Assembly (NCBI RefSeq): GCF_016908275.1
Contig: NZ_JAFBDN010000001.1
Location: 1-64,000, forward strand
Direction: 5' to 3'
Source of the DNA: Periweissella beninensis
GTDB lineage: Bacteria; Bacillota; Bacilli; Lactobacillales; Lactobacillaceae
DNA: 64,000 nucleotides
Each line of letters begins with the position of its first letter. The stretch's first letter is position 1. The translations under genes were made by a program, and so were the position numbers. Positions 1-64,000 of this stretch are shown in pieces. Under the pieces are notes generated by a model that was given only the letters and a program-made list of their open reading frames with translations, was not told where the DNA came from and did not search any database.

Positions 1-408
1 CATGCTCTATTAACGGACACTGAAGTTATTGATCGCATTTTAGCATTATCAATTGATTTAAAAACTGCCTATACTTTTTATCAAGACATTCTCTTCGGTA
101 TTAAAAAACGCGATAAAGATTATTTACTAGCAACCATAGTTGCTAATAATACATTACCTGTACAAATGAAACGGGCTCAAAAGACGATAAAAACTTCCTT
201 TAATGAAATTGTTAATAGTTTTGAATACGGATTTTCTAATGGCCCTGTAGAAGGAATTAACAATAAAATAAAAGTTATTAGTCGTATTGCATACGGTTTT
301 AGAAATTTTGAAAACTTCAGACAGCGTATTTTAATTAGCTTTAAAAATTCATATTTTGCAATAAATTACAAAAAAACAACTAATCCAAATTATGAATTAG
401 TTGCTTAA
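1..408 (+). CDS. ISL3-family transposase, C-terminal part (runs in from upstream)
   Basis: The reading frame is open from the first base, so the gene begins outside the window and 135 codons are visible. The C-terminal stretch FSNGPVEGINNKIKVISRIA followed by an aromatic-rich YGFRNFENF segment is typical of the end of the ISL3 transposase catalytic domain, which contains the last acidic residue of the DDE triad (the E in VEGINNK). It catalyses cut-and-paste style transposition of its own element. A likely terminal inverted repeat follows the stop codon within 50 bases, so the right side of the element looks intact. Whether the whole transposase is intact cannot be seen. Confidence 0.9.
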   Translation, partial: HALLTDTEVIDRILALSIDLKTAYTFYQDILFGIKKRDKDYLLATIVANNTLPVQMKRAQKTIKTSFNEIVNSFEYGFSNGPVEGINNKIKVISRIAYGFRNFENFRQRILISFKNSYFAINYKKTTNPNYELVA

Positions 409-431
409 TAAATTAATTTAATTATTTAGTC

Positions 432-455
432 TATCAGTACCATTTGACAAAGAGC
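432..455. mobile_element. Probable right terminal inverted repeat of the ISL3-type element
   Basis: Read inward on the minus strand the sequence begins GGCTCTTTGTCAAATGG, which has the GGCTCTT start usual for ISL3-family ends. It lies just after the transposase stop and just before the serS terminator. The left end and the target duplication are outside the window, so the exact boundary is inferred. Confidence 0.65.
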
Positions 456-457
456 CT

Positions 458-494
458 AAAAAAGACCAGAATTTGTTAAATTCGGTCTTTTTTG
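458..494 (-). terminator. Intrinsic terminator of serS (bidirectional)
   Basis: An inverted repeat AAAGACCgAATTT / AAATTcTGGTCTTT with short loop is followed by a T-run on the minus strand, downstream of serS. A second T-run on the plus strand would also stop transcription leaving the IS. It belongs to a family of hairpins with an AATTC core seen after several genes in the window. Confidence 0.8.
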
Positions 495-555
495 CTTTTC
501 TCTTATACAGCTAACTAAGTAATTTTAGTGGATCCTTGCATTAGTTAGTTAATAA

Positions 556-1833
556 CTAAGCTTCTTTAGTAATCTTTGCTGCTCCAAAGTATGGTTGTAA
601 TACTGCAGGGACATCTACCGTCCCGTCAGCATTTTGACAATTTTCTAAAATGGCTGCAACAGTTCGTCCAACAGCCAAACCTGAACCATTCAGAGTATGA
701 ACAAATTGCAACTTACCATCAGCATCACGATACTGAATGTGTGCACGCCGCGCTTGGAAAGCTTCGGTATTAGAAACTGATGAAATTTCACGATATACAT
801 CTTGTGAAGGCATCCAAACCTCTAAATCATAAGTTTTAGCAGCGGAAAAGCCCATGTCCCCAGTTGATAAATTAATCACGTGATATGGTAAAGCTAATTT
901 TTGTAAAATATTTTCCGCATTGGTTGTCATTTTTTCCAATTCATCATATGAAGTTTCTGGTTTAACATACTTAACCATTTCTACTTTGTTAAATTGATGT
1001 AAACGAATTAATCCACGTGTATCACGGCCTGCAGACCCAGCTTCTTGTCTAAACGATGGTGATACCGCAGTAAAGTAAACTGGTAACTTTTCGTCAGGAA
1101 TAACTTCATCACGGTAATAATTAGTCAATGGTACCTCAGCAGTTGGAATCAATGTCATATCTTCATTTGTTCCGACCCGATAGGCATCATCTTCAAATTT
1201 AGGATATTGACCTGTACCGTACATTGAATCATAGTTAACCATATAAGGTGTTAACATTTCTTTGTAGCCTTCTTTTTGGTGCTCATCTAACATAAAGTTA
1301 TAAATTGCTCGTTCTAAGCGGGCCCCTTGACCTACATAATATAAGAAACGAGCCCCTGCGACCTTAGCCCCACGTTCAAAGTCCAAAATTCCTAATTGTT
1401 CCCCAATTTCCCAATGTGGTTTTGGTGTAAAATCAAATTGCCGAATTTGACCAACTTTTCGAATTTCAATATTTGCCGCTTCATCCGGCCCAACTGGAAT
1501 TCCTTCTTTAGGCATGTTAGGTAGATGTGATGCAATCGCATGCATTGCTTCTTCACTTTCAGCAACTACCGCATCTAATTCTTTAATTTTAGTACCCACT
1601 GTTTGCATTTCAGCAATCACAGCACTCGCATCCTCTTTATTCCGCTTAGCAACTGCAATTCTTTCTGAAACTTCATTCCGCAATGCTTTTAACTTTTCAG
1701 TTTCTTGAATCGCCTCCCGCCGTTTAGTATCATGCGCGATTAAATCATCAATCGTTGTTGCGGCAACCCCACGCGTTGCTAAACGTTCCTTTACGTATTC
1801 CGTTTGGGTGCGAACCAATTTCATATCTAACAT
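556..1833 (-). CDS. serS: Seryl-tRNA synthetase
   Basis: This cytosolic class II enzyme charges tRNA-Ser with serine using ATP. The 425-residue length fits the family. Residues about 30-105 are heptad-rich and charged and form the long coiled-coil arm that reads the tRNA variable arm. Motif 2 is visible as [15 protein letters not shown] near residue 280 and motif 3 as [17 protein letters not shown] near 381. An AAAGGAG ribosome site precedes the ATG. The upstream deoxynucleoside kinase ends 16 bases before, so the two genes are probably co-transcribed. No T-box was found upstream of either gene. Confidence 0.97.
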
Positions 1834-1849
1834 AAATTTGTGACTCCTT

Positions 1850-2488
1850 TTATTTTAGTTTTAAATTTTTAATTTCTTGATCAATCATTTTCAAAACTTC
1901 TTGGGCAGCAGCTGGATCAGCTACAAAATCTAATTTGTCACCATCAATGATCATTTTAGGTGAACGATCATAGCTATGATACCAAGCATCATACCGACTG
2001 GTTAATTCTTTATAGTACTCATATAAATCAGGATCTTGATCAATTTGCTCAAAGCTACGCCCACGCATTTTTATCCGTTGTAACATCGTATCAAACGAGA
2101 CTCTAATATAAATCAATAACCCTGGATCCTTGGAGGCAATACCAGGTAATTTTTCCATCATATTCTCTAGTAATGCTTGATGAATTTCAACTTCCGCTTC
2201 AGTTGCGCGTCCTAAATCACTATTTAGTTTAAACAATAGTGCATCCTCAAAAATAGAGCGATCTAGTACGTTCAATTCACTATCTTGTGCTTCTTGAATG
2301 TAATTTAAGCGTTTATTCATAAAATAAACTTGTAATAAAAAGCCATATTTTTTAGGATCAGCATAGAACAGTTTCAAAATTTCATTATCATCTACTGTTT
2401 CATAAAAAGCATTTGAATGTAAATGTTCAGCTAACAATTTCGTTAACGTCGATTTACCTGCACCGATGGTCCCTGATAAAACAATCAT
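1850..2488 (-). CDS. Deoxynucleoside kinase (dGK/dAK type)
   Basis: This soluble kinase phosphorylates deoxyribonucleosides for nucleotide salvage. The P-loop GTIGAGKST lies at residues 6-14, the DRSIFED motif near 77 carries the conserved catalytic and substrate-binding residues, and the arginine-rich lid MRGRSFEQ is near 140. The 212-residue length matches lactobacillal dGK/dAK enzymes, which often act as heterodimers; only one subunit gene is seen here, so it may be homodimeric or have its partner elsewhere. It is the first gene of a probable operon with serS. Whether it prefers purines or pyrimidines cannot be read from the sequence. Confidence 0.93.
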
Positions 2489-2742
2489 TAGTAACTCCTC
2501 TTTATTTCAATAATCATATTACTAACTATAGCAAAAAAAGCCGATTGAGGCACCTTTAAACCGATAAACTGTAAAAATAATTATGGATAACAGCTATCAT
2601 GTTTACTCACTATTTCTAGTTAATGCTCCAAAACTAATGACTATCGCTATCTTTCTAATTCTACTCCAATTATACGTTTATGACAAAATAATTAGTAAGT
2701 TATCTGTAAGTTAATTGGCACTACTAGCAAGAATTTTAGCAA
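2489..2742. other. Intergenic stretch without a recognisable gene
   Basis: This AT-rich stretch lies between the start of the deoxynucleoside kinase gene and the lysP terminator. It must hold the dgk promoter on the minus strand, but no convincing -35/-10 pair, riboswitch or small ORF was identified. Confidence 0.5.
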
Positions 2743-2774
2743 TAAAAAAGCCTGGTTCAAATGTCCCAGACTTA
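2743..2774 (-). terminator. Intrinsic terminator of lysP
   Basis: On the minus strand the stem AAGTCTGG / CCAGGCTT (one G-T pair) is followed by a run of six T. It lies about 40 bases after the lysP stop codon. Confidence 0.8.
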
Positions 2775-2813
2775 CTTAAGATATCAAATTGATAATTGGT
2801 AATTAGTCAATAA

Positions 2814-4283
2814 CTATTTTTTCGTATAACTTTCAGACTTACTTGTTTTACTTAAATCAACTTTATCTAGTGGAATAAGGTGTGTACGATGTTTAATCTT
2901 ATAATAGAAAAATAAAATTAAGAATAATGGGACACTCATATAGGTAATCACAATTTGCTCCCAGTCAAGTACAGCAAATGAATGTAGATTTTGCCCAATA
3001 ATCACTAAAATAGATAAAACCAATGCTAGTAATGGTCCAAATGGAAACCATTTAGCCTTATAAATTAATTCGTCTGTTGAATGTCCTTGTCTAAAAAATG
3101 CACGTCGGAAACGATAATGAGATACGGCAATCCCAACCCATGCTAAGAAACCAGTTAAACCAGAAGCACTAACCAAATAAGTATATGCCTCAGGGCCAAC
3201 AATACTTGTTACAAACGTAAACAAACCAACGGCAGTTGTTCCCAATAATGCAGCTACCGGAATCCCTCGCCGATTAACTTCACCAAATACCTTAGGTGCA
3301 TACCCTTCACGCGACATCACATATAACATTCGCGTTGAAGCATACATACCTGAATTTGCTGAGGAAATAACCGATGTTAAAATAACGGCATTCATAATCG
3401 AAGCGGCCGCAGCCAACCCAGCCCGCTTAAAAACTAATGCAAAAGGCGAAATTGCCACATGTGCTTCATTTGCCCGTAGCAAATCAGGATTTTTATAACT
3501 AATTAAGGCTGCAATTACAAAAATTGAAAGAATATAAAATAGTAGAATACGCCAAAATACTTGCTTAATCGCTTTTGGCACTGATTCTTCAGGTGTTGCT
3601 GATTCACCAGCTGTAATCCCAACTAGCTCAGTTCCTTGGAAAGAATAGCCGGCAACAACAAATACGGCTAAAATTGCTGGAAAACCACCGACAAAACCAC
3701 CGGTATGTCCAGCTGTTAAATTACTTACAACATCAATATGTGTCCCTAAAATCCCAAAAATTGTTAACAGACCAACAGCTAAAAAGATTATAACCGTTAC
3801 TACTTTAATAATTGACATCCAAAATTCAGTTTCACCAAATGATTTAACTGATAAAATATTAATACCAAAAATTAAAATAAGTGCTAATGTCGACCAAATC
3901 CATTGATGTGTTCCAGGTAACCAATAATTCATTACGACACCTACCGTTGCGGCATCAACTGCTAATGTAATTGCCCAATTAAACCAATAATTCCATCCCA
4001 TCGCAAAACCAAATGCTGGATCCACAAATTTGGTAGCATACGTTGCAAATGAGCCTGTTAATGGCATGTAGGTTGCCATTTCACCCAATGATGTCATCAA
4101 AAAGTACACCATAATACCAATTGCAATATAAGCCGTTATCGCACCAAGTGGTCCTGCTTGTGAAACTGCTGATCCAGAAGCGACAAATAGTCCCGTCCCA
4201 ATACAGCCTCCTAAAGCAATCATTGATAAGTGCCGTGTTTTTAATTCCCGTTTTACATTATTTGCGAGATTGTTTTCTGCCAT
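2814..4283 (-). CDS. lysP: Lysine-specific APC-family permease
   Basis: This 489-residue integral membrane protein has about 12 hydrophobic helices and is a proton-driven amino acid importer. The start RHLSMIALGGCIGTGLFVASG is the substrate-binding first helix of the AAT/APC family, and the segment GWNYWFNWAITLAVDA is typical of LysP. The assignment to lysine rests mainly on the lysine riboswitch in its leader, which shuts the gene off when lysine is plentiful. An RBS (AAGGAGC) precedes the ATG. The gene is monocistronic, with promoter, riboswitch, expression-platform terminator and 3' terminator all visible. Confidence 0.93.
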   Translation of the reverse strand: MAENNLANNVKRELKTRHLSMIALGGCIGTGLFVASGSAVSQAGPLGAITAYIAIGIMVYFLMTSLGEMATYMPLTGSFATYATKFVDPAFGFAMGWNYWFNWAITLAVDAATVGVVMNYWLPGTHQWIWSTLALILIFGINILSVKSFGETEFWMSIIKVVTVIIFLAVGLLTIFGILGTHIDVVSNLTAGHTGGFVGGFPAILAVFVVAGYSFQGTELVGITAGESATPEESVPKAIKQVFWRILLFYILSIFVIAALISYKNPDLLRANEAHVAISPFALVFKRAGLAAAASIMNAVILTSVISSANSGMYASTRMLYVMSREGYAPKVFGEVNRRGIPVAALLGTTAVGLFTFVTSIVGPEAYTYLVSASGLTGFLAWVGIAVSHYRFRRAFFRQGHSTDELIYKAKWFPFGPLLALVLSILVIIGQNLHSFAVLDWEQIVITYMSVPLFLILFFYYKIKHRTHLIPLDKVDLSKTSKSESYTKK

Positions 4284-4330
4284 CTACTTGCTCCTTTTCT
4301 TGCGAAAGATTATCAACGAGCAACTTGCAA

Positions 4331-4375
4331 TAAAAAAATCCCCTCGACTAATACTCGCACTAGCCAAAGGGATTG
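4331..4375 (-). terminator. Expression-platform terminator of the lysine riboswitch
   Basis: On the minus strand AATCCC pairs with GGGATT, with a longer inner stem (TTGGCTAGT against ACTAATACT-like sequence containing wobble pairs), followed by seven T. It sits between the aptamer and the lysP start and is expected to form when lysine is bound. Confidence 0.85.
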
Positions 4376-4391
4376 ATAAATTATCAAGCCA

Positions 4392-4578
4392 TTTGTCGAT
4401 AAGCGCCCCGCAGCCGACATATTTTGCTGCGACAGTCTACCATCTCTTAAATGATAGCCCAACATGCTAAATTAGCGTAATTTAGCATGTTTCGGCAACC
4501 GCCCCTTTCACCTATTTTTATTGAATCGCTCATTCAAAAATAAGTTACTATTGTTGGTTGCAACCTCTTTCTCTTAAA
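4392..4578 (-). promoter_or_regulatory. Lysine riboswitch (L-box) of lysP
   Basis: Read on the minus strand, the leader shows the L-box signatures in order: GAGGTTGC, then AATAGTA, AGGTGAAAGGGGC, GTTGCCGAAAC, a 10-bp hairpin ending TTGGGCTATC, and ACTGTCGCAGC with GGGGCGCTTATCG closing the junction. These align by eye with the Bacillus subtilis lysC leader (GAGGTGCG, AGAGTA, GAAAGGGG, GCCGAAG, GGCTGTC, GGGCTATC). Some stretches differ from consensus, for example GGTTGC for GGTGCG. A terminator follows directly, so control is by transcription termination. Confidence 0.88.
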
Positions 4579-4592
4579 TTAATAATAAATTA

Positions 4593-4621
4593 ATTTTACT
4601 AAAAAAACATTAAGTAATCAA
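4593..4621 (-). promoter_or_regulatory. Promoter of the lysP leader
   Basis: A -35 TTGATT and -10 TAAAAT are separated by exactly 17 bases on the minus strand, placing the transcript start about ten bases before the riboswitch. The -35 overlaps the very end of the upstream acetyltransferase region. Confidence 0.7.
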
Positions 4622-4625
4622 GGAT

Positions 4626-5087
4626 CTATTGTAATTCTTTTTGATAAATTTCGATTACTTGTTGATTAATGATCTGCTGCTTATACAACATAAAACTACT
4701 ATTACTTAAAATTCTTTTAGAATAACTATTTTTTTCATGTACCTTAGCAAATAATGTTGCCATTGGTCTAAGTTGTTTAAATGCTTCCAAGGCTCGCGGA
4801 AAAGCTTGCCGCATAATCCCTTGATGTCGATATTGTTGTTTTAACATATAACCAACTTCATATCCCGTAAAATCTAAACTCAAACTGAAGCTAATACTTC
4901 CGATTGTTTGCTGATTTAATAGAATTAAATACGTTATATCATTTTTAAGTGTACTGACAAACAACATATCAAGCATTATCGCATTGTCAATCGCTACAAA
5001 CCCCGCCGCATTTGCTAGTTCATAATCTTTTAATAAATTTTTATACCCTTCTGCATCAGTCATAGCTAATTTTTTAATTGTCCACAT
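4626..5087 (-). CDS. GNAT-family N-acetyltransferase (RimJ-like)
   Basis: The 153-residue protein has the GNAT fold: a central strand pattern (GYEVGYMLK) followed by the acetyl-CoA pyrophosphate loop YRHQGIMRQAF near residue 90 and a later EKNSYSKRIL helix like the N-x-x-S motif of RimJ/RimL proteins. It transfers an acetyl group from acetyl-CoA to an amine, but the acceptor cannot be predicted. The Q-x-x-G-x-A loop has methionine where glycine or arginine is common. It lies upstream of lysP on the same strand; lysP has its own promoter, so the genes are probably separate units. Confidence 0.8.
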   Translation of the reverse strand: MWTIKKLAMTDAEGYKNLLKDYELANAAGFVAIDNAIMLDMLFVSTLKNDITYLILLNQQTIGSISFSLSLDFTGYEVGYMLKQQYRHQGIMRQAFPRALEAFKQLRPMATLFAKVHEKNSYSKRILSNSSFMLYKQQIINQQVIEIYQKELQ

Positions 5088-5322
5088 TATTGTATTCCTT
5101 ATTAAAAGTCTTGATTATTAAAAATAATCTTAATAAAATTTTATTAAATTTAAGCCTGTAATACATTTATTGTTATTTAAAATTAAATCTAGTGCTATAA
5201 TTATTAGATTAGCACTTATTGACTTAATTTTAAAAATATTTATCTAAACTTGCTCTATTCCTTATTACTACTACATATTGACCATCTGCTACACATTTTT
5301 AATAACTTGGAGATTTATACCA

Positions 5323-6591
5323 ATGGATAATCAATCAGAAAACCTAACTCGTCGTAAGTTACATCAAAAACCTGTTAAAAAAAGGCATATTTGGCGCTAT
5401 ATTATTTTAGCAATTGTTGCTATTTTTGTTGCTAGTGGAGCTGGCTATCTTTATTATACCTATTCAAGTGCGCGCAGTGCCTTGAACAAATCATATGTCA
5501 ATCTTAATAAGAAAAACTTTAAATCAGCCCGTAATGTATCTCAAGTTCTAAAAGATGGCAAACCAATATCAATTTTGTTATTGGGAACTGATACTGGTTC
5601 CCTAGACCGAACATATACTGGTCGCACTGATTCAATTATGGTTGCTACAATTAATCCAAAAACCAAAACAACCACTTTAATGAGTATTCCTCGTGATTCA
5701 ATGGTTTCCATTCCAAACTCAGCTAACACTTCCTTCCAGTTTCCACAAAAGATTAACGCAGCCTATGAATTCCCTGGTAATGGCAAAGGTCATCCAGAAA
5801 CAACGATTTCAACGGTCCAAAAATTCTTAAATATTCCAATTGATTTCTATGCCTTAATCAACATGGGTGGCTTAAAAACGATGATTAATAAAGTAGGTGG
5901 TATTAAAGTCAAGTCACCGCTGACATTTACTTACCAACCTAGTCATAAAGCCTATACATATAAGTTTTTCAAAGGAAAAACTTCATATCAATATGCTAAA
6001 GATGGTATTAACTTCAAAACATATCACGTTATGAATGGTAAAGCAGCCCTAGCCTTCTCAAGAATGCGCTACACTGATCCACAAGGTGATTATGGTCGTC
6101 AAAAACGACAACGGTTAGTTTTAACAGCTCTTGCTAAAGAATCAAGTACGTTAAGCTCATTATTAACACCTGGTTTCTTTGAAACAATGACTAAAAACGT
6201 GCAAACTAGTTTAAGTTTCAATGATTTAGTAACAATTGCTTCAACCTATAAAATTGCCACAAAAACCATTAAGTCTGATCATATGCAAGGTACTAGCTAT
6301 AACTATAATGGGGTTGCCTATGAAGTAATTAAGACTTCTGAAAAGCAACGCGTTACTAACGTAATCCGTAAATCACTCGGTTTAAGCAGTGCTAAAACAG
6401 GCGCCCGTTTTGGTGGTACTGTCTCAAATAATATTAGTATCCCTGACTCAGAAGCAACACTAACCGCAGCAACTGATGCAGCGCGTGACGGTAATTCAAG
6501 TAGTTCATCAACAAGCTCTAGTTCTAGTTCATCAACAGTAACAACTTCTAGTTCATCAACAGTAACAACTTCTAGTTCAGCTAGCAATTAA
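5323..6591 (+). CDS. LytR-CpsA-Psr (LCP) family wall-polymer ligase
   Basis: LCP enzymes transfer undecaprenyl-linked teichoic acid or capsule chains to peptidoglycan outside the membrane. A charged cytosolic start is followed by one membrane helix (about residues 22-44) and an extracellular LCP domain. Key conserved parts are LLLGTDTGSLDRTYTGRTDS and SIPRDSMVSIP, which hold the Asp and Arg residues that bind the pyrophosphate lipid, and AFSRMRYTDPQGDYGRQKRQ. The C-terminal 30 residues are nearly all Ser/Thr/Val in short repeats, a likely disordered and possibly glycosylated tail. The start at ATG 5323 is preferred to a TTG 45 bases upstream because TTGGAG lies ten bases before it. A close paralogue lies at 42616-43737. 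Confidence 0.93.
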   Translation: MDNQSENLTRRKLHQKPVKKRHIWRYIILAIVAIFVASGAGYLYYTYSSARSALNKSYVNLNKKNFKSARNVSQVLKDGKPISILLLGTDTGSLDRTYTGRTDSIMVATINPKTKTTTLMSIPRDSMVSIPNSANTSFQFPQKINAAYEFPGNGKGHPETTISTVQKFLNIPIDFYALINMGGLKTMINKVGGIKVKSPLTFTYQPSHKAYTYKFFKGKTSYQYAKDGINFKTYHVMNGKAALAFSRMRYTDPQGDYGRQKRQRLVLTALAKESSTLSSLLTPGFFETMTKNVQTSLSFNDLVTIASTYKIATKTIKSDHMQGTSYNYNGVAYEVIKTSEKQRVTNVIRKSLGLSSAKTGARFGGTVSNNISIPDSEATLTAATDAARDGNSSSSSTSSSSSSSTVTTSSSSTVTTSSSASN

Positions 6592-6603
6592 AATCAATTA
6601 AAA

Positions 6604-6655
6604 TAATAACTAAAGCGCGGTCGAAAAATTAATTTCGACCGCGCTTTAGTTATTT
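6604..6655. terminator. Bidirectional terminator between LCP gene and iunH
   Basis: A perfect 19-bp inverted repeat (AACTAAAGCGCGGTCGAAA and its complement) with a short AT loop sits between two convergent genes. The stem is unusually GC-rich for this window and would stop transcription from both sides. Confidence 0.85.
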
Positions 6656-6691
6656 AAAATCAAATACTAAACAATCATCTTAGCTAATTTT

Positions 6692-7606
6692 TTACTTCAT
6701 TTTAGCCACTTCAGCTAGCATCCATTCGTTAAAAAATTCAGTATCAATATCGATTGCAACTTGCGCATTAGTCTTCCCATCATGGTAAGCACCACGAATA
6801 TCTGCAACAGTTTCTCCGATAGCTGGACCTTCCGTTACAACATCAACCCAATATTCTTTAGTGGTAATTGCTTCGGGGTGCAATAAATAAAAAATCGTAT
6901 TCACATCATGCATCGGTACCCTTTGTTCACCACCATCACCATAATGTGTAATCAACGCGTGCAACATCTTACCAGATTCATTTAAGCCACTTAACTTTTC
7001 AATTGATGGAGCTGTTAACAATGCTTTTAAGGTGATATCTAATCCAATCATTACCACGGGAATTCCTGATTTATAAACGATTTCAGCCGCATGCGGATCA
7101 GTAAAAACATTAAATTCCGCTGAACTAGTCATATTACCACCACTAATTGAGCCACCCATTGCCACAATCCGTTCAATCTTGCTAATTACATCTGGATGCA
7201 ATCGCAATAATAACGCAATATTTGTGTATGAACCGGTTGGTACTAACGTAATTGGCGTTGGTTCCGCCATTAACGTTTCATACATTGCCGTAACTGCATC
7301 CTTGTTGATTGGTTCACCATATCCTGAAAAATCATAACCTGGCATCCCAGATTCACCATGAATTCGGGCAGCATCTTCAAATGGTTTAAGCAATGGTAGT
7401 GCAGCTCCTTTGGCCACTGGTACTTGTGCTTCAAAAAACTTCACTAACTTTAAAGCATTAATCGTAGTCTTATCAACAGTTACGTTCCCCGCCACTGTCG
7501 TAATTAACCGCACATCTAGTTGTGGATTGTTCAGAGCAATTGAAATAGCGGCCGCATCATCAATCCCCGGATCAGCATCAATGATAATTTTTATTTTGTC
7601 AGACAT
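6692..7606 (-). CDS. Ribonucleoside hydrolase (IunH/Rih type)
   Basis: The cytosolic enzyme cleaves the N-glycosidic bond of ribonucleosides to give base and ribose. The N-terminal IIIDADPGIDDAAA motif (residues 7-20) supplies the aspartates that bind the catalytic calcium, and FTDPHAAEIV near 165 and MHDVNTIFYL near 233 complete the site. The 304-residue length is typical. It follows the nucleoside transporter gene by 87 bases on the same strand, giving uptake and cleavage in one pathway, but a strong terminator lies in that gap. The substrate range (pyrimidine, purine or both) is not determined. Confidence 0.93.
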   Translation of the reverse strand: MSDKIKIIIDADPGIDDAAAISIALNNPQLDVRLITTVAGNVTVDKTTINALKLVKFFEAQVPVAKGAALPLLKPFEDAARIHGESGMPGYDFSGYGEPINKDAVTAMYETLMAEPTPITLVPTGSYTNIALLLRLHPDVISKIERIVAMGGSISGGNMTSSAEFNVFTDPHAAEIVYKSGIPVVMIGLDITLKALLTAPSIEKLSGLNESGKMLHALITHYGDGGEQRVPMHDVNTIFYLLHPEAITTKEYWVDVVTEGPAIGETVADIRGAYHDGKTNAQVAIDIDTEFFNEWMLAEVAKMK

Positions 7607-7627
7607 ATAAACTCCTCCTAAATTAAT

Positions 7628-7666
7628 AAAAAACGAGACGCGAGACTAATCGTCTGCGTCTCGTTA
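7628..7666 (-). terminator. Terminator between nupC and iunH
   Basis: The stem ACGAGACGcGAGAC / GTCTgCGTCTCGT is followed by T6 on the minus strand. It ends nupC transcription, so iunH depends on read-through or on a promoter that was not identified. Confidence 0.8.
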
Positions 7667-7693
7667 AATTACGATCCTAAACTATATTAAATC

Positions 7694-8986
7694 TTACCAA
7701 CTAAAGATACCAACTAGGGCAGCTGATAATAATGAAACAAGGATTCCTGATAATAACATCAAGCCAACATTTTTAGAAATTGCATCGTTATTTTCACGAT
7801 CAACAATTCCCTTAAACGCACCGATAATCATCCCAGTCGTTGAGAAGTTAGCAAATGAAGTCAAGAAGACTGTCAAGACAGCAACAAAGTGGCGTGAGTA
7901 CATACCTGAACTTTGGAAGTTGTTCTTAGCAGCTGCTAAAACATCTTTAGAAACTTCACCCATCACAACAAATTCATTAGTTACTAGCTTAGTACCCATG
8001 AATCGTGCTAATTTAAAGGCATCTTCTGGATTAAAGCCAAGTAAATAAGCAAATGGGAACATAATAACACCTAAAATGTTTTCAAGTGAAAGGTTAGGGT
8101 TAATAAGACCAAGTAATCGATCAATCATGTATGCTAACGCAACGAATGCGATAACATTAGCAATAATAATTAAAATCAAACGACCAGCCCCAAGAATTGA
8201 ATCACCAAGGAATGAGAAGAATGGTTCTTTTTTACCATCACTTTCCATCACCTCGGCATCAGCAGAAGAACCAATCTTAGCAATTGTATCTTCAGCTGGT
8301 GTAACTTCAACTGGGTTAAGAAGCGTTGTAATAATAATCGCATTTAAAACATTTAATGGTACTGCAGTAATAACATAAACCCCTGGCATCATACCAATAT
8401 AAGCACCTAGGATTGATGCCGTAACACAACTCATTGACATCATCGCAATTGTGACGTTCCGTTGTGCTTTCATTGATTTAAGTTGAAGTTGTGACACTGC
8501 CAATGCTTCAGTGTTTCCCAAAAACATCATTTCAACGGCGAAAAATGATTCAAATTTTGGTTGCCCCGTAATGAATGATAATCCTTTACCAACCCATTTG
8601 ATAATAAATGGTAATACTCCGATATAAGTTAAAATATCAAACAATGGTACGATCATTAAAATTGGTAATAATGCTGAAGTAATAAAGTTCATTGATCCTG
8701 ACTGCATTGAACCACCAATTTGTGTTCCAAGTGACGCTGGTACCCAGTTAGGTAATGCAAAGGCAATCCCTTTATATGATGCTTCAACTAACCATTCAAA
8801 ACCATTAGCTGCTCCTTGAACTGCATCACGTCCAATACTAAAACTTGTAAAGAACCAAGCTAAAACAGTATTAATTGCTAATACTGTAATGACTGATCTC
8901 CATTGAACTTGCTTTTTATTATTAGAAAATAAGTAAGCAACACCCAAGAAGACAAAAACCCCAATAATATTTATTGCTAAATACAT
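7694..8986 (-). CDS. nupC: Concentrative nucleoside transporter (NupC/CNT family)
   Basis: The 430-residue membrane protein imports nucleosides by cation symport. The conserved CNT parts are visible: PLFDILTYIGVLPFIIKW, FFAVEMMFLGNTEALAV near residue 145 and KLVTNEFVVMGE near 330, with GFANFSTTG-like SFANFSTTGMIIGAF near 375. About ten hydrophobic helices are present. An AAAGGAA ribosome site precedes the ATG. The downstream nucleoside hydrolase supports a role in nucleoside catabolism. A promoter, a cre-like half-conserved site and, further up, a LacI-type palindrome lie upstream, suggesting carbon-source control. Confidence 0.95.
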   Translation of the reverse strand: MYLAINIIGVFVFLGVAYLFSNNKKQVQWRSVITVLAINTVLAWFFTSFSIGRDAVQGAANGFEWLVEASYKGIAFALPNWVPASLGTQIGGSMQSGSMNFITSALLPILMIVPLFDILTYIGVLPFIIKWVGKGLSFITGQPKFESFFAVEMMFLGNTEALAVSQLQLKSMKAQRNVTIAMMSMSCVTASILGAYIGMMPGVYVITAVPLNVLNAIIITTLLNPVEVTPAEDTIAKIGSSADAEVMESDGKKEPFFSFLGDSILGAGRLILIIIANVIAFVALAYMIDRLLGLINPNLSLENILGVIMFPFAYLLGFNPEDAFKLARFMGTKLVTNEFVVMGEVSKDVLAAAKNNFQSSGMYSRHFVAVLTVFLTSFANFSTTGMIIGAFKGIVDRENNDAISKNVGLMLLSGILVSLLSAALVGIFSW

Positions 8987-9081
8987 AGTTGTATTCCTTT
9001 CCTTTAAAAACCGAAAATTAACTCAATTGAGTCGTAAAGTAATAATTGCCTGATAAGCGTTAACACGCATATACAATTGTA

Positions 9082-9136
9082 ATGATACCCAAAGTTCAAA
9101 AACCTTGCAAGTAGATTTTTCCGGTAGCGCTTTCAA
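9082..9136 (-). promoter_or_regulatory. Probable nupC promoter with adjacent cre-like site
   Basis: On the minus strand TTGCAA (9105-9110) and TATCAT (9082-9087) are 17 bases apart. Just upstream, positions 9122-9136 read TTGAAAGCGCTACCG, which fits the CcpA cre consensus in its first part (TGAAAGCGCT) but not in its last bases. The promoter is moderately supported and the cre is tentative. Confidence 0.45.
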
Positions 9137-9218
9137 CTTTATTAAATTAGTAATGTAAAAACTTAATAAATCAACTAAAAAGACCTTATTATTTTTTTAA
9201 GTAAATCCTGTTCATTGT

Positions 9219-9236
9219 TTGCAAAACGTTTTGCAA
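9219..9236. promoter_or_regulatory. Perfect 18-bp LacI-type operator palindrome
   Basis: TTGCAAAACGTTTTGCAA is an exact palindrome centred on ACGT, the form expected for a LacI/GalR-family operator. It differs from a cre by two extra bases in the half-site. It lies between divergent nupC and msrA, 114 bases before msrA. No LacI-family gene is in the window, so the regulator and the controlled gene are unknown. Confidence 0.6.
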
Positions 9237-9349
9237 TTTTACATTTTGTGCTTCGTAATTATCCATTTTTTATGAATATTAATCAAAAAAATACCGTTAT
9301 TGTTCTTTTTTTGCTATACTAGCCAATAATACCCTTTGGAGGAATTTTA

Positions 9350-9874
9350 ATGAATAATGCTAATATCGATACTGCCATTTTTGCTGGCGGTTGTTTTTGG
9401 TGCATGGTTCAACCTTTTGATAGTTTGCCAGGCATTTTAAAAATTCGCTCTGGTTATACTGGTGGTCACGTTGCTAATCCAACCTATGAGCAAGTTTGTA
9501 GCCATACCACTGGCCATACTGAAGCCGTCAAAATTTGGTTTGATCCTACTAAATTTACATACAATGATTTAGTAAAAACCTACTGGCAAGTAACTGATCC
9601 CACTGATGCTGGTGGTCAATTTCAAGATCGTGGCGATAATTATCGGCCAGTAATCTTTGTTAATAGCCCTCAACAACGGGCCATTGCTGAAGCATCAAAA
9701 GTCCAATTAGCCAAAGCTGAAAAATTTACAAAACCGATTGTTACCACAATTGAAGCGGCAATGCCTTTTTATGAGGCCGAAGAATATCATCAAAATTTTT
9801 ATAAAAAAGATCCACGCCGTTATGCGGCAGAACACGCTCCTCGGCAAAGTTTTTTGAATCAATATTGGCAATAA
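9350..9874 (+). CDS. msrA: Peptide methionine sulfoxide reductase A
   Basis: This cytosolic enzyme reduces the S-epimer of methionine sulfoxide in proteins and so repairs oxidative damage. The catalytic motif GGCFWC places the nucleophilic cysteine at residue 15. [22 protein letters not shown] near 40-60 is the usual MsrA substrate-pocket region, and [13 protein letters not shown] is typical of the C-terminal part. The 174-residue length is standard and no MsrB domain is fused. An AGGAGG-like site (GGAGGA) precedes the ATG, and a TGCTATACT extended -10 element lies at 9312-9320. Confidence 0.96.
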
Positions 9875-9972
9875 TTAATCCATAATCTAAATTAATTATC
9901 GTAGTAAGAACGCTTCTTACTAGTTATGGCCCTCATGCGTCCATTTCAAAAACTCACTATTTATCGCCACAC

Positions 9973-10036
9973 AAAATGAATCGAGCTAAAAAGTATACCG
10001 TCCTGGGCTTAGCTTTTTAACACGATTCATTTTTTA
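9973..10036 (+). terminator. Long hairpin terminator of msrA
   Basis: AAAATGAATCG plus a second segment (GAGCTAAAAAG against CTTTTTAACAC, two mismatches) forms a stem of about 22 pairs followed by TTTTTT. It can also act on the minus-strand DUF1836 gene. Confidence 0.65.
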
Positions 10037-10089
10037 TAGCCAAATTAGCTCTATCCATCGCTATTTTAGCCAATTTTGGATTAAAAAAT

Positions 10090-10614
10090 CTATTTTTGTA
10101 ACATCTTTAAAGGCTTTTCTTTATTAAGATAGTACAATAACATCTCTGCATTCATTTTACTTAGTAATGCTTTAATAGTTGCATCAATTAACGCGGCATT
10201 TAAATCATCATCAGTTTGAATCAATTCCGGATTACTAATATGTTCTAGGCCGCGTAATAAATGCTCAATATAATAGTCATAAGCTTGTTTAGGATACATC
10301 TCTACTGTTACTTGATTCATGCCTTGCCGAATAACATCTAGGGCAAAAACCGTCTTTAACATTGTAATCAAAATAATATCAGCAACCTGCATCACTGAAT
10401 ACTTCTTTTTAATAGGTGCTAAAATTACCTTTTTTTTGACATAGTTATTAACCATTGTTGCGGTTACTTCATCAATTCCTAATGGTGCAAGAGTTTGATT
10501 GACAAATTCTAATAGCTGATCCATGTATAGATCAAATTTAGGTAATTCTTCCCACTTAGGTAGACTTACTGTTCGCATTCCATCTTTCCAAGTTGCATAT
10601 GTTGTATACTCCAT
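10090..10614 (-). CDS. DUF1836 family protein
   Basis: The 174-residue soluble protein matches the DUF1836 family in its pattern: a central helix-turn-helix-like part (VTATMVNNYVKKKVILAPIKKKYS, residues about 52-75) resembling a MerR-type DNA-binding start, followed by all-helical sequence. The function of the family is not known; a role as a transcription regulator is only suggested by that motif. The ATG at 10614 is preferred over an upstream GTG because GGGGTG lies about six bases before it. It is a single gene between msrA and murF. Confidence 0.7.
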   Translation of the reverse strand: MEYTTYATWKDGMRTVSLPKWEELPKFDLYMDQLLEFVNQTLAPLGIDEVTATMVNNYVKKKVILAPIKKKYSVMQVADIILITMLKTVFALDVIRQGMNQVTVEMYPKQAYDYYIEHLLRGLEHISNPELIQTDDDLNAALIDATIKALLSKMNAEMLLYYLNKEKPLKMLQK

Positions 10615-10741
10615 TATGGTCACCCCATTATTTATAATTAACTTGCTTTAATTTTCAGTATACACCTTTAACATAGTTTTTAAAACTAGTTGTCATCTAA
10701 AACAAAGCTCAATTCCTCTTTCATACAACCATTTATTTCAC

Positions 10742-10783
10742 AAAAAAAAGTTATAGCTGGTATATTAACCATCCTATAACTTG
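10742..10783 (-). terminator. Intrinsic terminator of murF
   Basis: AAGTTATAG / CTATAACTT forms the outer stem and GGT/ACC closes an inner part; on the minus strand it is followed by eight or nine T. It lies just after the murF stop. Confidence 0.8.
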
Positions 10784-10804
10784 TTAAATATTGTAATATC
10801 GGGG

Positions 10805-12181
10805 TTATTTCATTAATTCATGGACCACTTGTTCTAAATGAATTCCATGACTAGCCTTTAGCAAAATAATATCATTAGCTGTCAATTGTAACGCTAAATC
10901 AGCAACTAACGTTTGCTTATCATTAGCATTATATACTTTAACCGGTATGTTAGTCGTGGTTTTTAACTCTTGTGCTAAAGCCCGTACGTCCTCGCCCACA
11001 AGATAAACCCCATCGATTTCATTTTCTTTAATTTCCTTGGCTAAATTAGCATGCAATGCCAAACTATCATCGCCCAACTCTAACATATCACCCAAAACAA
11101 CAAAGCGCTTGCCCGTAGTTTTTACACGACTAAAGGCTTTTAAAACTTCTTTAGCTGCTGTTGGATTTGAATTATAAACGTCACTTAATACCCGTGTGCC
11201 ACTATGCATTTGCATCCATTGTGTTCGATTAGCGGTTAACGGTACGTTTCGTAAAGCAATTTGTAAGTTTTCAGGTGAAATCCCCAGTTCAATTCCAATT
11301 GTCAACGCCGCTAATGCATTCTCAATATTATATTCACCCAATAATGGAATGGTAAACATCAACTCTGGCCATTGATTGGTTTTAAAAGTTGTGGCATAAT
11401 CATCTGGCACAATATCATGTGGATATAAATCATTATCTTGGCTCGTTAAGCCAAACGTCTTCTTTGCAATGTTAAGCGACTGTGCCCGTTCTTTAAGCAA
11501 TGGTTCATCCCCGTTATAAACAAATAATCCATTTTCTTTCATTCCATGTGTAATTTCAAGTTTTGCATCGGCAATTTTATCACGTGTTTTGAAAAATTCG
11601 ATGTGGGCTTCCCCAATCATGGTAATAATAGCAATATCTGGTTTAACTAATTTACTTAAAAAATCTAGTTGACCAGGCCGATCCATTCCAAGTTCAACAA
11701 CCAAAACCTCTGTACTTTTTTCCATGCGTAAAATCGTGATTGGGGCCCCGATTTCATTATTAAAATTTTCCGGTGTCTTAATTGTATTGTATTGAGTTGA
11801 TGTAACAGCTGCAATTAAATCTTTAGTTGTCGTTTTACCATTAGAACCAGTCACGGCAATTACTTTTGGATTTAGTTTGTCTAAATAAAACCGTGCCAAA
11901 TCTTGTAAACCGACTAATGTATCATTAACCAAAATAACCGGAAAATCCTTAGGTGCTGTCTCAATATGATCCTTAGCCCATAGTGTTGCAGTCGCCCCAT
12001 TTCTTTTAGCATCTTCAATGAAATCATGGCCATCATTTTCGGCAACCAATGGAATAAATAAGGCGCCTGGTTTTAAATCTCGGCTATCAAAAGCAACTGA
12101 AGAAATTTCAACTGTCGCATAATCAGTAATGTTATTTGTTGCTTGCACTGCAGTTGCAACTTCAGAAAGTTTTATCTTCAT
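10805..12181 (-). CDS. murF: UDP-N-acetylmuramoyl-tripeptide--D-alanyl-D-alanine ligase
   Basis: MurF adds D-Ala-D-Ala to the UDP-MurNAc-tripeptide and completes the cytosolic peptidoglycan precursor. Residues 1-90 form the Mur N-terminal domain, the ATP site TGSNGKTTTK is at 111-120, the middle domain contains ENFNNEIGAP and VVELGMDRPGQ, and the C-terminal ligase domain starts near 310 with VLSDVYNSNPTA. The ATG at 12181 (458 residues) is chosen over a start 42 bases upstream because the family normally begins MKIKLSEV and a GAGGATGG site precedes it. It stands alone, away from a dcw cluster. Confidence 0.95.
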   Translation of the reverse strand: MKIKLSEVATAVQATNNITDYATVEISSVAFDSRDLKPGALFIPLVAENDGHDFIEDAKRNGATATLWAKDHIETAPKDFPVILVNDTLVGLQDLARFYLDKLNPKVIAVTGSNGKTTTKDLIAAVTSTQYNTIKTPENFNNEIGAPITILRMEKSTEVLVVELGMDRPGQLDFLSKLVKPDIAIITMIGEAHIEFFKTRDKIADAKLEITHGMKENGLFVYNGDEPLLKERAQSLNIAKKTFGLTSQDNDLYPHDIVPDDYATTFKTNQWPELMFTIPLLGEYNIENALAALTIGIELGISPENLQIALRNVPLTANRTQWMQMHSGTRVLSDVYNSNPTAAKEVLKAFSRVKTTGKRFVVLGDMLELGDDSLALHANLAKEIKENEIDGVYLVGEDVRALAQELKTTTNIPVKVYNANDKQTLVADLALQLTANDIILLKASHGIHLEQVVHELMK

Positions 12182-12292
12182 TCGAAATATCCATCCTCTT
12201 TTTATACATAAATCAACCAACAATCATAAATCATTGTATTTTTTATTTTAATTTGCTAACTTTAATAATATCAAAAAACTGAGGTAAAACCT

Positions 12293-12766
12293 ATGCAAAA
12301 CATTTTATTTGTCTGTTTGGGTAATATTGCGCGCTCCACGATGGCCGAAGCAATGTTGCGTCAAATGATTACTAATGAACATCTGACCGAACAAATTAGT
12401 GTTGATTCAGCTGGTACTGCCAATTGGGAAATGGGGAAACGTCCCCACCCTGGCACCCAACAGCAACTACGTAAGCACCATATTCCGTTTGATGGGATTA
12501 TTGCGCGGCAAATCACACCTACCGATTTTCAATGGGCCGATTATATCATTACAATGGATCAACAAAATGTGCGTGACCTAATAGCACTGGCCCCTTCACC
12601 GCTTGATGTGCAAAAGATTCACTTAGCTTTTGATATTGTGCCTACTAAGCAAGGTGTAGAAATTGCTGATCCTTGGTATACGCAAAGATTTGACATCACT
12701 TTTGCTCAACTTAGTGAAACTTTGCCACTATGGTTTGCTAAATTTAAACAAAATATATCAGTATAA
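12293..12766 (+). CDS. Low-molecular-weight protein-tyrosine phosphatase
   Basis: The 157-residue cytosolic phosphatase has the P-loop VCLGNIARS with nucleophilic Cys8 and Arg14, and the general-acid aspartate in ADPWY near residue 125. Cysteine is often found where this protein has Ala13 in the loop. Members dephosphorylate bacterial tyrosine kinases of capsule or wall pathways, or stress proteins; no kinase gene is adjacent, so the partner is unknown. A GAGGT ribosome site lies upstream of the ATG, and it is read as a single gene. Confidence 0.92.
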   Translation: MQNILFVCLGNIARSTMAEAMLRQMITNEHLTEQISVDSAGTANWEMGKRPHPGTQQQLRKHHIPFDGIIARQITPTDFQWADYIITMDQQNVRDLIALAPSPLDVQKIHLAFDIVPTKQGVEIADPWYTQRFDITFAQLSETLPLWFAKFKQNISV

Positions 12767-12891
12767 CTTGGTAAATTAAATTGCATACCTATAATAACAT
12801 ACGCAGCTAATACTAACTGTTCCTTTTTACATTTTTTTGAGTAATTAATAACCAATTTTTCATCTGATTTTAATTTTTAATTAATTTATCA

Positions 12892-12920
12892 TTGACATTA
12901 AGCTAATTAATTGCTATATT
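12892..12920 (+). promoter_or_regulatory. Promoter of the trpXYZ leader
   Basis: A consensus TTGACA (12892-12897) and TATATT (12915-12920) are spaced by 17 bases. The transcript would start near 12927, about 37 bases before the leader-peptide ATG. Confidence 0.8.
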
Positions 12921-12963
12921 TGCAACAACTTAATCATTTAGATAAAAACATAGGAGTTTTCAC

Positions 12964-13008
12964 ATGGCTAATTCACTACAACAAGTTAATAGTTGGTGGC
13001 GTCGGTAA
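12964..13008 (+). CDS. Tryptophan leader peptide MANSLQQVNSWWRR
   Basis: This 14-codon ORF starts with ATG seven bases after TAGGAG and ends with two adjacent Trp codons (12994-12999), two Arg codons and TAA. Trp is the rarest residue, so tandem Trp codons close to the stop of a short translated ORF are the hallmark of a ribosome-sensing attenuator. It lies between a consensus promoter and a strong terminator, before the trpX gene. The peptide is probably not functional itself; its translation is the signal. The ORF is too short for statistical gene calling, so its reality rests on promoter, RBS, WW codons and the folding that follows. Confidence 0.85.
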   Translation: MANSLQQVNSWWRR

Positions 13009-13009
13009 C

Positions 13010-13130
13010 CCAAGTTATATTTGACAGATGTAACTTGGTCACTCAGATCATTTTGCATCTGTACCGGCGAACTTTTATGCGTTCAAAAGTCTGTACAGAT
13101 AGCTAACCTATCTTGCAGGCTTTTTCTTTT
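13010..13130 (+). promoter_or_regulatory. Trp-responsive transcription attenuator of trpXYZ
   Basis: Four alternative pairings are visible. Stem A joins 13010-13017 and 13031-13038 (CCAAGTTA/TAACTTGG). Stem B joins 13024-13030 and 13056-13062 (ACAGATG/CATCTGT). The antiterminator joins 13057-13064 and 13093-13100 (ATCTGTAC/GTACAGAT), with an inner ACTTTT/AAAAGT stem. The terminator joins 13085-13102 and 13108-13124 and ends in a T-rich tail to 13130. Inferred logic: a ribosome stalled at the Trp codons leaves stem A free to form, which keeps 13024-13030 from pairing in B and allows the antiterminator. A ribosome at the stop codon covers the first arm of A, so B forms and the terminator follows. 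Confidence 0.82.
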
Positions 13131-13135
13131 TACAA

Positions 13136-13180
13136 AGTAGACTTTGCCAAGATTCTGTTAGCAAAGTCTACTATTTTATT
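13136..13180 (+). terminator. Second hairpin before trpX
   Basis: AGTAGACTTTGC (13136-13147) and its exact complement (13161-13172) form a 12-bp stem followed by ATTTTATTTT. It lies four bases before the trpX ribosome site. It could be a second, weaker terminator or a stabilising 5' hairpin on the read-through transcript. Confidence 0.6.
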
Positions 13181-13195
13181 TTAGGGAGAAATTTT

Positions 13196-14194
13196 ATGAA
13201 GCGGTTATACTCAGTTATTTTTATCATTTTTGCTTTGTTAGGAATAGCACTTTTTAATGATATGCATAGTACTACGCAAGCTAAAAAAATACCTACTGTT
13301 GGGATTTTACAATTCATGACCCATCCAGCCTTAAATGCTATCAATAAGGGAATCATGGATGAGTTGAAAGCCAACGGTTATGTTAATGGTAAAAACATCA
13401 AGATCGATTTTCAAAATGCACAAGGCGATCAAAGTAACTTAAAAACAATGGCTACTAAATTTGATAATGAAAATGCGACAGTATCTGTTGGAATTGCTAC
13501 CCCAGCGGCTCAAGCACTAGTAAATACCATGCCAACAAAAAAAGTTTTATTTTCTGCTTCAACTAATCCAGTCGGTGCCCAATTAGTTAAATCACTAACC
13601 CATCCTGGTAAATATGTGACCGGGGTCTCTGATCAAGCACCGTTAAAAGCGCAACTTAAATTAATAAAAAAAATGGTGCCAACGCTTAAAACTTTAGGTA
13701 TTATTTACACCTCTTCAGATGATTCGGCAACTACCGAAGCAAAAAAAATGCAAAAATTAGCAACGGATAACGGTATCAAGATTAAGGTCTATACCATTGC
13801 CCAAACCAACGACCTCGCACAGGTGGCCCAAACAATGGTCAACAATCATAATGTTGATGCTGTTTTTGTACCAACGGATAACACCATTGCCAGTGCTATG
13901 CCAGTGCTAGTTCAAGCAACTAATCAAGCTAAAGTACCAGTCTTTCCAACAGTTAACACCATGGTCAAACAGGGTGGCGTCGCTGCTGAGTCAATTAATC
14001 AATACGCAATTGGTCGTAAAACGGGTAAAATGCTTGTCCGGATCCTAAAAGGACAAAAAATTAGTGATACCCCCGTTGAATTTATGAAAAATGGTCAGCT
14101 CGTTATTAACACCAAGCAAACCAAAAAGCTTGGCATTAATGTTGCCAACAATTTACTTACCCAAGCTAATAAACAAGGAGGCATTATCAAATGA
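13196..14194 (+). CDS. trpX: Tryptophan ABC transporter, substrate-binding protein
   Basis: The 332-residue protein belongs to the ABC_sub_bind family (PF04392-like). A hydrophobic segment at residues 5-22 exports it or anchors it, and no lipobox cysteine is present. The mature part starts KKIPTVGILQFMTHPALNAI and continues with the typical ASTNPVGAQLV and PTDNTIASAMPVL segments. The Trp specificity is inferred from the Trp-Trp leader peptide and from similarity to streptococcal TrpXYZ. It is the first gene of a three-gene operon and overlaps trpY by four bases. A GGGAG ribosome site precedes the ATG. Confidence 0.85.
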   Translation: MKRLYSVIFIIFALLGIALFNDMHSTTQAKKIPTVGILQFMTHPALNAINKGIMDELKANGYVNGKNIKIDFQNAQGDQSNLKTMATKFDNENATVSVGIATPAAQALVNTMPTKKVLFSASTNPVGAQLVKSLTHPGKYVTGVSDQAPLKAQLKLIKKMVPTLKTLGIIYTSSDDSATTEAKKMQKLATDNGIKIKVYTIAQTNDLAQVAQTMVNNHNVDAVFVPTDNTIASAMPVLVQATNQAKVPVFPTVNTMVKQGGVAAESINQYAIGRKTGKMLVRILKGQKISDTPVEFMKNGQLVINTKQTKKLGINVANNLLTQANKQGGIIK

Positions 14195-15090
14195 ATATTA
14201 TTGTATCAACTATCGGTCAAGGCCTCATTTGGGCTATTCTTGGTTTAGGTCTATTTATTACCTTTCGCATCCTAAACTTTGCGGATATGTCCGTCGAAGG
14301 AACTTTCCCCCTCGGAGCAGCTACAGCGGTCGCTTTAATTCATCAAGGAATTAACCCCTATTTAGCCATGCTAGCCGCCTTTTTGACTGGTAGTCTTGCC
14401 GGTATGGTGACCGGTTTACTATATACTAAAGGCAATATTCCTATTTTATTAGCTGGAATTTTAACTATGACCGCCATTTTTTCTATTAATTTACGTATTT
14501 TAAATGGTTCAAATCTTTCATTATTAAATCAACATACCCTCCTCAACAGTGGTATTATGAAAAGCTTACCGCCTTACTTTAATACCGTTTTAACTGGTTT
14601 ACTTGTCATTATCATTTTAATTGGTCTATTAATCTATTTTCTACAAAGTGAATTTGGCCAAGCTTTTATTGCAACCGGTGATAACCCAATCATGGCCCGT
14701 TCACTCGGTATTAAAACTGATGCAATGATTATTTTAGGTTTAATGCTCTCTAATGGTTTGATTGCGTTTGGTGGTGCTTTAGTTGCTCAAAATAACGGTT
14801 TCGCAGATGTTAATATGGGGATTGGCATTATCGTTATTGCTTTGGCCTCTATCATTATTGGTGAGGTTGCTTTTGGTAACTTAAACTTAAATAATCGACT
14901 CGTCGCGATCGTCGTCGGTTCAATTATGTATCGTTTTGTTTTACTATTTGTGATGCAACTTGGCTTTGCCGCTAATGATTTAAACTTATTATCTGCTATC
15001 GTCTTAGCACTTGCCCTATTAAGTCCTAAATTCCGCCACTTCTTTGGCTTTACCCGTATTTTGAAAGGAGTATCTCGTAGCCATGCCTAA
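14191..15090 (+). CDS. trpY: Tryptophan ABC transporter, permease
   Basis: The 299-residue membrane protein resembles branched-chain (LIV-type, BPD_transp_2) permeases with about eight helices. The motif NFADMSVEGTFPLGAA near residue 30 and the region ALASIIIGEVAFGN near 225 are typical, the latter being the coupling loop that touches the ATPase. It overlaps trpX by four bases (ATGA) and trpZ by eight, so translation of the three genes is coupled. Only one permease gene is present, which implies a homodimeric channel. Confidence 0.85.
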   Translation: MNIIVSTIGQGLIWAILGLGLFITFRILNFADMSVEGTFPLGAATAVALIHQGINPYLAMLAAFLTGSLAGMVTGLLYTKGNIPILLAGILTMTAIFSINLRILNGSNLSLLNQHTLLNSGIMKSLPPYFNTVLTGLLVIIILIGLLIYFLQSEFGQAFIATGDNPIMARSLGIKTDAMIILGLMLSNGLIAFGGALVAQNNGFADVNMGIGIIVIALASIIIGEVAFGNLNLNNRLVAIVVGSIMYRFVLLFVMQLGFAANDLNLLSAIVLALALLSPKFRHFFGFTRILKGVSRSHA

Positions 15091-15850
15091 TCCGATCTTA
15101 TCCATTGAAAATTTGACTACTGTTGTTCGTAAAGGTACTAGTAGTGAACTACAAATCCTAAAAGGGATTAATCTTGATATTTTCCCAGGCGATTTTATCA
15201 CTTTACTTGGTTCAAATGGTGCTGGTAAATCCACTTTACTCAATGTTATTGCAGGTAATTTAACTGCAGATACTGGCACAATTAAAATTAATGCCCATGA
15301 TGTTACCAAACAAGATGAAACTACCCGAACTAAATATATTAGTCGTGTTTTTCAGGATCCAAAATTAGGGACAGCGCCACGGCTAACCGTTGCTGAAAAT
15401 TTGCTACTTGCAAAAAAGCGTGGCCTAAAACGAACTTTTCTACCACGTAACTTAAAGCGCTCCTTACCTGAATTTAAAGTACTTACCAAAACGACCGGTA
15501 ATGGGTTGGATCAACGACTTAACACCCCGACAGGTGATTTATCAGGTGGCCAACGTCAAGCATTAAGCTTTTTAATGGCTACACTCAATAATCCAACGAT
15601 TTTATTATTAGACGAACATACTGCTGCCTTGGATCCGAAGACTAGTGACCAATTAATGCAGCTAACTGATAAAACAATTCAAGATAATCACTTGACCGCC
15701 TTAATGATTACGCACCGCCTTGAAGATGCGCTAAAATATGGTAATCGTTTAATTGCCCTTCATGATGGCCAAATTACGCTTGATGTCCGTGACAACGAAA
15801 AAGCCAGCTTAACAAAAGCTGACCTCCTTAACTATTTTGCTACTTATTAA
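15083..15850 (+). CDS. trpZ: Tryptophan ABC transporter, ATP-binding protein
   Basis: The 255-residue cytosolic ATPase has Walker A GSNGAGKST (near residue 43), the signature LSGGQRQAL (near 152), Walker B ILLLDEHTAALDP (near 173) and the switch histidine in MITHRLED. The Q-loop is SRVFQDPKLG. It powers uptake with TrpX and TrpY. Its stop codon overlaps the stop of the convergent DUF1002 gene, so the two transcripts overlap at their 3' ends and no separate terminator lies between them. Confidence 0.9.
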   Translation: MPNPILSIENLTTVVRKGTSSELQILKGINLDIFPGDFITLLGSNGAGKSTLLNVIAGNLTADTGTIKINAHDVTKQDETTRTKYISRVFQDPKLGTAPRLTVAENLLLAKKRGLKRTFLPRNLKRSLPEFKVLTKTTGNGLDQRLNTPTGDLSGGQRQALSFLMATLNNPTILLLDEHTAALDPKTSDQLMQLTDKTIQDNHLTALMITHRLEDALKYGNRLIALHDGQITLDVRDNEKASLTKADLLNYFATY

Positions 15851-16914
15851 AATAGTTTTTGCAATGCATCCCCGATGCCTGTAAAAAATTTTCCCAACGC
15901 ACTAGCTATTGCGGCTAAAAAGCCTTGTGCTTCTTTTGAACTTACCGCGGTGTTCCAACGTTTACTTAAATCACTAATTAACGTGCTTGCTAACTTCTTG
16001 TATCTTTTAATTGAGTTAGCGTCTAGCACGTTATTTTTATTAGCCACATATAATTTAGCTAATTGGTATAATAAATCATTGTCTTTGCTACTCAATTGAT
16101 TATTCAACTTGGTATTTTGCAAAACTTGATCAACAATTTTCTTAATTTGCGCCGTCGTTAGTTCTTCATTATTGTATTTAGCCAGCTCTGTTTTAATTTG
16201 TGCTAAAGCTGTTGCTAATTGGGTATCTAACTTTTGTCGGTCAGAATACGACATATCATTATCTTTGGCTTTCGCATTTTTAACAATTTGTGTCGTTGTC
16301 GTTAATTCTTGTTGCGCTACTTTAATTTTCGCTGCATTTAGTTTAACACCTTGATCGCTTAGTGCTTTATACAAACCGGTCAAGGCCCCCGCACCAGTGA
16401 CAACGCCTCGTGAAGGTGCCGTTGCCACAATAACTGCTAAATTTTGGACGCCCGCAGTTGTTAATGGGGTTAAATAGCCTTCTTGGGTAACACTTGAAAT
16501 CAACTTAGGCGTTTTGATCGTCACTTTATTACTACCATTCAAAGTATTATCACGTTGGACATAAATTGAACTAATAATATCAGCATCACTAACATTGGTT
16601 TGCTTTAAATATTTTTCGGCATCAGTGCCATGCACGGTAATTTCTTTGATATTATTAATATCTAAATCACCTTTTTGGCCATTCAAACCCATCGCTTTAA
16701 TCGTTTCTTGTTGTTCACTACTACTTAAGCCGCCAGCTATCGCTAAAACGGGGGTCTTAAAAGCTGTTTGACTAGACGAACTACTCGTCGTAGCATCACT
16801 ACTTGTCGCGGTATCAGCATTCACTATCGTTTGGCTCAAAGGATTTAAGCTCAAACTAACAAATCCCAATACCATAATTGCTAACAAGCTAATTACTATT
16901 TTTTTTATTTTCAT
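15847..16914 (-). CDS. DUF1002 family secreted protein
   Basis: The 355-residue protein has a signal peptide (KIKKIVISLLAIMVLGFVSL, cleavage probably near NAD at 33-35), a Ser-rich linker and a DUF1002 domain that begins around PVLAIAGGLSSSEQQETIKAMG. The segment VATAPSRGVVTGAGALTGLYKAL near 175-197 is characteristic of the family. The function is unknown; members are extracellular or membrane-associated in Firmicutes. The ATG at 16914 with a GGAGGA site is preferred to upstream starts. It is convergent with and overlaps trpZ by the stop codon. Confidence 0.85.
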   Translation of the reverse strand: MKIKKIVISLLAIMVLGFVSLSLNPLSQTIVNADTATSSDATTSSSSSQTAFKTPVLAIAGGLSSSEQQETIKAMGLNGQKGDLDINNIKEITVHGTDAEKYLKQTNVSDADIISSIYVQRDNTLNGSNKVTIKTPKLISSVTQEGYLTPLTTAGVQNLAVIVATAPSRGVVTGAGALTGLYKALSDQGVKLNAAKIKVAQQELTTTTQIVKNAKAKDNDMSYSDRQKLDTQLATALAQIKTELAKYNNEELTTAQIKKIVDQVLQNTKLNNQLSSKDNDLLYQLAKLYVANKNNVLDANSIKRYKKLASTLISDLSKRWNTAVSSKEAQGFLAAIASALGKFFTGIGDALQKLF

Positions 16915-17035
16915 CACGCAAAAATCCTCCATTACTATCATATTAAATAATAAGCTATTTTGGTAAGTAATGGTTGTTTTGCTTAATTGTTTAATAAATT
17001 TTTAAACCAGTCACATCAATTAACAGCCTCATTTT

Positions 17036-18046
17036 TTAAACATCCTTATCCTGCGTTAAGGGATAAATTTTGGCTAAAATTTTGCTAGTATCGACAAAAC
17101 GATTAGTTGAGTGCATCACTACCGTAATTACTCGATGATGGTTTTTGGCTTGTGCAGTGGCTACAAACACCTCACCGGCAGCCGGGGTAGTGCCAGTTTT
17201 TAACCCGTCAACCCCAAACTTCGGGTTACCATACACTTCACCCTTTAACATCCGATTTGTTGTCGGTAGCGTAAAACCCTTTGTGGTTGTATTTTTAAGC
17301 TGTGCATGCTTTAAAATTACTGGATATTGCGTAATTAATTGGTCAGCTAACACGACCAAATCGCGTGCTGAACTAGTATTTTTTTTCGTCGACTTCGCCT
17401 TTAAAATATTCAAGCCAAATGGTACTAAATCAACATTGTCTAGGCCTGATACTGAGTAATACTTAGTCTGTTTTAAATGCCATTTAACTGCTTGCTGATT
17501 CATTTGCTCAATCATCAATCGATTACTACCGGCTAACCAAATTCCCAGTGCTGTTATTGATTCATTTGACGATGCCACTAATGCGTTATCAAACAATTGC
17601 CGCACGGTCAATTTCTCACCTTTAACCATCGGTAATTCACCAGCATAGTATGAACGACTCATTTTAGCCACAGACCCATTGATCGTTACCTTAGCACTCC
17701 ATTCATGGGGGTGCGTCTGTAAATATTTTAACGCTAAGTATAAAACCATTAGCTTAGTCGTTGATGCATTATACATTTTCTTATCCGGTTGGTCACCGTA
17801 TAAATAGCGATTAGTTACCGTGTCATAAGCAATACTCGTTGTTGCTGTTAGACCGTTAATTTTTAGATTTGGTACTGTCACATTGCGTAAAGCAAACGGT
17901 CGTGTGTCAACCTTGCTTGCTTTTTTAATCGCTTTAATACTTTTAAGTACAGTTGCTTCCTCTCTAACAATTCGCGTTGATAGTGTTAAACCACCTATTA
18001 TGCAAAGTATTAAACTAACCCACAATACACGACTACTTTTTTTCAT
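17036..18046 (-). CDS. D-alanyl-D-alanine carboxypeptidase (peptidase S11)
   Basis: This penicillin-binding protein trims the terminal D-Ala from peptidoglycan peptides outside the cell. An N-terminal hydrophobic helix (residues 6-21) exports or anchors it. The catalytic motifs are STTK at 95-98, SSN near 160 and KTG near 285 in GLKTGTTPAAG. At 336 residues it ends soon after the catalytic domain and lacks the C-terminal beta domain and amphipathic helix of DacA, so anchoring must be by the uncleaved N-terminus. The ribosome site is weak (GGG). It is a single gene. Confidence 0.92.
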   Translation of the reverse strand: MKKSSRVLWVSLILCIIGGLTLSTRIVREEATVLKSIKAIKKASKVDTRPFALRNVTVPNLKINGLTATTSIAYDTVTNRYLYGDQPDKKMYNASTTKLMVLYLALKYLQTHPHEWSAKVTINGSVAKMSRSYYAGELPMVKGEKLTVRQLFDNALVASSNESITALGIWLAGSNRLMIEQMNQQAVKWHLKQTKYYSVSGLDNVDLVPFGLNILKAKSTKKNTSSARDLVVLADQLITQYPVILKHAQLKNTTTKGFTLPTTNRMLKGEVYGNPKFGVDGLKTGTTPAAGEVFVATAQAKNHHRVITVVMHSTNRFVDTSKILAKIYPLTQDKDV

Positions 18047-18149
18047 AATTAAGTAAAACCCTTTATATAAGAATAAGATACCCCCTTTTCGATATTACTT
18101 AATTAATCATAAACAGTCAATGAAAGTTATTAATTTTAATCTTATTGTA

Positions 18150-18947
18150 TTATTTGAAGTATTCATTCAAGAAAACGGCTACACCATCGGCCTCATTAGT
18201 TAATGTTTGATAGCTAGCATGGTCAAACACTATTTTTTCTGAATTTGCCATTGCGACACTAACCTGAGCAGCTTCCAACATCGGAATGTCATTTTCGCCA
18301 TTGCCAAACACAATTGTTCGTTCTTTTGGGATTTTGTAAAATTTTTGAACTGCATTAACGGCTGACGCCTTACTTACATCCAGTGGTAACAGCTCAACGT
18401 TTTCCATTGATGATGAAGAGACAACTAGATTAGGTGAACTTGCTAATTCTAACCTGATTTTTTTTATCGTTGGAATTGGTACTCCCGCAACGAGGCCGTT
18501 CACAATACCACGGTTATCTAATTCTGCAGCATTTTTAAAATGATGAAAGCTATCCTTAACTAGACTTTTAGCTAAAAAGCTTAATGCATTTAAATTATCA
18601 AGATTATCTAAATTATGATAGACCTGATCTTTAGTAAATAAACGCACCGGTGCTTGATATTGCTCAACTATTTCGACAACATCCGCCAGGGCAGGTCGCT
18701 CTAAGAAATGATAATATTGTTTTGTAGCTAATTCGTACATCGCCCCATTAGAATTAATTAGCTTAATTTGTGGATTAAGTTGTGCTCTAACTAATTCGGC
18801 TAGTGGTTTCATCCGGCCAGTCGCAATATAGACAATATGACCAGCTGCTTGTAATCTCGCAAGTGTATCCTTAGTATACTGTGATACTGTTTGATCGTCA
18901 TGAATGAGTGTTCCATCAATATCTATAAAAATTAGATGCTGTTGCAT
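18150..18947 (-). CDS. HAD superfamily (Cof-type) phosphatase
   Basis: The 265-residue cytosolic hydrolase has HAD motif I DIDGTLI (residues about 9-15, nucleophile the first Asp), motif II in IYIATGR, a lysine in the C2-type cap region and motif IV VFGNGENDIPMLEAA. Cof proteins dephosphorylate sugar phosphates, flavins or similar small molecules; the substrate cannot be told. The ATG at 18947 is chosen over one 27 bases upstream because GAGGAG lies seven bases before it and family members start at this point. Confidence 0.9.
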   Translation of the reverse strand: MQQHLIFIDIDGTLIHDDQTVSQYTKDTLARLQAAGHIVYIATGRMKPLAELVRAQLNPQIKLINSNGAMYELATKQYYHFLERPALADVVEIVEQYQAPVRLFTKDQVYHNLDNLDNLNALSFLAKSLVKDSFHHFKNAAELDNRGIVNGLVAGVPIPTIKKIRLELASSPNLVVSSSSMENVELLPLDVSKASAVNAVQKFYKIPKERTIVFGNGENDIPMLEAAQVSVAMANSEKIVFDHASYQTLTNEADGVAVFLNEYFK

Positions 18948-19117
18948 TGCATTCTCCTCAACTTTATTTATCAATTCTCTCTACACCACCACATTATACA
19001 GATGTCGCTTAGTAACCTCTACCTATTAATTAAATTTTTACTTAATTGCTTGCAACACGATATCTCCTTATAATGAACTATTAAGAATTAAAACCAATTT
19101 CTGAGGAGGGTTCTACC

Positions 19118-19594
19118 ATGAACAATATCCATATTTTATACATCTCAATTTCAGGTAATACACGTAACTTTATTCAAAAGCTGACCAATTATGCCGTTGA
19201 CCAACATCAACGTGATCCCAAAGCACCCCTTATTACCAGTACCGAAATTTCTGATTTAACCGACTTTAAAGATGAAACAACTGACTTTTTTGTAATGGTT
19301 CCAACCTATTTAGATGGTGGTAATGGCATTGATAATGGCGTCAAAGAACTCATGACTAATACTTTAGGTGAATACCTTATGTATCATAACAATCATCAGC
19401 ATGTCTTAGGTTTAATCGGCTCTGGTAATCGTAACTTTAATGAACAATACATTTTAACTGCCAAACGTTATGCTAAAATGACTAATAGTTCTGTTATTGA
19501 TGACTATGAACTACGCGGGACACCTACTGATGTCATGCGTATTTACAAAAATCTCGCGCGCATTAACCATAATCTTCAAGTAACGGGGCGCTAA
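19118..19594 (+). CDS. nrdI: NrdI flavodoxin for class Ib ribonucleotide reductase
   Basis: NrdI is a small FMN protein that supplies the oxidant to build the manganese-tyrosyl radical in NrdF. The 158-residue protein begins NIHILYISISGNTRNFI, where SISGNTRNF is the FMN phosphate loop, and contains PTYLDGGNGIDNGVKELM and GLIGSGNRNFNEQY, both typical of NrdI. The nrdEF genes are not in the window, so this copy is separated from its partners. A GAGGAGG site precedes the ATG and a terminator follows. Confidence 0.9.
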   Translation: MNNIHILYISISGNTRNFIQKLTNYAVDQHQRDPKAPLITSTEISDLTDFKDETTDFFVMVPTYLDGGNGIDNGVKELMTNTLGEYLMYHNNHQHVLGLIGSGNRNFNEQYILTAKRYAKMTNSSVIDDYELRGTPTDVMRIYKNLARINHNLQVTGR

Positions 19595-19665
19595 TGGGGC
19601 CGACCTATATTTGTTAATTCACCAAATTACGTGTAACTAACAACATGACAATTCTTCAATCGAGC

Positions 19666-19701
19666 AAAAAAGGCTGAATTTTTACAAATTCGGCCTTTTT
19701 A
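19666..19701. terminator. Bidirectional terminator (nrdI / MFS pseudogene)
   Basis: AAAAAGGCtGAATTT and AAATTCgGCCTTTTT form a stem with T-runs on both strands between convergent genes. It has the same AATTC core as the other terminators of the set. Confidence 0.85.
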
Positions 19702-19712
19702 AGCACGTATTG

Positions 19713-20915
19713 TTACGATTTATCAAAATCTATAGCTTTATTATGCCTCGTAACTTTATTAGTCATAAAAATAATCAGTACAACACTCATAATCAGTAGA
19801 AAAATACATAAAAATAACACATTGTAGGAATATTTCTCTATAATCACCCCGCCAATTAGTGGTCCAACCGCGCGTCCTAACGAAATCATCATATTAACAA
19901 AACCCTGGGCTTGGCCACGAACATTTTCAGTAACTAAATTATCAACCCAAATTGGTACATTAGGTGAAATCAACATTTCACCCAGGGTTAAGATGGCCAT
20001 GATACAAATGAACAGCACATAATTCTTCGCTGTGGTAAGCATTAGAAATGAAACCGCAAATATCGCTGAGCCAATTAAAACCCGGGCTTGATAACTCCAT
20101 TTTCGTGCTAGCCAACCAATTACTGTCTGTAAAAAAACAATTATTAAGCCATTAATTGTCCACAAATTCGTATAGTCTTGCACACTCATTCCCAAATTGG
20201 TCATGTGTACCGCAATCGGGGCCTCCCACATCACATAACCAAAATAAATTGTAAAAACTAGGATTGCAATCGCTGACACTACTTTTGATGGTCGAAAGAC
20301 CAATCTTTTTTTGGCAATTACTTTTGCTAAAGCGGGTAGACTAAAATGCAAGCTAACTAAGCTTAAACATCCCAGATACATTAAGGCCGCCATTAAAAAT
20401 ATGTACGTCACCCCACGTTGATAAAGTAATCCAACAATGATTGTCCCTAAAACAACCCCTAAATTCATTGTAACGGCTAATAAATTAAACACTTTGCGTT
20501 GACTATGATGTGTAACCATCGCGGCATACGCATACAAATTAGTATTAATAATGCCATCCCCAAAACCAATTATAAATAGTAATAGCGGATAGATTGGTCA
20601 AGCATGCCACCAAATTAGTAAAATACTAGCTATAGTTGATAAGCCTGTACTTAAAGTAATTGAGTAATACGGACGCCATCGATCAAATAACACACCACCA
20701 ATATAATTACCTAACATCATAAAAAATGCCATGATGGTTAGCACTAAACCCGCCACCACCATGCTTTGATGGAGCCCCTCTTTGGTGTACAAAGTGGTGA
20801 TTGGCCATAAGGTTGACGCCCCTGTATTAATTATCAGTGATGCTAGCAATAACCACTTCAATCCAATTTCTGTCCGGGCACTTGACCGCTTAATACTATC
20901 ACTATCCTCATCCAT
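19713..20915 (-). pseudogene. MFS transporter interrupted by an in-frame TGA
   Basis: Two parts, 20598-20915 and 19713-20597, lie in the same frame and together make a 400-codon, 12-helix major facilitator protein. They are separated by a single TGA at 20598-20600 in the context WWHA-stop-PIYPLLLFIIGFGDG. The downstream sequence continues as normal transporter helices with no other stop or frameshift, which suggests a recent point mutation, most simply TGG (Trp) to TGA, or a sequencing error. Segments such as LIGGVIIEKYSY and MMLGNYIGGVLFDRWRP are typical of multidrug-type MFS proteins. The substrate is unknown. Confidence 0.85.
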
Positions 20916-20986
20916 AAAAAATCTCCTAAATTATTAAATATCTATGCAATCATACCAAAAAAATATCATAAGCGCCAAAAACACAG

Positions 20987-21036
20987 TATAATTTACCTAT
21001 TATCACTATTAAATGTTAAAATGAAAGCGGATTAAA
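20987..21036 (+). promoter_or_regulatory. glpK promoter -10 and candidate cre site
   Basis: TATAAT at 20987-20992 is the likely -10; no good -35 is seen. At 21021-21036 ATGAAAGCGGATTAAA matches the CcpA cre consensus WTGNAARCGNWWWCAW at all but one position. Its place about 30 bases after the likely transcript start suits repression by roadblock, which would agree with glycerol use being subject to catabolite control. Confidence 0.5.
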
Positions 21037-21067
21037 ATTTATTATCAAACGAAAGTAGGCGGAACCT

Positions 21068-22573
21068 ATGGCAATCATAAAACCTGAATATATTCTAGCC
21101 GTTGATCAAGGAACTACGGCTTCTCGTGCAAAAATTTTTAACCAAAATGGGCGCAGAGTCACTGAAGCAGAAACACCAGTACCTCAAAGCTATCCCCATC
21201 CTGGTTGGATTGAACAAAATCCGCACGACATCTGGCATAGTGTCCAATCAGTTATCGCGAGTGCTATGATTAATTCAGGCGTCCGTCCCGACGAAATTAA
21301 AGCGATTGGTATCGCAACTCAACGTGAAACAACGATTGTTTGGGATAAGCAAACTGGTCAACCAATTTATAATGCCATTGGTTGGCAAAGTACCCAGACA
21401 ACAGCCATCGTTGAAAAATTACGCGCAGATGGCTATGCTGAAATGCTCCATGAAAAAACCGGTCTCCCTTTAAATACCGCCTTTTCAGCTTCAAAATTAC
21501 GTTGGATTTTAGATAATGTTCCTAATGCCCAACAACGTGCCGAACAAGGTGAATTATTATTTGGTACTGTTGATACTTGGTTAGTTTGGAAACTTTCAGG
21601 TGGTAAGGCATTTGTCACGGACTATACCAATGCTAGCCGAACCATGCTTTTTAATATCAATACCCTAACTTGGGATGCTGAATTACTCAAGCTGTTTAAC
21701 ATTCCCGCTACTATGCTCCCTGCTATCAAAACTAGTTCCGAGGTGTATGCTACGACCGAAAGTTATCAATTTTTTGGTGGTCAAGTCCCAATCGCTGGTC
21801 TTGCTGGTGATCAACAAGCTGCCCTTATCGGCCAAATGGGCTTTGAAACTGGCTTTACCAAAAATACGTATGGTGCGGGCTCTTTTATTCTCTTGAATAC
21901 TGGCGATCAACCTGTTAAATCATCTCATAATTTAATTGCAACGGTTGCTTATGCCATGCAAGGTGAAATTAAATATGCACTAGAGGGTTCTATTTTTGTC
22001 GCTGGCTCGGCTATCCAGTGGTTACATGATGGTTTACACATGATTGAAACAGAACCAGAAACAAAAGATGCGGCTTTACGATCCACCAATGCTAATGAAG
22101 TTTATTTTGTCCCAGCTTTTTCCGGCCTTTCAGCGCCTTATTGGGATCCAAATGCCCGTGGTGCCGTTTTTGGTGTTTCACGTGGAACAAATAAAGATGA
22201 TTTTATCAAAGCAACTTTACAATCTATTGCCTATCAGACTCGTGATGTAATCGAAACGCTACGTGCTGATACCGGTTTTCCAATTTCAACAATGCATGCT
22301 GATGGTAGTGCTGCTCGTAATACTTATTTAATGCAATTTCAAGCTGATATTCTAAATGCTAATGTTCATCGTTCAGTTGATGAAGAAACAACAGCACTAG
22401 GTGCCGCCTTTTTAGCAGGCTTAGCAGTTGGGTATTGGGATTCAATTGAAGACATCAAATCAATGACGGTCACCGGTCGCACTTTTACCCCCACAATGTC
22501 CCAAGCCGAACAAAATAAGCTTTATCATGGTTGGCAACAGGCTGTCCGGGCTACCCAAATTTTCAAGCCATAA
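21068..22573 (+). CDS. glpK: Glycerol kinase
   Basis: GlpK phosphorylates glycerol to glycerol-3-phosphate in the cytosol. The FGGY-type fold shows the N-terminal [14 protein letters not shown] phosphate loop (residues 11-24), [11 protein letters not shown] near 49, the [13 protein letters not shown] segment near 160 that holds catalytic and substrate residues, and [13 protein letters not shown] near 355. The 501-residue length is standard. No glpF or glpO gene is adjacent, so the unit is single. A terminator follows within 60 bases. Confidence 0.96.
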
Positions 22574-22627
22574 TAAGCTAGCCACCTAGCGTATGCAGTC
22601 CCATCTTTGCTATTAGCTAAGTACCAC

Positions 22628-22663
22628 AAAAAGGAGCGAATCTTCGAAATTCGTTCCTTTTTA
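22628..22663 (+). terminator. Intrinsic terminator of glpK
   Basis: AAAAAGGAgCGAAT and ATTCGTTCCTTTTT form a stem with T-tail 55 bases after the glpK stop. Confidence 0.8.
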
Positions 22664-22704
22664 TTAGTTTTATCATCAATCACGGCATTTACTCTTTGCA
22701 CTGC

Positions 22705-22743
22705 TCCCCTCGAATTGGAGTAAATCCAATCGAGGGGTTTTTT
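22705..22743 (+). terminator. GC-rich hairpin next to the IS3 remnant
   Basis: CCCCTCGA and TTGGA pair with TCCAA and TCGAGGGG, followed by six T. It lies at the left edge of the transposase fragment and could be a structure from the former IS or an independent terminator. Confidence 0.6.
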
Positions 22744-22744
22744 C

Positions 22745-22990
22745 GGAAATACATTATCAAAAAACCACATTATCCCAAGCATAAGCCGTAAGACTACATG
22801 TTTAGACAATGCAGTACTTGAAAGCTTTTTCAGAACTTTAAAAGTGTGCACAGTACATCAAGAGCAATATCAAACGTTCGCTGAGCTAAAATCAGCAGTT
22901 ATTGTATTTATGGATTACTACAATAACAAACGAATTAAAGAAAAATTGAATTGTATTTGTCCGGTTGGATTCCAGAACGATGCCATCTAA
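22745..22990 (+). pseudogene. IS3-family (IS150 group) transposase remnant
   Basis: The frame reads ...NHIIPSISRKTTCLDNAVLESFFRTLK... to a TAA at 22988. The string SRKTTCLDNAVLESFF is the C-terminal catalytic part of IS150-type OrfB proteins, including the final glutamate of the DDE triad. About 80 codons remain and no start or upstream domain exists, so the element is dead. The end of the family motif (YYNNKRIKEKL) is preserved. Confidence 0.85.
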
Positions 22991-23165
22991 TTAGGCGCTT
23001 AAAACATCACTTCAATTTATGGGGGCCCGTCACTTTTTTTATTTTTTCACCGCCATCTTAAGTACTTAACTGGTACTTCAATTATAAATATAGTAAGCTT
23101 AATTGGCTTAATAGTTATTTTTTGATGAGCATACTTACTACATACCAAAATATAGGAGTTTATTT

Positions 23166-24359
23166 ATGGAAGCACATCACCGCCATAGCAATTTTCTTTT
23201 ACCAGGCATTATTTGTTTAGGTGCCGTTTTACGTATTCCCATTACCAGTATTCCACCCATCTTAACGACAGTCGCAAAGGGCCTCAATGTCAATGTAACC
23301 TCATTAGGAATTTTAACAACGCTCCCCTTGCTCGCATTTGCTTTCTTTTCACCACTTGCACCTAAATTAGCGCATAAGCTTGGCAATGAGGGGGCTTTCG
23401 TGGCTGTTTTACTCCTAATGATTGTTGGCTCAATTTTACGTATTTTTTCAGTCCCACTAATGTTTGCTGGTACCTTATTACTCGGCATTGGCATTTCACA
23501 AATGAATGTCTTATTGCCAACCATTATTACCGCAAATTTCCCTCATAAAATTGGACTTTATACTGCCATGTATACCTTTACCATGGGCTTGATGACCGCA
23601 GTTGCTTCAATGTTAGCCGTTCCAATCACTAATGCCACTAGCTGGCAAGCTTTAATTATTTTACTAACTGTGATGATTGGCCTTGCTCTGCTAGTTTGGT
23701 TACCTAATTTAAAATTTAATCAACATTTAACGCCCCACAGGCACCCCCACCAAGTTGCTAGTTCTCGACGAATTTCCGTGTGGCAGAATAAAAAAGCGTG
23801 GCTTTTATTAATCTTTATGGGGATTCAATCCGCCATTTTTTATACATCAATTGCTTGGTTACCTACGATTGCAAGTGATGCTGGTCTCAGTCCTAGCTTA
23901 GCAGGGATCCTCGCTGGTATTAATGCCTTAGTTTCACTACCAGTTTCTTTTCTCGTTCCTAACTTTGTTACCCGCTTTACAAAGCATAAACGCCAACTCT
24001 TTGTCTTGTTGGCAACTAGTAGTGCACTGATTTCATTTACAATGCTGCTATTTCCGACGGCTAATTTTAGTTACTGGCTCCTGTTAAACATATTTAACGG
24101 GCTTGCAACTGGTTCCTTGTTTCCCTATTTAATGACCTCATTTAGTAATAAAACACGTAATGCAACGGAAACTGCTGAGTTATCGGGCATGGTACAAGCT
24201 GGTGGCTATCTGCTAGCTGCGATTGGCCCGGTCCTCTTTGGTAATGCGTATGCCCATTTTCATTCATGGACACCCCAGATTGTGGTAATGCTTTTCGCTA
24301 TCATGATCATGGGTTGGGCCGGTTACTTAGTAGAAAAAACTGATAAGATTTTTAATTAA
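23166..24359 (+). CDS. MFS transporter, CynX/NimT-like
   Basis: The 397-residue protein has 12 predicted helices. The opening LRIPITSIPPILTTVAKGLNV and the loop LAHKLGNE are typical of the CynX/NimT (cyanate/nitroimidazole) branch of the major facilitator superfamily. The middle loop (residues about 185-205) is rich in His and Arg. The substrate is not predictable. An ATAGGAG site precedes the ATG. It is a single gene; nothing related to cyanate use is nearby. Confidence 0.88.
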   Translation: MEAHHRHSNFLLPGIICLGAVLRIPITSIPPILTTVAKGLNVNVTSLGILTTLPLLAFAFFSPLAPKLAHKLGNEGAFVAVLLLMIVGSILRIFSVPLMFAGTLLLGIGISQMNVLLPTIITANFPHKIGLYTAMYTFTMGLMTAVASMLAVPITNATSWQALIILLTVMIGLALLVWLPNLKFNQHLTPHRHPHQVASSRRISVWQNKKAWLLLIFMGIQSAIFYTSIAWLPTIASDAGLSPSLAGILAGINALVSLPVSFLVPNFVTRFTKHKRQLFVLLATSSALISFTMLLFPTANFSYWLLLNIFNGLATGSLFPYLMTSFSNKTRNATETAELSGMVQAGGYLLAAIGPVLFGNAYAHFHSWTPQIVVMLFAIMIMGWAGYLVEKTDKIFN

Positions 24360-24554
24360 GCTGGCCGTGATCTTTTAAATTCACGATTGCTGTATTTTCT
24401 GCAACTTTTTTTCAACGTTTCAATGACATTTTGAAAAAGAATTTCAAAAAATCGATTATTTTTATCGCAGTTCGTCTATTTCTAGTATATAATAAATGTG
24501 AAATAGGTTACATTCCTATTGGTCTAACAAACAATGTTAAAGGAGATTTTAATC

Positions 24555-26015
24555 GTGCCTAAAGAAATCACAACATTGGTAACATTTTTTGGTGCTACCG
24601 GTGACCTTGCCAAACGCAAGTTATACCCATCAGTTTACAACTTATACAAAAAGGGATTCTTAAAAGATCACTTTGGAATCATTGGAACATCAAGAGCTGA
24701 TCTAACAACTCAAGAATTTCAAGATTTTGTGCGTGACTCAATCAAGGAATTTATGAAAGAAGATGCACCAATAGATTTCTTACGTCACTTTGACTATCAA
24801 AAAGCTGATATTACGAAGGCTGATGACTATGCTAAGCTCAAAGCCCTCATCGAAAAACTAGATACTGAATTTGCCCTAAAGGGTAATCGTATTTTCTATA
24901 TGTCAGTGGCACCACGGTTCTTTGGTACCGTTGCTAAATCACTTAAATCAGAAGGCCTCCTTTCAGAAAATGGTGAATTTAACCGTTTAATGATTGAAAA
25001 ACCATTTGGTACTGATTATGCAACTGCTGAGCAACTTAATAATGAATTATCTCATGCCTTCAATGAAAATCAAATTTACCGCATTGATCACTATCTTGGT
25101 AAAGAAATGGTGCAAAACATTGCAGCTTTACGTTTTGGTAATCCTTTACTTGCGAAAGCATGGAATCGTGAATATATCGATAACATCCAAGTAACCCTTT
25201 CAGAAACTCTAGGAGTTGAAGATCGGGCTGGTTACTACGATACAGCAGGTGCTTTACGTGATATGATTCAAAATCACACCATGCAAATTGTTGGTTGGTT
25301 AGCAATGGACGAACCTGCTAGTTGGACTGATCAAGATATCCGGGCAGCTAAAAATGCCGCCTTTAACTCACTTAAAATTTATACCCCTGATGAAGTTGCT
25401 GAAAACTTTGTACGTGGTCAATATGGTCCTGATGCTGCAAATACCCAAAACGGCTACCTTAACGAAAAAGATGTGCCCGCTGATTCTCAAAACAACACAT
25501 ACGTTGCTGGTAAATTAGCCTTTGCATCTGATCGTTGGAAAGATGTACCTTTCTATATCCGTACTGGTAAGCGTCTCGCTGCTAAAACGACCCGGATTGA
25601 TATTGTCTTCAAACAAGGCTTTAACTTATTTACTAATGCTGCACCACTTGAAAAAAATGTGCTTTCAATCATTGTTGATCCTGAAGGTCGTATTGAATAC
25701 ACAATGGTTGCCAAAGACACAACTGCTGAATTTAAGACACGCCCAATTACACTAAATTGGACTGTTTCCGCTGAGGATAAAGCGCAAACCCCTGAACCTT
25801 ACGAACGCATGATTCACGATACAATGGATGGTAACGGTTCTAACTTCGCTGACTGGAATGGCGTTGCGGTTGCTTGGAAGTTCGTTGATGCTATCCAATC
25901 TGCATGGGATGCTACTCAACAAGAATTCCCTAACTACGTTTCTGGTTCAATGGGTCCTAAAGCTGCTGATGAATTATTGGCACGTGATGGCCACCGTTGG
26001 ATTTACGAAGGTTAG
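24555..26015 (+). CDS. zwf: Glucose-6-phosphate 1-dehydrogenase
   Basis: Zwf oxidises glucose-6-phosphate to 6-phosphogluconolactone, making NADPH or NADH, the first step of the pentose phosphate or phosphoketolase route. The dinucleotide motif GATGDLAKRKLYPS is at residues 11-24, and RIDHYLGKEMVQN near 178 is the substrate site with the catalytic histidine region. The length is 486 residues from the GTG start at 24555, which follows AAAGGAGA by eight bases and is preferred to a TTG-like start 21 bases upstream. Genes for phosphogluconate dehydrogenase are not adjacent. A TATAAT at 24488-24493 is the probable -10. Confidence 0.96.
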   Translation: MPKEITTLVTFFGATGDLAKRKLYPSVYNLYKKGFLKDHFGIIGTSRADLTTQEFQDFVRDSIKEFMKEDAPIDFLRHFDYQKADITKADDYAKLKALIEKLDTEFALKGNRIFYMSVAPRFFGTVAKSLKSEGLLSENGEFNRLMIEKPFGTDYATAEQLNNELSHAFNENQIYRIDHYLGKEMVQNIAALRFGNPLLAKAWNREYIDNIQVTLSETLGVEDRAGYYDTAGALRDMIQNHTMQIVGWLAMDEPASWTDQDIRAAKNAAFNSLKIYTPDEVAENFVRGQYGPDAANTQNGYLNEKDVPADSQNNTYVAGKLAFASDRWKDVPFYIRTGKRLAAKTTRIDIVFKQGFNLFTNAAPLEKNVLSIIVDPEGRIEYTMVAKDTTAEFKTRPITLNWTVSAEDKAQTPEPYERMIHDTMDGNGSNFADWNGVAVAWKFVDAIQSAWDATQQEFPNYVSGSMGPKAADELLARDGHRWIYEG

Positions 26016-26035
26016 TTTTTTAAACTAAATATAAT

Positions 26036-26082
26036 AATAAAAGGATGATCCATTTACATTCGTAAATGGGCCATCCTTTTTG
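26036..26082. terminator. Bidirectional terminator between zwf and ppx
   Basis: AAAAGGATG..CCATTTAC / GTAAATGG..CATCCTTTT forms a stem of about 17 pairs with T-runs on both sides between convergent genes. Confidence 0.85.
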
Positions 26083-26088
26083 ATTTCT

Positions 26089-27033
26089 TTAGCTACGGAC
26101 TTTAGTCTTTTGAATAAACTCGGTTATTAACCCCTCGCGCACGCCACTTTCCGAAAACGTAACGCGTTCACTGTCTAATAAATTAATCAACATCACGAGG
26201 GGCAACCAACCACCAACAATAATATCAGCACGGCTTGCTTCCAAACCATCAATCGCTTGTCGTTCCTGAAAATTATTCGCTAGTACTCTTTCAAACCAAT
26301 TTAACACCCGTTCACTAGTCATTCGATAACCATGAAAATCTTGAATTCTAGTCATCGCTTGACTGGTTCGGTCAACTCGCGCTAATGTTCGATTCGCTCC
26401 ACCAAGTAACACAATCGGCAAATTACGTCCGGATTGGAACCAAGCAATATCATTATATTGTTTTTGGATAAACCGGGCACACCTAAATAAATCAGCACTT
26501 TTAACCTGATCTTTTAGATTAAATTGCTCTGATAAATTAACTGCACCAAAGGGCACACTAATTAGTTCTTCCTTATGTCCCTCACGAATTAAACCTAGTT
26601 CAACTGACGCACCACCGGTATCTAATAAAATCGCATTTTTTAAATTTAATGCTTGCGTCGCACCTAAGTAATCATAATACGCTTCATCATCACCGGATAA
26701 CACTTTGACTTGAACCCCAATTGCTGCTTGTACTTGCGCCAAAAAGGCCTTTTGATTAGTTGCTTGTCGTACCGCGGCCGTAGCAATTGCAATAATTTGA
26801 ATGTCCCTGTACCGTTGATATAATTGTTGAAATTTACTTAGCGCCGTTATTACCCGTGTAATTGCTTTCGGTTGTAAAATCTTTTGTGGACCCATCCCCT
26901 CAGATAACCGAGTATCTTCCTTAACACGTGTTACTTCTTCATATGAGCCATCACTCGCTATTTTTTCGACGACCATTCGGGTTGAATTTGAGCCTAAATC
27001 CAATATCGCTAAGTAAGAATATCCCATTATCAT
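26089..27033 (-). CDS. Ppx/GppA family exopolyphosphatase/phosphohydrolase
   Basis: The 314-residue cytosolic protein has the ASKHA fold. LAILDLGSNSTRMVV (residues 8-22) is phosphate loop 1 and LLDTGGASVELGL near 140 is loop 2. It hydrolyses polyphosphate or pppGpp; single-domain proteins of this length may do either. Two starts lie close together (ATG at 27033 and at 27027); GAGG is placed well for either. It is a single gene upstream of zwf in the convergent orientation. Confidence 0.9.
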   Translation of the reverse strand: MIMGYSYLAILDLGSNSTRMVVEKIASDGSYEEVTRVKEDTRLSEGMGPQKILQPKAITRVITALSKFQQLYQRYRDIQIIAIATAAVRQATNQKAFLAQVQAAIGVQVKVLSGDDEAYYDYLGATQALNLKNAILLDTGGASVELGLIREGHKEELISVPFGAVNLSEQFNLKDQVKSADLFRCARFIQKQYNDIAWFQSGRNLPIVLLGGANRTLARVDRTSQAMTRIQDFHGYRMTSERVLNWFERVLANNFQERQAIDGLEASRADIIVGGWLPLVMLINLLDSERVTFSESGVREGLITEFIQKTKVRS

Positions 27034-27138
27034 TAATCCTCTAGAGTTTTCAATTATTGTACCTTAATTTTAAAGCAACTTCAAAATATTAATAATTATT
27101 GGTTATGCTTGATAACCTGGATTTTTATAATCGCTAAA

Positions 27139-27170
27139 ATAAAAAGAGGGCACTTAAGTCCCTCTTTTTG
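27139..27170 (-). terminator. Intrinsic terminator of the purR-glmU-trpS operon
   Basis: AAAAAGAGGGaC and GTCCCTCTTTTT pair around a short loop, directly after trpS, with a T-run on the minus strand. Confidence 0.85.
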
Positions 27171-27185
27171 GCTCGTTGTTTTCAG

Positions 27186-28205
27186 TTAAAACTTACCAAA
27201 GTAATCGACACCCATTACATGCCGTACTTCATCAAGTGTCTGGGTTGCAATTGCATTAGCATGATCTGAACCCTCTTTTAGCATTTTTAGAACTTGATCC
27301 ATATTTTGCGCATATTCCAATCTTCTTTGCCGAATTGGTGCTAACTTCTCTTCTAAAACATCAATTAGATAGCGTTTAATTTTCATATCACCCAAACCAC
27401 CTTGTTGATAGTGTTCTTTTAATTGGGCAATATGCGCTTTGTCATCGCCAAAAATATCAAGATACGTAAATACCATATTACCTTCAATATGGCCGGGATC
27501 GGCAATATTAATGTGTAGCGGATCAGTATACATCGACTTTACTTTTTTAGCCAAGGTATCGGCATCATCACTTAAATAAATTGCATTACCTAACGACTTA
27601 GACATTTTCCGGCCATCTAAACCGGGAATACGGCCCATTCCTTTGGGAGCAAAGTAGCCTGTCGGTTCAACTAACACGTCCCCATAAATGTTATTAAAAC
27701 TACGCACAATTTCACGTGTTTGCTCTAACATTGGTTCTTGATCATCCCCTACTGGAACCACGGTTGCCTTAAATGCGGTAATATCAGCAGCCTGTGAGAC
27801 GGGATAGATTAAAAAGCCAGCCGGAATACTTTCACCAAATTGTTTTTGTTGAATTTCTGTTTTGACAGTTGGATTGCGTTGCAAGCGGCCCACCGACACA
27901 ATGTTTAGATAATATTCTGTCAATTCCGATAACGCGGGAATTTGGGATTGCACAAAAATCGTTGATTTGCTAGGATCAATCCCAACTGCCAGATAATCGA
28001 GCGCGACTTCTGTTAATGAACGATGAATTTTTTCTGGATCCCGTGCATTATCAGTTAAAGCTTGTTTATCCGCTATCATGATAAAACTATCGTATTTACC
28101 TGAATTTTGTAACTCAACCCGATTTTGTAAAGAACCTACCCAATGACCAATGTGCATTTTCCCCGTAGGGCGATCACCAGTTAAAATAATCTCTTTATCT
28201 GCCAT
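27186..28205 (-). CDS. trpS: Tryptophanyl-tRNA synthetase
   Basis: This class I synthetase charges tRNA-Trp. The HIGH motif appears as [11 protein letters not shown] near residue 15, and the KMSKS loop as [10 protein letters not shown] near 195. The 339-residue length is the short bacterial form. It is the last gene of a purR-glmU-trpS set with 20 bases to glmU. Its activity links to the Trp-sensing attenuator at 12.9 kb, which would respond to Trp-tRNA charging. No T-box was seen in its own leader, because it is transcribed with the purR operon. Confidence 0.96.
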
Positions 28206-28225
28206 TTTTTAATTTCTCCAAGTTT

Positions 28226-29599
28226 TTATTTTTTTGCTTGTGGTGTGCGTTGCCAAAAATCTAATTTATTGGTTTGACGACTACGGGCAATCCCCATTGC
28301 TTGACTAGGGATATCTTCCGTTATCGTTGAACCTGCTGCGGTAATACCGAAATCCCCGATGGTAACTGGTGCAATAATTTTCGTATTCGAACCAATAAAA
28401 GCATGATCACCAATGGTTGTATGAAATTTATTAACACCATCATAATTTACAAAAATACAGCCAGCACCTATATTAATATCAGCCCCCAAAGTTGCATCAC
28501 CAACATAGGTCAAATGACCCACTTTCGTACCTTTACCAATCGTAACCTTTTTCGTTTCGACAAAATTACCAATATGCACCTTTTCACCAATATCACTTTG
28601 TGGCCGTAAATGAGCAAATGGCCCTGCATTTGAACCACAGCGCATGATTGATGCTTCGACTTGAGATGCCGTAATCGTGACCCCATCTTCAATCGTTGAG
28701 TCAATCACCGTTGATCCACTAGTAATTACAACATCACTACCAATGACCGTGTGTCCTTTTAAATTGACATTCGGTTCAATTGTGGTATCATTTCCAATCA
28801 CTACATCAGCATCAATGTACGTGTGTTGGGGATCAACTAACGTAACACCATTTTGCATATGTTGCCGATTAATTCTTTGTTGCATAACCGCATTAGCCAC
28901 TGAAAGTGCAACACGGTCATTAACTCCCATGCTTTCACTAAAGTCAGCCATGGTATAGGCTCCCACTGTCTGCCCCGTAGCCTTTAAAATAGCTAGTGTA
29001 TCTGGTAAATAATACTCCCCCTGTGCATTATCGTTGGTCACTTGGTCTAATGCGCTAAATAATAATTGATTATCAAAAACATACACTCCTGTATTAATTT
29101 CGTTAATCGCTTGTTCTTGCGTATTAGCATCTTTTTCTTCGACAATCTTAGCCACTTTACCATCAGTTCCCCGAATAATCCGCCCATAACCAAAGGGATC
29201 TGGCGCGATCGAGGTTAATACCGTCACTGCATTATTATGCTTTTCATGTTCGGCATATAATTTATTAAAAGTATCTGCGGTAAAAAGTGGTGAATCACCA
29301 CTTACAATTAACGTCGTCCCAAGTGTTTCACCTAATAAAGCCTTTGCTTGTAAAACGGCATGCCCCGTCCCCAATTGTTCTGCTTGTAAGACATATTGTG
29401 TACGCGTGTTTAATAATGCTTCTACCTGTTGTGCTCCATGCCCCACAACAGTCACCACATTATCAACGCCAGCGCGTTCAATTTGTGTTAAAACATGATC
29501 AACCATTGCTTTCCCCGCCACTGGTTGTAATACTTTATACAATTTAGATTTCATCCGTGAGCCCATTCCGGCTGCCAAAATAATTGCATTACGTGTCAT
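28226..29599 (-). CDS. glmU: Bifunctional UDP-GlcNAc pyrophosphorylase / GlcN-1-P acetyltransferase
   Basis: GlmU makes UDP-N-acetylglucosamine for peptidoglycan. The N-terminal nucleotidyltransferase begins [19 protein letters not shown] (the G-x-G-x-R motif plus catalytic Lys), with [11 protein letters not shown] near 76. From about residue 250 a left-handed beta helix of hexapeptide repeats carries the acetyltransferase site ([19 protein letters not shown] near 330). The 457-residue length is normal. A GAGGGGG site precedes the ATG, 12 bases after purR. The product also feeds GlcNAc-based protein glycosylation such as that proposed at 56-60 kb. Confidence 0.97.
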
Positions 29600-29611
29600 T
29601 TTTTCCCCCTC

Positions 29612-30454
29612 TTAATCGTTTAAATTGTTATTTTCGTAGACTTCAGTTTCATAATTTCCGGGTGTCACTGTAATGCCAGTGCCATCTGAACTTAATGTAT
29701 CCACATGAATTAATGAAGTATACTTTGCCACGACCCGTTCACTTACACGCCCTTCAGCAAAAACAGCTGCGCCGACCACTGTTCCTTCAAATTCACCAAC
29801 TAAACTCATCATTCCTTTAATCGTACCCCCAGCCTTCATAAAGTCATCGACAACTAAAACGCGTGAACCTGTTGGTAATGAGCGCCGTGATAGTTCCATT
29901 TTTTCGACGCGTTTTGATGAACCCGTTAGATAGTTAACCGACATCGTTGGTCCTTCGGTAATTTTTGAGTCATTTCGGACAATCACAAAAGGTACATTTA
30001 GTTCTTGTGCGACTGCTTGAGCTACCGGGACCCCTTTTGTAGCTGCGGTCATGACTGCATCAATATCTTCATTAATGTATTGAGTTGCCAATAAACGCCC
30101 CACTCTTTTTAAGATTTCTGGTCGTCCTAATAAATCAGATAAAAAGACATAGCCACCCGGTAAAACACGGGTTTCATCGTTGACCTCATCAACTAATTCA
30201 TTAATAAATGTTTGCGCTTCTTCTGGTAGCATATATGGAATAAATCGTGCCCCACCAGCCGCACCGGGTAAGGTTTCTAACAAACCGATCCCCCGTTCTT
30301 GAAAAGTTCTTTTTAAAATAGATAGGTCTTCTGAAATTGATGACTTAGCTGAATCATAACGTTTTGCAAATTGCGTTAGTGACACTAATTTTCTTGGTTG
30401 AGTTAATAGATAATTAGTCATATCGACTAATCTATCAGAACGACGAGTTTTCAT
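29612..30454 (-). CDS. purR: Purine operon regulator PurR
   Basis: Gram-positive PurR has an N-terminal winged-helix domain (residues 1-75, RSDRLVDMTNYLLTQP) and a phosphoribosyltransferase-like domain that senses PRPP. The PRPP loop is VLVVDDFMKAGGT near 195. The 280-residue length matches. It is first in an operon with glmU and trpS. PurBox-like CGAAC sequences lie in the divergent region shared with the purine permease gene, so it probably regulates pbuG and itself. In Lactococcus the homologue activates, in Bacillus it represses. Confidence 0.95.
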   Translation of the reverse strand: MKTRRSDRLVDMTNYLLTQPRKLVSLTQFAKRYDSAKSSISEDLSILKRTFQERGIGLLETLPGAAGGARFIPYMLPEEAQTFINELVDEVNDETRVLPGGYVFLSDLLGRPEILKRVGRLLATQYINEDIDAVMTAATKGVPVAQAVAQELNVPFVIVRNDSKITEGPTMSVNYLTGSSKRVEKMELSRRSLPTGSRVLVVDDFMKAGGTIKGMMSLVGEFEGTVVGAAVFAEGRVSERVVAKYTSLIHVDTLSSDGTGITVTPGNYETEVYENNNLND

Positions 30455-30515
30455 AATATTTCCTCACTTTATTGTTTTATTTTTTATTATTTTATTACTA
30501 ACAGCTATGATTATA

Positions 30516-30637
30516 ACACGAACGTTCGGAATTTTAGCTTAAATTCTGTTTTTCTTAAATATTTATTTTATTTCATCTTAAGCGCTCTCATCCGCAGTAT
30601 ATTCGAACTTTAGTTTATTAAAATAAAAATAAGTTCG
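30516..30637. promoter_or_regulatory. PurBox-like sites between purR and pbuG
   Basis: CGAACGTTCGG at 30519-30529 on the plus strand contains the core CCGAAC on the minus strand, with AATTCCGAACGTT matching the PurBox consensus AWWWCCGAACWWT in all but one base. A second set is ATATTCGAACTTT (30597-30611 region, one mismatch) facing AAGTTCG at 30631-30637. The inverted arrangement is as expected for PurR, although the spacing differs from the usual one. Confidence 0.6.
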
Positions 30638-30723
30638 TCTTTTACTTTAATTTAAAACATTTAAGTGCTAAACTAAATTATATTCTTAGGAAAACATTAA
30701 AATTTAAGAGGTTATTATTTCTC

Positions 30724-32034
30724 ATGGAAAGTATTAATAAATTTTTCGGCCTTAAAACTGCTGGTTCAACCATTCAACGTGAATTTATCGCAGGCCTTAC
30801 AACCTTTTTTGCAATGGCCTACATCTTGTTTGTCAATCCAGAAGTCCTTGGTGCGGCTCACATGAATACCGGTGCCGTCTTCACTGCTACTGCCATTTCT
30901 GCTGCCTTTGGGACTATTGTAATGGGCTTACTTGCTAACTATCCCATTGCAATTGCACCTGGCTTAGGTATGAACGCTTTCTTTGCTTATTCTGTTGTTT
31001 TAGGAATGAAAATTCCTTGGCAAACCGCAATGGCTGGTGTCTTTATCGCAGCCGTCATTTTTCTAATCTTAACTTTCTTTCATATTCGTGAAATTGTTAT
31101 CAACGCCATTCCACGCGAAATGAAATTGGCGATTGCAGCCGGAATTGGTTTATTTATCGCCTTTATTGGTCTACACCAAGGTGGCCTAATCGTTTCTGAT
31201 TCGTCAACGGTGGTTGCATTAGGTTCATTAAGTACTCCGACTACTTGGTTAACCATTTTCGGTCTTATTGTTTCATTTATCTTAATCGTTAAACGTATCC
31301 CTGCCGCAATCTTTATTGGCATGGTGCTTACCTCATTGGTTGGTTTAGTAACTGGTTTAATCAAAGCACCAAGTTCTATTATTTCCCTTGCACCTAGTTT
31401 AAAACCAACCTTTGGCCAAGCTCTTTCACACCTTGGTGAAATTAATTCAATGCAATTAGTAATCGTTGTTTTAACATTCCTCTTGGTGGCGTTCTTTGAT
31501 ACTGCTGGTACGCTAGTTGGCTTAGCCGAACAAGCTGGTTTCCTTAATGAAAAAGGTGAGATGCCACGAGTGGGCCGGGCACTATTTGCGGATTCTTCAT
31601 CAGTGCTTCTTGGTTCAATCTTAGGAACTTCCCCCACTTCAACATTTATTGAATCTTCAGCCGGAATTGCGGTTGGTGGTCGTACTGGCCTAACATCAGT
31701 GTTTGTCGGTTTCTTCTTCCTCCTTTCAATGCTCTTTTCACCATTATTAGGCGTCTTTACCTCGCAAGTTACCGCGCCTGCCTTGATTGTCGTTGGTGTC
31801 TTAATGGCAGCTAATCTTGGTGGTATTGATTGGAATAAATTAGAAATTGCCATTCCTGCATTTTTAATTGTCATTGGTATGCCTTTAACTTATTCAATAT
31901 CTGATGGTATCGCCTTAGGATTTGTTATCTACCCAATCACTATGCTATCAGCCAAACGTGGTAAGGAAATCAATGTGGTCATGTGGATTTTAGCCCTTGT
32001 TTTCTTAGTATTCTTCTACGTGCTAAATAATTAA
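30724..32034 (+). CDS. pbuG: NCS2/AzgA-type purine permease (PbuG/PbuO-like)
   Basis: The 436-residue membrane protein imports hypoxanthine/guanine or adenine. REFIAGLTTFFAMAYILFVNP is the family start, APGLGMNAFFAYSVV (near 80) and FFDTAGTLVGLAEQAG (near 258) are substrate-site motifs, and LGTSPTSTFIESSAGIAVGGR (near 300) is strongly conserved in AzgA-like proteins. It is divergent from purR with PurBox-like sites in between. A weak ribosome site (GAGG) precedes the ATG by about ten bases. Confidence 0.93.
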   Translation: MESINKFFGLKTAGSTIQREFIAGLTTFFAMAYILFVNPEVLGAAHMNTGAVFTATAISAAFGTIVMGLLANYPIAIAPGLGMNAFFAYSVVLGMKIPWQTAMAGVFIAAVIFLILTFFHIREIVINAIPREMKLAIAAGIGLFIAFIGLHQGGLIVSDSSTVVALGSLSTPTTWLTIFGLIVSFILIVKRIPAAIFIGMVLTSLVGLVTGLIKAPSSIISLAPSLKPTFGQALSHLGEINSMQLVIVVLTFLLVAFFDTAGTLVGLAEQAGFLNEKGEMPRVGRALFADSSSVLLGSILGTSPTSTFIESSAGIAVGGRTGLTSVFVGFFFLLSMLFSPLLGVFTSQVTAPALIVVGVLMAANLGGIDWNKLEIAIPAFLIVIGMPLTYSISDGIALGFVIYPITMLSAKRGKEINVVMWILALVFLVFFYVLNN

Positions 32035-32098
32035 TCACAACTATTAATTAGTGTCAAATAGAGCTCATATAATTGGTCGGTGCTTGACGCCAAACAAC

Positions 32099-32133
32099 AA
32101 AAGACCTGAATTTTAATAATTCAGGTCTTTTTC
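32099..32133 (+). terminator. Intrinsic terminator of pbuG
   Basis: A perfect stem AAAAGACCTGAATT / AATTCAGGTCTTTT with TAA loop lies 65 bases after the stop and shows the same AATTC core as other terminators here. Confidence 0.85.
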
Positions 32134-32204
32134 GTATTTATGCTCATATTGCCTTTTTCGAAACCATTTTTCCATCGAGCTACCCTATTAGTTTCTAGCT
32201 ATTC

Positions 32205-33110
32205 TTATGCCCACAGTAAGTTTGCCGGATACGTTGCTTGCATAAATGTTTTTACTTCATTAAGCATCGCTTTGACCACGGGTGCGCTACTATGACTTTT
32301 GGGCGTTGCCACAACTAATGTCCGATATACTTCTTGATCAAAATGATACACATTAACTTTATCATGATAGGTTGGAAAACTAGCAAGGGTCAACGCGGGC
32401 ATAATCCCAAGGCCTAAACCTGATTCGACCATCGCAATAATGCTAGGATCATCGATCGTATATGCTAATGAATTTTGTGTTACCTTATATTGATCTAAAG
32501 TTGTCTTAATAGCCCGTTCATAATCCGCTTCTTGCAGAATAAATGTTTTATCATGTAAGTCAGCTTCTGTTACGACTTGGGCTTGCTTTGGTTTAAAATC
32601 TTTTGGGGTTATTGTAAATAATTCATCATTAATTAACGGATAGGTTACTAACCCCTTATCAACCGGCAATGCTGTAAAGCCAATATCAAGTTGCCCTTGC
32701 CGTAGCCGTTCCGCAATATCATTTAGGCTCCCTTGGATTAATTGGACATTAATATTAGGATATTTTTGGCGAAAGTTTTGTAAAATCGTGGGTAACCAAC
32801 TCATGGATGCCGAACTAAAAGCGCCCATGCGCAAAGTCCCTCGCAATAGCCCATTAATTTTGTCAACCTCTTGATGCAACCGCCGTTCTGTATTCAAAAT
32901 TTCTCTCACCAATGGTAAAATTTGCGCCCCATTGGGGGTTAGCTCACTACCATTGCGATTTCTGATGAATAAAGTAAACCCTAATTCATTTTCGAGCTGT
33001 GAGATGGAATGACTAACAGCTGAGGGTGTTAAATTTAGCCGCTCGGCTGCTTGATAATATGTTTTAGCATCTGCAACAGTTGCAAAAACTTCATAAGGAT
33101 ATGTTGCCAT
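32205..33110 (-). CDS. LysR-family transcriptional regulator
   Basis: The 301-residue protein has an N-terminal winged helix (residues 1-60) with the classic ERLNLTPSAVSHSISQLENEL helix-turn-helix and a periplasmic-binding-like effector domain from about residue 90. Its effector and targets are unknown. No metabolic operon is divergent from it. The nearest gene upstream is the YagU-like gene on the same strand, ending about 110 bases away. An AGGC-type weak ribosome site precedes the ATG. Confidence 0.92.
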   Translation of the reverse strand: MATYPYEVFATVADAKTYYQAAERLNLTPSAVSHSISQLENELGFTLFIRNRNGSELTPNGAQILPLVREILNTERRLHQEVDKINGLLRGTLRMGAFSSASMSWLPTILQNFRQKYPNINVQLIQGSLNDIAERLRQGQLDIGFTALPVDKGLVTYPLINDELFTITPKDFKPKQAQVVTEADLHDKTFILQEADYERAIKTTLDQYKVTQNSLAYTIDDPSIIAMVESGLGLGIMPALTLASFPTYHDKVNVYHFDQEVYRTLVVATPKSHSSAPVVKAMLNEVKTFMQATYPANLLWA

Positions 33111-33177
33111 ATGGTAAAGCCTCCAAGTGTTAAAAGTATCAATACATTAATTGTAACTTAAAATTATTAAAAATAAA

Positions 33178-33211
33178 CAAAAAATCCATCATAATTATGA
33201 TAGATTTTTAA
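33178..33211 (-). terminator. Intrinsic terminator of the YagU-like gene
   Basis: AAAAATC.ATCAT / ATGAT.GATTTTT with loop AATT forms a hairpin with T-run on the minus strand, ten bases after the stop. Confidence 0.65.
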
Positions 33212-33220
33212 TTTATATTA

Positions 33221-33760
33221 TTAAATATTTTCTAGCGTCTTTGACTTATCCTTAGCAATTAAGAAATAAGTAACTGCCGCAATTGACCATGCCCAGACAA
33301 TGTGACCAAAGAATTCTGAGAAATGTTCATCAAACGGTTGGTTCCAAGGAGCAGGAATTGTACCGAAGGCTGGCATTAAAATAATGTGCCACACGATCCA
33401 AAGAACAATCCCATAGGCTGCCCCTTGCCACAAACCAATTTTTGACCAGTATTGTGATATGAAGACATAGAGAATTGAAAAAACAATTGCAAATGAGAAA
33501 TGTAAAATTAAAGTGAACCAGAATACCTTTTGATCTTGTGAAAAGTAAAAGTATGATTCAACTAATTTTTTAGGAATCCCTAATTGCATAGCCATGTGTT
33601 GCGGTGGGTTGATTAAGTTACGGGCAATTGTCCGTGGTGGAAAAATATTTTCCCAACCAATCTTGACCATTCCAGAAATCATACCGGCAATTAAGCCATA
33701 CCAAACGCTTTTAATCGCGATGCTCATAAATGAGGCCTTTGGTTTTCTAAGTGTAAACAT
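33221..33760 (-). CDS. YagU family (DUF1440) membrane protein
   Basis: The 179-residue protein has four predicted membrane helices and the motifs GLIAGMISGMVKIGWENIFPPR and a late HIVWAWSI segment typical of YagU/DUF1440. The Escherichia coli homologue contributes to acid resistance; the mechanism is unknown. The ATG at 33760 is chosen because TAGGAG lies nine bases before it, whereas the upstream TTG at 33781 has none. It is a single gene. Confidence 0.85.
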   Translation of the reverse strand: MFTLRKPKASFMSIAIKSVWYGLIAGMISGMVKIGWENIFPPRTIARNLINPPQHMAMQLGIPKKLVESYFYFSQDQKVFWFTLILHFSFAIVFSILYVFISQYWSKIGLWQGAAYGIVLWIVWHIILMPAFGTIPAPWNQPFDEHFSEFFGHIVWAWSIAAVTYFLIAKDKSKTLENI

Positions 33761-33781
33761 ATTAATAATAACTCCTAACAA

Positions 33782-34117
33782 AAAATAATAAAAAATTAAC
33801 GGTTATTATTATTGCTCATCCAATCACATTAATCAACCTTTTTCTTTAAAAAATTAATAATATGTTAGCATTTTTTTAAAGTAGTAGCCACTTCCGCTAC
33901 TTTTAAATGGCTTAATAATGCATAAAAGCACCGTTTTAATTAATCAATAACCTAAAAAAGATAATATTTATTATTAACATATTAATAATAAATATTATCT
34001 TTAATTTTGTTTAAATCACGTTATTTTCATAACAAAGATTGCTTATTCGCAGCGAAAGTACACGCCTTAGCTCTTTTTCAACGATCATAAGGACACTTAG
34101 CGCAAAATGTGCACCTT
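33782..34117. other. AT-rich intergenic region with a perfect 21-bp inverted repeat
   Basis: No coding sequence is seen. Positions 33957-33977 and 33982-34002 are exactly complementary over 21 bases with a four-base loop. The repeat is almost all A and T (one G-C pair). On the plus strand it is followed by AATTTTG. It could terminate the minus-strand ABC gene or be a small transposable remnant. The rest shows no further pattern. Confidence 0.6.
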
Positions 34118-36103
34118 TTAATCACCAACAGACAAACTGTCAATCGGATCTAACCGTGCGGCAACATGGGCTGGTGCTAAAGCTGCCAATAAACTAATGA
34201 TGATACTAATAATAACGGCAAAGAGAACATTTCCAACCGAAATCTGGGCAACGTTATATTTAATCATACTATGGACGGCTAAGTTTAAGCCCCATTGTAC
34301 TAAATAGGCCCCTAACAATCCTAAAATTGCACTAAACAAGCCAATGAAGAATGCTTCTGCTGTAAATAACCGTCTGATATCTTTACGACGTGCTCCTAAC
34401 GCTCGTAAAATACCAATTTCTTTCGTTCTTTCTGAAACGGAAATGTATAAAACGACGATAATCATAATTGCCGATACAAGTAATGAGATACCCGCAATTC
34501 CTGCTAAAATATTAGCGGCCAATGAAACATAGGTATTAATATTATCAAGAATTGATCCAACACTATTAACCGTATAGGCTTTCTGCCCTTTACTATTTTT
34601 TAACTGTTTTAAGGCTTTGCTAGTTTGATTAACATTTTTTAAACTATCGACGCTTAATGCGACAAAGTTAGCGTTAAAGCTAATGTTGGCCGCTTTAAAG
34701 ACTTGCTTTAAGCCCGCGTAGGCCATTGATGTTGCCCCACCATCTAATATACCAGCGACCTTAACTTGGACTTTAACCGTTTTAGGTTTTTGCGTTGTCC
34801 CTACGACTTGACTTTGCGTTGCTTGTAGCTTAGCCGCGGCAACCGGATCAGTAAATTGCAATGTAATTGTTTTATTAACTAAATTACGATAATTTGTGAT
34901 TTTAACTTTTTTAGCCAACTTCTTGGCATCTGCTTTTGACAATAAAATTTGTTTGCCGATTGCTTGATGCCCCGCAATGATTTTTTGCCCACTTAAGCTC
35001 GCATTCCATGTCATTAAATTATTCACAACCGTTTTATTTTGGTATTTAAAACTAGCTTGTGATAACAAATACGCGAGCCGTACATTTTTGGTGTGCTTAA
35101 CAGCCTTAATTCGCTGCACGTCACTGTTCGTTACAGCAATTTTTGCTGGATTAGCTTGATTTTCATCACTGACATTTTTATTAAGGGTGATGGCTTTTGG
35201 ATTAACTAATGACGTAATTTGTTGATTCATGTAGCCTTTAATTCCATTCCCTAAGCCTAAGAATAGGATTACCGCGAAAATTCCAATTGAACCACCTAAT
35301 ATGATTAATAAATTACGTTTTAAATTGTACCTAATATGCTCCCACGCCATTTTGACACTTGTTCCATAACTTAAAGCTTTAGCCGTAATTACTTGTGGTT
35401 TATTAATTGGTGCTTCAACTGGCCGCAATGTTTGGTCACTGTCAATAACCCCATCAGCTAGATGAACAATCCGCGTGCCATAATCGGCAACCTCTTGCGA
35501 ATGTGTCACCGTAATTACCAGTTTCCCCTCTTGGGCAATCTCATTTAAGATTTGTAAAACTTCATGGGTGTTTTGCGAGTCAAGGGCGCCTGTTGGCTCA
35601 TCAGCAATAATGATTTGCGGATCACTCGCTAAAGCCCGGGCAATTGCCACGCGTTGCTTTTGACCACCTGATAACTGATTAGGATATTTCTTTACATGAT
35701 CAGCTAACCCCACGCGTTTTAAAAGCGCCAAGGCTTCTTTTTTTTGCTCGCTCGCTGATAACTTAGTCATTTTCAATGAAACTAATACATTTTCTAAAAT
35801 TGTTAAATGACTAATTAGATTAAACGATTGAAAAATAAAGCCAATTGTTTGACGGCGATACTCATCAAACGTCTTTTCATGGGCATTACTTAATGCTTGC
35901 CCATTAATCAGTACCTCACCACTGTATTGATGATCTAACCCCCCAATGATATTCATCAAGGTTGATTTCCCACCACCACTTTCACCGAGAATTGACACAA
36001 ATTCGCCACGCTCAAACTGTAAACTAATTCCCTTTAAAACCGAAAATTCTTCTTTGCCCAAAAAATATGATTTTTTAATATTTTGTAGTTCTAAAAAAGC
36101 CAT
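34118..36103 (-). CDS. MacB-like ABC exporter (ATPase fused to FtsX-type permease)
   Basis: The 661-residue protein joins an N-terminal LolD/MacB-type ATPase (Walker [10 protein letters not shown] near 40, signature [10 protein letters not shown] near 143, Walker [14 protein letters not shown] near 163, switch His in [11 protein letters not shown]) to a four-helix permease: helix 1 near 265, a large extracellular MacB-type domain to about 530, and three helices at the C-terminus with [19 protein letters not shown]. In Firmicutes such proteins export peptides or give resistance to bacitracin-like antibiotics or bacteriocins. No partner two-component system is adjacent. An AGGAG site precedes the ATG. 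Confidence 0.9.
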
Positions 36104-36248
36104 GTTGTACTCCTCTATCTTGATTTGGGTGTATCAACTCCTAAAATTAAGCTATATTATACCATACGTTTTTTTAACTTTTCCGCTTATAGTTCTTTTC
36201 CTAAATAATATATGCCCATCTTAGTCAGAATGGAGGCTTCCTTAATTA

Positions 36249-36263
36249 AGCAATTATATTGCT
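36249..36263. promoter_or_regulatory. Short palindrome before the cystine-type transporter
   Basis: AGCAATTATATTGCT is a palindrome with three-base centre, 78 bases before the start of the binding-protein gene. It could be an operator, but no regulator is known for it, and such short AT-rich repeats occur by chance. Confidence 0.25.
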
Positions 36264-36340
36264 AATCATGCTAAAGTAGGTTACTATAAGTACTGCTTGT
36301 ATTTACTTATTATAAGCAACTTTTGGAGGAATTATTTATC

Positions 36341-37141
36341 ATGAAATTAAAGTTACGCCCTTTATTATTAGCTACCGCTGCTTTATTGGTCACTATCACT
36401 TTAGCAGCTTGTAGCACAACCAAGCAAAATACCACTAATTCAACTAGTGCCACCCTTAATGCCGGTAAATTAACGATCGGCCTAGAAGGAACTTATGCCC
36501 CTTATAGCTATCGTAAAAATGGTCAGTTAACCGGTTTTGAAGTTGAACTAGGTAAAGCAATCGCTAAAGAAATGAACTTAAAACCAGTGTTTGTCCAATC
36601 AAAATGGGACTCATTAATCGCTGGTTTAGATTCAAAAAAATATGACTTGGTCCTAAATGACGTGGCCATTACAGCGCAACGCCAAAAAAGCTATGCTTTC
36701 ACAACGCCTTATCTTTACTCAAAATCAGTTTTAATTGTTAAAAAAGGTTCAAAGATAACTAACGTTAAACAAATTAAAGGTAAAAAAACAGCTGAAAGTT
36801 TGACATCTAACAATGGTGCCGATGCTAAAAAACTTGGTTCAACAATCGTTGCTATCCCTGGTTTTGCTGAAGCCGTTGATTTAATTCAATCAAATCGCGT
36901 CGTTGGTGCTTTGAATTCACGTGAAGCCTTCTTAACCTATAAGAAAGCCAATCCAAAAACTAACCTCACGTACATTGACGCTGGCAATGCCATTGCTGCC
37001 CAAAAAATTGCTGGGATTTTAAGTAAAAACAAACCTGGTTTACAAGCTAAAATTAATAAAGCAATGCAGAACTTGAAGAAAGATGGAACTTTTGCTAAAC
37101 TTTCTCACAAGTACTTTGGTGATGATGTTACTACCAAATAG
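36341..37141 (+). CDS. Amino acid (probably cystine) ABC transporter, binding lipoprotein
   Basis: The 266-residue protein has a lipoprotein signal peptide with lipobox LAAC (Cys at about 24) and an SBP_bac_3 domain. GTYAPYSYRKNGQLTGFEVE, SKWDSLIAGLDSKKYD and TAESLTSNNGADAKKLG are close to cystine-binding proteins of the TcyA/TcyJ/FliY group. The ATG at 36341 is preferred over a TTG inside the ribosome site. The permease follows 106 bases downstream behind a hairpin. Cystine specificity is inferred from motif similarity and would fit the cysteine-controlled cysE 8 kb away. Confidence 0.85.
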   Translation: MKLKLRPLLLATAALLVTITLAACSTTKQNTTNSTSATLNAGKLTIGLEGTYAPYSYRKNGQLTGFEVELGKAIAKEMNLKPVFVQSKWDSLIAGLDSKKYDLVLNDVAITAQRQKSYAFTTPYLYSKSVLIVKKGSKITNVKQIKGKKTAESLTSNNGADAKKLGSTIVAIPGFAEAVDLIQSNRVVGALNSREAFLTYKKANPKTNLTYIDAGNAIAAQKIAGILSKNKPGLQAKINKAMQNLKKDGTFAKLSHKYFGDDVTTK

Positions 37142-37176
37142 ATCTTAAACCGAACTAATTATCGCTACTATAACTA

Positions 37177-37220
37177 ATAAGGGACTCGGACACACTTTTG
37201 CTGTCCCAGTCCCTTTATTG
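37177..37220 (+). terminator. Hairpin between binding protein and permease genes
   Basis: AAGGGACTcGGACA / TGTCCcAGTCCCTT, with TTTATTGTTATT after it, lies between two genes of one transporter. Partial termination here would give more binding protein than permease, a common arrangement. Confidence 0.75.
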
Positions 37221-37247
37221 TTATTATCATTCTTATCAGGAGGCGCC

Positions 37248-37934
37248 ATGTTAATTGATATTTTTAAAGAGCATTTTTTCGAATTTTTCTGGACCGGCCT
37301 TAAAATAACGGTCCCCTTAACTATTATTACATTCATCATTAGCCTAATAATCGGTACCCTTTCGGCCTTTATTGGCTTAGAAGCAGAAACCAGCAAAAAC
37401 TTTTTTATCAAATGGATTATCCAACCGGTTAACCGGTTTTACATTTGGCTTTTTCGTAGTACGCCGCTCCTTTTGCAACTATATATCATCTTTTATGGTA
37501 TCCCCAAAGCATTTAATCTGTCGCTTGATGTATGGCCGGCAGCCATTATTGGTTTTAGTCTCAATACGGGTGCCTACACTTCTGAAATCATTCGTGGGGC
37601 CATTTTAGGAGTCCCTAATGGCCAATTTGAAGCCGCCCGTTCCCTTGGTTTAGGGCCGATTAGAACTTTTTACCATATCATCTTGCCACAAGCATTTCGG
37701 ATTGCTGTCCCACCCTTAAGTAACTCATTCATTTCATTGGTTAAAGACACGTCGTTAGCCTCAACCATTACTATGGTCGAAATTATGCAAACCGCCCAAC
37801 AGGTTGCGGCTGAAAATTACCAGCCCCTTGATACCTATATTGTAGCTGCAACGGTCTATGCCATTTTTTCAACCATCTTATCTCGAGTGCAAAAAATGCT
37901 GGAAAAACATTTTGAACGTTTTGAAAAAGCTTAG
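37248..37934 (+). CDS. Amino acid (probably cystine) ABC transporter, permease
   Basis: The 228-residue HisM-type permease has about five helices. It contains the family pattern FWTGLKITVPLTIITFI near residue 15, WLFRSTPLLLQLYIIFYG near 75 and the coupling loop EAARSLGLGPIRTFYHIILPQA near 130. The ATG at 37248 follows AGGAGG by five bases and is preferred over an upstream TTG. No ATP-binding gene follows; rlmD begins after 328 bases of AT-rich sequence. The transporter must therefore borrow an ATPase from elsewhere. Confidence 0.88.
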   Translation: MLIDIFKEHFFEFFWTGLKITVPLTIITFIISLIIGTLSAFIGLEAETSKNFFIKWIIQPVNRFYIWLFRSTPLLLQLYIIFYGIPKAFNLSLDVWPAAIIGFSLNTGAYTSEIIRGAILGVPNGQFEAARSLGLGPIRTFYHIILPQAFRIAVPPLSNSFISLVKDTSLASTITMVEIMQTAQQVAAENYQPLDTYIVAATVYAIFSTILSRVQKMLEKHFERFEKA

Positions 37935-38262
37935 TTTTGTGCTACCAATCTTAGCGATCAGCTTAGCCTTTCCTTAATTGTTATATCTAAATTTAAATTT
38001 AATATTTACTTCTTACCATTACTTATTATTAGTTAATATATTAAATTTTACTGCACAAACCCATTCTTTTTCATTTAAATTTTTCATGCAAATTAACCTG
38101 TCATGGCTTTTAAAATTTGTGAAGCAAATAATAAGCATCAAATTTAGCATATCCGCTATTAAGCGCGGTATAATAGGAATTGATTTGAATTTAAGATGAT
38201 TAAATTCAACGCTGTCCAGTTTCTCACTGAACTTTGTACCTGTAACTTACTAAGGAGTAATT
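37935..38262 (+). other. AT-rich intergenic region carrying the rlmD promoter
   Basis: No believable gene is present; a 73-codon ORF at 37978 lacks an RBS and reads as low-complexity AT sequence. A TATAAT at 38169-38174 is the likely -10 for rlmD, and ATTGATTTGAATTTAAG follows. Short T-rich hairpins only; no terminator was identified for the permease gene. Confidence 0.45.
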
Positions 38263-39696
38263 ATGTATAAACAACCGTCCCATCGTGACCCTAAAAATTT
38301 TAAGCGTCCCAACAGAGCACCTGCAACGAATAGTGAACCGGTTACTATCGGCCAACGCTTCCCCTTGACCATTAAGCGCCTAGGCATCAATGGTGAGGGG
38401 ATTGGCTACTATAAGCGCAAAATAACGTTTATTCCCGGTGCGCTACCGGAAGAAGTAGTCATTGCTGAAGTTACGGAAGTCCATCCTAAATTTTTGAGTG
38501 CTAAAATTCATAAAATTAGAACTGCTTCGCCAAGCCGGGTTACCCCCGTCGATGAATTTGCGGGAGTGGTCGGTGGCTTTGACCTAGAACATCTGCAATA
38601 TGCCGAGCAGCTCCGCTTTAAAACCGATGTCATTGCCCAAGCCTTGGAGAAATTTAAGCCCGCTAGTTATACCCATTACGATCTACGGCCAACAATTGGT
38701 ATGGCCAACCCCACTGCTTATCGTAACAAAGCCCAGTTTCCTATCCGCTTAGTTGATGGCCGCTTAGCAGTTGGTATGTATAAACTAGGTAGTCATGATT
38801 TGGTTGATTTACCAACGGTTTCCACTCAACATCCGACTACGATGAAAGTAATTCGGACAATTCGAGCCTTAATCGAGGAGCTAAATATCCCAGTCTATGA
38901 TGAAACGACGAACGCTGGTATCATCAAAACCATCATTGCCCGTATTGCAGAAGCAACCGGCGAGGTCCAAGTTACTTTGGTAACTAATTCTAAAAAATTA
39001 CCAAATAAAGGTCCTCTTTTAGCGGGGATCATGGCCAAATTACCGATGGTAACTTCAATTAGTCAAAACATTAATTCTGGTAAATCGGCTCTCATTTGGG
39101 GTTCTGAAACCTTTTTACTGGCTGGTAAACCATTTATTACCGAAACCATTAATGGTAAACAATTTCAACTTTCACCACGGGCTTTCTTACAACTTAACCC
39201 GGCACAGACCGGTCGGCTTTATCAAGAGGCTATCACTGCGCTTGCTTTAACCAAAGCTGATAAGTTAGTTGATGCCTATAGTGGGGTTGGTACCTTAGGA
39301 ATTTCACTAGCCCATAAAGCTGGCGAAGTTCGTGGTATGGATACCATTGCAGAGTCAATTGATGATGCGAATGCGAATGCGCGCTTAAATGGTGTTAAAA
39401 ATGCCCAATATTTTGTTGGGGCGGCTGAAGACTTAATTCCCCAGTGGGTCTACAATGGTTGGCGGCCCGATGCATTAATTGTCGATCCACCACGTACCGG
39501 TTTAGATGAAGCATTACGTGATACAATTTTAGCAGTTAAACCTGAAAAATTTGTCTATATTTCATGTAATCCTTCAACTCTTGCTCGTGATTTGGTTGAT
39601 TTAACCGATGTGTATACTGTTGATTATATTCAATCAATCGATATGTTTCCACAAACTGCACGTGTTGAAGCTATTGTAAAATTCACACGTCGTTAA
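38263..39696 (+). CDS. rlmD: 23S rRNA (uracil-C5) methyltransferase, RlmD/RlmCD family
   Basis: The 477-residue enzyme methylates 23S rRNA uridine using S-adenosylmethionine. A TRAM RNA-binding domain spans about residues 28-87. The SAM site is DAYSGVGTLGISLA near 342, VDPPRTGLDEAL near 405, and the catalytic cysteine lies in ISCNPSTLARDL near 430. Only that cysteine is present in the whole protein: the four cysteines that bind a 4Fe-4S cluster in RlmD proteins are absent, with VVGGFDLEHLQY where CGGCxLQHL is usual. An AAGGAG site precedes the ATG. alsS starts 29 bases downstream. Confidence 0.92.
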   Translation: MYKQPSHRDPKNFKRPNRAPATNSEPVTIGQRFPLTIKRLGINGEGIGYYKRKITFIPGALPEEVVIAEVTEVHPKFLSAKIHKIRTASPSRVTPVDEFAGVVGGFDLEHLQYAEQLRFKTDVIAQALEKFKPASYTHYDLRPTIGMANPTAYRNKAQFPIRLVDGRLAVGMYKLGSHDLVDLPTVSTQHPTTMKVIRTIRALIEELNIPVYDETTNAGIIKTIIARIAEATGEVQVTLVTNSKKLPNKGPLLAGIMAKLPMVTSISQNINSGKSALIWGSETFLLAGKPFITETINGKQFQLSPRAFLQLNPAQTGRLYQEAITALALTKADKLVDAYSGVGTLGISLAHKAGEVRGMDTIAESIDDANANARLNGVKNAQYFVGAAEDLIPQWVYNGWRPDALIVDPPRTGLDEALRDTILAVKPEKFVYISCNPSTLARDLVDLTDVYTVDYIQSIDMFPQTARVEAIVKFTRR

Positions 39697-39725
39697 TTAT
39701 TTAAATTATAAAAAAGAGGTATTTT

Positions 39726-41420
39726 ATGACAGACAAACAAAACTACGGGGCTGACATTGTCGTTGAGAGCCTTACAAACCACGGTGTTGAATTAATTTTT
39801 GGGATTCCTGGTGCCAAAATTGATCGCTTATTTGAAACGCTTGAACACCCCAAAGATGGGCAAAGAGCACCTAAACTAATCGTGACTCGTCATGAACAAA
39901 ACGCAGCTTTCATGGCCCAAGCCGTTTCACGGATTACTGGTAAAACAGGAGCGGTTATGGCAACCTCAGGCCCTGGTGTTGGTAACTTAGTAACTGGGCT
40001 CATGACGGCCAATGCCGAAGGTGACTCCGTTATCGCCATTGGTGGTCAAGTTCCCCGTAAAGACCTCTATCGCTTAACGCACCAAAGTACCCCTTCTGCG
40101 CAACTTTTTGCCCCAATTACGCGCTACAGTGTTGAAATTCAAGATCCCAATAACATTTCTGAAATTTTAAGTAATGCGTTTGCCGCCGCACATGGTCCAA
40201 AACCCGGCGCCGCATTTGTTAGTCTCCCACAAGATGTTGATGATGATGCTGTAAGTGCTGATACCAAAGCTTTACCAGTTGTGCCGGCTGCGCACCTCGG
40301 TGTGGCAAGTGATGCCGATTTAACTACTTTAGCTGCGCGTATTAAAAATGCTAAGTTACCAGTATTTTTAGTTGGTATGCGCGGTTCTGATGACAAAACA
40401 GTTGCAGCATTACATGATTTACTACATGCCATTCCATTCCCTGTAGTTGAAACATTCCAAGGTTCTGGTGTGATTTCTCGCGAATTAGAAGACCAATCAT
40501 TCTTTGGTCGTATCGGTTTGTTCCGTAACCAAACTGGGGATAAAATCCTCCAACAAAGTGATTTAGTTATTACTCTTGGTTATGATGCTATCGAATATGA
40601 ACCACGTAACTGGAATAAAGAAGCTAATCTAAACATCGTTGCCCTTGATACGGCAGCAGCACAAATCGACAACCATTTCTTACCTGAAATGCAACTTGTC
40701 GGTGATCTTAGTCTAACGCTACAAGCCTTGCAAGCAAAATTAGTTGGTTATACATTGCCAAGTGATACGCTTACTAAATTAGCTGATTTCAAGCAACAAT
40801 TACTAGCTGCTGATGAACCAAACCATATTCCAAGTGATCCAAAGTTAAGTCACCCCTTAGCAATCATTAAAGCCATTCAAGAACACGTAACTGATGATAT
40901 GACCGTTTCACTTGATATTGGTTCTCACTATATCTGGATGGCTCGTCATTTCCGTTCATACGTGCCGCGGCATTTCTTGATCAGTAATGGGATGCAAACG
41001 CTAGGAGTTGGTCTTCCATGGGCGATGACCGCTGCCATGCTTCGGCCAAATGCTAAATCAGTCTCTGTATCTGGGGATGGTGGTTTCTTCTTTTCCGCAC
41101 AAGAACTTGAAACAGCCGTGCGCTTAAACCTAGATACCGTTTCTATTGTGTGGAATGATAACAGTCGCTATAACATGGTGGAATTCCAAGAAGAAATGAA
41201 GTATAACAAATCAGCCGGCGTCCAATTTGGCCCAATCGATTTAGTTAAGTATGCTGAGAGTTTTGGTGCAACTGGTTTTCGGGTTGAAACACCCGATCAA
41301 CTAACTGCTGTGCTTGATCAAGCATTTGCAACTAAAGGGCCGGTTGTCGTTGATATTCCAGTTGATTATTCACATAATGTCGAATTAGGTAGTCAACTAA
41401 TTGGCTCGCAAATGGGCTAA
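39726..41420 (+). CDS. alsS: Acetolactate synthase, catabolic
   Basis: This thiamine-diphosphate enzyme condenses two pyruvates to alpha-acetolactate. The 564-residue protein shows the substrate/cofactor glutamate in TRHEQNAAFMAQA near residue 58, ATSGPGVGNLVTGLM near 85 and the ThDP-binding SVSGDGGFFFSAQELETAV near 450 with the closing NDN. It has no partner regulatory subunit, as expected for the catabolic form. alsD follows 56 bases downstream. It diverts pyruvate to acetoin for pH control and redox balance. A GAGG ribosome site precedes the ATG. Confidence 0.95.
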   Translation: MTDKQNYGADIVVESLTNHGVELIFGIPGAKIDRLFETLEHPKDGQRAPKLIVTRHEQNAAFMAQAVSRITGKTGAVMATSGPGVGNLVTGLMTANAEGDSVIAIGGQVPRKDLYRLTHQSTPSAQLFAPITRYSVEIQDPNNISEILSNAFAAAHGPKPGAAFVSLPQDVDDDAVSADTKALPVVPAAHLGVASDADLTTLAARIKNAKLPVFLVGMRGSDDKTVAALHDLLHAIPFPVVETFQGSGVISRELEDQSFFGRIGLFRNQTGDKILQQSDLVITLGYDAIEYEPRNWNKEANLNIVALDTAAAQIDNHFLPEMQLVGDLSLTLQALQAKLVGYTLPSDTLTKLADFKQQLLAADEPNHIPSDPKLSHPLAIIKAIQEHVTDDMTVSLDIGSHYIWMARHFRSYVPRHFLISNGMQTLGVGLPWAMTAAMLRPNAKSVSVSGDGGFFFSAQELETAVRLNLDTVSIVWNDNSRYNMVEFQEEMKYNKSAGVQFGPIDLVKYAESFGATGFRVETPDQLTAVLDQAFATKGPVVVDIPVDYSHNVELGSQLIGSQMG

Positions 41421-41476
41421 TTAACGTCATTTTCTAACCTTAATGTTAAAATAAAGCGTGTGAGGTGCTTAAAATA

Positions 41477-42190
41477 ATGAATAATAATTTATATGAACAT
41501 GGAACACTAGCCATGCTAATGGCTGGTAAACTCAGCGGAACCATTACGCTGGCAGAATTACTCAAACATGGTGAACATGGTATTGGTACTTTAGACGGCT
41601 TAGATGGTGAAGTAATCATTCTTGATAATGAAGTATATCAAGCCGATGAAACTGGTACCGTTAATCGAATTACTGATATGGATGCGACGTTGCCCTTTGC
41701 ATCGGTCCATCATGCCATGAATGAAACAACCCTTACGTTACCTAAGGCTGATTTTAATATCCTTAACGACACGATTGTCAAAGAACATAATTTTAAAAAT
41801 GTCTTTGTTGCCACCCGTTTTCATGGCGTGTTTGAAGCGGTCAAGGTCCGGGTTGCGCCAAAACAAACGCGCCCGTATCCTGGCCTACTTGAAATTGCAT
41901 CTAACCAACCAATTTTTGAAAAACAAAATGTCAGTGGGACGGTTATCGGCTATTTTGCACCAGAATTATTCGGGACAGTCACTGCCGGTGGTTGGCATTT
42001 ACATTTTCTAAGTGATGATCGCCAATTTGGCGGCCACCTACTCGATTTTGTAGGTACTAACTTAACGGGGACGTATCAAATTTTTGACAGCTTAGAACAA
42101 CATTTTCCAGTAAGTGATCCTGAATTTAGAGCTTACGATATTGACTTAGCTTCGCTCCAAGCCGATATTCAAGCAGCTGAAGGTCATTAG
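41477..42190 (+). CDS. alsD: Alpha-acetolactate decarboxylase
   Basis: AlsD/BudA converts acetolactate to acetoin. The 237-residue cytosolic protein shows the zinc-binding histidines in GWHLHFLSDDRQFGGHLLDF (near 170-190) and the family motif ETTLTLPKADF-like region followed by VRVAPKQTRPYPGL. The catalytic arginine and glutamate lie in the latter region. The ATG at 41477 with GAGGTG nine bases before is preferred to a TTG 12 bases upstream. It is co-transcribed with alsS and followed by a terminator. Confidence 0.95.
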   Translation: MNNNLYEHGTLAMLMAGKLSGTITLAELLKHGEHGIGTLDGLDGEVIILDNEVYQADETGTVNRITDMDATLPFASVHHAMNETTLTLPKADFNILNDTIVKEHNFKNVFVATRFHGVFEAVKVRVAPKQTRPYPGLLEIASNQPIFEKQNVSGTVIGYFAPELFGTVTAGGWHLHFLSDDRQFGGHLLDFVGTNLTGTYQIFDSLEQHFPVSDPEFRAYDIDLASLQADIQAAEGH

Positions 42191-42212
42191 TCATTTTAAA
42201 CTTACTACCCGC

Positions 42213-42251
42213 AAAAGGGACCGAATTTTTACCAATTCGATCCCTTTTTTG
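42213..42251 (+). terminator. Intrinsic terminator of alsSD
   Basis: AAAAGGGAcCGAATT / AATTCGaTCCCTTTTTT forms a stem and T-tail 25 bases after the alsD stop; AATTC-core type. Confidence 0.85.
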
Positions 42252-42341
42252 CTAATTGCATACAAGCAATCTTCACTGATTGTGGCTTTTTCATTAGTTA
42301 AAATAGCTAAAAATCTTATATTATGCTCTCAGTTTTATTAT

Positions 42342-42370
42342 TTGACTATTATTTATAAATTAGCTACACT
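42342..42370 (+). promoter_or_regulatory. Promoter of the 31-residue protein gene
   Basis: TTGACT (42342-42347) and TACACT (42365-42370) are 17 bases apart, 47 bases before a well-placed RBS and ATG. Confidence 0.65.
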
Positions 42371-42416
42371 AAAGGTGTTCATTTTGAACAATACTTACAT
42401 CTTGGGGGATTTAATT

Positions 42417-42512
42417 ATGGCAGACGATAAAGAAAAACAACCAAACTCACTACATCCACAAAAAGAAGTCAAAACAAAACCAGCCGCACCTGATTATAAA
42501 AAAGCGGATTAA
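42417..42512 (+). CDS. Small hydrophilic protein, 31 residues
   Basis: The ORF reads MADDKEKQPNSLHPQKEVKT and ends KPAAPDYKKAD. It is not recognised as a known family. It has its own promoter (TTGACT-17-TACACT), a strong ribosome site (GGGGG, seven bases before ATG) and its own AATTC-core terminator, so it looks like a real one-gene unit. The peptide is rich in Lys, Asp, Gln and Pro with no hydrophobic stretch, and so is probably cytosolic and unstructured. An upstream in-frame TTG would lengthen it but would start before the promoter. Confidence 0.7.
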   Translation: MADDKEKQPNSLHPQKEVKTKPAAPDYKKAD

Positions 42513-42561
42513 TTTTAACTAGCATCACCGAAAATATCAGCTAGTTATTAGCATAAAAACC

Positions 42562-42597
42562 AAAAAAGGATCGAATTTTTACAATTCGGTCCTTTTT
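42562..42597. terminator. Bidirectional terminator (small gene / LCP paralogue)
   Basis: AAAAAGGAtCGAATT / AATTCGgTCCTTTTT lies between convergent genes with T-runs on both strands. Confidence 0.85.
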
Positions 42598-42615
42598 GCT
42601 AGTTATAGTTAGCTT

Positions 42616-43737
42616 TTAATTTGAAACTTCTGGAATAACCACTCCATTAGTCACTTGACCTCCAAAACGATTACCCGTTGTTTTAGCTTGTAGGTCTAAA
42701 TTCTGGCGAATTAAATTAGTCGCTTTTTGGCGATTAGTATCCGATAAAATCTGGAATGATTGGCCATTATACATATAATTAACCCCTTGGATATGATCAG
42801 ATTTAATATGCTTAGTTGCGACACGATATTTAGCCATTAATGTCATAATGTCATCGAATGATAAATTAGTTTGAACATTCTTAGCAATTGCTTTGAAAAA
42901 ATCAGCACTGAATAAACTTGAAATATTTGTTGATTTTTTAGCTAATGCTGTTAAAACTAATCGTTGGCGTTTTTGTCGACCATAATCACCTAATGGATCG
43001 GTATAACGCATCCGTGAAAATGCTAGTGCTGCTTGCCCATTCATCACTTTATAAGTTTTAAAATGTTTGCCATCAGAAGCATATTGATACTTTGATTGAC
43101 CTTTTACAAATTTATACGTATTAGTCTTTTTATTATTCGGTTGATACGTAAATGTCAATGGTGATTTTACGACGACACCACCAACTTTATCAACCATTTT
43201 TTCTAAGCCCCCCATGTTAATCAAGGCATAGAAGTCAATCGGCACATTTAAATAATTTTGTAAGGTCTTAATCGTTGTTTCTGGATGGCCCTTACCGTTG
43301 GCTGGGAACTCATATGCAGCATTTATTTTCATTGGAAAATATGCTTCAAAGCCAGGAATCGACACCATTGAATCCCGTGGTATTGAAACCAATGTTGTCG
43401 TTTTTGTTGTTGGATTAATAGTTGCAATCATAATTGAATCAGTTCTACCCGTATACGACCGATCTAGTGATCCGGTATCCGTTCCTAATAATAAAACTGA
43501 TATGGGTTTGCCTGCTTTTAACACTGATGCCACATCACGGGCTGATTTAAAACTCGAACTAAGCGGGCTATAAGTTGACTTGATAGCATCTTTAGCGCTA
43601 TTGTACGCTCTTGCTGCAATAAAACCACCAATCCCTAAAATTAAAACTAGCAATACTAAAATTAATTTTAAGCCCCGATGACGTCGGCGTTTCTTTGGTC
43701 TTTGCGGCTGACGCGTGACACGTGATTGCTCTTCCAT
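42616..43737 (-). CDS. LytR-CpsA-Psr (LCP) family wall-polymer ligase, paralogue
   Basis: The 373-residue protein is a close paralogue of the LCP gene at 5323-6591. A short basic cytosolic start (RRHRGLKLILVLLVLILGIG, membrane helix about 23-43) leads to the extracellular domain with LLLGTDTGSLDRSYTGRTDS, SIPRDSMVSIP and AFSRMRYTDPLGDYGRQKRQ. It lacks the Ser/Thr tail of the other copy. Both probably ligate wall teichoic acid or other polymers to peptidoglycan, perhaps with different substrates. It has its own strong promoter at 43782-43810. Confidence 0.93.
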   Translation of the reverse strand: MEEQSRVTRQPQRPKKRRRHRGLKLILVLLVLILGIGGFIAARAYNSAKDAIKSTYSPLSSSFKSARDVASVLKAGKPISVLLLGTDTGSLDRSYTGRTDSIMIATINPTTKTTTLVSIPRDSMVSIPGFEAYFPMKINAAYEFPANGKGHPETTIKTLQNYLNVPIDFYALINMGGLEKMVDKVGGVVVKSPLTFTYQPNNKKTNTYKFVKGQSKYQYASDGKHFKTYKVMNGQAALAFSRMRYTDPLGDYGRQKRQRLVLTALAKKSTNISSLFSADFFKAIAKNVQTNLSFDDIMTLMAKYRVATKHIKSDHIQGVNYMYNGQSFQILSDTNRQKATNLIRQNLDLQAKTTGNRFGGQVTNGVVIPEVSN

Positions 43738-43781
43738 AATTTAACATTCTTCCTATTCCTAAAAATCTTTTCAATGAAGGT

Positions 43782-43810
43782 ATTATAAGCTTTTATCGCT
43801 TTTTTTTCAA
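43782..43810 (-). promoter_or_regulatory. Promoter of the LCP paralogue
   Basis: TTGAAA (43805-43810) and TATAAT (43782-43787) are 17 bases apart on the minus strand, a near-consensus sigma-A promoter about 45 bases before the ATG. Confidence 0.8.
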
Positions 43811-43890
43811 AAATCGGTCACACATTTTAACCTTTATAAGTAAATTTTACGTAAATTTAAAAGTCAGTTGAATTAAGTTAAAATGCGCAC

Positions 43891-44041
43891 AAAAAAAGAC
43901 TTAAACCAATCAATTTTGTTTTAAGCCTATTGCTAGTAAATGCTATATAAAGTGATACAGCATACCCTTCCCCCACGTAGCATCCCCATGCTACTAAAAT
44001 GTTTGAACAATTCATCTGTGGTAAACCCCAATCATTACCAC
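43891..44041 (-). ncRNA. Candidate small RNA with four hairpins
   Basis: On the minus strand a promoter TTGCAA-17-TACAAT (44048-44076) is followed by about 150 bases with four hairpins and no good ORF: TGTGGTAA/TTACCACA (44035-44042 with 44017-44024), GTAGCAT-GGGG-ATGCTAC (43977-43994), ATGCTGTAT/ATATAGCAT (about 43938-43961) and GGCTTAAA/TTTAAGTC (43898-43927) followed by seven T. The next gene, the LCP paralogue, has its own promoter downstream, so this is a free-standing unit and not simply a leader. It could also lie on a read-through from cysE. No known RNA family was recognised. Confidence 0.55.
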
Positions 44042-44151
44042 AAGATAATTGTAAAACAATTGTAATCTTTTTGCAACTAAAAAATTATATTTTATGTCGC
44101 TAACGGATATTACCGTTAATTTTTTAATCTTTATGTAATAAAAGGCGTTGA

Positions 44152-44694
44152 TTATTCTTCAACCACCCGCTTCGCTACGGCTTGCATTTTATAATGTTTT
44201 AAAATGTGGGCTTTCTCCCCAACAACAGTTGCGTTAGCTGGTACATCATCAACGACAACACTTCCCGCACCTACCTGTGCTGCATCACCAATGGTAATGG
44301 CACCTAATACGACTGCTTGGGCCCCAATCATGACATGATTCCCTAATTTAGGATGGCGCCGTAGCCCACTACTCGGTCCGCGATTACCTAGGGTTACCCC
44401 ATGATGTAAGGTGACATCATCACCAATAATTGCCGTCTCACCGATTACGACCCCCATACCATGGTCAATAAATAATCTCTGCCCAATTTGTGCTCCAGGA
44501 TGAATTTCAATATTGGTCCAGTGTTTCGCCCAAAAAGCACCTAGGCTAGCCAATAAGTACCATTTATGATCGTACAAAAAATGATTGATGCGATGATAAA
44601 CAATGGCATGATATCCATTATAAGTTAGCATTACTTGGAGGCGACTTTTTGCGGCTGGATCACGCTCCATGATACTATCAATAGTTTTAAACAT
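44152..44694 (-). CDS. cysE: Serine O-acetyltransferase
   Basis: CysE acetylates serine with acetyl-CoA, the committed step of cysteine synthesis. The 180-residue protein is the short Gram-positive form: a helical N-terminal part, then left-handed beta-helix repeats with IEIHPGAQIGQRLFIDHGMG (near 75-94, catalytic His) and the acetyl-CoA motif DDVTLHHGVTLGNRG. The ATG at 44694 with GGAGA is preferred; an upstream start would run into the leader repeats. A polycysteine leader peptide and attenuator precede it. No cysK or cbs gene is adjacent. Confidence 0.95.
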   Translation of the reverse strand: MFKTIDSIMERDPAAKSRLQVMLTYNGYHAIVYHRINHFLYDHKWYLLASLGAFWAKHWTNIEIHPGAQIGQRLFIDHGMGVVIGETAIIGDDVTLHHGVTLGNRGPSSGLRRHPKLGNHVMIGAQAVVLGAITIGDAAQVGAGSVVVDDVPANATVVGEKAHILKHYKMQAVAKRVVEE

Positions 44695-44705
44695 TATTTC
44701 TCCTT

Positions 44706-44935
44706 TATGAGAGTGCGATGCCACCGGTTTAACTACGCGCACTAAGTAGCTCCTTGAATGTGGCTACCAAGCCACCGAAAGTAGCGCTTAGGTAAGTAGT
44801 TTGGTGGCATTAGCACGTTTTATGAGAGTGCGGACCCACCGGTTTAACTACGCGCACTAAGTAGCTCCTTGAATGTGGCTACCAAGCCACCGAAAGTAGC
44901 GCTTAGGTAAGTAGTTTGGTGGCTCTAGCACGTTT
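44706..44935 (-). repeat. Two tandem 115-bp palindromic units in the cysE leader
   Basis: Units 44706-44820 and 44821-44935 are head-to-tail and differ at only five positions. Each unit is an imperfect palindrome: on the minus strand GTGC, CCACC, AACTAC and GCGC recur in reverse complement in the second half, around an inner GTGGC/GCCAC hairpin. All five differences fall at facing places beside the CCACC/GGTGG stem (ATG/CAT in one, GAC/CTC-type in the other), so most pairing is kept. They lie between the cys attenuator terminator and the cysE RBS, which begins exactly at the end of the second unit. No known riboswitch was recognised. Confidence 0.8.
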
Positions 44936-44943
44936 TTATCCAA

Positions 44944-45046
44944 TAAAAAATGGGCTAGTAGTTACCTACTAACCCATAGAAAATCAGAAGTCGGTAACTT
45001 TGGCATGTCAATAAACAAACTTGCCAAAGCGCCAACTAATTGAAAA
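44944..45046 (-). promoter_or_regulatory. Cys-responsive transcription attenuator of cysE
   Basis: On the minus strand the terminator is ATGGG.TAGTAG/CTACTA.CCCAT (44951-44977) with six T. The antiterminator pairs 44989-44999 (AGTTACCgACT) with 44960-44970 (AGTaGGTAACT). A competing helix pairs leader-peptide codons with the region before the antiterminator: 45076-45083 (ATGTCAAT) with 45005-45012 (ATTGACAT), and 45088-45093 (GTAACT) with 44994-44999 (AGTTAC). A ribosome stalled on Cys codons 4, 6 or 8 would cover the leader strand and free AGTTACC for antitermination. Completed translation would let the competing helix form and the terminator act. The mechanism is inferred from these pairings. 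Confidence 0.82.
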
Positions 45047-45103
45047 TTAGCAATGCTTACAAGTTTGTAATATGTATTGACATAAACAGTTACACGTAAT
45101 CAT
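45047..45103 (-). CDS. Cysteine leader peptide MITCNCLCQYILQTCKHC
   Basis: The 18-codon ORF holds five Cys codons (4, 6, 8, 15 and 18), in a genome region where Cys is rare in proteins. AAGGA lies about ten bases before the ATG and a promoter lies 45 bases further up. It stands at the start of the cysE leader, before an intrinsic terminator with an alternative fold, so translation of the Cys codons is the likely signal. The ORF is short and its spacing to the RBS is slightly long, but the fit of Cys codons to the cysteine pathway gene is specific. Confidence 0.85.
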   Translation of the reverse strand: MITCNCLCQYILQTCKHC

Positions 45104-45154
45104 CAACTAATTTTCCTTTCATCACATTTTAAATTTCAAGAAATCAACACTATA

Positions 45155-45183
45155 AGAATAGCACTCTCTTTTATAATTTACAA
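45155..45183 (-). promoter_or_regulatory. Promoter of the cysE leader
   Basis: On the minus strand TTGTAA (45178-45183) and TATTCT (45155-45160) are 17 bases apart, and TGC before the -10 gives an extended -10 element. The transcript would start near 45148. Confidence 0.6.
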
Positions 45184-45298
45184 GTAATTGCTTCTATCCT
45201 AGTAATTTCAATTAAAATTTATAATTATTTAATAGTATAGCTAATAAAAAATTAATATGATATAATTTTTTTATTAATGTTACAAAAGGAGAAAACCC

Positions 45299-46321
45299 TT
45301 GAACCAAGTCCAACAAATTCTTAATCAGTACGGCTTAAAACTGGTTAATTATACCCCCAATCCTGATATGGCAGCCCTTATGCCAACCCCTATTCGAACC
45401 CATATCACCTTAGCCAATGTTGTTATTAACAATCATGATTTTGTCCTGATTGACATTGATGACGACCTTAATGATGATCGGTTCATTCAATTAATTAAAT
45501 TACTGAAAAACATTCCATTTCCCGTCATCTTTATTACAGATAATTTAACTAGCGAGACACAGTTAAATATTATGCAAAATAATTTTGGCTTTATCAGTCA
45601 TAATGGGTTTTTCTTACCTGCCATTAAACCTGTTACTTTAAATAAGCCCACAATGCAATTAATTTCGTTATCTAAAAATCAACAAATTATTATTTTAGCA
45701 TTGATTTATTGGAAACTTTTACAAGATGATAATAGTAACATTTTTCATATTAAAGTCCGCCAATTAGCCAAATTTCTGGATATTACCCCAATGACCATTT
45801 CCCGTGCCTTACGGACCTTTGTCGATGCTGGCTGGCTCGCAACGAGCGGTTATACGCGTAATCATAGTTTTGCCATTCCCGCTGGTTTTGATCTTAACTC
45901 CTGGATTCAAGAAATTTTGCATTTCCTACCTAGCCCAGTTCAAAAAACGGTCTACATTCCGTTAAATGATGCTACTAAAATTACCAACAAGCGTTTAACC
46001 AACCTAACTGCTCTAAGTAAATTTACGTTAGTAGCACCTAGTGCCATGCTTAACTGGGCAATTCCAGCCAAAGACTTAACAGCTAACTTGCGGACAGTGT
46101 GCATTCCAGAGTTCAACGCCTCACTAGCACCTAAAAAACACTTGGCTGTCGAATTATGGAAATATGATGCCGCCATTTTTAGCCAGTTTTTACCAACCAA
46201 TTATCAAATTGCGGTTGATCCGATTTCGTTATACCTTAGTTTACGTAACTTCCATGATAAACAAGTTCACGAACAACTAAATGTCTTATTACAAAACTTA
46301 GTTAAACAACGAAAAAAATAA
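45299..46321 (+). CDS. Winged-helix DNA-binding protein of unknown role (AbiEi-like architecture)
   Basis: The 340-residue protein starts with TTG eight bases after AAAGGAG. Residues about 1-110 form an alpha/beta region, about 145-190 a winged helix with VRQLAKFLDITPMTISRALRTFVDAGW, and the C-terminal part ends with VDPISLYLSLRNFHDKQVHEQL. That last pattern resembles the VxPxQLYLDL region of type IV (AbiEi) antitoxin-like transcription regulators. No AbiEii-type nucleotidyltransferase toxin gene is adjacent, so a toxin-antitoxin role is not supported; a stand-alone regulator is more likely. It is divergent from the cysE leader, so it may act there. Family assignment is uncertain. Confidence 0.6.
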   Translation: MNQVQQILNQYGLKLVNYTPNPDMAALMPTPIRTHITLANVVINNHDFVLIDIDDDLNDDRFIQLIKLLKNIPFPVIFITDNLTSETQLNIMQNNFGFISHNGFFLPAIKPVTLNKPTMQLISLSKNQQIIILALIYWKLLQDDNSNIFHIKVRQLAKFLDITPMTISRALRTFVDAGWLATSGYTRNHSFAIPAGFDLNSWIQEILHFLPSPVQKTVYIPLNDATKITNKRLTNLTALSKFTLVAPSAMLNWAIPAKDLTANLRTVCIPEFNASLAPKKHLAVELWKYDAAIFSQFLPTNYQIAVDPISLYLSLRNFHDKQVHEQLNVLLQNLVKQRKK

Positions 46322-46381
46322 GCGTGCTTACCCTTAATTTAACCCAATCTGTTGCCCATAATGGTAAGGCGCTTCACACGC

Positions 46382-46418
46382 CACAAAAGACTGAACTTAC
46401 TAAGTTCAGTCTTTTGTG
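46382..46418. terminator. Bidirectional terminator, perfect palindrome
   Basis: CACAAAAGACTGAACTTA and its exact complement are separated by one base. It lies between the regulator gene and the convergent small ORF at 46463. Confidence 0.8.
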
Positions 46419-46462
46419 CTATTTTCAACCACCATTAAGGACGCTTTGCCCTCTGCTTTGGA

Positions 46463-46645
46463 CTAACCCCATCTTTTGGGATTCCAAATACGACCATCTA
46501 GCTCACCAGTATTTTGCTCTAATCGCGTTACTTGTTCATTTACCATGGTTTCCAACCCCATAAAAAAAGCCTGATCGACAAAACTACGACTTTCCTGCTT
46601 TAATTCATTAATTAACGCTATGAGCCACATCTGTTCATCATCCAT
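46463..46645 (-). CDS. Small protein, 60 residues, coupled to oxidoreductase gene
   Basis: The ORF begins MDDEQMWLIALINELKQESR and ends WNPKRWG. Its ATG overlaps the stop of the oxidoreductase gene (TAATG) and GGAGGAG lies five bases before it, so it is translated by coupling. It is probably a soluble helical protein; no family is recognised. The tight coupling suggests it acts together with the quinone reductase. Confidence 0.7.
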   Translation of the reverse strand: MDDEQMWLIALINELKQESRSFVDQAFFMGLETMVNEQVTRLEQNTGELDGRIWNPKRWG

Positions 46646-47343
46646 TATGTCTCCTCCGCATCTCTAATCATGTCGACTGTCCAATGTAATTCAGTTAGTT
46701 CATCAGTATTAGCCTGTATTTGTGCCAAAATCAGCTTTAATTTCGCTTGAACTTCACTATCATCACTTGCCTTAATCCGCTTTTGTAACTGCGCACAATA
46801 CCATGCTTGCTGGGCATCAAAGCCTGTGCCAACCTGCGTTAAATATTGATGGTATTGCATTACTAACTGTAATCTTTGATGAACAGTCATATATTGAAAC
46901 TGACTAATCACCAACGGTTTAGCATATTGCCAATTAAGCTTATGCGCCATCGCCTGTAGTGGTTTCAATAACTCAGAAATCGTATACTCTTCCTTACCAC
47001 CTGCCTGATACTCAGCAACTGGTTGGCCCATTGAAACAACGATTCCAAACTCTTTGGCCCCAAGCGTTGCTCCCCGACCGTAGGCAAACCCTGCGGTTAA
47101 TACTAAATCTTGCCATTCTCTTAAAATGGCCGGCATACTATACCAATATAGGGGAAATTGAAATATAATGCGAGTATGCGCTTGTAATAATGCTTGTTCA
47201 TGCCCCACATCAATTTGTTGATCTGTTAGTCGGTGCCAGGTGACATCTTCTTGGGGATAATTATGTTGTAAAAATTGTTGAGTTGCCGAATCTTCAAAAT
47301 TAGGATGCGCAACAATAATTAAAGTTTTCATCGTAGGTCTCAC
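46645..47343 (-). CDS. NAD(P)H oxidoreductase, flavodoxin-like (KefF/MdaB type)
   Basis: The 232-residue protein has the Flavodoxin_2 fold: KTLIIVAHPNFEDSATQQF (FMN/FAD phosphate site, residues 5-23), FQFPLYWYSMPAILREWQDLVLT near 70 and GYGRGA-like FAYGRGATLGAKEF near 100. Such enzymes reduce quinones or electrophiles by two electrons with NAD(P)H. The part after about 180 is longer than in KefF and helical. It overlaps the following 60-codon gene by one base. Confidence 0.88.
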   Translation of the reverse strand: MRPTMKTLIIVAHPNFEDSATQQFLQHNYPQEDVTWHRLTDQQIDVGHEQALLQAHTRIIFQFPLYWYSMPAILREWQDLVLTAGFAYGRGATLGAKEFGIVVSMGQPVAEYQAGGKEEYTISELLKPLQAMAHKLNWQYAKPLVISQFQYMTVHQRLQLVMQYHQYLTQVGTGFDAQQAWYCAQLQKRIKASDDSEVQAKLKLILAQIQANTDELTELHWTVDMIRDAEET

Positions 47344-47399
47344 TTATCTATACTTAGGTTTACTTGGCACTGTTTCATACTTAAATAGGATAGCACATT

Positions 47400-47993
47400 A
47401 TGAAAAAAACTACTAAAATTCAAACATACCATGTTTTACAGATAATAAGTTATCTAGGCATCATCGCCACGCTCAGCTTAACGGTTTATCTATGGCAAAT
47501 CGGTGCCTTTACTAACCTCAAGGTCTTGCAAAAATTAGTAGGCCTTGATGCACATCCCTTGCTAGCACCCCTTATTTTTATCGCACTACAAATTTGTCAA
47601 ATTATTATCCCCATTATTCCCGGGGCGCTAACCCTCACAGCGGGCGTTTTGTTATTTGGGCCATGGTGGGGCTTTTTATATAATTACCTCGGTATCATAA
47701 TTGGCTCGACCTTGGCCTTCCTCTTAGCCCGTTATTTTGGCGGTCAACTCCTGATACATCTTTTTTCATTAAAGCAACGTACGAAATACTTAACATGGCT
47801 TGATCAAAATGAACGCCGTTTTGCCAAATTTTTTATCGTCGCGATTTTATTACCTGGCTTCCCTGATGATCTCCTAACGATGATTGCTGGTTTATCGAAA
47901 ATGTCACTCCGCACATTTTGCATAATTATTTTAATCGCTAAACCGCTTAGTATTGCTAGTTACTCCGGTCTTGCTAAACTTTTCATTGGCTAA
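47400..47993 (+). CDS. TVP38/TMEM64 (DedA-like) membrane protein
   Basis: The 197-residue protein has about five helices. The pattern IPGALTLTAGVLLFGPWWGFLYN, then GSTLAFLLARYFGG near 105 and FLVAILLPGFPDDLLTMIAGLSKM-like FIVAILLPGFPDDLLTM near 140, is diagnostic of the SNARE-associated/TVP38 family. These proteins are lipid scramblase- or carrier-like; the substrate is not known here. The AGGATAGCACATT before the ATG is a weak ribosome site. A terminator follows. Confidence 0.88.
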   Translation: MKKTTKIQTYHVLQIISYLGIIATLSLTVYLWQIGAFTNLKVLQKLVGLDAHPLLAPLIFIALQICQIIIPIIPGALTLTAGVLLFGPWWGFLYNYLGIIIGSTLAFLLARYFGGQLLIHLFSLKQRTKYLTWLDQNERRFAKFFIVAILLPGFPDDLLTMIAGLSKMSLRTFCIIILIAKPLSIASYSGLAKLFIG

Positions 47994-48032
47994 GAGCCTA
48001 CCAAAAAATGAATAATCACTAACTATTAAAAA

Positions 48033-48069
48033 TAAAAAGGCCTGAATTTGTTAAAATTCGGCCTTTTTA
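48033..48069. terminator. Bidirectional terminator (TVP38 gene / htrA)
   Basis: AAAAAGGCCtGAATTT / AAATTCgGCCTTTTT lies between convergent genes; AATTC-core type. Confidence 0.85.
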
Positions 48070-48093
48070 CGTATTTTATCATCTGAGCAAGCG

Positions 48094-49347
48094 CTATTTT
48101 GTTTCTTTATTGAGCGTTGTCGTATCTAATGTCAACTTAATTGTGGTTGTCTTTAACGTACTACCACGATAGTATTTCACTTTCACACTATCCCCAATTT
48201 TATGACTAAACAAAATCTCACGCAGGGTCGCTTGACTCGTCACCTTTTTACCATCCATTGCCACGATCACATCATACTTCTTAATACCGGCTGTTTTCGC
48301 AGGACTTTGCTTAAGGGTTTGCATAATCACAACCCCCTTAGTTATCGAAGTTGGTAACTTAAGGACACTCTTTTGATCACTACTTGTAATATTGCTTAAG
48401 TCAATCAAGGTCACCCCAAGGGCTGGTCGTTTAACTGAACCCGAACTGATGATTTGATTAATAATGCTGACCACTTCATTCGATGGAATTGAAAAGCCCA
48501 TCCCCTCAACCGAAGTGCCGTTTGAGTCACTAGCTAATTTCATCGAGTTAATCCCAATTACCTGGCCACTCAAGTTAATCAATGGCCCACCTGAATTACC
48601 AGGATTAATTGCCGCATCAGTTTGAATAACGGTGGCATTACCCGTTTGGACGCCATCATCATTCGTGGCTGCAACGGTACGCTTCTTAGCAGAAATAATC
48701 CCTTGCGTCACACTCGTTGCATACTGTGAGCCTAATGGTGAACCAATCGCTAACACAGTTTGGCCGACATTTATATCGTTTGAATTACCAAAACTAGCAA
48801 TCTGGGTTACCTTGCTTGCATTAATCTTTAAGACGGCTAAATCAGTCGTTTCATCAGTCCCCACTAGTTTGGCTGTCAACTTAGTGCCGTCACTCATAAT
48901 TACTTGCAACGCATTTGATCCTGAGACAACGTGGTTATTAGTCACAATATAGGCGATGCCATTGCTCTTTTTAAAAATGACCCCTGATCCTTCTGAAGCC
49001 GTTTCTAATGTACTTTTTTTACTTGAGCTCGAGCTTGAACTGCTTCCAAATATCGAGTTTAGCGTACTGTTAGTACTGCTTTTTTGCAAATTAATCACAG
49101 ACACTACTGCGCCCGAAACACTATTAAATGCTTTCGTCGCACTATTACTTTCCGCTTTAGTCGTTTGGACTTTGACGTTGCCAGTCGTCGTTTTGCTTGA
49201 ACTTGAAATATGATTTTGTTGCCATGCTTCATAGGCATTATCTCCACTGATAACAATTCCCCCACCAAGCATACCGGCCACTAAACTCATCACTACGACC
49301 TTGGTTGTTCCACTTTTTACGCGGCTTTTTTGGTTGTCGTTTTCCAT
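48094..49347 (-). CDS. htrA: HtrA/DegP serine protease
   Basis: HtrA degrades misfolded proteins at the outer face of the membrane. The 417-residue protein has one N-terminal helix (VVVMSLVAGMLGGGIVISG), a Ser-rich linker, a trypsin-like domain with the triad in VTNNHVV, ETTDLAVLKI and PGNSGGPL, and a C-terminal PDZ domain (from about 315, TKGVVIMQTLKQSPA). In lactobacilli it sits directly after the wal operon, as here. A hairpin between walJ and htrA and 136 bases of gap suggest a promoter of its own. Confidence 0.96.
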   Translation of the reverse strand: MENDNQKSRVKSGTTKVVVMSLVAGMLGGGIVISGDNAYEAWQQNHISSSSKTTTGNVKVQTTKAESNSATKAFNSVSGAVVSVINLQKSSTNSTLNSIFGSSSSSSSSKKSTLETASEGSGVIFKKSNGIAYIVTNNHVVSGSNALQVIMSDGTKLTAKLVGTDETTDLAVLKINASKVTQIASFGNSNDINVGQTVLAIGSPLGSQYATSVTQGIISAKKRTVAATNDDGVQTGNATVIQTDAAINPGNSGGPLINLSGQVIGINSMKLASDSNGTSVEGMGFSIPSNEVVSIINQIISSGSVKRPALGVTLIDLSNITSSDQKSVLKLPTSITKGVVIMQTLKQSPAKTAGIKKYDVIVAMDGKKVTSQATLREILFSHKIGDSVKVKYYRGSTLKTTTIKLTLDTTTLNKETK

Positions 49348-49445
49348 AGCCTGCCTCCACTCTAACTTTTGTCATTAGTTTTTATGTTATGCTACTGTAC
49401 TAACATTAAATTAGCGTTAAATAGCATCAATACCTATATAATAGC

Positions 49446-49471
49446 AAAAAAGAGCGCATTTTGCGTCCTTT
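49446..49471 (-). terminator. Intrinsic terminator of the wal operon
   Basis: On the minus strand GACGCA/TGCGcTC forms a short stem followed by six T, 12 bases after the walJ stop. Confidence 0.65.
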
Positions 49472-49482
49472 CCTTACCAATT

Positions 49483-50298
49483 TTAAATAGCTCTTAAAGG
49501 TGTGGCCTGATTAGGATCCGTATCCCAAAGCTTAAAATCATGATTAACAGCGATATCACGTTGTTGCATAATTTGCTCCACCGTTAAATGTGCTAAAATC
49601 TTTTGGTTATTTTCCTGACTCAGATGCCCCAAATAAATCTGTTTGGTATTATTACCTAATAAATCAATTGCCGCTAAGGCCCCATCTTCATTCGACAAAT
49701 GACCCTTATCACCCAAAATGCGTTGCTTTAGCGACCACGCATAACTGCCCATTCTGAGCATCTCGACGTCATGGTTTGTTTCGAGTAGATAAGCATCCGC
49801 ATTTTTTAAGGTTCCTTGCAAGCGATCAGATAAATAACCCGTATCCGTCACAATCGCAAAGGTTTTATTAGCATGGTGGAATTGGTAAAATTGTGGGTTC
49901 GCAGCATCATGGGATACTGCAAAGCTTTCGACATCCAAATCGCCTAAATCTAATGTTTTCCCCGGCTCAAAAATCAACTGTTGAGTTGGTGCTACTTTAC
50001 CGATCTTGCTAGCCATTGCTGCCCACGTAGCCTGATTAGCATAGACTGGCATCCCATATTTGCGGGCTAAAATACCAACCCCTTTAATATGATCAATATG
50101 CTCATGGGTGACAAATATGGCATCGACATCTTTAAGCGAACGATTAATCGAGTTCATCAATTGTTCGATTTTTTTACCAGACAAACCAGCATCAACTAAC
50201 ACCTTATGGTTGGGTGTTTCAATATAGGTAACATTCCCTGAACTACCACTCGCTAATGAACTAATTTTTAAAGCATCATCTGAAAATAAATCAACCAC
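49483..50298 (-). CDS. walJ: MBL-fold hydrolase WalJ/YycJ
   Basis: The 271-residue metallo-beta-lactamase-fold protein shows LASGSSGNVTYIET at the N-terminus and the metal motif THEHIDHIKG near 65, with later metal ligands in SHDAANPQFY and DTGY. YycJ is a nuclease-like protein linked to coordination of cell division and DNA repair. It is the last gene of the wal operon, 20 bases after walI. Confidence 0.95.
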   Translation of the reverse strand: MVDLFSDDALKISSLASGSSGNVTYIETPNHKVLVDAGLSGKKIEQLMNSINRSLKDVDAIFVTHEHIDHIKGVGILARKYGMPVYANQATWAAMASKIGKVAPTQQLIFEPGKTLDLGDLDVESFAVSHDAANPQFYQFHHANKTFAIVTDTGYLSDRLQGTLKNADAYLLETNHDVEMLRMGSYAWSLKQRILGDKGHLSNEDGALAAIDLLGNNTKQIYLGHLSQENNQKILAHLTVEQIMQQRDIAVNHDFKLWDTDPNQATPLRAI

Positions 50299-50318
50299 AT
50301 TACCCCTTTCTAACCATG

Positions 50319-51158
50319 TTAAATCTGACTACTGGCGACATTCTTGGTACTTGTCGTTTTGGTTTGCATGATTTCGCCTGTAAAGGCATTTACTTTTTTA
50401 ATTTCGATATCACTACTGTTCCCATTTTGAACACCAAAGAACCAGGTTGGCACATACACAACCGTGTTATCAATCTTCAATAATTTCGCATACGCAAGAC
50501 GGTGCCAAATAATTTTAGCCCCATTCGCTAATTGATTATACTGATACAACCAAATTACCGCCTTTTGTTCGCTAATGGTAGTCGTCCGTTCCCGTAAGGT
50601 TTGCGGATTAGCAATATAGGTTTGCGTGTAGCTAACGACTTTCCCGGCACTATTAATTTTAAACCGTAATTGCCCATTAGTAGCAATTACTAACCCGGTC
50701 GGCAAGGTTTGTACGTAGACGATTTCCTTAGTTGCGAGGGCCGTCAACCGCGCATTATAGACATAGCTTGTCCCATTAATCACATTGGTTGCTTGTGCAC
50801 TAAACGGGTCAAGCTTGCGCGCTGGGTGCTTTAAATTAACTGTAAATTGGTTTTTACTAGCCAATTTAACCGTTAAGCTATGCTTAGTCGCATTAAACGT
50901 CGGTGTGCCCACCTTGATTTGGCTAGCTTTTTGCCTTAGCTCATTGTTCAGCTGTCCCGCCACGTAAAATCCTTCACCGGCTTGTTTAGATAACGTACCC
51001 GTTGAAATACCGTCATTGCGGATTTCTTTCAAAACGGTTAGCGAGCCCGCTGCGCCACTGGTTTCTGGTTGAAATCCTTGATACCACTGCACCGATAAGA
51101 AAACATCAATCGCAATAAAGATTAGCAGAAATATCCACTGAATTCTTCTAAAATCCAT
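50319..51158 (-). CDS. walI: WalK-regulating membrane protein WalI/YycI
   Basis: The 279-residue protein has one N-terminal membrane helix (WIFLLIFIAIDVFLSVQWY) and an extracellular YycI domain. With WalH it controls WalK kinase activity from outside the membrane. Position between walH (14 bases) and walJ (20 bases) supports the call. The sequence of the extracellular part is only weakly conserved, as usual for the family. Confidence 0.92.
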   Translation of the reverse strand: MDFRRIQWIFLLIFIAIDVFLSVQWYQGFQPETSGAAGSLTVLKEIRNDGISTGTLSKQAGEGFYVAGQLNNELRQKASQIKVGTPTFNATKHSLTVKLASKNQFTVNLKHPARKLDPFSAQATNVINGTSYVYNARLTALATKEIVYVQTLPTGLVIATNGQLRFKINSAGKVVSYTQTYIANPQTLRERTTTISEQKAVIWLYQYNQLANGAKIIWHRLAYAKLLKIDNTVVYVPTWFFGVQNGNSSDIEIKKVNAFTGEIMQTKTTSTKNVASSQI

Positions 51159-51172
51159 CTATCGCATCCCCC

Positions 51173-52525
51173 CTAATTATTATTTTTTGTCAGCCATTGA
51201 TCAAGGCGCAACCATTCATCATTAATTTCTATATACCACACGGGCTTCAAATCGATGACCATATTTGAACTACTATTAGTTGTCCACCGATAACCAACTT
51301 GCATATCCTGAATGTTTTTAATCGCAATGCCATGCGCAACTAACCTCGCCAACACCGCATCACTAGACATCAATGTGACCGTTGGTTTGTTATTTGGTAG
51401 TGGGACTTGCAATGAATATAATGAGAAACGCATTTGTGTGTTACCTTGCGTATCATAGTTCAACTGGACACTTCCATAACGGGTTTGATTAAAAATCGGG
51501 AACCCCTCAACGTACGTCCGATACACAAAATTCGTCGCATCTTCATTTGTTTCAAAAAAACGCATGTTATCTAACGGCACTCCGATACTGACCAAATCAG
51601 TATAGGCGTTGCGAAGGATCTTACTATAACCAGTCGCATCTCGGGAGCCATCAAAGTTTTGATAGCTAACCACGCCACTTTTACTAAAGACCGTCATTCG
51701 GCGGAAATTGCCGTCTTCGTAGACTGTTCGGTTGGTTTGCTTTTTCGTCTTAACTGAGGATAAGCCCCCGTTATTTAACAACCCCTTAACTAAACTATTA
51801 GCAGTTTGCTTATTCAATAGGTATGAATACTGTTTTAAAGTTACTCCTTGCGTATACGTTAATAACACATTTTTCTCATATAAACGTTCGCTCACCGGGA
51901 CTTTCCCACTTGCTTGATTAATTTTTTTAAGCAATTTCTTTAAGCCTCGCGGTGTGACATTTAAGGCTTGCACACTAAACTGACTATCATTTAAGAGATA
52001 AATATGTTTGGGATTTTTGGTTGGAATCAAAATTCGATTAAACTCGAGCTTACGATCAAATTTAATTTTTTGTTGATAGACCGTATTAAATAACGAACCG
52101 GCTAGTAAATCCGGGTAATTCAATAACAGCATATTAGCTTGTTGCAGTAGTTGCGCATACGCCTGGGCCGATAGCCTGGTCACCTTACTTGTCTTTGTAA
52201 ACTGCCACTGGCGCATACTCTTTTGCACTTCGTTGATCACATTCACTTTGTTATCATAGAGTAACTTTTGCGCCTGACTAGCATCAGTTTGAAGCACTTG
52301 CGTTGGTGAATAGATATCACTAATCGTACGCGCCGTTATCGTTGAGTTCTCAGCTGTGCTTCGTGTCGTACTTTTATTAGTATGTGTGAAATGGGCTGGA
52401 TTTATCGAAATCAAACCCGTAAAAATCAAATTAATCACGATGGCAATCGTCAAACTGACGGGTAATACGAAGCGGCTGACGATGCCAAAATTGGTTACTA
52501 ACTTAAAGCGTTTTTTATTCTGCAT
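51173..52525 (-). CDS. walH: WalK-regulating membrane protein WalH/YycH
   Basis: The protein has one N-terminal helix (FVLPVSLTIAIVINLIFTG) and a large extracellular YycH domain, 450 residues from the ATG at 52525. That start overlaps the last codons of walK by 11 bases and follows AGGGGATGA; the longer frame beginning 108 bases upstream lies inside walK and is rejected. It acts with WalI to restrain WalK. The overlap indicates translational coupling with walK. Confidence 0.92.
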   Translation of the reverse strand: MQNKKRFKLVTNFGIVSRFVLPVSLTIAIVINLIFTGLISINPAHFTHTNKSTTRSTAENSTITARTISDIYSPTQVLQTDASQAQKLLYDNKVNVINEVQKSMRQWQFTKTSKVTRLSAQAYAQLLQQANMLLLNYPDLLAGSLFNTVYQQKIKFDRKLEFNRILIPTKNPKHIYLLNDSQFSVQALNVTPRGLKKLLKKINQASGKVPVSERLYEKNVLLTYTQGVTLKQYSYLLNKQTANSLVKGLLNNGGLSSVKTKKQTNRTVYEDGNFRRMTVFSKSGVVSYQNFDGSRDATGYSKILRNAYTDLVSIGVPLDNMRFFETNEDATNFVYRTYVEGFPIFNQTRYGSVQLNYDTQGNTQMRFSLYSLQVPLPNNKPTVTLMSSDAVLARLVAHGIAIKNIQDMQVGYRWTTNSSSNMVIDLKPVWYIEINDEWLRLDQWLTKNNN

Positions 52526-54368
52526 CCCAATCATCCCCTGCATCATATTTCTCAAATGGTAATGAGATATAGAATGTTGACCCTTTACCTTCAACACTAT
52601 CAACCCAGATACGCCCACCAAGCAGTTGGACAACTTCTTTGGAGATCGCTAATCCAAGGCCGGTACCACCTTGTTTGCGTGAACGCGCTTTGTCAACGCG
52701 GAAGAACCGGTCAAAGATCTTAGGCACATCTTTGCGTGGAATTCCCAGTCCTTGGTCGGTCACACTCAAAATGGCATAATTATGCGTTTGTAATAGCCGG
52801 ACAATAATTTCACTACCATCAGGCGAATACTTAATCGCATTATTCATTAAATTATCGACGACTTGGGTAAACTTATCGGTATCGAGTTCAACCCAGATAT
52901 CCTTATCGGTAAACTCACGCTTAATACTATATTGTTTTTCCGGATGATCATCTTTTTCGATAATCATATCAAACCGATTCAAGATATAATTTAGCAGTTC
53001 ATTCAAATTAACATACTCGAGTTCGAGTTTGGTCGTCCCCGAGTCCATGCGTGATAGCGCCAACAAATCATTAATCATGCGAATCATGCGTTCAGTTTCA
53101 TCTTGAGTAACCTTTAAGAAACTAGGCGCAACTTCCGGATCTTGCCATGCGCCATCTGCTAAAGCTTCAATATATGAGCGAACTGAAGTCAATGGTGTGC
53201 GTAATTCATGCGACACGTTCGAGACAAAGGCTTTGCGATCACGTTCAATTTTTTCTTGTTCGGTAACATCATGTAGGACAATAACTAGACCGGAAATAAA
53301 CCCCGATGCCCGCTGGATTAAACTGATATAGGCGTGCAAAATTAATTCATGGTCCACTTGGGATAAATCAAGCACGAGTTCTTCTTGTTTTTCCAATAAC
53401 TGCCGTAAGGTGTACTCTTCACCAATATCAAGTAAGTCGATAATCGACTGACCAACCGCATCTTCGGTATGGGCGAGACCTAATAAGGTAAGTGCTTCAT
53501 CGTTGATAATCGTCACATTCCCCCGGCGATCCGTGGCTAGCACCCCATCACTCATATGAGCCAATACGGAATCTAAACGCCGCCGTTCCGACTCTGAGGC
53601 GGCTGTTGACTCTTCAACCCGATCAGACAAGACATTTACAGCTTGCGCTAGTTGACCTAATTCATCATTTCCATAAATTTTGACTTGGCCACTGTAGTCG
53701 CCATCCGCAATCAGGCGGGTCTGGAGATTAATCTCTTCAATTGGCCGGGTAATCGCCCGGGCAATCACAAACGCCATGCCGACCCCTAAAATAATTGCGA
53801 TAATCGAGGCATAGATATAAATACCTGTAATATTATTGATACTTTTATAAACTGATTCCATATTCGCCCGCACGACAATCACACCGACAATCGCATTGTG
53901 ATTACCTTGCACGGTGACAACTGGCGTCGTGGTAACCTCATAACGGTCACCATTTTGAACTTCAACGTTTTCTTTCTCATATGAACGTTGCGATAGGGCA
54001 TTTTTGACATTATTATCCGTCGTTTTTTGGCCGATAATCTGTTGATTATTAACATCACTCGTGCCCCGAATGGTGCCTTTAACATCAATCACCCGAATTT
54101 CGGTGATATTTTGATTATTAACATCCGTTAAAATGGTATGAATCTTACGGTTGGCTTTGCTTTGATTACTCAGCATTAATTGCTCACCTAGCGACTGATT
54201 AACATACGACTGTAACTGAATTTGGGTGCTAAAAGTTTTGCGCGTTTGTTGTTCCAATTGATGCACGAAAAAAGCGCCCACGAGTTCAAGTGTTACCAAT
54301 AACATCAATGCAAACACGAGCGCAATTTTGAAATGGATGGATTGGAACGATCTAAAAATACGTTGCAC
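52515..54368 (-). CDS. walK: Cell-wall sensor histidine kinase WalK/VicK
   Basis: The 617-residue kinase has two membrane helices (about 12-35 and 182-204) around an extracellular Cache-like sensor region, then HAMP, PAS (about 265-365), HisKA with His387 in NVSHELRTPLTS, and an HATPase domain with NNAIKYSP (N-box), DQGLGIP and GGTGLGLAI. It phosphorylates WalR to control autolysin and wall genes. The double-helix extracellular-loop form is the low-GC type with a sensor loop, not the short streptococcal one. Confidence 0.97.
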   Translation of the reverse strand: MQRIFRSFQSIHFKIALVFALMLLVTLELVGAFFVHQLEQQTRKTFSTQIQLQSYVNQSLGEQLMLSNQSKANRKIHTILTDVNNQNITEIRVIDVKGTIRGTSDVNNQQIIGQKTTDNNVKNALSQRSYEKENVEVQNGDRYEVTTTPVVTVQGNHNAIVGVIVVRANMESVYKSINNITGIYIYASIIAIILGVGMAFVIARAITRPIEEINLQTRLIADGDYSGQVKIYGNDELGQLAQAVNVLSDRVEESTAASESERRRLDSVLAHMSDGVLATDRRGNVTIINDEALTLLGLAHTEDAVGQSIIDLLDIGEEYTLRQLLEKQEELVLDLSQVDHELILHAYISLIQRASGFISGLVIVLHDVTEQEKIERDRKAFVSNVSHELRTPLTSVRSYIEALADGAWQDPEVAPSFLKVTQDETERMIRMINDLLALSRMDSGTTKLELEYVNLNELLNYILNRFDMIIEKDDHPEKQYSIKREFTDKDIWVELDTDKFTQVVDNLMNNAIKYSPDGSEIIVRLLQTHNYAILSVTDQGLGIPRKDVPKIFDRFFRVDKARSRKQGGTGLGLAISKEVVQLLGGRIWVDSVEGKGSTFYISLPFEKYDAGDDWDAE

Positions 54369-54433
54369 GTTAGTCCTCCACTTAACGATGCGATCCAGCA
54401 GGATCTATCTCATTCTCTTTATCATTAGTTTAA

Positions 54434-55141
54434 TTAGTCTTCGGCATTCCGCAAGAAATAGCCGACACCCCGGCGCGTTACCAACCAGACGGGATGACTA
54501 GGGTTATCTTCGATTTTTTCGCGTAAACGGCGCACAGTTACATCAACCGTCCGCACGTCACCGAAATAATCATAGCCCCAGACAATCTGTAAGAGGTGTT
54601 CGCGCGTCATTACTTGCCCGATGTGTTGGGCCAAATAATGGAGTAGTTCAAATTCACGGTGAGTCAATTCAATATCTTCACCCCGTTTAGCAACCATGTA
54701 GGCTTCGGGATGAATAACTAGATCGCCTAAGACAATATCACTACTTTCCGCTTCTTCTTCAACTTTTGGTGCGGGCGTTACCGCTTGCCGGCGCAAGTTA
54801 GCTTTAACCCGTGCGACTAACTCACTATTAGAAAATGGCTTCGTGATATAATCATCGGCTCCCATTTCTAGGCCGACTACTTTATCGATTTCGGAGTCCT
54901 TGGCGGACACCATAATGACTGGTACCGTTGACTTAGCTCGAATTTGCCGTAATACTTCCTTGCCTTCCAATTCTGGTAGCATTTGATCTAGTAAAATCAA
55001 ATCAGGTTCTTCGCTTTCAAACTTGGCTAAGGCTTCGGCCCCGTCATAGGCGGTCACCACATCAAAATTTTCTTTGGTTAAGGTAAATTTGATGATATCC
55101 GAAATTGGTCGTTCATCATCAACAACTAATATTTTACTCAT
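54434..55141 (-). CDS. walR: Response regulator WalR/VicR
   Basis: The 235-residue OmpR-type regulator has a receiver domain with phosphoacceptor Asp52 ([13 protein letters not shown]), Thr79-type switch region MVSAKDSE and Lys in YITKPFSN, and a winged-helix DNA-binding domain from about 135 ([31 protein letters not shown]). It is the first gene of walRKHIJ and is normally essential. Confidence 0.97.
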
Positions 55142-55263
55142 AATTTAAATCCTTCCGCTTCTGGTAGATGAACAGGCTTATGCCTGCTTTTATTTATCAC
55201 TTAGTTTACTAATTTATATCTAACAAAGCGCACCATTACATCTACGCAACTAAAATTAAATAA

Positions 55264-55273
55264 ATTATACCAT
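55264..55273 (-). promoter_or_regulatory. Extended -10 promoter of the wal operon
   Basis: On the minus strand TGGTATAAT is an extended -10 element about 120 bases before walR. No good -35 is visible. A CAGGC/GCCTG hairpin lies in the leader at about 55171-55185. Confidence 0.5.
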
Positions 55274-55579
55274 ATATCACTAAGCGGGCGCGCATCGCAT
55301 TGTGATGTTATCTTTGTTAAGTTTTTGTAATGTTTCATTATTATATGAAGATAAAAGTTGTGGACGGTAATTCTGATTGGACAGCGTGGTCTTAGTTTGA
55401 ACGGTGACTATCGGACATTGGTTTAAATCTGATCTCGGTGAGTGTCACACTCTAAACATGTTTCAAGTAACAAATCGTTCTCTTAAGTTTAATTTTTTGG
55501 TAGCTTAATAACTACTGCTAAAATCAGTCCTTAATGCGCATTATTTTAACGTTGCTTGGCACACTCTTAAAAAAAAGCT
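55274..55579. other. Intergenic region between the wal operon and the tRNA genes
   Basis: Nothing that looks like a gene is present. The sequence has mixed composition with no repeats, no ORF with an RBS and no terminator. The wal -10 element lies at one edge and the tRNA promoter at the other. Confidence 0.5.
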
Positions 55580-55608
55580 TGCATCCGTTTTTTCTACGTG
55601 GTATTATA
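55580..55608 (+). promoter_or_regulatory. Promoter of the tRNA-Lys pair
   Basis: TTGCAT (55580-55585) and TATTAT (55603-55608) are 17 bases apart, 24 bases before the first tRNA. Confidence 0.7.
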
Positions 55609-55632
55609 GTCTCTGTTGTTAAGACGACATAT

Positions 55633-55705
55633 GGACAGTTAGCTCAGCTGGCAGAGCAACGGACTCTTAATCCGTGGGTCCAGGGTTCGATCCCCTGACT
55701 GTCCA
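55633..55705 (+). tRNA. tRNA-Lys (CTT)
   Basis: A 73-base cloverleaf with acceptor GGACAGT/ACTGTCC, D arm AGCTCAGCTGGCAGAGC, anticodon loop ACTCTTAAT (anticodon CTT), T arm with GGTTCGATCC and discriminator A. CCA is not encoded. It is followed 47 bases later by an identical copy. Confidence 0.96.
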
Positions 55706-55752
55706 TTACCACGCGAAGTGGTACCCCCTTATGGGACACATATTTACTGCAT

Positions 55753-55825
55753 GGACAGTTAGCTCAGCTGGCAGAGCAACGGACTCTTAATCCGTGGGTC
55801 CAGGGTTCGATCCCCTGACTGTCCA
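55753..55825 (+). tRNA. tRNA-Lys (CTT), identical second copy
   Basis: All 73 bases are the same as the gene at 55633-55705, in the same direction, and flanking bases (ATGG before, CAT after) are partly shared. The two are probably one transcript, ended by the hairpin at 55832-55879. The repeat suggests a local duplication. Confidence 0.96.
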
Positions 55826-55831
55826 TCATAT

Positions 55832-55879
55832 CAAAAACTGCACCAACCATTTATACAAGTGGTTTGGCGCAGTTTTTTT
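55832..55879 (+). terminator. Intrinsic terminator of the tRNA pair
   Basis: AAACTGCaCCAACCA / TGGTTTGGcGCAGTTT forms a 15-bp stem followed by seven T. Confidence 0.85.
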
Positions 55880-55891
55880 GTGGCTAAAAAT

Positions 55892-56257
55892 CTATTTAGC
55901 GGTCCGCTTCAAACACGCTTGCCAGGTCGCTTCGTGAAACCCAACTAGCACTTGCTGATCATCAGTTATTAAGATTGGCCGCTTAACTAACATGCCATCA
56001 CTGGCAAGTAGTTCATATTGTTCCGTCGTCGATAAATTAGCTAGTTTCGCTTTTAAATTTAGTTGCCGATAGACTAACCCACTCGTATTAAAAAACCGTT
56101 TTAATGGCAAACCACTTTGGTGATGCCATTTTTTAATTTCCAACACATTTGGGCGTTCATCTTTGATATCCCGTTCAGCAAAGACAAAGTGATTAGCTAA
56201 CAACCACTTGCGCGCCTTGGCACAAGTACTACATTTTTTATAGCAAATAAATAACAT
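55892..56257 (-). CDS. ArsC/Spx-family thioredoxin-fold protein
   Basis: The 121-residue protein has the CSTC redox or structural motif at residues 9-12, the fold of arsenate-reductase family proteins, and the LVKRPIL segment near 90. It resembles YffB/ArsC-like proteins more than Spx itself, because the MVTLYTSPSC start of Spx is absent. It could be a glutathione- or thioredoxin-linked reductase or an RNA-polymerase-binding regulator. No arsenic genes are nearby. A weak GGAGG-type site (CCGGAGGAAG) precedes the ATG. Confidence 0.85.
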   Translation of the reverse strand: MLFICYKKCSTCAKARKWLLANHFVFAERDIKDERPNVLEIKKWHHQSGLPLKRFFNTSGLVYRQLNLKAKLANLSTTEQYELLASDGMLVKRPILITDDQQVLVGFHEATWQACLKRTAK

Positions 56258-56422
56258 CGCGCTTCCTCCGGTCTTTTGTTACCATTTTGTAATCTTAATT
56301 AATTCAAAATTTATTTTTATTCAGTATACCTCAACTTAGTTAATTTAGTATACTTGTACTGTGAATGAATTGTTATTTTAGAATAAATAAACGATTTAAA
56401 TTTTATTAAAAGGATGTATATA

Positions 56423-57949
56423 ATGTATTTTTTTGTCGATACGATTGTTGATACGCAAAAGTCCGGGATTGAACATGCAATTATTCGCCGGCTTGAATTA
56501 TTCAAAATGCATAATAAAGATGCAAAAATCATAACTACGAACTACCATCGCACTGTCTACGCTTCATTAACGACTGATGGTTTAAATAACGATGTCATTA
56601 ATCTGTTTGATTACTATCAAAAGGTCGCTGATGTTCCCTTCACCCCAGCAACATTAGATACCCTCGTTTTACCGGAGCATGCACTCCTTAAAAAAAGCGT
56701 AAATCATCAATACCAAGTGGTATTAAACCATAAAGTAATCATGCAAATCACGACGTTTGCCGATACCCAAAAACAAATTGACTTGATTCGCTATCTTGAT
56801 GATGAAGGCAAAACCATCTATATCGATTATTATGATATTCGTGGCTTTTTGAGTAAACGTGATCACTATGATACCAATAATGATTGGCTAACTGTTGAAC
56901 AGTGGCTAGATGTCACTGGTCAACCAGTCATCGAAAATTATCATCAAATTAATTTTGATAATAAGGTCGACGTGACCGTCTATCGCTTACGTGGTAAAGA
57001 TAACGTCTGGTATACCTTTGATGGGGTCCAAGGCTACATGCGCCATTTCTTTGATGAGCTAAACCTTGCATATAATGGCCACAATGCTTTTATTTTTGAC
57101 CGTGCTTCGGAAACAGCCTGGGCCTCAACCCACATGGTAACACCTAATTATCCGATTGGCCATTTCCATAATAGCCATGTCACTGATACGGATGATATCA
57201 TGCATTCCAGTTTGAACGGCTTTTTCACCTTCATGATTAAAAACCAAGACCATTTCCACTACATGATTTCGGCTACCGATACCCAAACCAAAGATGTTTT
57301 AGCACGGTGGCCTAAAATGCGGGCCATCACGATTCCGGTGTCTTATGTTAGCGATGCCCAACTTGCCAATCAGGTTGATTTTGCCAAGCGTGAAAAGCAT
57401 ACCTTAATCGTGGCTGCGCGGCTCGCCCCCGAAAAACAACAAATCGATGTTGTTAAAGCGATGGTTCAAGTACGCAAGCAAGTTCCTGATGCGCGTGCTG
57501 AATTTTGGGGTTACCCCAACGGCGATTACGGCGATCAAGTCAAAAAAGCGATTAAAGAAGCGCACCTAGAAGATGTCATCAGTCTTAAAGGTTACAGCTC
57601 AACGGTTAACCAAGAAATGGATCGGGTGGGCCTAAGTGTCCTTTCATCACGTATGGAAGGTTTCTCGTTATCAATTCTCGAAGCCCAATCACACGGACTA
57701 CCACAAGTGGTTAACAACGTGAAATATGGTCCTAGCGACTTAGTCATTGATGGTCAAGATGGATTCTTAGTCGAAAATAATAATATTGACATGCTTGCGG
57801 CCAAAATCATTGCCATTATGAGCGATGAACAGCTACAAACAACCCTATCTGCGAATGCCTATACTGATGCCCGCCGTTATTCCGCTGAAAACGTCTGGCG
57901 CCAATGGCAAGTTGTCACTGATGATTATGAAAATAATTATTTAAAATAA
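56423..57949 (+). CDS. GtfA-like protein O-glycosyltransferase (catalytic subunit)
   Basis: The 508-residue GT4-type enzyme resembles GtfA of serine-rich-repeat protein glycosylation and the Lactobacillus plantarum GtfA/TagE5 proteins: an N-terminal MYFFVDTIVD..SGIEHAIIRRLELF, an inserted beta-meander domain (about 95-200) and a C-terminal nucleotide-binding domain. VAARLAPEKQQIDVVKAM binds UDP-sugar and EGFSLSILE gives the EX7E motif with Glu412 and Glu420. It would add GlcNAc to Ser/Thr with its partner. The ATG at 56423 is preferred because AAAGG lies nine bases before it. The partner gene follows 19 bases later. Confidence 0.85.
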   Translation: MYFFVDTIVDTQKSGIEHAIIRRLELFKMHNKDAKIITTNYHRTVYASLTTDGLNNDVINLFDYYQKVADVPFTPATLDTLVLPEHALLKKSVNHQYQVVLNHKVIMQITTFADTQKQIDLIRYLDDEGKTIYIDYYDIRGFLSKRDHYDTNNDWLTVEQWLDVTGQPVIENYHQINFDNKVDVTVYRLRGKDNVWYTFDGVQGYMRHFFDELNLAYNGHNAFIFDRASETAWASTHMVTPNYPIGHFHNSHVTDTDDIMHSSLNGFFTFMIKNQDHFHYMISATDTQTKDVLARWPKMRAITIPVSYVSDAQLANQVDFAKREKHTLIVAARLAPEKQQIDVVKAMVQVRKQVPDARAEFWGYPNGDYGDQVKKAIKEAHLEDVISLKGYSSTVNQEMDRVGLSVLSSRMEGFSLSILEAQSHGLPQVVNNVKYGPSDLVIDGQDGFLVENNNIDMLAAKIIAIMSDEQLQTTLSANAYTDARRYSAENVWRQWQVVTDDYENNYLK

Positions 57950-57968
57950 TATAAAAAGGAGCTTTACT

Positions 57969-59480
57969 GTGCATTATTTTATTAATTACTCCCTTGTTGA
58001 TATTAATAGTTCGATCGAACACGCAGCGTTAATGCGCTTAAAATTATTCAAAAGTAATAATCTTGCTGCTAAATATATCACTTTAAATTGGGACTACCTA
58101 AATCCATTACGGGTTAAAAACCAAGATTTAACTGATGCTGATGTTGTTAACATGTATGATTTCTTTGCCAACACCGCCCAGTTTAAACAAACCCCGCGCC
58201 ATCACCTAGCAGACTTACCACTCCCCAACGCGTGGACGTGGGACAATAGCGATGCTAATCAAGCAACCATTAAAGAAGGTGATCGCGTGCGCGCCAAAGT
58301 GCACTACATTCCCGGACTCGTTGAAACAACTGGTAAAATCGATTACTACGATACCTTTGGTAAGCATTACCGGACTGAATACTGGGATCCCCGGGGCTTT
58401 TTAATCAGTGCAGAACTTTACAGTGCCCAGGGCAACGTTTTGGAACAGGTCCTATATGACGTTAACACGGAGCAACCCGTTTTAACGCGGTTCTTCCACG
58501 TCGTTGACAATCAGGTGGTCCTATATCGTCTACAACTTAATCACGCTGGCCAAACATATACATTTAATCATGAAAATGCGCTTATCAGCTTTTTCCTCAA
58601 CGTCTACACCCAAGCTGATGATGCTGCCGTGCTGTATGTTGACCGCCCTAATTTAGCCCAACCGGTATTGGAAATGCGCCAAACGGTTCAAAAAGTCCTC
58701 ATGGTACCGACATTACATACAAGTGATCCCGATGATCAAGTAACGGCTAACTTAAACAATGAATACTACTATAGTATCTATGAACACTTGCGTGATTTTG
58801 ATGCCGTCCTAGTGGCAACCGAACACCAAGCCCAAGACTTACGGCGGTGGTTAGGTGGTAGTGCTGATGATCTTACTTCAACTAAAACGCCGATTTATGC
58901 CGTTAGTCGGGCGATTACTCATCCGACTGCGCCAACTGAACCCAAAACGGCGGGTAAAATCATCTATGCCGGTTTGTTAAATGATTATGAAGCGCTAAAA
59001 GATATCGTTGTCGCTTATAGTAAAGCGAAAAAAGAATTTCCCCACCTTTCATTGGTGATGGCCGGCTACGGTGAAGCGTATGAACAACTGAAAAATGATG
59101 TTGCCAAGCAAAACATTGCCGATATTAGCTTCCCCGGTTATCTCCAAACACCAGCTTTAGCACAAGAATTAAAGACGGCCGCTTTATTTTTAACCACTCA
59201 AAAAGGGGATGTGCAACCACTAACATTGTTACAAGCCTTGAGCTTTAGCACACCAGTAATTAGTTATGCCTTTAACTACGGCCCTCGTGATATCGATCCA
59301 GATCAACAGGCGATTGTGACTGTCAGCCCGCGGAAACGGTCCCTCCTCGTAAAACAGGTAGTGCATTTCTTTGCCACATCTGACCACCAAGCCCAACAAC
59401 AGGCCGCGGCCACGATCGCCGCTAACTACTCACCAACTAAAGTACTAGCACAATACCAAGCAACTGGTTTGCTTGGTTAA
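57969..59480 (+). CDS. GtfB-like co-activator of the O-glycosyltransferase
   Basis: The 503-residue protein starts with GTG after AAAGGAG and is related to GtfA over its whole length (MHYFINYSLVD..SSIEHAALMRLKLF). The active-site EX7E motif is DX7Q here (Asp414, Gln422 in GDVQPLTLLQ), so it is probably not catalytic. In known GtfA/GtfB pairs the second protein recognises the acceptor and stabilises GtfA. It follows gtfA by 19 bases and precedes a third gene closely. Confidence 0.82.
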   Translation: MHYFINYSLVDINSSIEHAALMRLKLFKSNNLAAKYITLNWDYLNPLRVKNQDLTDADVVNMYDFFANTAQFKQTPRHHLADLPLPNAWTWDNSDANQATIKEGDRVRAKVHYIPGLVETTGKIDYYDTFGKHYRTEYWDPRGFLISAELYSAQGNVLEQVLYDVNTEQPVLTRFFHVVDNQVVLYRLQLNHAGQTYTFNHENALISFFLNVYTQADDAAVLYVDRPNLAQPVLEMRQTVQKVLMVPTLHTSDPDDQVTANLNNEYYYSIYEHLRDFDAVLVATEHQAQDLRRWLGGSADDLTSTKTPIYAVSRAITHPTAPTEPKTAGKIIYAGLLNDYEALKDIVVAYSKAKKEFPHLSLVMAGYGEAYEQLKNDVAKQNIADISFPGYLQTPALAQELKTAALFLTTQKGDVQPLTLLQALSFSTPVISYAFNYGPRDIDPDQQAIVTVSPRKRSLLVKQVVHFFATSDHQAQQQAAATIAANYSPTKVLAQYQATGLLG

Positions 59481-59499
59481 ATCGAAAGGAATTTACGCA

Positions 59500-60324
59500 A
59501 TGGTTGATGAACTTACATTTAAACGCGAACTTAATGATATTCAAGACGAACTAGTAACCTACCATAATACTAATGGGGCTTACCAACTATTTAAGCTTTT
59601 TGGCGAAAAGTATGCCGATTTATTAGTGGTAACGGATACTGAAGACACCATCCACCGCTATTTTAGCGACACGATCGCGATGACGCTCTTTAATGCCATT
59701 GATGCGCATGATTGGAGCGTCGAAGTTGAACACTTAGCGCTCCCAATTAGTCAGTATTACTTTATTAAGGCTGAGTTATTAGACGCGAAAGATGATAACT
59801 ACGCGGAGGCGCTCCTTAATTATGGTATAGGCCTAACCCTCGAACCAACCAACGTGCCAGCCGCTTTAAAAGTCGTGGCTTTAGCAACCCGCCACCAAGA
59901 TTGGCCGACTGTTCAAAAATGGGCCACTTACGCTTGGCAATATGCATATCAGGTGGCTGATGTGGCCGCGGTTTTTGAAGCCCTTGCTAACTATACGTAT
60001 AGTTATCAACATAACGCCCATGTTGGGGTGGTTTTACTAACGATTAGTTGCGCCTTTAACGAAACAAATGGCCGGATAGCCAAACTAAGCACGTGGAACG
60101 AACAGCTATCCTTGCCACTTGATGACTTAACGGACGCTGACTTTGCCTTAGTTACCGATGCAGGCTTACCAATTAATTATAATGAAGCGATCGAAGTCGC
60201 CTTAACCGAATTTGGAACGACATTACTCGAAATGGAACTCACGGCACAAGCTAAAACCCTCTACCAAGATTTACTAACATTAACAGATGATGAAGATTAT
60301 GCTGAAATCTTATCAGAATTGTAA
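59500..60324 (+). CDS. Cytosolic helical (TPR-like) protein of the glycosylation cluster, unknown
   Basis: The 274-residue protein is acidic, has no signal peptide or membrane segment, and is predicted to be all helical with repeats of the YFIKAELLDAKDDNYAEALL and WPTVQKWATYAWQYA type, which look like tetratricopeptide pairs. No family is recognised. The ATG at 59500 follows AAAGGA by nine bases and lies 19 bases after gtfB, so the genes are one operon. Its place beside gtfAB suggests a chaperone or acceptor-delivery function, which is an inference. Confidence 0.6.
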   Translation: MVDELTFKRELNDIQDELVTYHNTNGAYQLFKLFGEKYADLLVVTDTEDTIHRYFSDTIAMTLFNAIDAHDWSVEVEHLALPISQYYFIKAELLDAKDDNYAEALLNYGIGLTLEPTNVPAALKVVALATRHQDWPTVQKWATYAWQYAYQVADVAAVFEALANYTYSYQHNAHVGVVLLTISCAFNETNGRIAKLSTWNEQLSLPLDDLTDADFALVTDAGLPINYNEAIEVALTEFGTTLLEMELTAQAKTLYQDLLTLTDDEDYAEILSEL

Positions 60325-60395
60325 CAAAGCCGGGTGATTGTTAAAGTTTTGTTACCATAACAGAAAACTGTTCGGCTTTAACTTGTTTTTTAAAT
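60324..60395 (+). terminator. Possible terminator of the gtfAB operon
   Basis: GTTAAAG/CTTTAAC encloses an AACAG/CTGTT hairpin, with CGGCTTT..TTGTTTTTT after it. The structure is extended and imperfect. Confidence 0.45.
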
Positions 60396-60411
60396 AAAAA
60401 TAAAGTATGAT
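60383..60411 (+). promoter_or_regulatory. Promoter of the Ala-rich protein gene
   Basis: TTGTTT (60383-60388) and TATGAT (60406-60411) are 17 bases apart. A long leader of about 95 bases follows, then AAGGAGA before the ATG. Confidence 0.6.
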
Positions 60412-60514
60412 TAACATTGTTTAAACCACATTGTTATTTTTAATTAATTTTAGATTTTTAATTTTAATTAAGCGTGGTTAATATTTTTAACACACATTTT
60501 AAGGAGACATTTTC

Positions 60515-62206
60515 ATGAAATTAAAGAACGTTCTTTTCTCATCTGTTGCCTTGGCTGCCATCGTTGCACCAGTCGCAACTCCTATCGTCGCTAATGCAGA
60601 TACTGCTTCTGATGCAGCTGATGCTGTTACTTCATACGGTGCTGCTAAATCTTCAGCTGCTCCATCAACGGTTGCTGATTTCAGCCTAGCTGCTTCTTCT
60701 GCCGCTGCTGCGCTTACAACTATGAAGAGCCAAGCCGCTGCTTTGAGCGCTGCTTTGCCAAGTTATGCATATGCTAAAAATGCTGCTGATTTAGACTTAG
60801 CAAAACAAACTGCTGCTAACTCAGCTGCTTATGCTAAAGTTGTTGCGAACGCATCAAGCTTTGCAACTGCTGCTACTAGCTATGCTAACAGCTCAGTTGC
60901 TGCACTTAGTTTAGCTGCTAAGACAGTTGCTGCTAAGTCTGCTGCTAAGTCTGCTGCTGATGCTGCCTCTACTGCTGCTAAGGATGATACTACTAAGTCT
61001 ACTGCTGCTAAGTCTGCTGCTGATGCTGCTAAGTCTGCTTACAACGCTGCAGTAGAAGCTTCTACTGCATATCCAGCAGCTTCAACTGCATTGCCTGCAC
61101 AATTAGCCGCTGTTTCAGCCATTGCTAGTGCTAACGTTGCCGCTGCTCAATTTGACTTGACAGATGCCCCTGCCGTGACTGCTACTAAGTCATTTACAGT
61201 AACATCTGTTAATAGCGATAATTTAAAGCTTGATGATGCTGATGTTACACCAGTTCAAAAAGTAGCTGTTTATGATTTACCAACATCTACTGATTCTGTG
61301 GCTGCTTTGTTTGCTGCTTCTACGGCTGCTTCAGGAGCAACATCAGCAGTTCCTGCCGGTGCGTTGTTTGCTGCAGCAACTGATACTGATGCTACTTCAT
61401 TTGCTGCTAAATTTGTAACTACTGCAGCCGTTCTAGTAACACCATCTTCTGATGCTAAGGCTGTTAATGCTAAGACTGTTGCTGCTGCTAAGGCTGCTTC
61501 TGCTGCCGATAAAGCTAATGTTGCTTCTGCTGCTCTTTCATCAGCAATCGTAGCACAAACTTCTGTTGCTTCTGCTGCTTCTGCTGCTTACACTTCAGCT
61601 TTAAACAGCTCAGCATACGCAGCTAACAAGACTACTCTTGATCCATTGTCAGCCGCTGCTTCTTCAGCTGCTGCTAACGTTGACACTACTTCAGCAGCTG
61701 TTTCAACTGCTACTGTAGCTTCAACTGCTGCTGCTAAGGCTGCTAATGCTGCCAAGGCTAAAGCTGCTAAGACTACTAAGGCTGCTAATGCTGCCAAGGC
61801 TAAAGCTGCTAAGGCTGCTAAGGTTGCTAATGCTGCCAAGGCTAAAGCTGCTAAGACTGCTAAGGCTGCTAATGCTGCTAAGAAGGCTGCTGCTAAGAAG
61901 GCTTCTAAGAAGGTTGTTATGAAAGCTAAAGCTGCTTTGAAGAAGGCTAACGCTGCTAACACAGCCGCACAAAAAGCTTTGAAGAAGGCTAACGCTGCTA
62001 ACACAGCCGCACAAAAAGCTTTGAAGAAGGCTAACGCTGCTAACACAGCTGCTAAGACTGCTTCAAGCAAGGCTGCTAAGAAGGCTGCTTCAGCTAAGGA
62101 TGCTCTTGCTGACGCTAAGTTAGCTGCTGCTAACGCCCAAACTGCTAAGGTTTCAGCTGATAAAGATTTCTCAGCTGCTAAGGTTAAAGCAGGTATCACA
62201 GAATAA
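60515..62206 (+). CDS. Secreted Ala/Ser/Lys-rich repeat protein, likely glycosylation target
   Basis: The 563-residue protein has a clear signal peptide (cleavage after VANA at residue 28). Alanine is by far the main residue. Residues about 30-240 are Ala/Ser-rich and helical, about 225-300 hold a short beta-type segment (TKSFTVTSVNSDNLKLDDAD), and 408-540 hold 14-residue repeats rich in Ala and Lys. There is no LPxTG motif, LysM or GW module; the basic repeats may bind wall polymers or DNA. The many Ser/Thr in Ala context are typical acceptors for GtfA/GtfB enzymes encoded just upstream. No SecA2/SecY2 genes are seen. Function is not known. Confidence 0.75.
   Translation: MKLKNVLFSSVALAAIVAPVATPIVANADTASDAADAVTSYGAAKSSAAPSTVADFSLAASSAAAALTTMKSQAAALSAALPSYAYAKNAADLDLAKQTAANSAAYAKVVANASSFATAATSYANSSVAALSLAAKTVAAKSAAKSAADAASTAAKDDTTKSTAAKSAADAAKSAYNAAVEASTAYPAASTALPAQLAAVSAIASANVAAAQFDLTDAPAVTATKSFTVTSVNSDNLKLDDADVTPVQKVAVYDLPTSTDSVAALFAASTAASGATSAVPAGALFAAATDTDATSFAAKFVTTAAVLVTPSSDAKAVNAKTVAAAKAASAADKANVASAALSSAIVAQTSVASAASAAYTSALNSSAYAANKTTLDPLSAAASSAAANVDTTSAAVSTATVASTAAAKAANAAKAKAAKTTKAANAAKAKAAKAAKVANAAKAKAAKTAKAANAAKKAAAKKASKKVVMKAKAALKKANAANTAAQKALKKANAANTAAQKALKKANAANTAAKTASSKAAKKAASAKDALADAKLAAANAQTAKVSADKDFSAAKVKAGITE
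61736..62059 (+). repeat. 42-bp tandem repeats in the Ala-rich protein gene
   Basis: Two blocks have a period of 42 bases (14 codons). The first, from 61736, has four copies of KAANAAKAKAAKTT-like units. The second, from about 61934, has three copies of ALKKANAANTAAQK, two of them identical in all 42 bases. Both blocks have the same period but different sequence. Such repeats change length by slipped copying. Confidence 0.85.
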
Positions 62207-62237
62207 TTAACGTTATTCTTAACTAACTGCAATCATT

Positions 62238-62275
62238 AAAAAAAGAAGCTGAGACGTTTGTCTCAGCTTCTTTTT
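62238..62275 (+). terminator. Intrinsic terminator of the Ala-rich protein gene
   Basis: AAAGAAGCTGAGAC-GTTT-GTCTCAGCTTCTTT is a perfect 14-bp stem with T-tail, 32 bases after the stop. Confidence 0.9.
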
Positions 62276-62329
62276 CGGTGTTTTCGCATTGGTATTACCC
62301 CTATCTGCGTACAATAATCAGTCCGTCGC

Positions 62330-62545
62330 TTAGCGCTTTGACGAAAGTAATTTGCTGAGGCGTTTATACATGATACGTCTAATATGCCCATGCGCGACGT
62401 CAATGATCTTCATATAACTTATATTAAGTATTAATAAATCTGCTATACATTCATAAATACAGCAGCGAATCCCACTTCGCGTATGGTACGCGTAAAACTC
62501 ACATAATTCGATTGCCATTTTTCTTACTATTGTTTGCTTAGCCAT
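62330..62545 (-). CDS. Small basic protein, 71 residues, unknown
   Basis: The ORF from the ATG at 62545 has AAAGGGG 11 bases before it and codes for a basic, Cys- and Ile-rich peptide starting MAKQTIVRKMAIELCEFYAY and ending KRLSKLLSSKR. No family is recognised. A longer version would start 75 bases upstream without an RBS. Arg, Lys and Cys richness could mean a nucleic-acid-binding or metal-binding peptide, but the ORF may also be non-functional. Confidence 0.4.
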   Translation of the reverse strand: MAKQTIVRKMAIELCEFYAYHTRSGIRCCIYECIADLLILNISYMKIIDVAHGHIRRIMYKRLSKLLSSKR

Positions 62546-62711
62546 CGTTTTGTCCCCTTTAAATAATTTGGTACTAATATAATACGGATTGCCTTGGCTA
62601 AGTGACTTAAAATTTATCATGCTAAAGTTTACCGCCCATTATGTTATCTATTCGCAAGTGGGTGTACAATAAAGCTATTCAGTTTTTGATTTTAGCGTAA
62701 AGGAGTCCCAC

Positions 62712-64000
62712 ATGTCGCACAAATTCACCTGGCTGCTAGGTTGGAGTACCTGCCTATTTTGCGTCCTCCTATCCGGTGGCGCCGTGGCCGACCAACTCAC
62801 GACCGTTACCACCCCAAGCACCCCGACCACGCGCAGTACTAAGGCTGATACCTTACCCGTGGTTACCAAGCTCGCAACTAAGTATGATCCGCGCCAGTTG
62901 CACCAGACGACCCCCGTTCAAAATCAAGGGGCCCTTAATCTCTGTTGGGCGTACACGGCCAATGATGTGATTGCCTTATCGCTTGGCAAGCAACAGGCGA
63001 CGACCTATCAGTTCTCGGCTAATTACTATAATTACCTGTTAGCCACTAACGCCTTTAGCGATGTCCGTAATCCTCTCGCCCAAAACCGTACTCTCGATAG
63101 TAGCGGTGACGATAGTTTGGCTGAATATCTTGCCTTTTTGGGCTATACGCCAGTGCGCCAGCAACGTTTTAAGACACCGCGCCTAGCGGACCAAGACGTT
63201 ACCGTGGCTAGTAGTAAATTGATTAAACTCAGACAAGCTGGCATCAAAGCCGATATTCAAGCCGTCTACACCATTGCCAGCCAGCAAACAGCAAGTGAGG
63301 CGATTATCAAGCACCGGACCGCTTTGATTAAAAGTGATGTTAAGCACTATGGCGCGGTCAGTGTCGCGATTAATGCCAATAAAACTTTTGACTATTTAAA
63401 ACGCACCCATCCACAATACAGTCAAAAACTCAGTAATGGGCAAGTGACAACCTTTATCCCCATTCAAGCGTTAAGCAAGCTCCCGATTAACTATGATAAT
63501 GGTTGGAAGCAGCTAACCTTTGACCATCAATTAACGATTGTCGGTTGGGATGATAACTATTCCAAGAATAACTTTATGCAAAAGCCCCACTATAATGGTG
63601 CCTTTTTAGTTAAAAATACGTGGGGGACTAGTGTTTTAGAAAAAGGCTATGCGTGGATGAGTTATGAAGACCTCGATCTTCTCCAAAGTGATTTGCATAG
63701 TGTTAAAACAGGGCGCTACGTTGCTAATCACCAGTATCAACAGGTCAATGGGGCGACTAATGCGTTCACTACCTTGCGTAAAGCCCCGTACACCTTTATC
63801 GCTACCCGTTATCGAACGGGGGCTAAAGCTAGTAAGTTAACCCGCTTTGGTGTCTATACGACTCAAAATAACGTTCCTTATCAGCTCTATGTGACGACCC
63901 GCCGCCTCAACACGCAACATGTAACCTCGTTAAAGGGCTTTACCCTCGTCAGCCGTGGTACCTTGCGCCGGGCCGGTTTACAAAAAATCAACATTAAGAA
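62712..64000 (+). CDS. Secreted papain-family (C1) cysteine protease, 5' part
   Basis: The frame is open from the ATG at 62712 (AAAGGAG before it) to the end of the window, 429 codons. A signal peptide covers about residues 1-26 (LLGWSTCLFCVLLSGGAVAD). The C1 active site is visible: the oxyanion Gln and nucleophilic Cys in VQNQGALNLCWAYT, the His in DHQLTIVGWDDNY, and Asn in VKNTWG. After about residue 350 a new domain starts, in the place where lectin-like C1 proteases have a beta-sandwich. Codon use is GC-rich (many ACC, ACG, CGC) compared with neighbours, a sign of possible transfer. The C-terminus and any wall anchor are outside the window. Confidence 0.88.
   Translation, partial: MSHKFTWLLGWSTCLFCVLLSGGAVADQLTTVTTPSTPTTRSTKADTLPVVTKLATKYDPRQLHQTTPVQNQGALNLCWAYTANDVIALSLGKQQATTYQFSANYYNYLLATNAFSDVRNPLAQNRTLDSSGDDSLAEYLAFLGYTPVRQQRFKTPRLADQDVTVASSKLIKLRQAGIKADIQAVYTIASQQTASEAIIKHRTALIKSDVKHYGAVSVAINANKTFDYLKRTHPQYSQKLSNGQVTTFIPIQALSKLPINYDNGWKQLTFDHQLTIVGWDDNYSKNNFMQKPHYNGAFLVKNTWGTSVLEKGYAWMSYEDLDLLQSDLHSVKTGRYVANHQYQQVNGATNAFTTLRKAPYTFIATRYRTGAKASKLTRFGVYTTQNNVPYQLYVTTRRLNTQHVTSLKGFTLVSRGTLRRAGLQKINIK

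Follow-up and report, generated by a model that had tools for sequence, protein, structure and literature searches.

What controls expression of cysE in Periweissella beninensis? The stretch of its genome analyzed here, 64,000 nucleotides in full (the window), carries cysE on the minus strand (44152-44694), encoding a serine O-acetyltransferase of 180 aa (TIGR01172, 217.9 bits; cut-off 210.65). Ahead of the gene lie, in minus-strand order, a Shine–Dalgarno (SD) element, a short leader ORF encoding MITCNCLCQYILQTCKHC, a spacer, an intrinsic terminator and two tandem repeats. A previous sequence-only reading had proposed that this arrangement is a leader-peptide attenuator with Cys codons. Our analysis points the same way: we put the probability at about 0.8 that a ribosome-mediated transcription attenuator, sensing charged tRNA-Cys, controls cysE.

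The cysE leader and its same-genus relative

The leader ORF (45047-45103, minus strand) has the sequence ATGATTACGTGTAACTGT...TGCTAA and encodes MITCNCLCQYILQTCKHC followed by a stop, with Cys at codons 4, 6, 8, 15 and 18. Its SD element, AAAGGA (45114-45119, minus strand), lies 10 nt 5′ of the ATG. Five Cys among 17 post-start codons has a probability of ∼1.5e-4 per ORF, given the local base composition. The terminator (44945-44977, minus strand), with the sequence ATGGGTTAGTAG-GTAA-CTACTAGCCCAT-TTTTTATT at 44977-44942, consists of a 5′ arm (44977-44966), a 3′ arm (44961-44950) and a T-run from 44950, and is the sole terminator-like site of the region (0.2 expected). These data confirm the earlier observation of an ORF with 5 Cys in 18 codons ahead of a terminator in the cysE leader. 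Folding of the entire leader gives a z of -6.55 versus shuffles. A promoter scan of the region gave candidates no more numerous than in shuffles. Elsewhere, the window contains a lysine riboswitch (4393-4577, minus strand) and two tRNA genes with identical scores and 47 bp between them (55633-55825, plus strand).

The ATG of cysE (44694) is 250 nt from the terminator. Between them are two tandem, structured 113-bp repeats (44707-44934, minus strand; 44934-44822 and 44819-44707), 96% identical to each other, which probably lie outside the switch. The idea that these are tandem T-boxes or riboswitches, prompted by GGTGGCATCGC, was ruled out, with no match in Rfam. A second tandem pair is found in the same genome (G000:C22:24624-24839; L005 4624-4839), 5′ of a methyl-accepting chemotaxis gene; the structured element, 113-117 bp long, is 70-72% similar between the two pairs and has a fold z of -3.6. 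Because so similar a pair precedes a chemotaxis gene on another contig, we regard the repeats as dispersed. The window's genome has only these two pairs, and a full-length match was found in 0 of 4 other genomes of the genus.

The same-genus set comprised the window's genome and these four others, one of which (G001) encodes a closely related CysE (64% identity); cysK follows it immediately. Its leader has an SD, an ORF encoding MQTRTCQCQMIMQTC and then a terminator, GGACTAGTAG-GTAAA-CTACGAGTCC-GTTTTTTATT, before cysE-cysK. The peptide motif TC.C..Q..I.QTC, the terminator and a spacer hairpin correspond between the two leaders. In the window, this predicted hairpin is AGTTGG..CTTTGGCA/TGCCAAAG..CCGACT (44989-45037, minus strand); two of its pairs are compensatory, CTTTGGCA/TGCCAAAG in the window versus CTTTAACA/TGTTAAAG in G001. 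The other three genomes are missing both cysE and the leader, and there the flanking HTH and LytR-family genes adjoin. Judged by this pattern, leader and cysE have been gained or lost together. In G001, the attenuator and cysE are ∼900 nt apart (L007 2070-2900, minus strand), and the intervening DNA includes inverted-repeat segments (CCTGAAAATCACATTGTG / CACAATGTGATTTTCAG). Both species thus carry foldable inserts, unlike in sequence, at the same point.

Cys-rich leaders across Lactobacillaceae

Of 401 Lactobacillaceae genomes, 85 encode CysE, and these belong to 17 genera. Within 4.5 kb upstream of each cysE, we looked for short ORFs (ATG start, 12-40 codons) that have an SD, contain CC or CxC and are followed by a terminator. 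The sequence-only reading had suggested a comparison of cysE leaders within the family, and the outcome bears out a Cys-codon attenuator: a Cys-rich leader ORF plus terminator was present at 70 of 86 cysE loci on the sense strand versus 2 of 86 in the antisense control, and the stems covary (see below). Loci with a leader are spread over 14 of the 17 genera. Most leaders lie ∼2.3 kb before cysE, at the head of cysK-cgl-cysE; in other genera, scanning just the 1.5 kb before cysE returned almost none. The T-box covariance model of Rfam (RF00230) gave no match in the window, nor upstream in the 40 loci scanned; the single T-box found, in L149, sits past the cysE end.

The leaders fall into several classes. 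Class A is typified by CCCRTTRFWRCSAC, class B by CCSTTRFRCCTAC, class C by CCCGSRLMRPTSWCA and class D by CCCVPRLSRYTDCATQK; class E comprises NCCSGLINRPSLW and CCMGL types, and class F is the type seen in the window. R1, a covariance model of the main class of Cys leaders in the family, found no match in the window's genome or in G001. The window leader would work like those of the main class yet is a separate class, divergent or convergent, with one comparable leader (that of G001).

Strong copies of R1 also precede cgl alone (L229, L232, L235, L238-L241) and cysK-cgl (L236, L237, L243-L245, L248); matches above ∼E 1e-6 were left out of the counts, as hits in that range include ordinary terminators from both strands. 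The other genes preceded by leaders are sulfur-linked: cgl, a cystine ABC transporter and an OppA-like protein. At L227 and L246, Cys leaders of the GSRLMRP type (MFNSQNNINFTLCCCGSRLMRPTFWHAHK) are directly 5′ of a cystine-type ABC transporter operon (permease, ATPase and binding protein). At L230, L231, L233 and L234, strong R1 copies with CCCC leaders (e.g. MTLKSVNVQMCCCCTLRLARCSAC) precede an OppA-like peptide-binding lipoprotein, which suggests that this protein imports a cysteine-containing peptide. One genus of another Lactobacillales family has MSYAKFNAFSYSCCQTSRFGDVWLALREL and related leaders before cysK-cgl (L221-L224). Leader-controlled cysK-cgl-cysE is also carried by the Lacticaseibacillus plasmids pLC2W, pLBCZ-1, pLC1 and KF7 p1 (L214, L215, L216 and L217), with IS or recombinase genes near three of these four loci.

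In classes A-D, the codons behind the Cys run complement the 5′ arm of the terminator, for example CGCGTTTTTGG:CTAAGGGCGCG, ACACGTTTTCGA:TTGAAGGCGTGT and GCGTCTTATGCGA:TCGTATAAGACGC. Covariation in 44 leaders (30 of A and B, 14 of C and D) marks three helices, namely a hairpin immediately behind the Cys codons, an antiterminator formed by the 3′ half of the ORF and the terminator 5′ arm, and the terminator itself. Among the 30 A and B leaders, the ORF hairpin is 98.9% paired, the antiterminator 89.1% and the terminator 93.9%, percentages that favor the unslid version because the structures were read off some of the tested sequences. The antiterminator shows 32 double-change cells versus 1-8 in slid controls, and 10 of 12 terminator pairs change on both sides. 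The pairing or covariation score was reached by 0 of 500 shuffles, a control that relatedness may inflate; the slid control retains relatedness, and there the separation is still clear. In the 14 leaders of classes C and D, the antiterminator is 94.5% and the hairpin 90.7% paired. Tested directly, the duplex energy of leader against terminator arm reached significance in 32 leaders out of 64, with a mean z of -2.2. We also set the A site of a ribosome at each codon in turn and folded the RNA downstream of the ribosome. Across 53 leaders, the probability of pairing between the 5′ arm and the ORF was 0.51-0.57 for a ribosome at the first Cys codon and fell to 0.00 once it stood at the stop. These comparisons establish, at the level of sequence, a covarying hairpin, antiterminator and terminator in the other classes and, in the window, an ORF, SD and terminator that co-occur with cysE.

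Predicted pairing partners of the window terminator and competing readings

Class F offers just two leaders, so we infer the exact antiterminator of the window: the 3′ end of the ORF would pair with the terminator 5′ arm. The candidate strand, TTGCTAATTT (45044-45053, minus strand), spans the last Cys codon and the stop. With a ribosome at Cys6 or Cys8, folding predicts pairing of 45053-45044 with 44975-44966. The 5′ arm is paired upstream with a probability of 0.63, 0.76 and 0.76 when the A site is at Cys4, Cys6 and Cys8, respectively, versus 0.30 without a ribosome and 0.44 at the stop; a difference equally large was seen in 14 of 300 shuffled spacers (p ∼0.05). The same trend is obtained for G001, where the counterpart of the antiterminator is ACTTGTTAG:CTAGTAGGT and a change of stop codon (TAA/TAG) is compensated in the terminator arm. 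By itself, the energy of this specific duplex is at the level of chance (z of -0.65 in the window and +0.74 in G001), and hence the case for it in the window comes from ensemble folding and one relative. Stalling at Cys15 or Cys18 would not favor read-through, since both codons lie at or within the strand proposed for the antiterminator. In the fold predicted without a ribosome, ORF segment 45053-45044 pairs at the ribosome-binding site with GAAAATTAG (45107-45115, minus strand). This proposed protector strand, seen in the fold of a transcript truncated before the terminator 3′ arm, overlaps part of the SD and is perfectly complementary, over 9 bp, to the 3′ end of the ORF (45050-45042).

The ORF is also complementary to the spacer (45005-45083, minus strand): 45083-45075 (ATGTCAATA) with 45013-45005 (TATTGACAT), 45068-45060 with 45023-45015, and 45093-45088 (GTAACT) with 44999-44994 (AGTTAC). 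The duplex has an energy of -30.0 kcal/mol (z -5.2; 0 of 1000 shuffles). Pairing of leader codons 4-9 with the spacer had been claimed from the sequence, and we find it within 1-2 bases of that placement. The same reading built a different antiterminator on it, 44989-44999 with 44960-44970, in which codons 4-9 would hide AGTTACC (44999-44993) and a stall would free it to bind a stretch of the terminator loop and 3′ arm, GGTAACT (44966-44960). The strength of the hiding interaction is in its favor, as is the recurrence of terminator GGTAACT as GTAACT in the leader. Yet the 7-bp AGTTACC:GGTAACT helix is at chance level (z -0.9; 172 of 1000 shuffles), has no matching pair in G001, and competes with the more stable spacer hairpin, which partly locks up AGTTACC in the folds predicted for a ribosome at Cys6 or beyond. 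We therefore consider this version of the attenuator unlikely and its antiterminator probably wrong; the terminator arm is better matched by the 3′ end of the ORF itself.

Two further readings dispense with attenuation. One assigns control of cysE to its promoter and to the divergent winged-helix protein (45299-46321), leaving the leader ORF incidental. That gene is divergent from cysE in both the window and G001, and its product has a weak match to HTH_Crp_2 (E 2.8e-5, below Pfam's cut-off). But the gene is kept in all five same-genus genomes, three of them without cysE, and so is not tied to cysE; moreover, such control would explain neither the terminator, the Cys codons nor the covariation across the family. 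As the sole explanation it is very improbable, although promoter control may act in addition to attenuation. The other reading takes the leader for a remnant of a mobile element or palindromic repeat, with a terminator that ends an upstream transcript and regulates nothing. It draws on the structured repeats that adjoin the leader and on the ORF and spacer being quasi inverted repeats. However, the Cys-rich peptide and terminator are kept in G001 despite a differing intervening sequence, leader and cysE come and go together, the pattern holds family-wide, and the upstream gene is divergent, which leaves no upstream transcript to terminate. We give this reading almost no weight. As a protein, the divergent gene product (plus strand, 340 aa) matches no other Pfam family and is 64-65% conserved across the five genomes.

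Attenuation on Cys codons is thus very likely, and we infer that the leader ORF is translated and that ribosomes stall on it. RNA polymerase would transcribe the leader with a ribosome trailing on MITCNCLCQYILQTCKHC. When cysteine is ample, the ribosome would reach the end of the ORF and mask its 3′ end; the spacer would fold on itself, the terminator would form, and transcription would halt 5′ of cysE. When Cys-tRNA is short, a stall at Cys codons 4-8 would leave the 3′ end of the ORF (45053-45044) free to pair with the terminator 5′ arm (44975-44966), giving read-through into cysE. If no ribosome loads, the ORF would be held by the ribosome-binding region or the spacer, and termination would be the default. 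Weighing against this proposal are the 250 nt, with two large hairpins, that lie between the terminator and cysE.

Known attenuators and implications for lactobacilli

Canestrari (2020) reportedly described polycysteine attenuators in mycobacteria, made of leaderless short ORFs. The leaders studied here resemble those in placing a short Cys-codon ORF ahead of cysteine genes and in a putative response to cysteine. They differ in that the mycobacterial ORFs are leaderless and belong to Actinobacteria, whereas our leaders have an SD and an intrinsic terminator and, in classes A-D, a covarying antiterminator that lies within the ORF; a leaderless mRNA without an intrinsic terminator is not what the window holds, given its SD (45119-45114) and terminator. 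Cys leader peptides have been predicted in Actinobacteria, where terminator hairpins were not found (PMC1262725), and regulation by the mycobacterial polycysteine ORFs is described as translation attenuation (PMC13236596). The uORFC-8-2 motif before cysS in Rhodobacterales has tandem Cys codons, two stems and an intrinsic terminator, and attenuation by Cys-tRNA was proposed for it (PMC8632094). By description, it resembles the window in its Cys-codon uORF, terminator and proposed attenuation; it is confined to cysS in Alphaproteobacteria, however, whereas the leaders here are from Lactobacillales and precede biosynthetic and transport genes. Leader-peptide attenuators known in Firmicutes include his leaders (PMC2965389) and a leucine-rich leader in S. 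aureus (PMC5794164). As in attenuators of the trp/his/leu type, a stall on regulatory codons would select antiterminator over terminator. The amino acid is different, and in lactobacilli the 5′ strand of the antiterminator is within the ORF, where a hairpin beginning at the Cys codons sequesters it. Cysteine T-box leaders (RF00230) are likewise cis-acting antitermination devices of Firmicutes that respond to tRNA charging, but sensing here would go through translation of Cys codons.

In L. paracasei FAM18149, RNA-seq showed expression of cysK2-ctl1-cysE2 to be ∼3 log2 units (∼8-fold) higher in cysteine-deficient than in methionine-deficient medium, a contrast distinct from presence versus absence of cysteine (PMC6004538). 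The 5′-UTR had high coverage, was without a T-box, and contained AAGGGCGCGAAA-N16-TTTCGCGCCCTT; the mechanism was "yet to be discovered" in 2018 (PMC6004538). We find that a leader precedes the cysK2-ctl1-cysE2-type operon on L. paracasei plasmids and that, in the operon of pLC2W, the exact AAGGGCGCGAAA-N16-TTTCGCGCCCTT motif is the terminator of the leader MMSQSMFNAINCCCRTTRFWRCSAC. A palindromic motif, AAAGGGCGCGAA-N(11-18)-TTCGCGCCTTTT, was noted before CBS/CGL genes as a potential regulatory motif (Liu et al. 2012, as quoted in PMC6004538). This motif is what we identify as the main-class terminator; as quoted, it comes without the leader ORF or antiterminator.

Our searches of open-access literature yielded no Cys leader peptides in Lactobacillales. 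The arrangement put forward as new in the sequence-only reading is thus apparently undescribed for this order, yet it is no one-off: the window leader appears to be one divergent member of a widespread system. There is a strong probability that Lactobacillales possess a regulon of Cys-codon attenuators, covering cysK-cgl-cysE, cgl, a cystine ABC transporter and a peptide-binding protein, that replaces T-boxes or LysR control, with the window holding a separately evolved version. With the antiterminator encoded inside the leader ORF, the peptide sequence itself (e.g. CCCRTTRFWRCSAC) would be fixed by RNA pairing. Cysteine supply drives the growth of lactobacilli in milk and the formation of sulfur flavors. 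These leaders extend Cys-codon attenuation to Lactobacillales, and a shared leader gives a clue to the substrates of the transporters that carry it. They also offer a concrete, testable mechanism for the induction of cysK-ctl-cysE, and for most of the Lactobacillaceae genera that bear cysE.
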